Below, one piece after another: positions 1 to 20,867 of a stretch of 20,867 nucleotides of DNA. Source of the stretch: a virus; the IMG/VR virus record IMGVR_UViG_3300035228_000973, positions 1 through 20,867 of that record; one strand, 5' to 3'. Position numbers and translations under genes: made by a program. Position 1 is the stretch's first letter. The number at the start of each line of letters is the position of its first letter. The notes beneath the pieces are model-generated. The model saw only the letters and a list, made by a program, of their open reading frames with translations. It made no database searches and was not told the origin of the DNA.

Positions 1-269
1 TACCACATAATATCACCCAACTCAATGATAAGATGCTCACGATTATCTTCGTTCCATGGTTTTCCTTGGAAGACCATTTTTTTAATGATCTCAAGGAACT
101 CACCACCCTCAGCATTAATTCCAACCCCAGCAGTAAGAAGTCTCTCAATATTGGCACCTTGTCGATCAAGATCACCAATACGGTCAGCGAAATCAACAAA
201 GTTTGTAGAACATTCTGAAGTGACTTCTGCCACAAATTCTTGATAGCGTTCAAAATTAACCTTAGACAT
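1..269 (-). CDS. MazG-like NTP pyrophosphohydrolase, 3' end cut by window edge
   Basis: An open frame of 89 codons starts at the ATG at 269-267 and runs off the left edge without a stop. The visible protein begins MSKVNFERYQEFV and later contains EGGEFLEIIKK at about residues 56-66 and IELGDI at about 82-87. The E-xx-E helix followed by an E-x-GD helix is the Mg-binding pattern of the all-alpha NTP pyrophosphatase (MazG) superfamily, which hydrolyses nucleoside triphosphates to monophosphates and pyrophosphate. The ATG lies 2 nt after the gp41 stop, so it is probably the next gene of the same operon. The second metal-binding motif would lie beyond the edge, so the family call is by pattern and the substrate cannot be predicted. 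No strong ribosome binding site is visible. Confidence 0.75.
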   Translation of the reverse strand, partial: MSKVNFERYQEFVAEVTSECSTNFVDFADRIGDLDRQGANIERLLTAGVGINAEGGEFLEIIKKMVFQGKPWNEDNREHLIIELGDIMW

Positions 270-271
270 GT

Positions 272-1660
272 TTAGATAATAAATTGATTGAATTTGTCGA
301 TGCGTTTTTGACGACCAGAAAGATCTTCAAAAGCATCTGCTGGATCTTCAGTTGTATCAAGAAGATCCGGTTGTGCATCGTCCTCTACATTATACAACTT
401 CATCTTGCCTCTGTCAATACCTATGGTAAAGCGGCGGTGTATTGTAGGATCACCATAACGATTTTTCAGTTGCTTCACCATGAGACGCCCCGCCTGCTCT
501 AGTTCCTCAGTAGAGATTAGAGCAAACATAAGGTCAGCAGTAGCAGGCAGACCAAAAGATTCAGATGTATCAGTAAGTTCTACATCAGTAGAACCGAATC
601 CAGAACGAGTAGTTTGTGTTGCAGAAATAACAGGAACGTCATGCTCACAAGCAAGTCCACGAAGTTCTTCAGCAATCGCTTTCACATATGTATAGGAATT
701 AACAATGTGTCCCTTGTATCTGGCACTCGCACAAATATTTAGATAGTCAACAAAAATGATATCTGGTTTAAAGTCTTTCTTTAACGAGAGTTCGTTAAGG
801 AGTGATTTAAAATGACCAGAATGTGCGCTTGCTGTAGGGTATTCTTTAATAATAAGTTTACCCTGAGTCTTGCGTCCAATCTCCGTTACTCGGGATGTGA
901 ATAACTGCTCTGGTAAAGTAGAAATATCACGAATGTTGACACCAAGAAGATTGGCGTCAATTCTTTCTGCAATCTTTTCTTCAGACATCTCACAGGTAAT
1001 GTACAAAACATTCTTACCTTGAGTCATAGATGCTGCAGCGCAGTGACACATGAAAAGAGACTTACCAACACCAGTACCAGCTAGAGCAATGGTAAGTGTT
1101 TTGTTAGGAATACCTCCTTTAGTAATTGCATTGAATTTCTCAAGATCAAAAGGAAGTTTCTCTTCATCTCTATGATAATATTCATAGCGTTCACTTACAT
1201 TTTGTACGTAGTCGTGACCGATGTATTCGTCGAAAGATACTGCCAAGGCTTCTTGGAGTATTCCGGGGATCGCATCTCGTGAAATTTCCTTATCGCCTCC
1301 ATCTGCGATCTTGATCGATTGTAGGAGGGCGTTATAGATTGCTCGTTCTTGACACCATTTTTCTGTTCTATCAACGAGCCAGTCTGTGTCAACCCATTCG
1401 GTTGTATAAGATTTAACTTGATTAACAGACGTTTGATATGTTTCTTCATTTAGATCGTTTCTCTGTTGTAATTGTAAAATGACTACTTCTGATGTAGGAA
1501 CTTTATCATACTTAACAGAGAAATCTTGAATCTCTTCAAATACCACACGTTCAGTAATATCTTCAAAGTATTCTGCTTTGAGAAACGGAACTACTTTGCG
1601 GTAAAACTCTTCACTGGTGAGAAGATTTCGCAATATAGTTCCTTCAAGTTTCTCACTCAT
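272..1660 (-). CDS. 41: Replicative DNA helicase, T4 gp41-like (DnaB family)
   Basis: Hexameric 5'-3' helicase that unwinds the fork on the lagging strand and pairs with primase. The protein is 462 aa (T4 gp41 is 475). The N-terminal helical domain covers about residues 1-150. The RecA-like C-terminal domain has Walker A GTGVGKS at 195-201, an acidic ITCEMS strand at 221-226 and Walker B IIFVDYLN at 301-308; the DnaB-type motif region with SATQTTR follows. The frame extends upstream to 1702, but the ATG at 1660 ([10 protein letters not shown]) fits the family N-terminus and overlaps the uvsX stop as ATGAGTGA, so I chose it. It sits directly after uvsX and before a MazG-like gene. A C-terminal acidic tail rich in D/E is present. 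The gene is intact. Confidence 0.95.
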
Positions 1661-2675
1661 CTTCTGTACCATACAAAAATTCTTTCTGTGCTTGAACGTC
1701 AATTGCCTCTAGGACTTCGGGGGTGAAGTAGGATTCGGGATCTTTAAGGATTGCTTTGGCATAGATTTTCTTTCCGCCAATCTCATAGCGTCCAGCAACA
1801 TTTTTCCACAACCCTGCTCGCTCGCCAATCTCAAGTAATCCATAGTGCTTCTCCAAACCTCTAGCGTCAAAATAGAGTCTAGTCTCTACCTTCGATCCTT
1901 CGCGTGTCAAACGAGACTTCTTAGCCTCGCATTTGATAATGTTTCCGATGAGATCTGTTCCATCTTTCTCTTTTTTCTTTCCGAGATAAACGATTGTGCT
2001 AGCAGAATACTTGAGTCCACTGCCTCCCCCCATTTCTTTTGTAGGGACATAAGAGCCGATGACATCATAGGTGTGGTTGGTAACGATCATTGGTATATTA
2101 GCCTTGCCAAGCTTCAGTGTCAAGATGCGAAAGGCGGATTTAACCAGTTGTGCTTTCGTCATATCACGAACGTTCTTGTCGTCCGCTGCGTCTTGAACCT
2201 CTTTGTTGGTAGCAAGGTTACCCAAAGAGTCTAGCACAAACATCAGTGGTTTGCGTTCGTCTTCGGGTTGTTCCATGTATTTATCCACAATTCTTACCGA
2301 TTGTGTACGGAATTCTTCAATCGTATTGACTGGAAATATTACCATACGATTAGAGTCAATGTTACGACTCTCAATCATCTGCTTACTAATGGCAGACTCA
2401 GTTTCAAAATAGATGACTCCAGCACCAGGATCAATATCGAGGAAATTGCGAACGACACTAAGACAAAAGAAAGTCTTACCCGTGCCTGATTCTCCTGCCA
2501 CGGCAGTAATTTTGTTGGAAGGAAAACCTCCAAAAATAGAACCGCTAACCAAGGCATTAACAATGTAACTGCCAGTATCAACGAAAGATTCGATATCGCC
2601 AGCAGCAACTCCGTCGCTAACAAGACTAGCATATTCATTCTTGCTGTCCTTGATAACGTTGTTTAAAAAACTCAT
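1653..2675 (-). CDS. uvsX: UvsX RecA-like recombinase
   Basis: Strand-exchange ATPase of the RecA/Rad51 family that forms the presynaptic filament for recombination-dependent replication and repair. It is 340 aa, shorter than T4 UvsX (391). Walker A GESGTGKT is at residues 61-68, the conserved YFETE strand with the likely catalytic glutamate is near 89-93, and the Walker B strand MFVLDS is near the middle. The following loop region, VTNHTYDV, resembles the RecA L1/L2 segment. The ATG at 2675 lies 2 nt after the gp43 stop, and the 3' end overlaps the gp41 start by 8 nt, so polymerase, recombinase and helicase are translated in sequence. Nothing in the gene appears broken. Confidence 0.95.
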
Positions 2676-2677
2676 AA

Positions 2678-5167
2678 TTATAAAAATGATAGTAAAGAAA
2701 TTTTCTTTTCGTAGTCCCAGTCAATACATCCTAGCACATTTTTGACAGGTTCTAAGAAACACTTATCAAATTGTTTTTGATAATCAATGTACTTGTCTAG
2801 ATTTAATTCTTTAGGGATGTCACTAAAGAAACTGATGCAGTTTTGCATCATTGGATTTGGCGTCTTTAAATAAATGAATTTGATTTTCTCTCCTTCCTGA
2901 ATGATGGGGTACTTATTAGTTATCTTGTTCTTGCGAACATAATAATTGTAAAGTAATGATCCTCTCACATGGATAGGAGTTCCTTTTTTATAGATGTCAT
3001 GTTTACATTTGTATTTTTCCATACCATTACAACCGCGAGGGAAAGCAATGTTTACATACTCTTGTTTACGAGTATCTTGCTTGACATATTCAATGTAATC
3101 AATAAGGTCATCATTGGTTTTCGTTAGGATGATCTTGAATGCTTCAAGCAATTTATCTCTATAGTATTGTGGTGTTGATGATCTAGCAGTCTCAAGACCA
3201 CAAATTTTCATCTTGGGTTCTTTATATCGAACACCCTCACTATCCCATACATTGAGAACATAACGTTTCTTTGCTGTCCAGAAACCACGCTCAGCAATGT
3301 TCTCACGCTTCATCACCATTTTCTGAGCGTAAGCATTCATATAAACGGCGAGCTCTTTGTAAGCACTTTCAATATACTTTTCAAATTCCACCTTACACAC
3401 CTTATCAAGGAAATTGACAACTCCTTCAGCAGTCTTCTCTCTGTCGGCGTATACAGTTTCGACCAAAGGACCAAGATTGAGATACATAGAATCGGTATCG
3501 CAAGCAATAACATAATCAACATCATTCGTCTTCAGGATTTTATTTAAGTATGCATTAGTTTTATTACTAATCCATCGGATAGCCAACTGACCTGATGCTG
3601 TAATTGCCTCTGCAATCTCAAGTCGAAAGTATCTAAAGTGTTCGTTGCCGATAGCACCATAAGCAGAGTTGAGGGAGATCTTCTTTGCCATCTGGATGTT
3701 ATTGCAGCGAGCAATCTCTTTCTTTAGTTCAATGGTAGGAGTCTCTTCATACTGCTGCTTAGCAGCGAGCATCTTCTTCTTATAAATTACACGCTCATCA
3801 TACATCTTCTGCATCATCATGGGAAGGAATCCCATCTCATCTTTTTTATACAGAGTTCCGTTAGCAGCAAGACAATCAGTAAGATCTGATGTGTCTATCT
3901 CTTTCTCAAGCAACTTATCAACAGTTGCTGTAGGGTGTCTGTTTGGGAGCATGGTCTCTGGTGAGAGGTTATACTGCATGATAAGATGAGGGTACAGACT
4001 ATTAAGGTCAAAAGATACAACCCAGTCGTAAAACCCTGGAGTAGGTTGCTTAACATACGCGCCGCCATACTTGGAATCTTTTCTTGCTTCTTTTTTGGGA
4101 GGGATTGCAATTTGTCTCTTAAGCAACTCTACGTAGATATAGTTATCCCACATGCGAACCTGTGAAAATATATCCTCAAAATTTACCTTAGCATCATATG
4201 CCATGGTAAAGGCAAGTTCTAGCAACTTCATCTTGTCATCCAACTGGTCAACCAGGCGAACGTCAATGATGTTGTACTCTACAAACTTCTGCCAGTCTTT
4301 AGTGTAGAACTCTTTAAAAGTATCAAACTCACTATGATCTAGTTTCTTTGTACCAAGTTCTACACTAGCAATATGATCCAAACGATATGATGCTTGATTT
4401 GTATACGTGAACTTACGATACAACTCAAGATAATCTAATGTCGCGACACCAGATATATCATATGCAATTTGCTTGCGACCCTTAATCCAAATTTCACGAC
4501 AATACGTAGACTTCCATGGAGACAGCAACTTAGCATCACGCTCACCAAGCACACGTTCAATACGCTTACTGATGTAAGTCATATCAAACAACTGAACGTT
4601 CCACCCAGTAACCACATCTGGATAATTACTAATCCAGTGATGAATGAATGCTTGCAACATACCAACTTCTGTAGAGAAGTGCATGTAGTCAACATCATCG
4701 TGTGTATTGTTAAATGCATAACGACCAAACACAATGATGCGTCCAGTCTTACTATCTTTTAATGAGATAAGAAGAATCTCTTGGTCAGCAGTTTCAATAT
4801 CAGGGAAACCATTCTCTGCAGCAGTCTCAATATCAAGTGTGAAGACACGAATATCACTAGCATCAAACTGAATCTGATCTTCAGGATATTCTTCAGAAAT
4901 ATACTGATTCAAATATCGTGTCTGTCCACAGATATCGAAGTCAGGAATATCTTTATGATCTTCTACAAATTTTCTTGCATCACGAATTGTTCCTTGCTTT
5001 ACAGGACGAACATTCTTTCCATCTAGAGTTTTCCAGCGTGAAGGTTGAGGGGTGGGTAGATATAGTGTAGGGTTAAAAGGAACTCTATCACTGAACTGAT
5101 TTCCATTTTCATATCCACGAACATGGATTCGATTACCTGCTTGTTGTACGCTGGTGTAAAACTTCAT
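2678..5167 (-). CDS. 43: DNA polymerase, T4 gp43-like family B
   Basis: Replicative polymerase with 3'-5' proofreading. It is 829 aa and a single uninterrupted frame (T4 gp43 is 898). Exonuclease motifs are visible: ExoI D112-I-E114 in FTLDIETA, Exo[10 protein letters not shown] at 188-195, and Exo[13 protein letters not shown]. Polymerase motif A is FDLNSLYP with catalytic D387, motif B is KISLNSAYG, and motif C is DTDS with D557 and D559. All catalytic acids expected of family B are present. The ATG overlaps the stop of the small Sm-like gene upstream as ATGA, and AAAGGA lies at a good ribosome-binding distance. A TATACT box 23 nt before the ATG may give it an additional transcript start. 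It heads the gp43-uvsX-gp41 series. Confidence 0.97.
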
Positions 5168-5433
5168 TCGTCCTTTGCTTTTAAATCATAGTATAATGCC
5201 GAGTACATCGGTGCAGGTTCAGCAACAATAGTAATGTTTTCTGAACGAACAACTAGTTCTCGTTCTTCGCTGTAAGGAGGAAAGGGAGTGATCCCGTCCC
5301 CATCTATCTCACAAGGGTTTCTTAGAACACAATCGGGTTGTCCATACTGATTAGGATCTTCTCCTTCAAATTTAGGAATCTCCTCTATCTCAGCAATCAA
5401 CCAATGCCCATCAAACTTCAGAATCTGTAACAT
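5164..5433 (-). CDS. Small Sm-like (LSm-type) beta protein, paralogue A
   Basis: An 89-aa protein of unknown function. The frame is open further upstream, but the ATG at 5433 is preceded by a strong GGAGG site and gives the N-terminus MLQILKFDGHWLIAEIEEI. That strand-turn-strand pattern (hydrophobic, K, x-x-G, I-A-x-I-x-E), then RNPCEI, then ELVVRSENITIV, resembles the two other small proteins at 5411-5920 and 19148-19552, and the overall layout looks like an Sm/LSm-type small beta barrel. This similarity is by eye. The 5' end overlaps the upstream paralogue by 23 nt and the 3' end overlaps gp43 as ATGA, so it is co-translated with the polymerase. The C-terminal tail is charged (KAKDE). A role in RNA binding is possible but not shown. 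Confidence 0.75.
   Translation of the reverse strand: MLQILKFDGHWLIAEIEEIPKFEGEDPNQYGQPDCVLRNPCEIDGDGITPFPPYSEERELVVRSENITIVAEPAPMYSALYYDLKAKDE
5190..5195 (-). promoter_or_regulatory. Possible -10 box for gp43
   Basis: TATACT at 5195-5190 on the minus strand, 23 nt before the gp43 ATG, the same spacing as at three other block starts. No recognisable -35 at 16-18 bp. It lies in the coding end of the small Sm-like gene. Confidence 0.3.
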
Positions 5434-5920
5434 CGGTATCCTCCGCTTGTTCAAATGGAGTTGCGATAGGATGCTTATCTGTATCAGCAGCAACGCCTGC
5501 AGTAGGATCAATAATAGCGTTGGAAGTTGCTTGACTAATTTCTGCTAGTTGAGCTTCGGTATTAGGATTGGGTTTACCTTCTTCCCACTTAGGAATTTCG
5601 CTTTCCTGTTTTGCTACCATTGCAGAAATCTTTTGGCGATATGCTCCAGCAAGACCTTGATCGGGTTCACCGATTGCTAATACACTATCATAAGGAACAC
5701 GGAATTGATAATCAACAGAATAAGGATTCCACTTGCTGAATTTTACTTGGAGATCAGCATCTCCACCAGAAGGATCGTTAGAGGATACTAATTCGAGAAC
5801 ATATGGATTGCTCATTTGCAAACAAATTCCACGACGTGATTCGTCTTCTCCCTCAAATACTTCTTGAAGATCTGTAATGACACGTTCGCCATTCTTAAAC
5901 ACAATAATTTGATCGGCCAT
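5411..5920 (-). CDS. Sm-like N-terminal domain protein with acidic tail, paralogue B
   Basis: A 169-aa protein of unknown function. The frame extends to 5971, but that would run across the hsp20 terminator. The ATG at 5920 has AAGGAA at good spacing and gives MADQIIVFKNGERVITDLQ. The first 85 or so residues show the same series as its neighbour: K-x-G-E-R-V-I-x-D-L-x-E-V, then LQMSNPYVLEL, then FRVPYDSVLAI, consistent with an Sm-like five-strand fold. The remainder is a helical segment (GAYRQKISAMVAKQ) and a long low-complexity acidic tail ending TDVTDSEV, probably disordered. It is the first gene after a promoter at 5943-5971 and leads the polymerase operon. The family assignment is by eye only. 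Confidence 0.78.
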   Translation of the reverse strand: MADQIIVFKNGERVITDLQEVFEGEDESRRGICLQMSNPYVLELVSSNDPSGGDADLQVKFSKWNPYSVDYQFRVPYDSVLAIGEPDQGLAGAYRQKISAMVAKQESEIPKWEEGKPNPNTEAQLAEISQATSNAIIDPTAGVAADTDKHPIATPFEQAEDTDVTDSEV

Positions 5921-5942
5921 AATTCCTTGCTTGGTTTCTATA

Positions 5943-5971
5943 AGTATAACACAAAATGACAAAGGGGGCAA
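5943..5971 (-). promoter_or_regulatory. Promoter for the Sm-like / gp43 block, overlapping the hsp20 terminator
   Basis: -35 TTGCCC at 5971-5966 (4/6), 17-bp spacer, -10 TATACT at 5948-5943 (5/6). The -35 is made from the loop and 3' arm of the hsp20 terminator. Predicted start near 5936 gives a 16-nt leader carrying AAGGAA before the ATG at 5920. Confidence 0.65.
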
Positions 5972-5979
5972 CGCCCCCT
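5953..5979 (-). terminator. GC-rich intrinsic terminator after hsp20
   Basis: On the minus strand AGGGGGC (5979-5973), loop GTT, GCCCCCT (5969-5963), then TTGTCATTTT, an interrupted T-run. A perfect 7-bp stem 11 nt after the hsp20 stop. Confidence 0.82.
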
Positions 5980-5990
5980 GTGACAGATAT

Positions 5991-6398
5991 TTATTTGACT
6001 ACGTAAGTCGTTCGTTTCATGTGGTCTGGAATAATTTTCTCCAAACTCACGATCAGCATACCATCCTCAAACGTTACGTCCACAATTCTAACATCGTCAC
6101 CGAGTTGCCAAGTGTTAGTAAATGATCTTCGCGAGACTCCTTTGTGTAAGTATTCTGTTTCAGAATCCTGTCTTGCAGTATTGCTGGCAACTTTGAGAAT
6201 GTTTGATTCAGTAGATACTTCAATCTCCTCTCTTTTAAATCCTGCGAGAGCGATTTGAATTTCGTAATTACTGGCGTCATGTTTGATTAAATTATACGGG
6301 GGGTAATTTTTATTATGAGCAGACATCGAATCTAATCGATGGAACATATCATTTAAACCTACTGCGTGAGGTAGGTATAGATCCCAGGTATGTGTCAT
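5991..6398 (-). CDS. hsp20: Small heat shock protein, Hsp20/IbpA-like
   Basis: ATP-independent holdase chaperone; Hsp20 genes are near-universal in T4-like cyanophages. It is 135 aa. A short N-terminus with YPPYNLIK near residues 32-39 leads into the alpha-crystallin domain: NYEIQIALAGF at about 44-54, EEIEVSTE, then the closing DGMLIVSL motif near 112-119 followed by EKIIP, the usual end of the domain. AGGAG lies upstream of the ATG at 6398. The gene stands alone: an intrinsic terminator (6471-6504) precedes it and a GC-rich terminator follows immediately (5963-5979), so it seems to be its own transcription unit. No strong sigma70 promoter is seen in front. A hairpin with a UUCG loop lies in its leader. 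Confidence 0.95.
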   Translation of the reverse strand: MTHTWDLYLPHAVGLNDMFHRLDSMSAHNKNYPPYNLIKHDASNYEIQIALAGFKREEIEVSTESNILKVASNTARQDSETEYLHKGVSRRSFTNTWQLGDDVRIVDVTFEDGMLIVSLEKIIPDHMKRTTYVVK

Positions 6399-6432
6399 TC
6401 TAGTTCTCCTTGTATAAGCGAGATGATTGTAT

Positions 6433-6449
6433 GGACCCCGAAGGCATCC
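6433..6449 (-). promoter_or_regulatory. UUCG-loop hairpin in the hsp20 leader
   Basis: On the minus strand GGATGCC, loop TTCG, GGGTCC: C(UUCG)G closes a six-pair stem with one wobble and one bulged G. UUCG loops of this type are unusually stable and are known from T4 intercistronic RNA. It lies about 35 nt before the hsp20 ATG. Confidence 0.5.
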
Positions 6450-6470
6450 ACTACTATTTAATCAAGACAC

Positions 6471-6504
6471 AAAAAAAGTGATGTAGTGTTCACCGCATCA
6501 CTTT
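6471..6504 (-). terminator. Intrinsic terminator between regA and hsp20
   Basis: On the minus strand AAAGTGATG (6504-6496), 12-nt loop, CATCACTTT (6483-6475), running into seven T in all (6477-6471). A perfect 9-bp stem with a T-run; it ends the long block that finishes with regA. Confidence 0.88.
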
Positions 6505-6526
6505 ATAAGGGTTTCCGACTTTTGTA

Positions 6527-6546
6527 GAGACCGCACGAAAGGTCTC
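6527..6546 (-). other. 6-bp hairpin just after regA
   Basis: Inverted repeat GAGACC/GGTCTC (6527-6532 and 6541-6546) with an 8-nt loop, 9 nt after the regA stop. There is no T-run next to it on either strand, so it is not a terminator by itself. It could protect an RNA 3' or 5' end. Confidence 0.55.
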
Positions 6547-6554
6547 AAATTTAT

Positions 6555-6974
6555 TTATGCTTCTGGTTTTTTACGACCAATATTATATTTCGACTCTAGA
6601 ATCCAATCTCCCTTATCTTTATAAGAAAGAACTTTAATCTGATTTAGTGCAGCAACATCTTCAATTCTAGTTTTATCAACAATACCAATCAGACCCCAAT
6701 CTGATAGTAATTGCGAAATACGATTCCTACGTTGAACATCATTCAATGAAAGATTCGTGTTCTTTCCATCAAGAGCAAACAACTCTTTAAAGTGAACAAT
6801 ATAATACTTTCCTTGCTTATGTAAAATATGACATGATTGATATAGTTTCTTATCTCTTCTCGAAGCTACACCAATACGTGTTAACGTTTCGCGCACTTTC
6901 AAAAAATCATCTGGTTCATTTAGAACAACTTCCACCATATCGGATGGTTGCCACTCAATTGTAATCTCATTCAT
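6555..6974 (-). CDS. regA: RegA translational repressor
   Basis: RNA-binding protein that in T4 represses translation of many early mRNAs, including those for clamp and clamp-loader subunits, by binding near the start codon. It is 139 aa (T4 RegA is 122). Core family blocks are clear: DDFLKVRETLTRIGVA, LYQSCHILHKQGKYYIVHFKE and LLSDWGLIGIV. Compared with T4 there is an insertion of about 12 residues after MNEITI before the DDFLKV block. The ATG overlaps the gp62 stop as ATGA, keeping the T4 gene order 45-44-62-regA with extra genes inserted between 44 and 62. A 6-bp hairpin (6527-6546) and an intrinsic terminator (6471-6504) follow, so regA appears to be the last gene of the long block that starts near 14569. 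Confidence 0.95.
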   Translation of the reverse strand: MNEITIEWQPSDMVEVVLNEPDDFLKVRETLTRIGVASRRDKKLYQSCHILHKQGKYYIVHFKELFALDGKNTNLSLNDVQRRNRISQLLSDWGLIGIVDKTRIEDVAALNQIKVLSYKDKGDWILESKYNIGRKKPEA

Positions 6975-7360
6975 TTTATGCCGCCCGTATCTAATAATTT
7001 TTTAATATGATCCAAATCAGAATTAGTTAGGATTCTAAGAGCGGATTCTGCTTTACTATGGTTATATCCATAATAACGTTTTACCAATTCAAGGTTATCT
7101 AACTTATCCTTTTTTAACCAGGAAGAAAATCTCTTCCTTGGTTTCAAACTATTTAGGTAAAAGTCATATTGCATCTTCTTGTCAATAAAATTCAACTTAT
7201 TCATTTCATTGGCAAACAGAATACTATCAGTAAAACTAGAGAGACACTTGTTAACAATATAAGGAGGATAATCTTTAATACAATCAGGATCAATATCCAT
7301 CAAGTTTTTCTTAGATTGATTAATTGAGTAAAGATAGTCTCCTAGTTTACGCTTATCCAT
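6971..7360 (-). CDS. 62: Clamp loader small subunit, T4 gp62-like
   Basis: Partner of gp44 in the ATP-driven complex that opens and loads the gp45 sliding clamp. It is 129 aa, clearly shorter than T4 gp62 (187). Visible signatures are DYPPYIVNKCLSSF at about residues 30-43, then the block LNSLKPRKRFSSWLKK and LVKRYYGYN, which match the cyanophage gp62 pattern. The ATG at 7360 lies inside the end of the upstream gene (19-nt overlap) and the stop overlaps regA as ATGA. Its place immediately before regA agrees with T4. No ATPase motif is expected or seen. Confidence 0.87.
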   Translation of the reverse strand: MDKRKLGDYLYSINQSKKNLMDIDPDCIKDYPPYIVNKCLSSFTDSILFANEMNKLNFIDKKMQYDFYLNSLKPRKRFSSWLKKDKLDNLELVKRYYGYNHSKAESALRILTNSDLDHIKKLLDTGGIK

Positions 7361-7863
7361 TCTGGTTTTCTATGTGGTAGTTTAAGATAGTTAGATGACA
7401 CCCATGGTTTAGATGCAATGTACATCTTGTATGCTTCGATAGTAGTGATACTATCATCAAATTTATACTCCTCCGGCATAGCTCGAACAAAAGGAGTGTG
7501 ATCATCCCATCTTACATCAGGAATGATTTTGTCAGCAGCTTGAAGTGTAGTGAAACAGGTATGAACTTTTGCATAGCGAGCAGCATACTCTTGACATAGA
7601 GCAAACCCATGAGCAAGCAACCATCGTGTGTTTGCTAGAGTTTCGTTTGCCCAGATAGTGCAAGGGTGATTACGGAATGCTCCCTTGTCCGTAGCATAGG
7701 GTGTGCCGTCTTTCTTAGGCAATGTACCATAACCATGTCCCCACTTGTCTGAGGCGACTATAGAGAGCATCTGGCAGGTCTCTAGGGGCATCTTGACGAT
7801 GTGCTTGTCAGGCAGAACCTGAGCAGATTTCCATGGATCTTGATCGGTGACAAAGATATTCAT
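7342..7863 (-). CDS. Conserved phage protein of unknown function (HIVKM / AMPxEYK family)
   Basis: A 173-aa protein. I recognise the layout from many phage genomes but not an established function. It starts MNIFVTDQDPWKSAQVLPDK, followed by HIVKMPLETCQMLS (about 21-34), a glycine-rich stretch with KKDGTPY, FRNHPCTIWANE (about 63-74), a helical WLLAHGFALCQEYAARYAK segment and AMPEEYK. Conserved His, Lys, Glu and Trp residues in the first half would suit an enzyme, and the fold looks mostly helical. Similar proteins are sometimes labelled pyrimidine-dimer glycosylase, but I see no clear T4 DenV signature, so I leave the function open. The ATG overlaps the stop of the 47-aa gene as ATGA and the 3' end overlaps gp62. 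It is inserted between the T4 neighbours gp44 and gp62. Confidence 0.85.
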   Translation of the reverse strand: MNIFVTDQDPWKSAQVLPDKHIVKMPLETCQMLSIVASDKWGHGYGTLPKKDGTPYATDKGAFRNHPCTIWANETLANTRWLLAHGFALCQEYAARYAKVHTCFTTLQAADKIIPDVRWDDHTPFVRAMPEEYKFDDSITTIEAYKMYIASKPWVSSNYLKLPHRKPEWISVN

Positions 7864-8003
7864 TTAAATACAGCAGTTACACTAACCACCTTAGCAGTAG
7901 GATTTCTGGCGACAGCAGTTTGTTTCGCTTCTTCATAATTACGAGCAATAACCTGCTCCTTAAAAACGTTGCCTGCTACGAAGAGGGTGACTTCACATTT
8001 CAT
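7860..8003 (-). CDS. 47-aa conserved-looking small protein
   Basis: Starts with ATG at 8003 inside the last codons of the methylase gene (ATGAAATGTGA) and ends in an ATGA overlap with the next gene. The protein begins MKCEVTLFVAGNVFKEQVIA and ends VVSVTAVFK. Two or three beta strands flank a helix containing NYEEAKQTAVARN, a beta-alpha-beta pattern compatible with a tiny ferredoxin-like fold. No family recognised. A perfect TATAAT box with an upstream TG (extended -10) lies 41 nt before the ATG, inside the methylase gene. Overlaps at both ends and the clean reading frame support a real gene. A longer in-frame version from 8084 is possible but would overlap the methylase gene by about 90 nt and is less likely. 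Confidence 0.7.
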   Translation of the reverse strand: MKCEVTLFVAGNVFKEQVIARNYEEAKQTAVARNPTAKVVSVTAVFK

Positions 8004-8835
8004 AGTTGGTAAGGACGAGTTCCTTGCGAGACGCTTGATCTGTATTATAGCACCCAGTGGAGCGCATGGTGTACGTATGTGCAAATTCAGCAGCTGTCCA
8101 CTCCTTCTTGAAGCGGTCTCGGATCAGTTGTGATGAGTTATATGAAACAAGTTGATGAGAGATAAAGCGATCACAATCAGCAGCAAACTGATCGTGGTCA
8201 AATCCCTTGTGCATGTTTCCTCGCTTACCATAAAGATTAGATCCGATCTCATAGGGGGGATCGAGATAGACGAAGGTGGACTTGCTATCGCAAAAGAGTT
8301 CTTCATATGAAAGTTTAGTAATTTTCCAACGGCGAATCATTCCTGAATATTCAGGGAGTTTACAAATGCCTCGCATTGAGAAATTGCTATCTGACGCTTG
8401 CTTGCTGAAGGAACTGGATTCTGTGAGACCAGAAAAAGAGCACTTGTTAACAATGTAAAAACACACAGCACGATATAGATCGGACGTAGAATCATCATTT
8501 AATTGTTCCTTAGAATCTAGAAATAAAGTTTTTGCTGATGTTTGATCTGGATGAGAAGTCTTGAGATCAACCAACAAAGCAGAAAGTTCTTGTCCTTGAT
8601 CTTGAAGCACTCTCCAAAAGTTATAGAGTGGTCCATACAAATCGTTGACCCAGATGTCTAGGTGTGGATATCGTTTACCAATCTCAATAGCAACAGAACC
8701 ACCACCCAAGAATGGTTCTCGGTAGTGAGTATATTCTGTAAGATTGGGAATGTATTGAAAAAGTTTGCTCAAGGCACGACTCTTTCCACCAGGATATCTA
8801 AGTGGCGTCTTCAGTGACTTCAAAGTTTTTGTCAT
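7993..8835 (-). CDS. dam: DNA adenine methyltransferase, Dam-like
   Basis: N6-adenine methylase of the D12/Dam class, most likely acting on GATC. It is 280 aa from the ATG at 8835. The domain order is PLRYPGGKSRAL near residues 11-22 (cofactor entry), REPFLGGGSVAIE at 39-51 (motif I) and the catalytic DPPY at 192-195 within VYLDPPYE. The target-recognition region lies between. GATC is common in the surrounding DNA (several occur in the first 180 bases), so the site is not avoided. The ATG falls 38 nt inside the preceding small gene; the ribosome site is weak, and a GTG at 8853 is an alternative. The last codons contain the start of the 47-aa gene. It sits among clamp-loader genes, unlike its place in T4. 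Confidence 0.93.
   Translation of the reverse strand: MTKTLKSLKTPLRYPGGKSRALSKLFQYIPNLTEYTHYREPFLGGGSVAIEIGKRYPHLDIWVNDLYGPLYNFWRVLQDQGQELSALLVDLKTSHPDQTSAKTLFLDSKEQLNDDSTSDLYRAVCFYIVNKCSFSGLTESSSFSKQASDSNFSMRGICKLPEYSGMIRRWKITKLSYEELFCDSKSTFVYLDPPYEIGSNLYGKRGNMHKGFDHDQFAADCDRFISHQLVSYNSSQLIRDRFKKEWTAAEFAHTYTMRSTGCYNTDQASRKELVLTNYEM
8044..8049 (-). promoter_or_regulatory. Extended -10 box inside the end of dam
   Basis: Perfect TATAAT at 8049-8044 on the minus strand, preceded by TG and one base (TGCTATAAT). No good -35 is seen, which is normal for extended -10 promoters. It would start near 8037, 34 nt before the 47-aa gene, and could give gp62 and RegA an internal transcript. Confidence 0.35.
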
Positions 8836-8983
8836 GATATTTAAGGTATTCACGAAAGATGTGTTTCATTTCACGATGCGTCATTCCACAATGAGCAGCA
8901 GCATGGGGTAGGTTCATTGTAGCATAGAAGAGTCCTTCGTTTGCTTCTTTTACGTTTTCAGGTGTCGTCTTCTTCATTGACAT
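8798..8983 (-). CDS. Small helix-turn-helix-like protein
   Basis: About 61 aa from the ATG at 8983 (MSMKKTTPEN); the ATG at 8977 is equally possible and the TTG at 8989 less so. No family recognised with confidence. The central part, LPHAAAHCGM followed by THREMKHIFREYL, looks like two helices joined by a tight turn, as in a helix-turn-helix DNA-binding unit, with basic residues on the second helix. It overlaps the upstream 65-aa gene by 26 nt and the methylase gene by 38 nt. If it binds DNA it may be a phage regulator or replication accessory factor; this is inference from the pattern. Confidence 0.7.
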   Translation of the reverse strand: MSMKKTTPENVKEANEGLFYATMNLPHAAAHCGMTHREMKHIFREYLKYHDKNFEVTEDAT

Positions 8984-9155
8984 TTTCAAAATCTTCTATT
9001 TGATTTGCAGATACCTCATGCTCTCCAGCAATAAGATACCAGTGGTGTCCTGCACGTTCACCAAGATACATCATCTCATCTTTAGGAAAAGCATTTTCTC
9101 GCATTGCTGCCTGAATTTTTAAATGGACTAGTTCTTCATGTGTTGGAACTTTCAT
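8958..9155 (-). CDS. 65-aa protein of unknown function
   Basis: Starts at the ATG at 9155, overlapping the gp44 stop as ATGA, and ends inside the next small gene. The protein begins MKVPTHEELVHLKIQAAMREN, has a helix followed by a likely strand pair (MMYLGERAGHHWYLIAGEHEV), and ends with a run of acidic residues (NEEDDT). No family recognised, no signal peptide, no membrane segment. Tight coupling to the clamp loader gene and a stable frame between two overlapping neighbours support its being real. Function unknown. Confidence 0.72.
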   Translation of the reverse strand: MKVPTHEELVHLKIQAAMRENAFPKDEMMYLGERAGHHWYLIAGEHEVSANQIEDFENVNEEDDT

Positions 9156-10096
9156 CGGAATTCACACCCCATCATTATTTCAGTAAGACATGCCAAAAGA
9201 TTTACTTCTTGATCGGCAACAAAAGCAATCTGATACTGATACTTAGCAAGAATTAATACTGCTTCAGGGATATACTTTGGTTTAATGTTTTCATACAAGA
9301 TTGTATAAATTTTTCGCATGACAATATTAGGATCATTGTCAATATTTTCTATCACCCACTTACGAACAGTTGTAAACTCTTTGTTTTTTAAAGAAGTAAT
9401 CAAATGATCTAGGTTGATGTCAGCGATATCAACTAAAACATCAGTATCAATCTTACCAGTTGCAGAGTGACGTTGCGATTCATTAATTAAACGACGCCAG
9501 TCAGGATAGTAACGTTGAATTAGTTTAACAATAATCTTATCTTCATATTCAATTTGATTTTCATCAAGAATATTTTTTAGACGATAAAAGAATTGCTCTT
9601 GCAATTTTGCTTCTTGATTTTTACTAATTCTAAAGTCAACAACTGTGCATCTGGAATGCAATGGTTCGATGATCTTGTTCTGGAAGTTACAAGTAAAAAT
9701 GAATCTACAATTACTATGAAACTCTTCAACAAATGCACGTAAAGAGAGTTGCACATCATGAGTAGTATTATCTGCCTCATCGATAATGACAACTTTGTGG
9801 TGTGCTCCTCCTACTAAAGAAACTGTAGAAGCAAATGTTTTAACTCGATTGCGAACAGTGTCTATGAAACGTCCCTCGTCTGATCCGTTAATGAGGATGT
9901 AGGAGGCACCAATCTCCTCACACAACGCTTTAGCAACAGTAGTCTTACCGACGCCTGCAGACCCAAGGAGAAGCAGATTAGGGATCTCTCCCTGCTCTAC
10001 AAATCCTAAGAAAGGTTTCTTTAGGTTGTCGGGAAGAATACAATCATTGATCGTTTTAGGACGATACTGCTCTACCCAAAGAAACTTTTTACTCAT
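9152..10096 (-). CDS. 44: Clamp loader large subunit, T4 gp44-like AAA+ ATPase
   Basis: ATPase of the clamp loader, related to RFC and DnaX subunits; with gp62 it loads gp45 onto primer-template junctions. It is 314 aa (T4 gp44 is 319). N-terminal WVEQYRPKTINDCILP is the usual RFC-type opening. Walker A GSAGVGKT is at 45-52, Walker B VVIIDEAD at 102-109 and the arginine-finger SRC motif at 148-150. The helical collar follows. The frame opens with a TTG at 10099, but the ATG at 10096 (MSKKFLW) overlaps the gp45 stop as TGATG and is the better start. Intact, with the T4 order gp45 then gp44. Confidence 0.96.
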   Translation of the reverse strand: MSKKFLWVEQYRPKTINDCILPDNLKKPFLGFVEQGEIPNLLLLGSAGVGKTTVAKALCEEIGASYILINGSDEGRFIDTVRNRVKTFASTVSLVGGAHHKVVIIDEADNTTHDVQLSLRAFVEEFHSNCRFIFTCNFQNKIIEPLHSRCTVVDFRISKNQEAKLQEQFFYRLKNILDENQIEYEDKIIVKLIQRYYPDWRRLINESQRHSATGKIDTDVLVDIADINLDHLITSLKNKEFTTVRKWVIENIDNDPNIVMRKIYTILYENIKPKYIPEAVLILAKYQYQIAFVADQEVNLLACLTEIMMGCEFR

Positions 10097-10761
10097 CAAA
10101 ACTCCAATGCAATATAATAAACAAGATCTAGTCTAGTGTGACGCCACTCAGATACAAGATGCTTTGACACTTTAACATGATAGTCTCCAGGTTGAAGACG
10201 AATGTGCTCGATTTTAAGAACTAGTTCATAATCTCCAGTTGTCTCTCCAGCAATCGTTTGACAATAATCATTACTAGTTTCGTTTTCAGAATCACGAAGA
10301 TACAAACTAATTTGATCATTCTCAGATTTAAACACTAAGTCAGTAAGATTATAAATCGATGCTGCTTTTCGCAATGACTCAATTTCATCCCAAGAAATAT
10401 TAAAATCAATATCTGCTCCGGGGAACTTAATATTTTTTTCTGGGGCAGACTTCAATGTAATCTCAGGATCTGAAAAGAAATATTTTGCAGAGCGTCCACG
10501 AGATCGGATAGTTACGTAACTCTCATTTTCAAATTCCAGTACTGGATTTTGAAATAAAGAAAGACCAGAAAGGAATTGGTTTAAATCATAGATACCAAAA
10601 GTTTGAGGGAAAGTTTCTTCACAAGTAAATTCTGCAAGTGCGTTTTCGCCAACACTAATAGTTTTTAATTGATTGCCGCCACGAATAAGAATAGAACTAT
10701 TGATTGTAGAATAGTTCTTTAGTACTTGCAAAGTTTGTTCAGATAAAATCACTTTATTCAT
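10096..10761 (-). CDS. 45: Sliding clamp, T4 gp45-like
   Basis: Trimeric processivity clamp for gp43; in T4 it is also the mobile enhancer that activates late transcription through gp55 and gp33. It is 221 aa (T4 gp45 is 228). Family landmarks are LKNYSTINSSI near the N-terminus, GIYDLNQFLSGLSLF near residues 76-90, IKFPGADI before the second half, and the terminal strand VYYIALEF. The ATG overlaps the stop of the DUF3310 gene as ATGA and the stop overlaps gp44 by one base. Clamp and late sigma factor gp55 are both encoded in this window, in separate transcription units. Confidence 0.94.
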   Translation of the reverse strand: MNKVILSEQTLQVLKNYSTINSSILIRGGNQLKTISVGENALAEFTCEETFPQTFGIYDLNQFLSGLSLFQNPVLEFENESYVTIRSRGRSAKYFFSDPEITLKSAPEKNIKFPGADIDFNISWDEIESLRKAASIYNLTDLVFKSENDQISLYLRDSENETSNDYCQTIAGETTGDYELVLKIEHIRLQPGDYHVKVSKHLVSEWRHTRLDLVYYIALEF

Positions 10762-11042
10762 TGATTGTAGGTTTCAGTATTGGCAGACTTGTCACTAAAA
10801 TGTAGCAACAGCAATGCATAGTGAAGGATCTTAATGATATCACGACGGGCAGTGCCCTTACGATCGTAGCGTGAAGCATACTTGAGGATGTTGCTACGGC
10901 AGAATGCCTCAGCATCTCCACATGCTTCGATCAAGTCTAACGTTTGGATGCTGTCGTTTCCAGCAGAATAGTGCTGTCCATAAGTTCCAGCGATGTAATC
11001 ACTCAGCTCTTTCAACAGAGCATCTTCATTGTATTTTTTCAT
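10758..11042 (-). CDS. DUF3310-like small protein
   Basis: 94 aa from the ATG at 11042, which overlaps the preceding stop as ATGA; the frame also allows a TTG at 11051. The sequence QHYSAGND (about 23-30), then IEACGDAEAFCRSNILKYASRYDRKG and a final helix DIIKILHYALLLL, matches the pattern of DUF3310, the family that includes the T7 gp1.7 nucleotide kinase: an HY motif, a G/C-N-x-x-K-Y-x-x-R-Y core and a helix of D-x-x-K-x-x-x-Y type. The function may concern nucleotide metabolism, but kinase activity is established only for T7 gp1.7 and is uncertain here. It is translationally coupled to the clamp gene gp45. Confidence 0.82.
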   Translation of the reverse strand: MKKYNEDALLKELSDYIAGTYGQHYSAGNDSIQTLDLIEACGDAEAFCRSNILKYASRYDRKGTARRDIIKILHYALLLLHFSDKSANTETYNQ

Positions 11043-11209
11043 TTGCTCCAAATATACTCAATATTACTATGATAGCATTCAAACAAGGATCCGTCAATCG
11101 CTTTCATGGTAAGTTTAATACCATCTCCATTTAAAATTTTACCCGAACGATGTTCGCAATCTTTTAGGATTGCAACATGTCCAATGTACCCATGAAATTT
11201 ATCACTCAT
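11039..11209 (-). CDS. 56-aa protein of unknown function
   Basis: Starts at the ATG at 11209, inside the last codons of the CobS-like gene (ATGAGTGA), and ends in an ATGA overlap with the DUF3310 gene. The protein begins MSDKFHGYIGHVAILKDCEH and contains GKILNGDGIKLTMKAIDGSL, a series of short strands with Gly/Asp turns that suggests a small beta-barrel. No family recognised. Overlapping start and stop signals on both sides make it a credible gene in the block leading to gp45. A version with five more residues from 11224 is open but starts further inside cobS. Confidence 0.72.
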   Translation of the reverse strand: MSDKFHGYIGHVAILKDCEHRSGKILNGDGIKLTMKAIDGSLFECYHSNIEYIWSK

Positions 11210-12302
11210 AGTATGGTGCCTCAATTTTTTCTATAGTATCTTCCAAATTTACTTCAGCATCAAGTTTGCTATAGAGATCAAGAAAAATAATTTTGGTTTC
11301 TTCGTCAAAACGATTAGTACAAACTTTAATTGCTTTAATACGATCATTCCAAATAGAGTATGCACGAATAATATGTGTTAAGCGGCGAGTAGAAATAACT
11401 TCATTAGTACCACCAACATCAAAAGTTTTACGAATAATGTCTGCCCACTGAGCAAGTTTCTCACAGAACTCACGATCTTCCAAACCAAGATCAAGAGAAA
11501 TTCCCTCAAGAATTTTTTGCTCTACTTTAATACTTGGATACTCTTGCTCAAACGTCAACGCAAAGCGTTCCAAGAATGCTTCATTAAGAATATTTGTTCC
11601 AATAAAACGACCATCATCAGAACCTTTACCTTTAGTATTAGCAGTAGCGAAAATGTTAAACCCGCTAGTAGGTTGAATATACTTGCCGGTTTTCTTCAAG
11701 AAGATACCTTTACCTTCAAGAATAGACTGGAGACACATGATTTTATTGGAAGCAAGGTCAACTTCATCTAGAAGCAACACAGCTCCACGTTCCAAAGCCT
11801 CAACGACTGGTCCGTTGTGCCAAACAGTTTCGCCATTAACAAGACGAAAACCACCAATAAGATCATCCTCGTCAGTCTCAATGGTAATATTCACTCGAAT
11901 AAGTTCTCTATTTAGAGAAGCACATGCCTGCTCAATAGACATGGTTTTACCATTACCAGACATACCAGTAATAAAAGTAGGATAAAAGATACGAGACTTG
12001 ATGATCTTTTTTACGTCAACAAAATTTCCAAAAGGAATAAAAGTTTTATCTTTAACAGGAGTAAGATTCTGAATAGAATCAGAAACAATATTTTCTTCTA
12101 GTTGCTGTCGTACTTCATTGATAGTAAGATTCCACTCACCACGTCCAGTCTTGTATGGTTCCATACGATTCACAATCGTTGCATAAGAAACACCTTGTGC
12201 AGTTGCAGCAGCACGTAGAGCACTAGTACCAACTTCAGTACCAAAATTATTTTCAATGTACTTGAAGAGTTGAATCATGTCGATGCGAGCGGGAAGAGGC
12301 AT
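11202..12302 (-). CDS. cobS: CobS-like AAA+ ATPase of MoxR type
   Basis: Common in cyanomyoviruses and usually labelled cobalt chelatase subunit CobS. It is 366 aa from the ATG at 12302 (MPLPARIDMI); a TTG at 12335 would add 11 residues, and neither start has a clear ribosome site. About 90 N-terminal residues resemble the helical CobS N-domain. Walker A GMSGNGKT is at 113-120, Walker B LLLDEVD at 176-182, sensor-1 ATANTKG around 219-225 and a candidate arginine finger R246 in NEAFLERF. It directly follows a VWA/metallopeptidase gene, the classic partner of MoxR-type ATPases and of CobS itself (CobT). No CobN is present, so a role other than cobalt insertion is possible. Confidence 0.92.
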   Translation of the reverse strand: MPLPARIDMIQLFKYIENNFGTEVGTSALRAAATAQGVSYATIVNRMEPYKTGRGEWNLTINEVRQQLEENIVSDSIQNLTPVKDKTFIPFGNFVDVKKIIKSRIFYPTFITGMSGNGKTMSIEQACASLNRELIRVNITIETDEDDLIGGFRLVNGETVWHNGPVVEALERGAVLLLDEVDLASNKIMCLQSILEGKGIFLKKTGKYIQPTSGFNIFATANTKGKGSDDGRFIGTNILNEAFLERFALTFEQEYPSIKVEQKILEGISLDLGLEDREFCEKLAQWADIIRKTFDVGGTNEVISTRRLTHIIRAYSIWNDRIKAIKVCTNRFDEETKIIFLDLYSKLDAEVNLEDTIEKIEAPYYE

Positions 12303-12378
12303 TTGATTTGTTTCGATGAATGTATTGTAGGGCAAAAATTAGTTAGGTTGGATTGGCATGTGCCAGTTCTTTAACTGA

Positions 12379-14520
12379 CTATGCGATGGTATCTATGAAA
12401 GAGTTAAGGACTTTTTTGTTAGAAGATTTTTTGGCAAGCATTTTCTTAAACGCAGCTTTGACTTCAGACTTTGAAGAACCTGGCGCAACATCTAGTCCAG
12501 TATTGCTTTCATTAGAACCTTTAGTAGAGATAGCATATAGTGCATCATAAGCGATAGGATCAGGAAGGATAGCTGATTTATCTTTAGTCCACATTTTTTT
12601 AATAATTGATAAACCTTCCATAGTTTGTTTACAGAAGAAGCGATAGTAAGAAGTAAGACCATTACCATCAATCAATCTGATACCCATCACATTTACATCA
12701 GGATTATTCTCCTTCAAGTTTTGAATAAACAAGTTAGTAATTTCGTACCATGAATAAAGATTATTATATGTACGTCCTAATTTACGATCACGAATAATAA
12801 TTCTACTACCACAATCTACGCGGCGTTGAGTCATTCTAGTAGAGTTACCATCATAAGAAATAACTTCAGATCCATAAACTGAAGGACCAGATTCTCCATC
12901 AGTAAGAATGCAAAGGTTGACTTTACTTACTTTAGAGTATGCTTTAAACTCTGGAATGATATTGTTAACAACCATAATTGCTTCGTTAAGAGGAGTACCT
13001 GATAAAGACATTCCAATAGTTTGACGATATCCGCAGTAGTGTGTCATGCACATAACTTCACGAAAGATATTTAAACACTGAATTTCAAAATTTTGTGCAT
13101 TAGAACGAGAAGAAATAATATTCATCATTCGGAAAAATTGTTTACTAACAAATATTTCATTTTTCTTAAGATACTCTTTGTCACTAATAAATTCACTCTC
13201 GTAGATTGAGCGTTCTGCTTGCCACCACTCATTAGTAAAAGCATATACCTCAAATGGAATATTAACTTTCTTACAGAACATACAGAGTATAAGAAGTTGT
13301 TTGATAGTGGGAAGCATTGTACCTCCCATAGATCCAGACCAATCAAGACAAAAAAGCATTCCATGATTTTTACCTTCAGGAAGAGAAGTTACTTTTTTAA
13401 ATAAGTCTTCATTGTATTTGTAAGTATGAAGTTTGGAACAATCTAATACACCAGTTCTAGAAGTTTTTGAGCGAGAGTAAGCATCCGCTGCTTTCTTACA
13501 TTCAAATTCTTTTACAAGATAATTTACTTCATTGACAATACCTTTTTTAAATTCAGCATACTGATTATCTACCCAGGTATAATCTACATCATTATCACGA
13601 CAAGTAGCAATCCAATTATGAATAACTTCCCAATCAACAACATAATTTGAAGTTTTAATAACGGGCATATCTATGTAAATAGTATTGCTTCCACTATAAG
13701 TATCATTCAATCCTTTTGTTGCTTTGTCAAATGATTCTTGAGTGCTTACATTGTCTACTGAGTTTGCATGTGTTCCACCAGGACATTCATCATCTGCATC
13801 TTGGTTATTATTTTCTTCACGGCGTTCTGCCTCTTCAAGCATTTCTTCATGTGTCATCGTACCTTCTTCACCTACAGAAGATTGGGTATCATTATAACTT
13901 TCGGTATTAGAAGAATCAGTACCACCACCATCAGTTCCTGACAATGGAACATTGGCAAGTTGTTCTAATTCTTTTTGTTGTTCCTTAGCAAAGATCCAAA
14001 TTTCAGTAGCAACAGCAACTGCTTCATCGAATGTTTCAATCTTCTCTACTTTTTCAACTAAGATTTTTTCTTTATTACTAAATGGTATCTCAACATCAAC
14101 AATACCTAATTTGAAATACAAGTTAATACGATCTATTAAACTATAAGTATCAAGATCTTCTCCAGAAATAGAAAAGAAATCGCGATCATTCAATTCTTTA
14201 TAACCAAAAAAGAACGACTTACGTAGACCAGGATAACGACGCTTCATTAACTTTTCAACGCGAGCATCCTCAGTCACATTCACATAAGACATAGGGCATT
14301 CAAAATCTCCCCAAACTGGAGTGAACAACGCATGTCCAACTTCATGACCGACAAGAAGATCGTATACAATAGTAGAGGCACGATCCCACTTAGGTAAGAT
14401 TAGAACACGTTCATCAATATTGAAAGAAGCTGTGGAGCAGTTCTTATGCTCTACTACAAGATTCTCTGTAGCAAGCAACTTAGCAAGACTTCCTTTGATT
14501 TCTTGTGTCTTGGTAAGCAT
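12379..14520 (-). CDS. CobT-like VWA-domain protein with HEXXH metallopeptidase motif
   Basis: 713 aa from the ATG at 14520; the frame continues to a TTG at 14550 inside the promoter, which I reject. The N-terminal domain has HEVGH at 59-63 within LLVGHEVGHALF, followed about 20 residues later by NVTEDARVEK (81-90), the zinc-protease-like and CobT-like pattern. A long acidic, Ser/Asn/Glu-rich linker covers about 205-275. The C-terminal von Willebrand A domain carries the MIDAS motif D393-W-S-G-S397, then SGTPL and LTDGES, which supply the other metal ligands. It is the partner type expected for the downstream CobS-like AAA+ ATPase (77 nt away). It opens the block, with a promoter at 14542-14569. 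It may be a metal-dependent protease or remodelling adaptor; substrate unknown. Confidence 0.88.
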   Translation of the reverse strand: MLTKTQEIKGSLAKLLATENLVVEHKNCSTASFNIDERVLILPKWDRASTIVYDLLVGHEVGHALFTPVWGDFECPMSYVNVTEDARVEKLMKRRYPGLRKSFFFGYKELNDRDFFSISGEDLDTYSLIDRINLYFKLGIVDVEIPFSNKEKILVEKVEKIETFDEAVAVATEIWIFAKEQQKELEQLANVPLSGTDGGGTDSSNTESYNDTQSSVGEEGTMTHEEMLEEAERREENNNQDADDECPGGTHANSVDNVSTQESFDKATKGLNDTYSGSNTIYIDMPVIKTSNYVVDWEVIHNWIATCRDNDVDYTWVDNQYAEFKKGIVNEVNYLVKEFECKKAADAYSRSKTSRTGVLDCSKLHTYKYNEDLFKKVTSLPEGKNHGMLFCLDWSGSMGGTMLPTIKQLLILCMFCKKVNIPFEVYAFTNEWWQAERSIYESEFISDKEYLKKNEIFVSKQFFRMMNIISSRSNAQNFEIQCLNIFREVMCMTHYCGYRQTIGMSLSGTPLNEAIMVVNNIIPEFKAYSKVSKVNLCILTDGESGPSVYGSEVISYDGNSTRMTQRRVDCGSRIIIRDRKLGRTYNNLYSWYEITNLFIQNLKENNPDVNVMGIRLIDGNGLTSYYRFFCKQTMEGLSIIKKMWTKDKSAILPDPIAYDALYAISTKGSNESNTGLDVAPGSSKSEVKAAFKKMLAKKSSNKKVLNSFIDTIA

Positions 14521-14541
14521 AATTTTTTCTCTGTTCCCACT

Positions 14542-14569
14542 AGTATACAATAAAAAAGGGGACCCGCAA
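14542..14569 (-). promoter_or_regulatory. Promoter for the VWA/CobS/clamp block, overlapping the terminator
   Basis: -10 TATACT at 14547-14542 (5/6). With a 16-bp spacer the -35 position is TTGCGG (14569-14564, 3/6), which is exactly the loop of the preceding terminator. Predicted start near 14535, giving a 15-nt leader to the ATG at 14520. It shares GTATACTAGT with the gp55 promoter. Confidence 0.6.
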
Positions 14570-14575
14570 GTCCCC
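14552..14575 (-). terminator. Intrinsic terminator after the 2OG oxygenase gene
   Basis: On the minus strand GGGGAC (14575-14570), loop TTGCGG, GTCCCC (14563-14558), then six T (14557-14552). It ends the gp55-gp47-gp46 block 12 nt after its last stop codon. Confidence 0.9.
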
Positions 14576-14586
14576 CTATGCCACTT

Positions 14587-15219
14587 CTAATATTGGAACG
14601 CAGAGTCTTGTATACCTATATCTCCTTTGGGCATAATATTAAATGCTAATGCATACCTAGTATTATTTGATTTATTTTTAAGAACTTTATGCCTCAAGTC
14701 ACTTGGAAATAATACAAGCATATTTGACAAAGGATATATATCCCAATTGTAAGAATTAAAAAAATTATAATGTAGAGTAGGAGAAAATACCATATCATGT
14801 TCTCCTTTGTAAAATCTTATCGCAGAAGTATTAGGATCATAATCTCCAAAATAAAGTACCCCACTAATCCAAGAGTTGTTATGTGTATGAATTTCACATT
14901 GACCATTGTGCTCAGTTCTAGTAAACCAAGATGTGGTGAATTGAATATCACATCTATAACCTAATGTGTTAACAACATACCCATGGCATATCTGTTTTAA
15001 TTTATCATGAAGATCTTGATCCATTGATAAAATATTTTTTTTAATTGATACCGCACCATAAGATCCAGAGTCTTCATCGTCTTCTATCCATTCAACCTTC
15101 CCACTAAGTTCTATAAGTTTTTTAGAAATGTCTTCTGAGACATAATTTATAGATAATGCTTTAGCAAAAAGAGGATAGATCTCCCACCCAGTATTAGTTT
15201 TAAGTGTTGGGTAATCCAT
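14587..15219 (-). CDS. 2OG-Fe(II) oxygenase-like protein
   Basis: A 210-aa predicted non-haem iron dioxygenase that would use 2-oxoglutarate and oxygen. The double-stranded beta-helix core shows CEIHTHNNSWISGVLYF, giving metal ligands H111 and H113, then FPSDLRHKVL with H177 as the distal ligand, and R188 in NTRYALAFNI as the likely 2OG carboxylate anchor. This is the layout of the phage and cyanobacterial 2OG-FeII_Oxy_5 type. The ATG at 15219 overlaps the gp46 stop (TAATG) and GGAG is at good distance. It is the last gene of the gp55-gp47-gp46 block; a strong terminator follows. The substrate (protein, nucleic acid or small molecule) cannot be inferred from the sequence. Confidence 0.88.
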   Translation of the reverse strand: MDYPTLKTNTGWEIYPLFAKALSINYVSEDISKKLIELSGKVEWIEDDEDSGSYGAVSIKKNILSMDQDLHDKLKQICHGYVVNTLGYRCDIQFTTSWFTRTEHNGQCEIHTHNNSWISGVLYFGDYDPNTSAIRFYKGEHDMVFSPTLHYNFFNSYNWDIYPLSNMLVLFPSDLRHKVLKNKSNNTRYALAFNIMPKGDIGIQDSAFQY

Positions 15220-16943
15220 TATTCTCCAAAAGATTCTCGTACAACAGAATAATTCTTGACTTTTTCTACATTGAGAGTTCTATCATACTTGTCATTAAGT
15301 TGTTCTTTATGAGAGATTACATAGATGGAAACACTATCATCAAAGTTTCTAAGGATCCAACCAAGATCACTACCACCTTGCTGATCTAAAGAACCATCAA
15401 AAATCTCATCTAGTATGAGGAGGTTAGTATCCACACTATTCTTAAGTTTAGCAATAGAGCGCCAAGTAAGCAACAAAGCAATATCGATACGAGCTTTCTC
15501 TCCTTCACTGAAAGAGGCATATGAGAATTGATCTCTATATCGAGACTTAATAGTTTCTTCAAAGTTTTCATCGAGACTAAAGTTAACATAAAATTCCATA
15601 CCTTGAAGATACTGATTAATCAGTTTATTCATTGTAGGAAGATATTTCCTTATTATTCTAGTCTTAATTCCATTGTCTTTCAATAGTTGAGAGGCAACAC
15701 TTAATACATCTTTATCTTTTTTAGATTCAGATAATTGAAAATTTAATTCTTTTTTATCGCCAACTAAATTTTCTAGTTTAACGTATGCTTCTTTTTTATC
15801 TACACCCTCAGTCTCCAAGTCTTTAATCTCTACATCAACTTCACCGATACTTTTACGAAGTTGATTTACTTTAAAGTTTGCTTGAGAAATTATGTTATTA
15901 CTATTAGTAATTTCCTCAGAAAGTTCATTCCATTTAGTAAAACGATTTTCTTCTTCACCAATAGCAGAGAGGATATCATTGTATCCTACAAGCATTTCAT
16001 CTATTTTATTTTTGCCAGAAGTGAGTTTATCTGTTCTGAGTTGATCAGAAATGTCTTGAGTACATGTAGGACAGACATGATTCTTTTCAAAAAACTCATG
16101 CTCCTTTTGGCATGTTTTTAATTTAGAACTTAATTTAATAAGAAAAGTATTTAATTTTTTAAGTTTATTAGATGATGTAGAGTACTCAGTGATTTGTGCT
16201 TTGATATTCTCAATGTCTTTATTTGTTTTTTCAATAAGAAGATATTGAGAATTTTCACTATTAACCAAGTCTATAATCTTTTCTTCTTTTTTAACTATGT
16301 CTGCCTTATTCTTTTTATCCAGATCTACAAGATAATTTTTTTGTAATTGAATTTTTTCGTTAAGAAGATCTAGTTGATAATCAAACTCTTTTAATTCATC
16401 TCTGTTCTCTCGAATTTTATCTTTAAGAACTACGTTCATCGTAGAGAAAATTTGAATATCCAAGATGTCTTCAATGATCTCACGACGTTGTACAACAGGT
16501 AAACGCATGAAAGGAACAAACGTTGAAGAACCAAGCACCACAATTTGTGTGAATGATTTGTAATTCATCTTGAGTATATTTTGCTCAAGATTTTTCTGCT
16601 GATCTACTGTTGTACTCTCTTGATTCCACAATTGATCGTTACAATAGACTTCAAACACATTAGGTTTGATACCACGAATAACTTTATATTCGTTTTTACC
16701 AATACTAAATTCAATCTCAGTTATACAATCCTTTTCATTGATACTATTAACAAGCATCGGTTTGTTAATTTTACGAAAAGGTTTTCCAAATAAAGAAAAG
16801 GTAAGAGCATCCAAAATGGTACTCTTACCTGCTCCGTTTTCTCCAACGATTAAATTTGTTTTGTTCTTACAAATATCAACTTCGGTAAAATTATTTCCTG
16901 TAGACAAGAAATTTTTCCATCGAATTTTTTTAAAACTGATCAT
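15219..16943 (-). CDS. 46: Recombination endonuclease ATPase subunit, T4 gp46-like (SbcC/Rad50)
   Basis: SMC-like ATPase that with gp47 resects DNA ends for UvsX loading and, in T4, degrades host DNA. It is 574 aa (T4 gp46 is 560). Walker A GENGAGKS is at 34-41. Long coiled-coil arms flank the zinc-hook CPTC at 291-294. The signature FSEGEKARIDIA begins near residue 478 and Walker B LLILDE ends near 513. Coiled-coil composition (K/E/L/N rich) is obvious between about 170 and 430. The ATG at 16943 lies 14 nt inside the end of the DUF3110 gene. The catalytic partner gp47 is two genes upstream in the same operon. Confidence 0.96.
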   Translation of the reverse strand: MISFKKIRWKNFLSTGNNFTEVDICKNKTNLIVGENGAGKSTILDALTFSLFGKPFRKINKPMLVNSINEKDCITEIEFSIGKNEYKVIRGIKPNVFEVYCNDQLWNQESTTVDQQKNLEQNILKMNYKSFTQIVVLGSSTFVPFMRLPVVQRREIIEDILDIQIFSTMNVVLKDKIRENRDELKEFDYQLDLLNEKIQLQKNYLVDLDKKNKADIVKKEEKIIDLVNSENSQYLLIEKTNKDIENIKAQITEYSTSSNKLKKLNTFLIKLSSKLKTCQKEHEFFEKNHVCPTCTQDISDQLRTDKLTSGKNKIDEMLVGYNDILSAIGEEENRFTKWNELSEEITNSNNIISQANFKVNQLRKSIGEVDVEIKDLETEGVDKKEAYVKLENLVGDKKELNFQLSESKKDKDVLSVASQLLKDNGIKTRIIRKYLPTMNKLINQYLQGMEFYVNFSLDENFEETIKSRYRDQFSYASFSEGEKARIDIALLLTWRSIAKLKNSVDTNLLILDEIFDGSLDQQGGSDLGWILRNFDDSVSIYVISHKEQLNDKYDRTLNVEKVKNYSVVRESFGE

Positions 16944-17208
16944 GCGGCAATTTTTTCGGGGGAATCAAGAGATCATCTGAAGTGATTATAGCATATTTTT
17001 GTTCTCTTTCAATACATGCCATACATATTGTTGTTTTTTCTACTTCAGTAACCTTCAAAGGCAATTTTTTTTCTGAGATATCATCTATCATGATATTATA
17101 TCGATCTGCATCATCATACTCTTCAAAGATTGGTATAACTTGTTCACCATAATCATTGATTACAGTAAAGACTCCAGATTCTTTTCCTTTAAGAGTAAGA
17201 ATATACAC
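16930..17208 (-). CDS. DUF3110-like protein between gp47 and gp46
   Basis: 92 aa if translation starts at the GTG at 17208, which overlaps the gp47 stop by one base; a TTG at 17223 would add five residues but overlaps gp47 more. The sequence shows YILTLKGKESGVFTVIND near the N-terminus and the hallmark FEEYDDADRY near residues 28-37, followed by a strand-helix second half ending in LIPPKKLP. The ESG-x-x-TV then FE-x-x-DDA-x-RY pattern is that of DUF3110, a small family found mainly in cyanobacteria, where its role is unknown. Its insertion between the two subunits of the recombination nuclease is notable. It overlaps gp46 by 14 nt, so it is co-translated with both. Confidence 0.8.
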   Translation of the reverse strand: MYILTLKGKESGVFTVINDYGEQVIPIFEEYDDADRYNIMIDDISEKKLPLKVTEVEKTTICMACIEREQKYAIITSDDLLIPPKKLPHDQF

Positions 17209-18251
17209 TATGATATCTCGCAACTTTCAATATATAGAGACTTCATCAAATTCTTAAGATCGGATTTACTTACGGACATTTCTACCTCGTCAATATATTC
17301 ACTAAGAAGTGTCATGGTATCTTTGATCTCAACATCAACAGAAGAATTTTCTAAATCTTCATCGATAAGAGTTTCAGCAATCTTTACATCATGTACACCT
17401 ACGTTGTAAAGACGATCAACCAATGTCTCGAACATGTGGTAATCAGTTTTGTTTTCGACGATAACTTTAATGAACTTGTTTTTATAACTAGACACATCTT
17501 GTTTGTTGTAGTCCACACTGGTGTCGTCATAGAAGATCTTCTCAAAGATTTCGTATGGATTTGCGACAAACTTAAGTCGATCACTTTCAGTATCGTAGAT
17601 ATGGAATCCGCGAGCGTCTTTATAATCATTCCAAAACATCTGATAAGGATTGCCTAGGTACTGGACGTTACCCTTTTTAGATTTATGGTGATAGTGTCCA
17701 GACCACACACGTTTGAAACGATGGAATAAACTAGCATCCATACCATGATCCATTTTCATGCCTGGTGTAATCTCAAACCCAGAAAGTTCTAGATGTCCAC
17801 AAATATTGTCTGCTTCACTAGTCTCAAGTAAGTTTAGAATCTCTTCTTGATTCTCTCTATTAATCCAAGGGAGCATCAGGAATTTCTTAGTACCAAGTTT
17901 TAAATGCTTAGGTTCAGAATAGATCTTGATATTATCATACTGCTTAAGAAGTAACTCTGGTGAGTTAATCTTATTAGTGTTCTTGTAGTACACACAATGA
18001 TTGCCGAGCAGCATGTGTATATCATAATTTTTTAATCTATCGAAATAATTAGTCGTAACTCGATTACATACATTGTAATCCATAGACTTTCGGTTATCAA
18101 AAGTGTCGCCAAGGTCAATGATCGTTGAGATACCTTCCTTCTCAAGAGTTGGGAAAAAAATATCATCATAAAATTGTTGCCAGTAGTTCCAGAACGCTAA
18201 AGAACCTTTACGTCCATCTAGATGTTGGTCAGTGATTAACGCAATTTTCAA
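17208..18251 (-). CDS. 47: Recombination endonuclease, T4 gp47-like (SbcD/Mre11)
   Basis: Mn-dependent calcineurin-like phosphoesterase that forms the nuclease part of the gp46/gp47 complex. It is 347 aa (T4 gp47 is 339). The metal-binding motifs are in family order: D8 and H10 in DQHLD, D49 in LGDTFDNR, N84-H85 in LLGNHC (the usual final D of GNHD is C here), H153 in CGHLEL, and H186 and H188 in SGHYHH. The capping domain follows. The ATG overlaps the preceding stop as ATGA, and the stop meets the DUF3110 start. The GNHC in place of GNHD also occurs in related phage enzymes as far as I recall; the metal-coordinating N and H are kept, so activity is expected. Confidence 0.95.
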   Translation of the reverse strand: MKIALITDQHLDGRKGSLAFWNYWQQFYDDIFFPTLEKEGISTIIDLGDTFDNRKSMDYNVCNRVTTNYFDRLKNYDIHMLLGNHCVYYKNTNKINSPELLLKQYDNIKIYSEPKHLKLGTKKFLMLPWINRENQEEILNLLETSEADNICGHLELSGFEITPGMKMDHGMDASLFHRFKRVWSGHYHHKSKKGNVQYLGNPYQMFWNDYKDARGFHIYDTESDRLKFVANPYEIFEKIFYDDTSVDYNKQDVSSYKNKFIKVIVENKTDYHMFETLVDRLYNVGVHDVKIAETLIDEDLENSSVDVEIKDTMTLLSEYIDEVEMSVSKSDLKNLMKSLYIESCEIS

Positions 18252-18526
18252 AGTTTAACACCCATAGCAGCAGAAGTAACAAAGGAATAATCATCTAGTG
18301 TTCCATCTTGTAAACACTTAAGATGCCATCGTGTCATCTGAGCAACTCCATCTTCAGTAGCACCAGTAATAAAGTTAGCACCGAAGGGTTCTTTCAATAC
18401 ACTGGTATAAAGACCGAACATAGTTTTCTTGACATAGAAAGCATCATCAATCCAAACCTGATCCTCAGGAATAGTTTTTTCGATAGTAGGATTAGATCCT
18501 AGACTAGTTGCTAATGTAGATGTCAT
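18248..18526 (-). CDS. 92-aa protein of unknown function between gp55 and gp47
   Basis: Starts at the ATG at 18526 in an ATGA overlap with gp55 and ends in another with gp47. The N-terminal 20 or so residues are polar and flexible (MTSTLATSLGSNPTIEKTIP). The rest contains VWIDDAFYVKKTMFGLYTSV, then FGANFITGATEDGVAQMTRWHL and DDYSFVTSAAMGVKL, suggesting a small mixed alpha/beta fold. No family recognised. A gene of this size in this place is, from memory, usual in cyanomyoviruses. Coupling to gp55 and gp47 suggests a role in the late switch or recombination, but this is only from position. Confidence 0.82.
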   Translation of the reverse strand: MTSTLATSLGSNPTIEKTIPEDQVWIDDAFYVKKTMFGLYTSVLKEPFGANFITGATEDGVAQMTRWHLKCLQDGTLDDYSFVTSAAMGVKL

Positions 18527-19017
18527 CGGTTCATTCTTGTTTCAATGTTTTCTTTAATACTACCCATATCAGAATAAGAAGCATTCATGCCTGCCATGTC
18601 ACCTTCATACTTATCTGTATGCATAATCTCTTGGTGACCTGAACGTTCAAGGATCTTACCCTTGATCTCCAGTTGCTTCTTCTCCTTCTGTATGCGTCTC
18701 AGGAAAGCGTAGTAGATAATCTGGGTGAAGTATGCAAAAGGATTAGAACTCTTCTCTGGGTCGAAGTTATCGATGTATTGTAGGCAGTTCTCAATGCCGT
18801 CACAAATCATGTCCTCACGGAACATGTAGTTAACAAAGTTTGGTTTATATGACAAGTGTGTAGCAATTTTTAAAAAGCATTCACCCAAATAATTTGTGAC
18901 TCTTGGTCTTGGTTTCTCTTGTTCTTTTGCCAGGATGACTTTATTACGATACTCAGTAATAGCAGCAAGGAACTCTTTGTTATTTACATAGTACTCTTTG
19001 TTTTTGGTCCTTGTCAT
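18523..19017 (-). CDS. 55: Late-transcription sigma factor, T4 gp55-like
   Basis: Divergent small sigma factor that directs host RNA polymerase to late promoters and in T4 works with the gp45 clamp. It is 164 aa (T4 gp55 is 185). The N-terminal YYVNNKEFLAAITEYR matches the T4 opening YNYVNNKELLQAI. The core sigma region-2 block is MICDGIENCLQYIDNFDPEKS, then NPFAYFTQIIYYAFLRRIQKEKK, where T4 has [23 protein letters not shown]. A consensus promoter (TTGACA, 17 bp, TATACT) lies just upstream, so gp55 is made by the unmodified host polymerase before the late phase. The predicted leader is only about 17 nt, with AGGA at its 5' end. It heads the gp55-gp47-gp46 block. Confidence 0.95.
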   Translation of the reverse strand: MTRTKNKEYYVNNKEFLAAITEYRNKVILAKEQEKPRPRVTNYLGECFLKIATHLSYKPNFVNYMFREDMICDGIENCLQYIDNFDPEKSSNPFAYFTQIIYYAFLRRIQKEKKQLEIKGKILERSGHQEIMHTDKYEGDMAGMNASYSDMGSIKENIETRMNR

Positions 19018-19040
19018 TTTACTTTTTTATTCCTGATACT

Positions 19041-19069
19041 AGTATACTTGATTGAAGACATTTTGTCAA
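19041..19069 (-). promoter_or_regulatory. Sigma70-type promoter for gp55
   Basis: Read on the minus strand: -35 TTGACA at 19069-19064 (6/6 match), a 17-bp spacer, and -10 TATACT at 19046-19041 (5/6). The predicted start near 19034 leaves a leader of about 17 nt before the gp55 ATG. This is the best leftward promoter in the window and would be read by the unmodified host polymerase. Confidence 0.85.
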
Positions 19070-19080
19070 CATGATCAAAG

Positions 19081-19095
19081 GGGCTTGACAAACCC
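19081..19095. promoter_or_regulatory. 15-bp near-palindrome overlapping the rightward -35 box
   Basis: GGGCTTGACAAACCC: seven-base arms around a central A, with one mismatched pair (C/A at 19084/19092). It covers the rightward -35 and lies 11 bp from the leftward -35. The symmetry suits a dimeric repressor site between divergent promoters, but it may be chance. Confidence 0.3.
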
Positions 19096-19113
19096 TCAGA
19101 AACTCAGTACAAT
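19085..19113 (+). promoter_or_regulatory. Sigma70-type promoter pointing right, opposite to all genes
   Basis: On the plus strand: -35 TTGACA at 19085-19090 (6/6), a 17-bp spacer, -10 TACAAT at 19108-19113 (5/6), with predicted start near 19120. It is back to back with the gp55 promoter; the two -35 boxes are 15 bp apart. No protein gene lies downstream on this strand, but an intrinsic terminator does (19157-19183). Confidence 0.75.
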
Positions 19114-19128
19114 AACTCTGTAAGGGTT
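19091..19128 (-). other. Imperfect 10-bp hairpin after the uvsW / Sm-like block
   Basis: Arms at 19091-19100 and 19117-19128 (AACCCT + CAGA pairing with TCTG + AGGGTT, with a 2-nt bulge). On the minus strand only TTT follows, so it is at best a weak terminator or a 3'-end protecting hairpin for the transcript from uvsW. Confidence 0.35.
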
Positions 19129-19183
19129 CAAAAGATAACTGTATCTATTAGCTTCTCTTGAATAGAGATTCAAGATTTTTTTT
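19120..19183 (+). ncRNA. Predicted small RNA of about 64 nt, antisense to the end of an Sm-like gene
   Basis: Bounded by the rightward promoter (start near 19120, plus or minus 2) and an intrinsic terminator ending at 19183. Inside are a short hairpin AGATA-ACTG-TATCT (19133-19146), a short single-stranded linker and the terminator stem CTTGAAT/ATTCAAG. The last 36 nt are antisense to the final codons of the gene at 19148-19552 and the rest to its 3' untranslated region. There is no open reading frame of note. Promoter, length and terminator together make a complete small-RNA gene; expression is not shown. Not recognised as a known RNA family. Confidence 0.55.
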
Positions 19184-19552
19184 GACTTCATCTACACTAC
19201 CCACATAACCATTGTTTTTTAGTTTATTGGGTTTCACATTAATTTCATCATGATCATCATCTTCATCTGTATCTTCTACATTACTAATATAAAAGTTCTT
19301 TATTCTTTCATCTAGTTCTGACATTGTAACTATTTGATTCATCTTAATAATAAAGATATCATCATAAGATGATCTAATCCATTCTTTTAAAATAAAACCA
19401 TCAACATTCTTTCCACGTTTATTTTTTTTATAGTTTTCAACAACCATAGGATTTTCTATTAGTAAAGAATCTTCATCAGGTAAATAACATACCTTTGCTA
19501 TGAGTTCTTCACCAGTAGATAATTTTATTGTTGAATAGAATTCTTCTTCCAT
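19148..19552 (-). CDS. Sm-like N-terminal domain protein, paralogue C
   Basis: A 134-aa protein of unknown function starting 1 nt after the uvsW stop. The N-terminal part has FYSTIKLSTGEELIAKV (about 5-21), then LLIENPMVVENYK and, after a KKNKRGK loop, DDIFIIKMNQIVTM. The K-L-x-x-G-E-E-L-I-A-K-V / ENP / I-V order matches the two small proteins upstream of gp43 and suggests an Sm/LSm-type small beta barrel. The C-terminal 45 residues are acidic (DTDEDDDHDE) then basic, probably flexible, and end SLFKRS. The last 36 nt of the gene are covered, on the other strand, by a predicted plus-strand small RNA and its terminator. Family by eye; an RNA-binding role is inference. Confidence 0.8.
   Translation of the reverse strand: MEEEFYSTIKLSTGEELIAKVCYLPDEDSLLIENPMVVENYKKNKRGKNVDGFILKEWIRSSYDDIFIIKMNQIVTMSELDERIKNFYISNVEDTDEDDDHDEINVKPNKLKNNGYVGSVDEVKKNLESLFKRS
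19157..19183 (+). terminator. Intrinsic terminator, plus strand
   Basis: Perfect 7-bp stem CTTGAAT (19157-19163) / ATTCAAG (19168-19174) with an AGAG loop, then one A and eight T (19176-19183). The stem lies inside the coding end of the minus-strand gene, where no terminator is needed for any plus-strand protein gene. Confidence 0.7.
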
Positions 19553-19553
19553 A

Positions 19554-20867
19554 TTATTTTCTTAGATCTATTTTTAGTTTTTCATATTTGAAATTCTCTT
19601 CTTGATAGATCTTCACTCTTTCGTATAGATGTCTTAAAGTGTAATTAGATCTTGTTTCGTTAGAGATGTCATCAGCAATATCATAAAGTGTTGCTATGGT
19701 TTTTCCTTCTCCCTTCCTTAAGACTCTACCAATTGATTGTAGATTACGAACTCTAGATTTAGAAGGTGATGCGAAGATAATATTATGCAAACGTTTAATG
19801 TTAATGCCTGTGGAGAAAGTTCCGTAAGAAGCAATAATCACTGCGTTGTTTTCTGTTTCAGCAATCTGACGTACTTCTTCTCTTGAGTCAACGTCAACTG
19901 AACCATGGACGAAGAATACTTTTCTATCGTCCGCTACCACATTATTTATCATCTCATATAATGGTTCACCATGCTTCTCGACATAGTTGAATAGAACCAA
20001 TGTATTGCCATCTATATCTTTAACTAGATTCTTGATGAGGTTGTTTCTTTTTTGACATGTAACGAGATACTCCATTTCTGCATGATAGTCCTCAAAGTAT
20101 TGATACTCATGCTTACACATAAGAATTTTGATACGTAAGTTAGAAAGATATCCTTTCTTGATTAGATCATCAGTTCTTGTAACCTTCTCACAGGCACCGA
20201 AGAGACCCTCCAACACCCACTTGTGAGTCTTGCTACCATCTAGTGTACCTGTGAACCCAAAGCGATACTTAGCGTTGTGTAGCTTGGTCATGATGCCTGT
20301 CAGACTCTTCGACTTAAATAGATGTGCTTCATCACCGATAACACACTCAATGTCATCGAAGTATCTTTTGGGAAACTTATAGATTGATTGCCAGGTAGAT
20401 ATGACAACTGGTTTATCAGTATTCTTATCTTTGCCTGAATAAATGGTGTGACAATAGTCGTCTGCATTCCATCCATAGTCTTTAAAATCTTTTACCATCT
20501 GTTCTACTAGAGATGTAGTAGGAACAATCAATAGAATCTTTTTCTTTGTTGCAACATAGTATCTAACGATACTGTAGATCATTAATGATTTGCCAGATCC
20601 TGTGGGGGATACAAATAATCCTCTGTTGTTTTTGAGTGCTTGATAAACTGTACTATATTGATAGTCTCTAGGTGCATACTTAGAGATCTTATCCATGAAA
20701 ACTTTTACTCCACCAGGAGATACGAAATCATTAGACTCCTGTGCTTCTCCATACCATTCATTTTCTTCATATTCAATGCTGTAACGTTTTTCTCCTGCCC
20801 ATTGTTTTAGGTGGTTTAACAACCCACCATAAAGTTCGCCTGTACCTGGAGAGTACAAACGAATCAT
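19554..20867 (-). CDS. uvsW: UvsW superfamily 2 helicase, 5' end cut by window edge
   Basis: DNA/RNA helicase that unwinds R-loops and branched DNA and moves T4 from origin to recombination-dependent replication. 437 residues are visible. Helicase motifs: PTGSGKS at 88-94 (I), DEAH at 179-182 (II), GFTGT (III), VHGSVDVDSRE, ASYGTFSTGINI (V) and QSIGRVLR (VI). A Met codon lies exactly at the window edge, but it is unlikely to be the start: MIRLYSPGTGELYGGL aligns with the T4 segment WDGRIRLLDYNRLLPFGL, which is about 50 residues into that protein. The real start is therefore to the right of this window. The next gene follows after one base. Confidence 0.95.
   Translation of the reverse strand: MIRLYSPGTGELYGGLLNHLKQWAGEKRYSIEYEENEWYGEAQESNDFVSPGGVKVFMDKISKYAPRDYQYSTVYQALKNNRGLFVSPTGSGKSLMIYSIVRYYVATKKKILLIVPTTSLVEQMVKDFKDYGWNADDYCHTIYSGKDKNTDKPVVISTWQSIYKFPKRYFDDIECVIGDEAHLFKSKSLTGIMTKLHNAKYRFGFTGTLDGSKTHKWVLEGLFGACEKVTRTDDLIKKGYLSNLRIKILMCKHEYQYFEDYHAEMEYLVTCQKRNNLIKNLVKDIDGNTLVLFNYVEKHGEPLYEMINNVVADDRKVFFVHGSVDVDSREEVRQIAETENNAVIIASYGTFSTGINIKRLHNIIFASPSKSRVRNLQSIGRVLRKGEGKTIATLYDIADDISNETRSNYTLRHLYERVKIYQEENFKYEKLKIDLRK

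Follow-up and report, generated by a model that had tools for sequence, protein, structure and literature searches.

A conserved antisense promoter back to back with the gp55 promoter at the uvsW-gp55 junction of T4-like cyanophages

Host-like sigma-70 promoters have been reported for T4-like cyanophages, and the marine T4-like phages are without MotA and AsiA. Transcript starts of Syn9 and an early-gene regulatory element were reportedly described by Doron et al. in 2016. In phage lambda, the PR and PRM promoters provide an example of a switch built from overlapping divergent promoters. A review has called the timing of early, middle, and late expression in marine T4-like phages unclear (PMC2984593). 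CfrI, an S-PM2 antisense RNA about 225 nt long and located at psbA and at a gene for a homing endonuclease, has been shown by experiment (PMC2984593, PMC5931967), while the T4 origins oriF and oriG combine a promoter with an A+T-rich unwinding element and form R-loops that are unwound by UvsW (PMC3016281). In the literature that we searched, which left aside Doron et al. 2016, we found nothing on antisense transcription at gene 55, and the terms for divergent promoters in cyanophages were mentioned just in passing.

Here we describe a locus in a cyanomyovirus window, by which we mean the whole analyzed stretch of 20,867 nucleotides (positions 1 to 20,867 of IMG/VR record IMGVR_UViG_3300035228_000973). 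At the junction between uvsW and the gene for gp55, the late transcription sigma factor, an antisense promoter and the gp55 promoter form an overlapping divergent pair, back to back, which we observed in its sequence, its geometry, and its conservation among relatives. That this pair, with its host-sigma-type antisense arm, acts as an overlapping divergent promoter switch is a reading to which we give an even chance. The antisense promoter shares the TTGACA-17-TATAAT-type boxes of the sigma-70 promoters of T4-like cyanophages, but it also keeps its spacer and a dyad at the start, and it faces against the genes. As with lambda PR/PRM, the two promoters should be too close for two polymerases and one of them carries a candidate operator; unlike in lambda, one arm is antisense, at the uvsW-gp55 junction, and the regulator there is putative. 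CfrI is likewise transcribed in antisense direction in a T4-like cyanophage and is believed to regulate the genes that it overlaps, but it is a product of about 225 nt established by experiment at the psbA locus, whereas the RNA at the uvsW-gp55 junction is predicted. The T4 origins oriF and oriG resemble the locus in having a promoter followed by A+T-rich DNA and, in T4, a functional link to uvsW (PMC3016281); they differ in that motA is absent from cyanomyoviruses (PMC2984593) and that no skew signal was seen at the element.

The promoter pair and its conservation

All likely genes of the window lie on the minus strand. They include the uvsW helicase gene, which reaches the window edge (19554-20867) and is annotated as uvsW at the equivalent place in relatives, a gene for a protein with an Sm-like domain (19148-19552; T4-GC 139; PF16243, E 4e-10; phrog_471), the gp55 gene (18523-19017; phrog_234, E 1.6e-67), and, beyond gp55, a DUF7468 gene and others. 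The Sm-like gene is annotated as 'methylamine utilization' in relatives, while its Pfam match is to an Sm-like domain. Two promoter-like sites lie back to back between the stop codon of the Sm-like gene and the start of gp55. The gp55 promoter, on the minus strand, has its -35 box TTGACA at 19064-19069 and, at a spacing of 17 bp, its -10 box TATACT at 19041-19046. The antisense promoter, on the plus strand, is divergent from gp55 and convergent with the Sm-like gene, and it consists of a -35 box TTGACA (19085-19090), a 17-bp spacer AACCCTCAGAAACTCAG (19091-19107), and a -10 box TACAAT (19108-19113) that was placed by motif scan and column frequencies across loci. It is followed by an imperfect dyad, AACTCTG-T-AAGGGTT (19114-19128), with its centre near the predicted start at about 19120. 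Elsewhere in the window, the minus strand holds a 12/12 sigma-70-type promoter, TTGACA-17-TATAAT, near the edge (389-417), as well as terminator-like G+C-rich hairpins followed by T-rich stretches at 5963-5979 and 14556-14577.

An earlier note, made from the window alone, had pointed out the plus-strand TTGACA and TACAAT boxes and held that no plus-strand protein gene could use them. Both points agree with the gene layout, and we found no plus-strand ORF of at least 40 aa starting between 19120 and 19690. The note missed the divergence from, and the overlap with, the gp55 promoter. Against a sigma-70-type consensus, the antisense promoter scores 11/12. The window contains 69 promoter-like sites of at least 9/12, compared to 69.9 in shuffles, which is no excess, so that the match in the window proves little by itself and conservation carries the weight.

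To assess conservation, we combined two viral-contig scans with the Sm-like and gp55 proteins and phage records, which yielded 169 sequences containing the two genes and, the window counted, 126 distinct Sm-like/gp55 junctions. Every one of these 126 loci has, at the junction, a plus-strand promoter of the form TTGACA-17-(-10) that scores 10-12 of 12, which bears out the host-sigma-type antisense promoter of the earlier note, although the loci are related and counts across them are not independent. The promoter forms part of a conserved block of about 45 bp, TTGACA-nAACCTCAGAAACTCAG-TAnAAT-AACTCTG-T-nAGGGTT; one strict pattern fits 108 of the 126 cores, and in the loci outside it visual inspection shows recognizable variants, among them GGATGACTCTGT and CAATTAACCTTGT. 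The 37-bp core has a pairwise identity of about 0.79-0.81, as against values down to 0.26-0.53 at the four-fold sites of gp55. Syn9 has the antisense promoter at the equivalent place, and P-SSM2 shares an exact 25-nt stretch of it at the junction. Two of the junction loci, L044 and L046, each contain a tandem duplication of the promoter block.

For the gp55 promoter, the best minus-strand match chosen within the stretch upstream of gp55 scores 9-12 of 12 in 126/126 loci. The gap between the two -35 boxes is 15 bp in the window (19070-19084), with a median of 6 bp in relatives, and it does not exceed 15 bp in 117 of the 126 loci. Judged by the usual footprint of RNA polymerase, promoters at this median spacing of 6 bp should leave no room for two polymerases together. 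Where the gp55 promoter is clear, which is so in 107 loci, the hexamers of both promoters are conserved alike, at an identity of about 0.92, whereas mean pairwise spacer identity is 0.63 for the antisense promoter and 0.32 for the gp55 promoter. This difference between the spacers suggests that an additional factor reads the antisense promoter.

The dyad over the start, AACTCTG-T-CAGGGTT and its variants, has arms that pair around the predicted start, and its AAC...GTT pattern occurs in 124 of the 126 loci (it was not found in L051 and L062). Versions differ by clade, with AACCTTGTAGAGGTT in one, AACTATGTCAGAGTT in another, and AACCGTGTAGCGGGTT in a third. Some of these clade-specific changes match across the arms and others do not, and the dyad is imperfect. 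We regard it as a candidate operator; it may be a protein site or incidental.

The stem-loop, the T-run, and further copies of the block

The earlier note had combined the antisense promoter with a perfect 7-bp hairpin and eight T into a small RNA of roughly 64 nt. The hairpin, TCTTGAA-TAGAGA-TTCAAGA (19156-19175, plus strand), and the T8 (19176-19183) are indeed present, within the Sm-like coding sequence, and a transcript from about 19120 to 19183 would have the proposed length. The distance from the start to the end of the hairpin, given as about 44 bp, is in fact 56 nt; 44 fits the interval from the end of the -10 box to the start of the stem. Shuffled sequence seldom contains a perfect 7-bp stem with a T-run (0.08 per window on average), and five cyanomyovirus genomes, 957 kb together, hold 72 such matches if those that overlap are included. 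With just 2 G-C pairs, the stem falls below what the terminator scanner requires, and the 64-nt RNA folds with no extra stability over shuffles (z -0.9).

Across 18 sequences, the T8 is confined to the window and to L011, its sister, where the stem has a mismatch; four of the seven pairs break among the 18, with no two-sided, compensating changes. Runs of at least seven T near the T8 position are found in 28 of the 126 loci. The stem corresponds to the LESLFK codons in the conserved C-terminal peptide VKKNLESLFKRS of the Sm-like protein and the T8 to two AAA lysine codons of the same gene, so that the peptide explains the stem, and the same peptide written with AAA lysine codons explains the T-run. 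This comes near to the refutation named in the earlier note, in that the T-run decays and the protein sequence explains the stem, but the promoter is retained. The terminator-like feature is lineage-specific. Over the 126 loci, we found no conserved RNA structure after the start (mean z -0.36), although L047, L054, and L151 have strong folds there, unlike the set as a whole, and Rfam 15 gave no match at gathering score. A complete small-RNA gene at 19085-19183 is not conserved, and these comparisons do not establish it. Terminator-like sites (score -6 or better) occur within 300 nt of the antisense promoter in 29% of loci, compared to 14% for shuffled sequence and 5-17% farther along. The loci are related and this evidence is weak; by this modest enrichment, short antisense RNAs whose ends shift are still plausible. 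In eight loci (L009, L114, L116, L118, L119, L122, L123, and L125), a stem ending in GAGGGT and followed by TTTTTC lies on the plus strand about 162 nt after the -10 box, a possible alternative antisense terminator.

The block also occurs away from the junction. By junction-profile scan, S-PM2, Syn1, and S-RSM4 have two copies each, one of them at the junction, and Syn9 and S-CAM1 have one, at the junction; a mismatch search gave a second, weaker site in Syn9, where there are only two close matches. Two copies are also present in most of the other phages searched. In Sf-CH11, S-PM2, S-RIM44, and S-H9-2, the second copy is found behind the base-plate lysozyme gene and, in sense orientation, ahead of small hypothetical ORFs, the first of which are phrog_1461 or phrog_507 (both of unknown function); in S-RSM4 and Syn9, small ORFs of the same strand surround it. 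Retrieval with a short motif returned 80 viral loci, 67 at the junction and 13 elsewhere, and ATG-initiated ORFs of 67-115 aa come next in six of the 12 checked among those 13. With its second copy in sense orientation before or among small ORFs, the block behaves like a promoter. In L236, L241, L253, and L264, sense ORFs that begin MK(P/T)(Q/S)SAK follow the start element at a distance of 29-35 nt. A general early-promoter motif was rejected, since there are just one or two copies per genome. Bacterial genomes gave 114 matches to the promoter pattern, mostly in Clostridia, and only three of these, L401 (a Synechococcus MAG), L408, and L466, have the AGGGTT arm after it, on which ground we also rejected a host origin of the block. 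These three contigs, filed as bacterial, are possibly phage sequence.

Weighing a divergent promoter switch against other roles

In the switch that we give an even chance, polymerase on the antisense promoter early in infection would keep polymerase off the gp55 promoter and would produce a short antisense RNA that runs into the uvsW/Sm-like mRNA at its 3' end. Binding of a factor at the start dyad, and perhaps at the conserved spacer, would then turn the antisense promoter off, which would end the interference and release gp55. The end of the antisense transcript would be variable, and in the lineage of the window it may be the stem and T8 at 19156-19183. It is possible, though clearly less probable, that the block is a factor-controlled promoter module peculiar to the T4-like phages of cyanobacteria, with its conserved spacer, its start dyad, and its one or two copies per genome, and that the antisense copy times the late switch by denying polymerase access to the gp55 promoter.

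The remaining explanations fall below these. We consider it rather unlikely that the product of the antisense promoter is a CfrI-like cis antisense RNA of variable length that tunes the uvsW/Sm-like mRNA, the divergent layout being a coincidence. The promoter does aim into the Sm-like gene in 126/126 loci, terminator-like sites are enriched within 300 nt, and CfrI of S-PM2 offers a precedent (PMC2984593), but such an RNA leaves unexplained both the conservation of the spacer and start dyad and the sense-oriented second copy. Somewhat more doubtful is a dedicated phage small RNA of about 64 nt that has a promoter and a terminator to itself and works in cis or in trans: its promoter is real, and its stem and T8 are rare in shuffles and well placed for a short transcript, but the T8 is confined to the window and L011, where the stem is broken, the stem lacks compensatory changes, the peptide and its lysine codons account for both features, and neither a conserved fold nor an Rfam match was found.

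Two further roles would concern the DNA itself. A transcription-primed origin of the T4 oriF type, in which the promoter would lead into an A+T-rich R-loop region next to uvsW, seems improbable. It would draw on the likeness to oriF and oriG in promoter, A+T-rich element, and UvsW (PMC3016281), the A+T content downstream of the antisense promoter is 68% compared to 63% for gp55, and a second copy would suit several origins. However, a GC-skew extreme was absent at the element in five genomes, where skew is confounded by the strand bias of genes, and the second copy is placed before genes, like an ordinary promoter. Least probable of all, and very unlikely in our estimation, is a conserved DNA site that serves some other function, such as recombination, packaging, or protein binding, in which the promoter hexamers would be secondary. 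A long conserved non-coding block with one or two copies per genome would agree with such a site, whereas TTGACA-17-TAnnnT boxes, fixed spacing, and sense copies close to genes are what a promoter predicts.

For the reading of phage genomes, this locus serves as a warning that an antisense promoter together with a T-run can be mistaken for a small-RNA gene where lysine codons make up the run of T. An RNA-binding role of the Sm-like protein would be interesting next to the antisense promoter. A deeply conserved promoter pair at the gene for the late sigma factor, together with a candidate operator, provides a concrete site at which the timing of gene expression in these phages may be tested.
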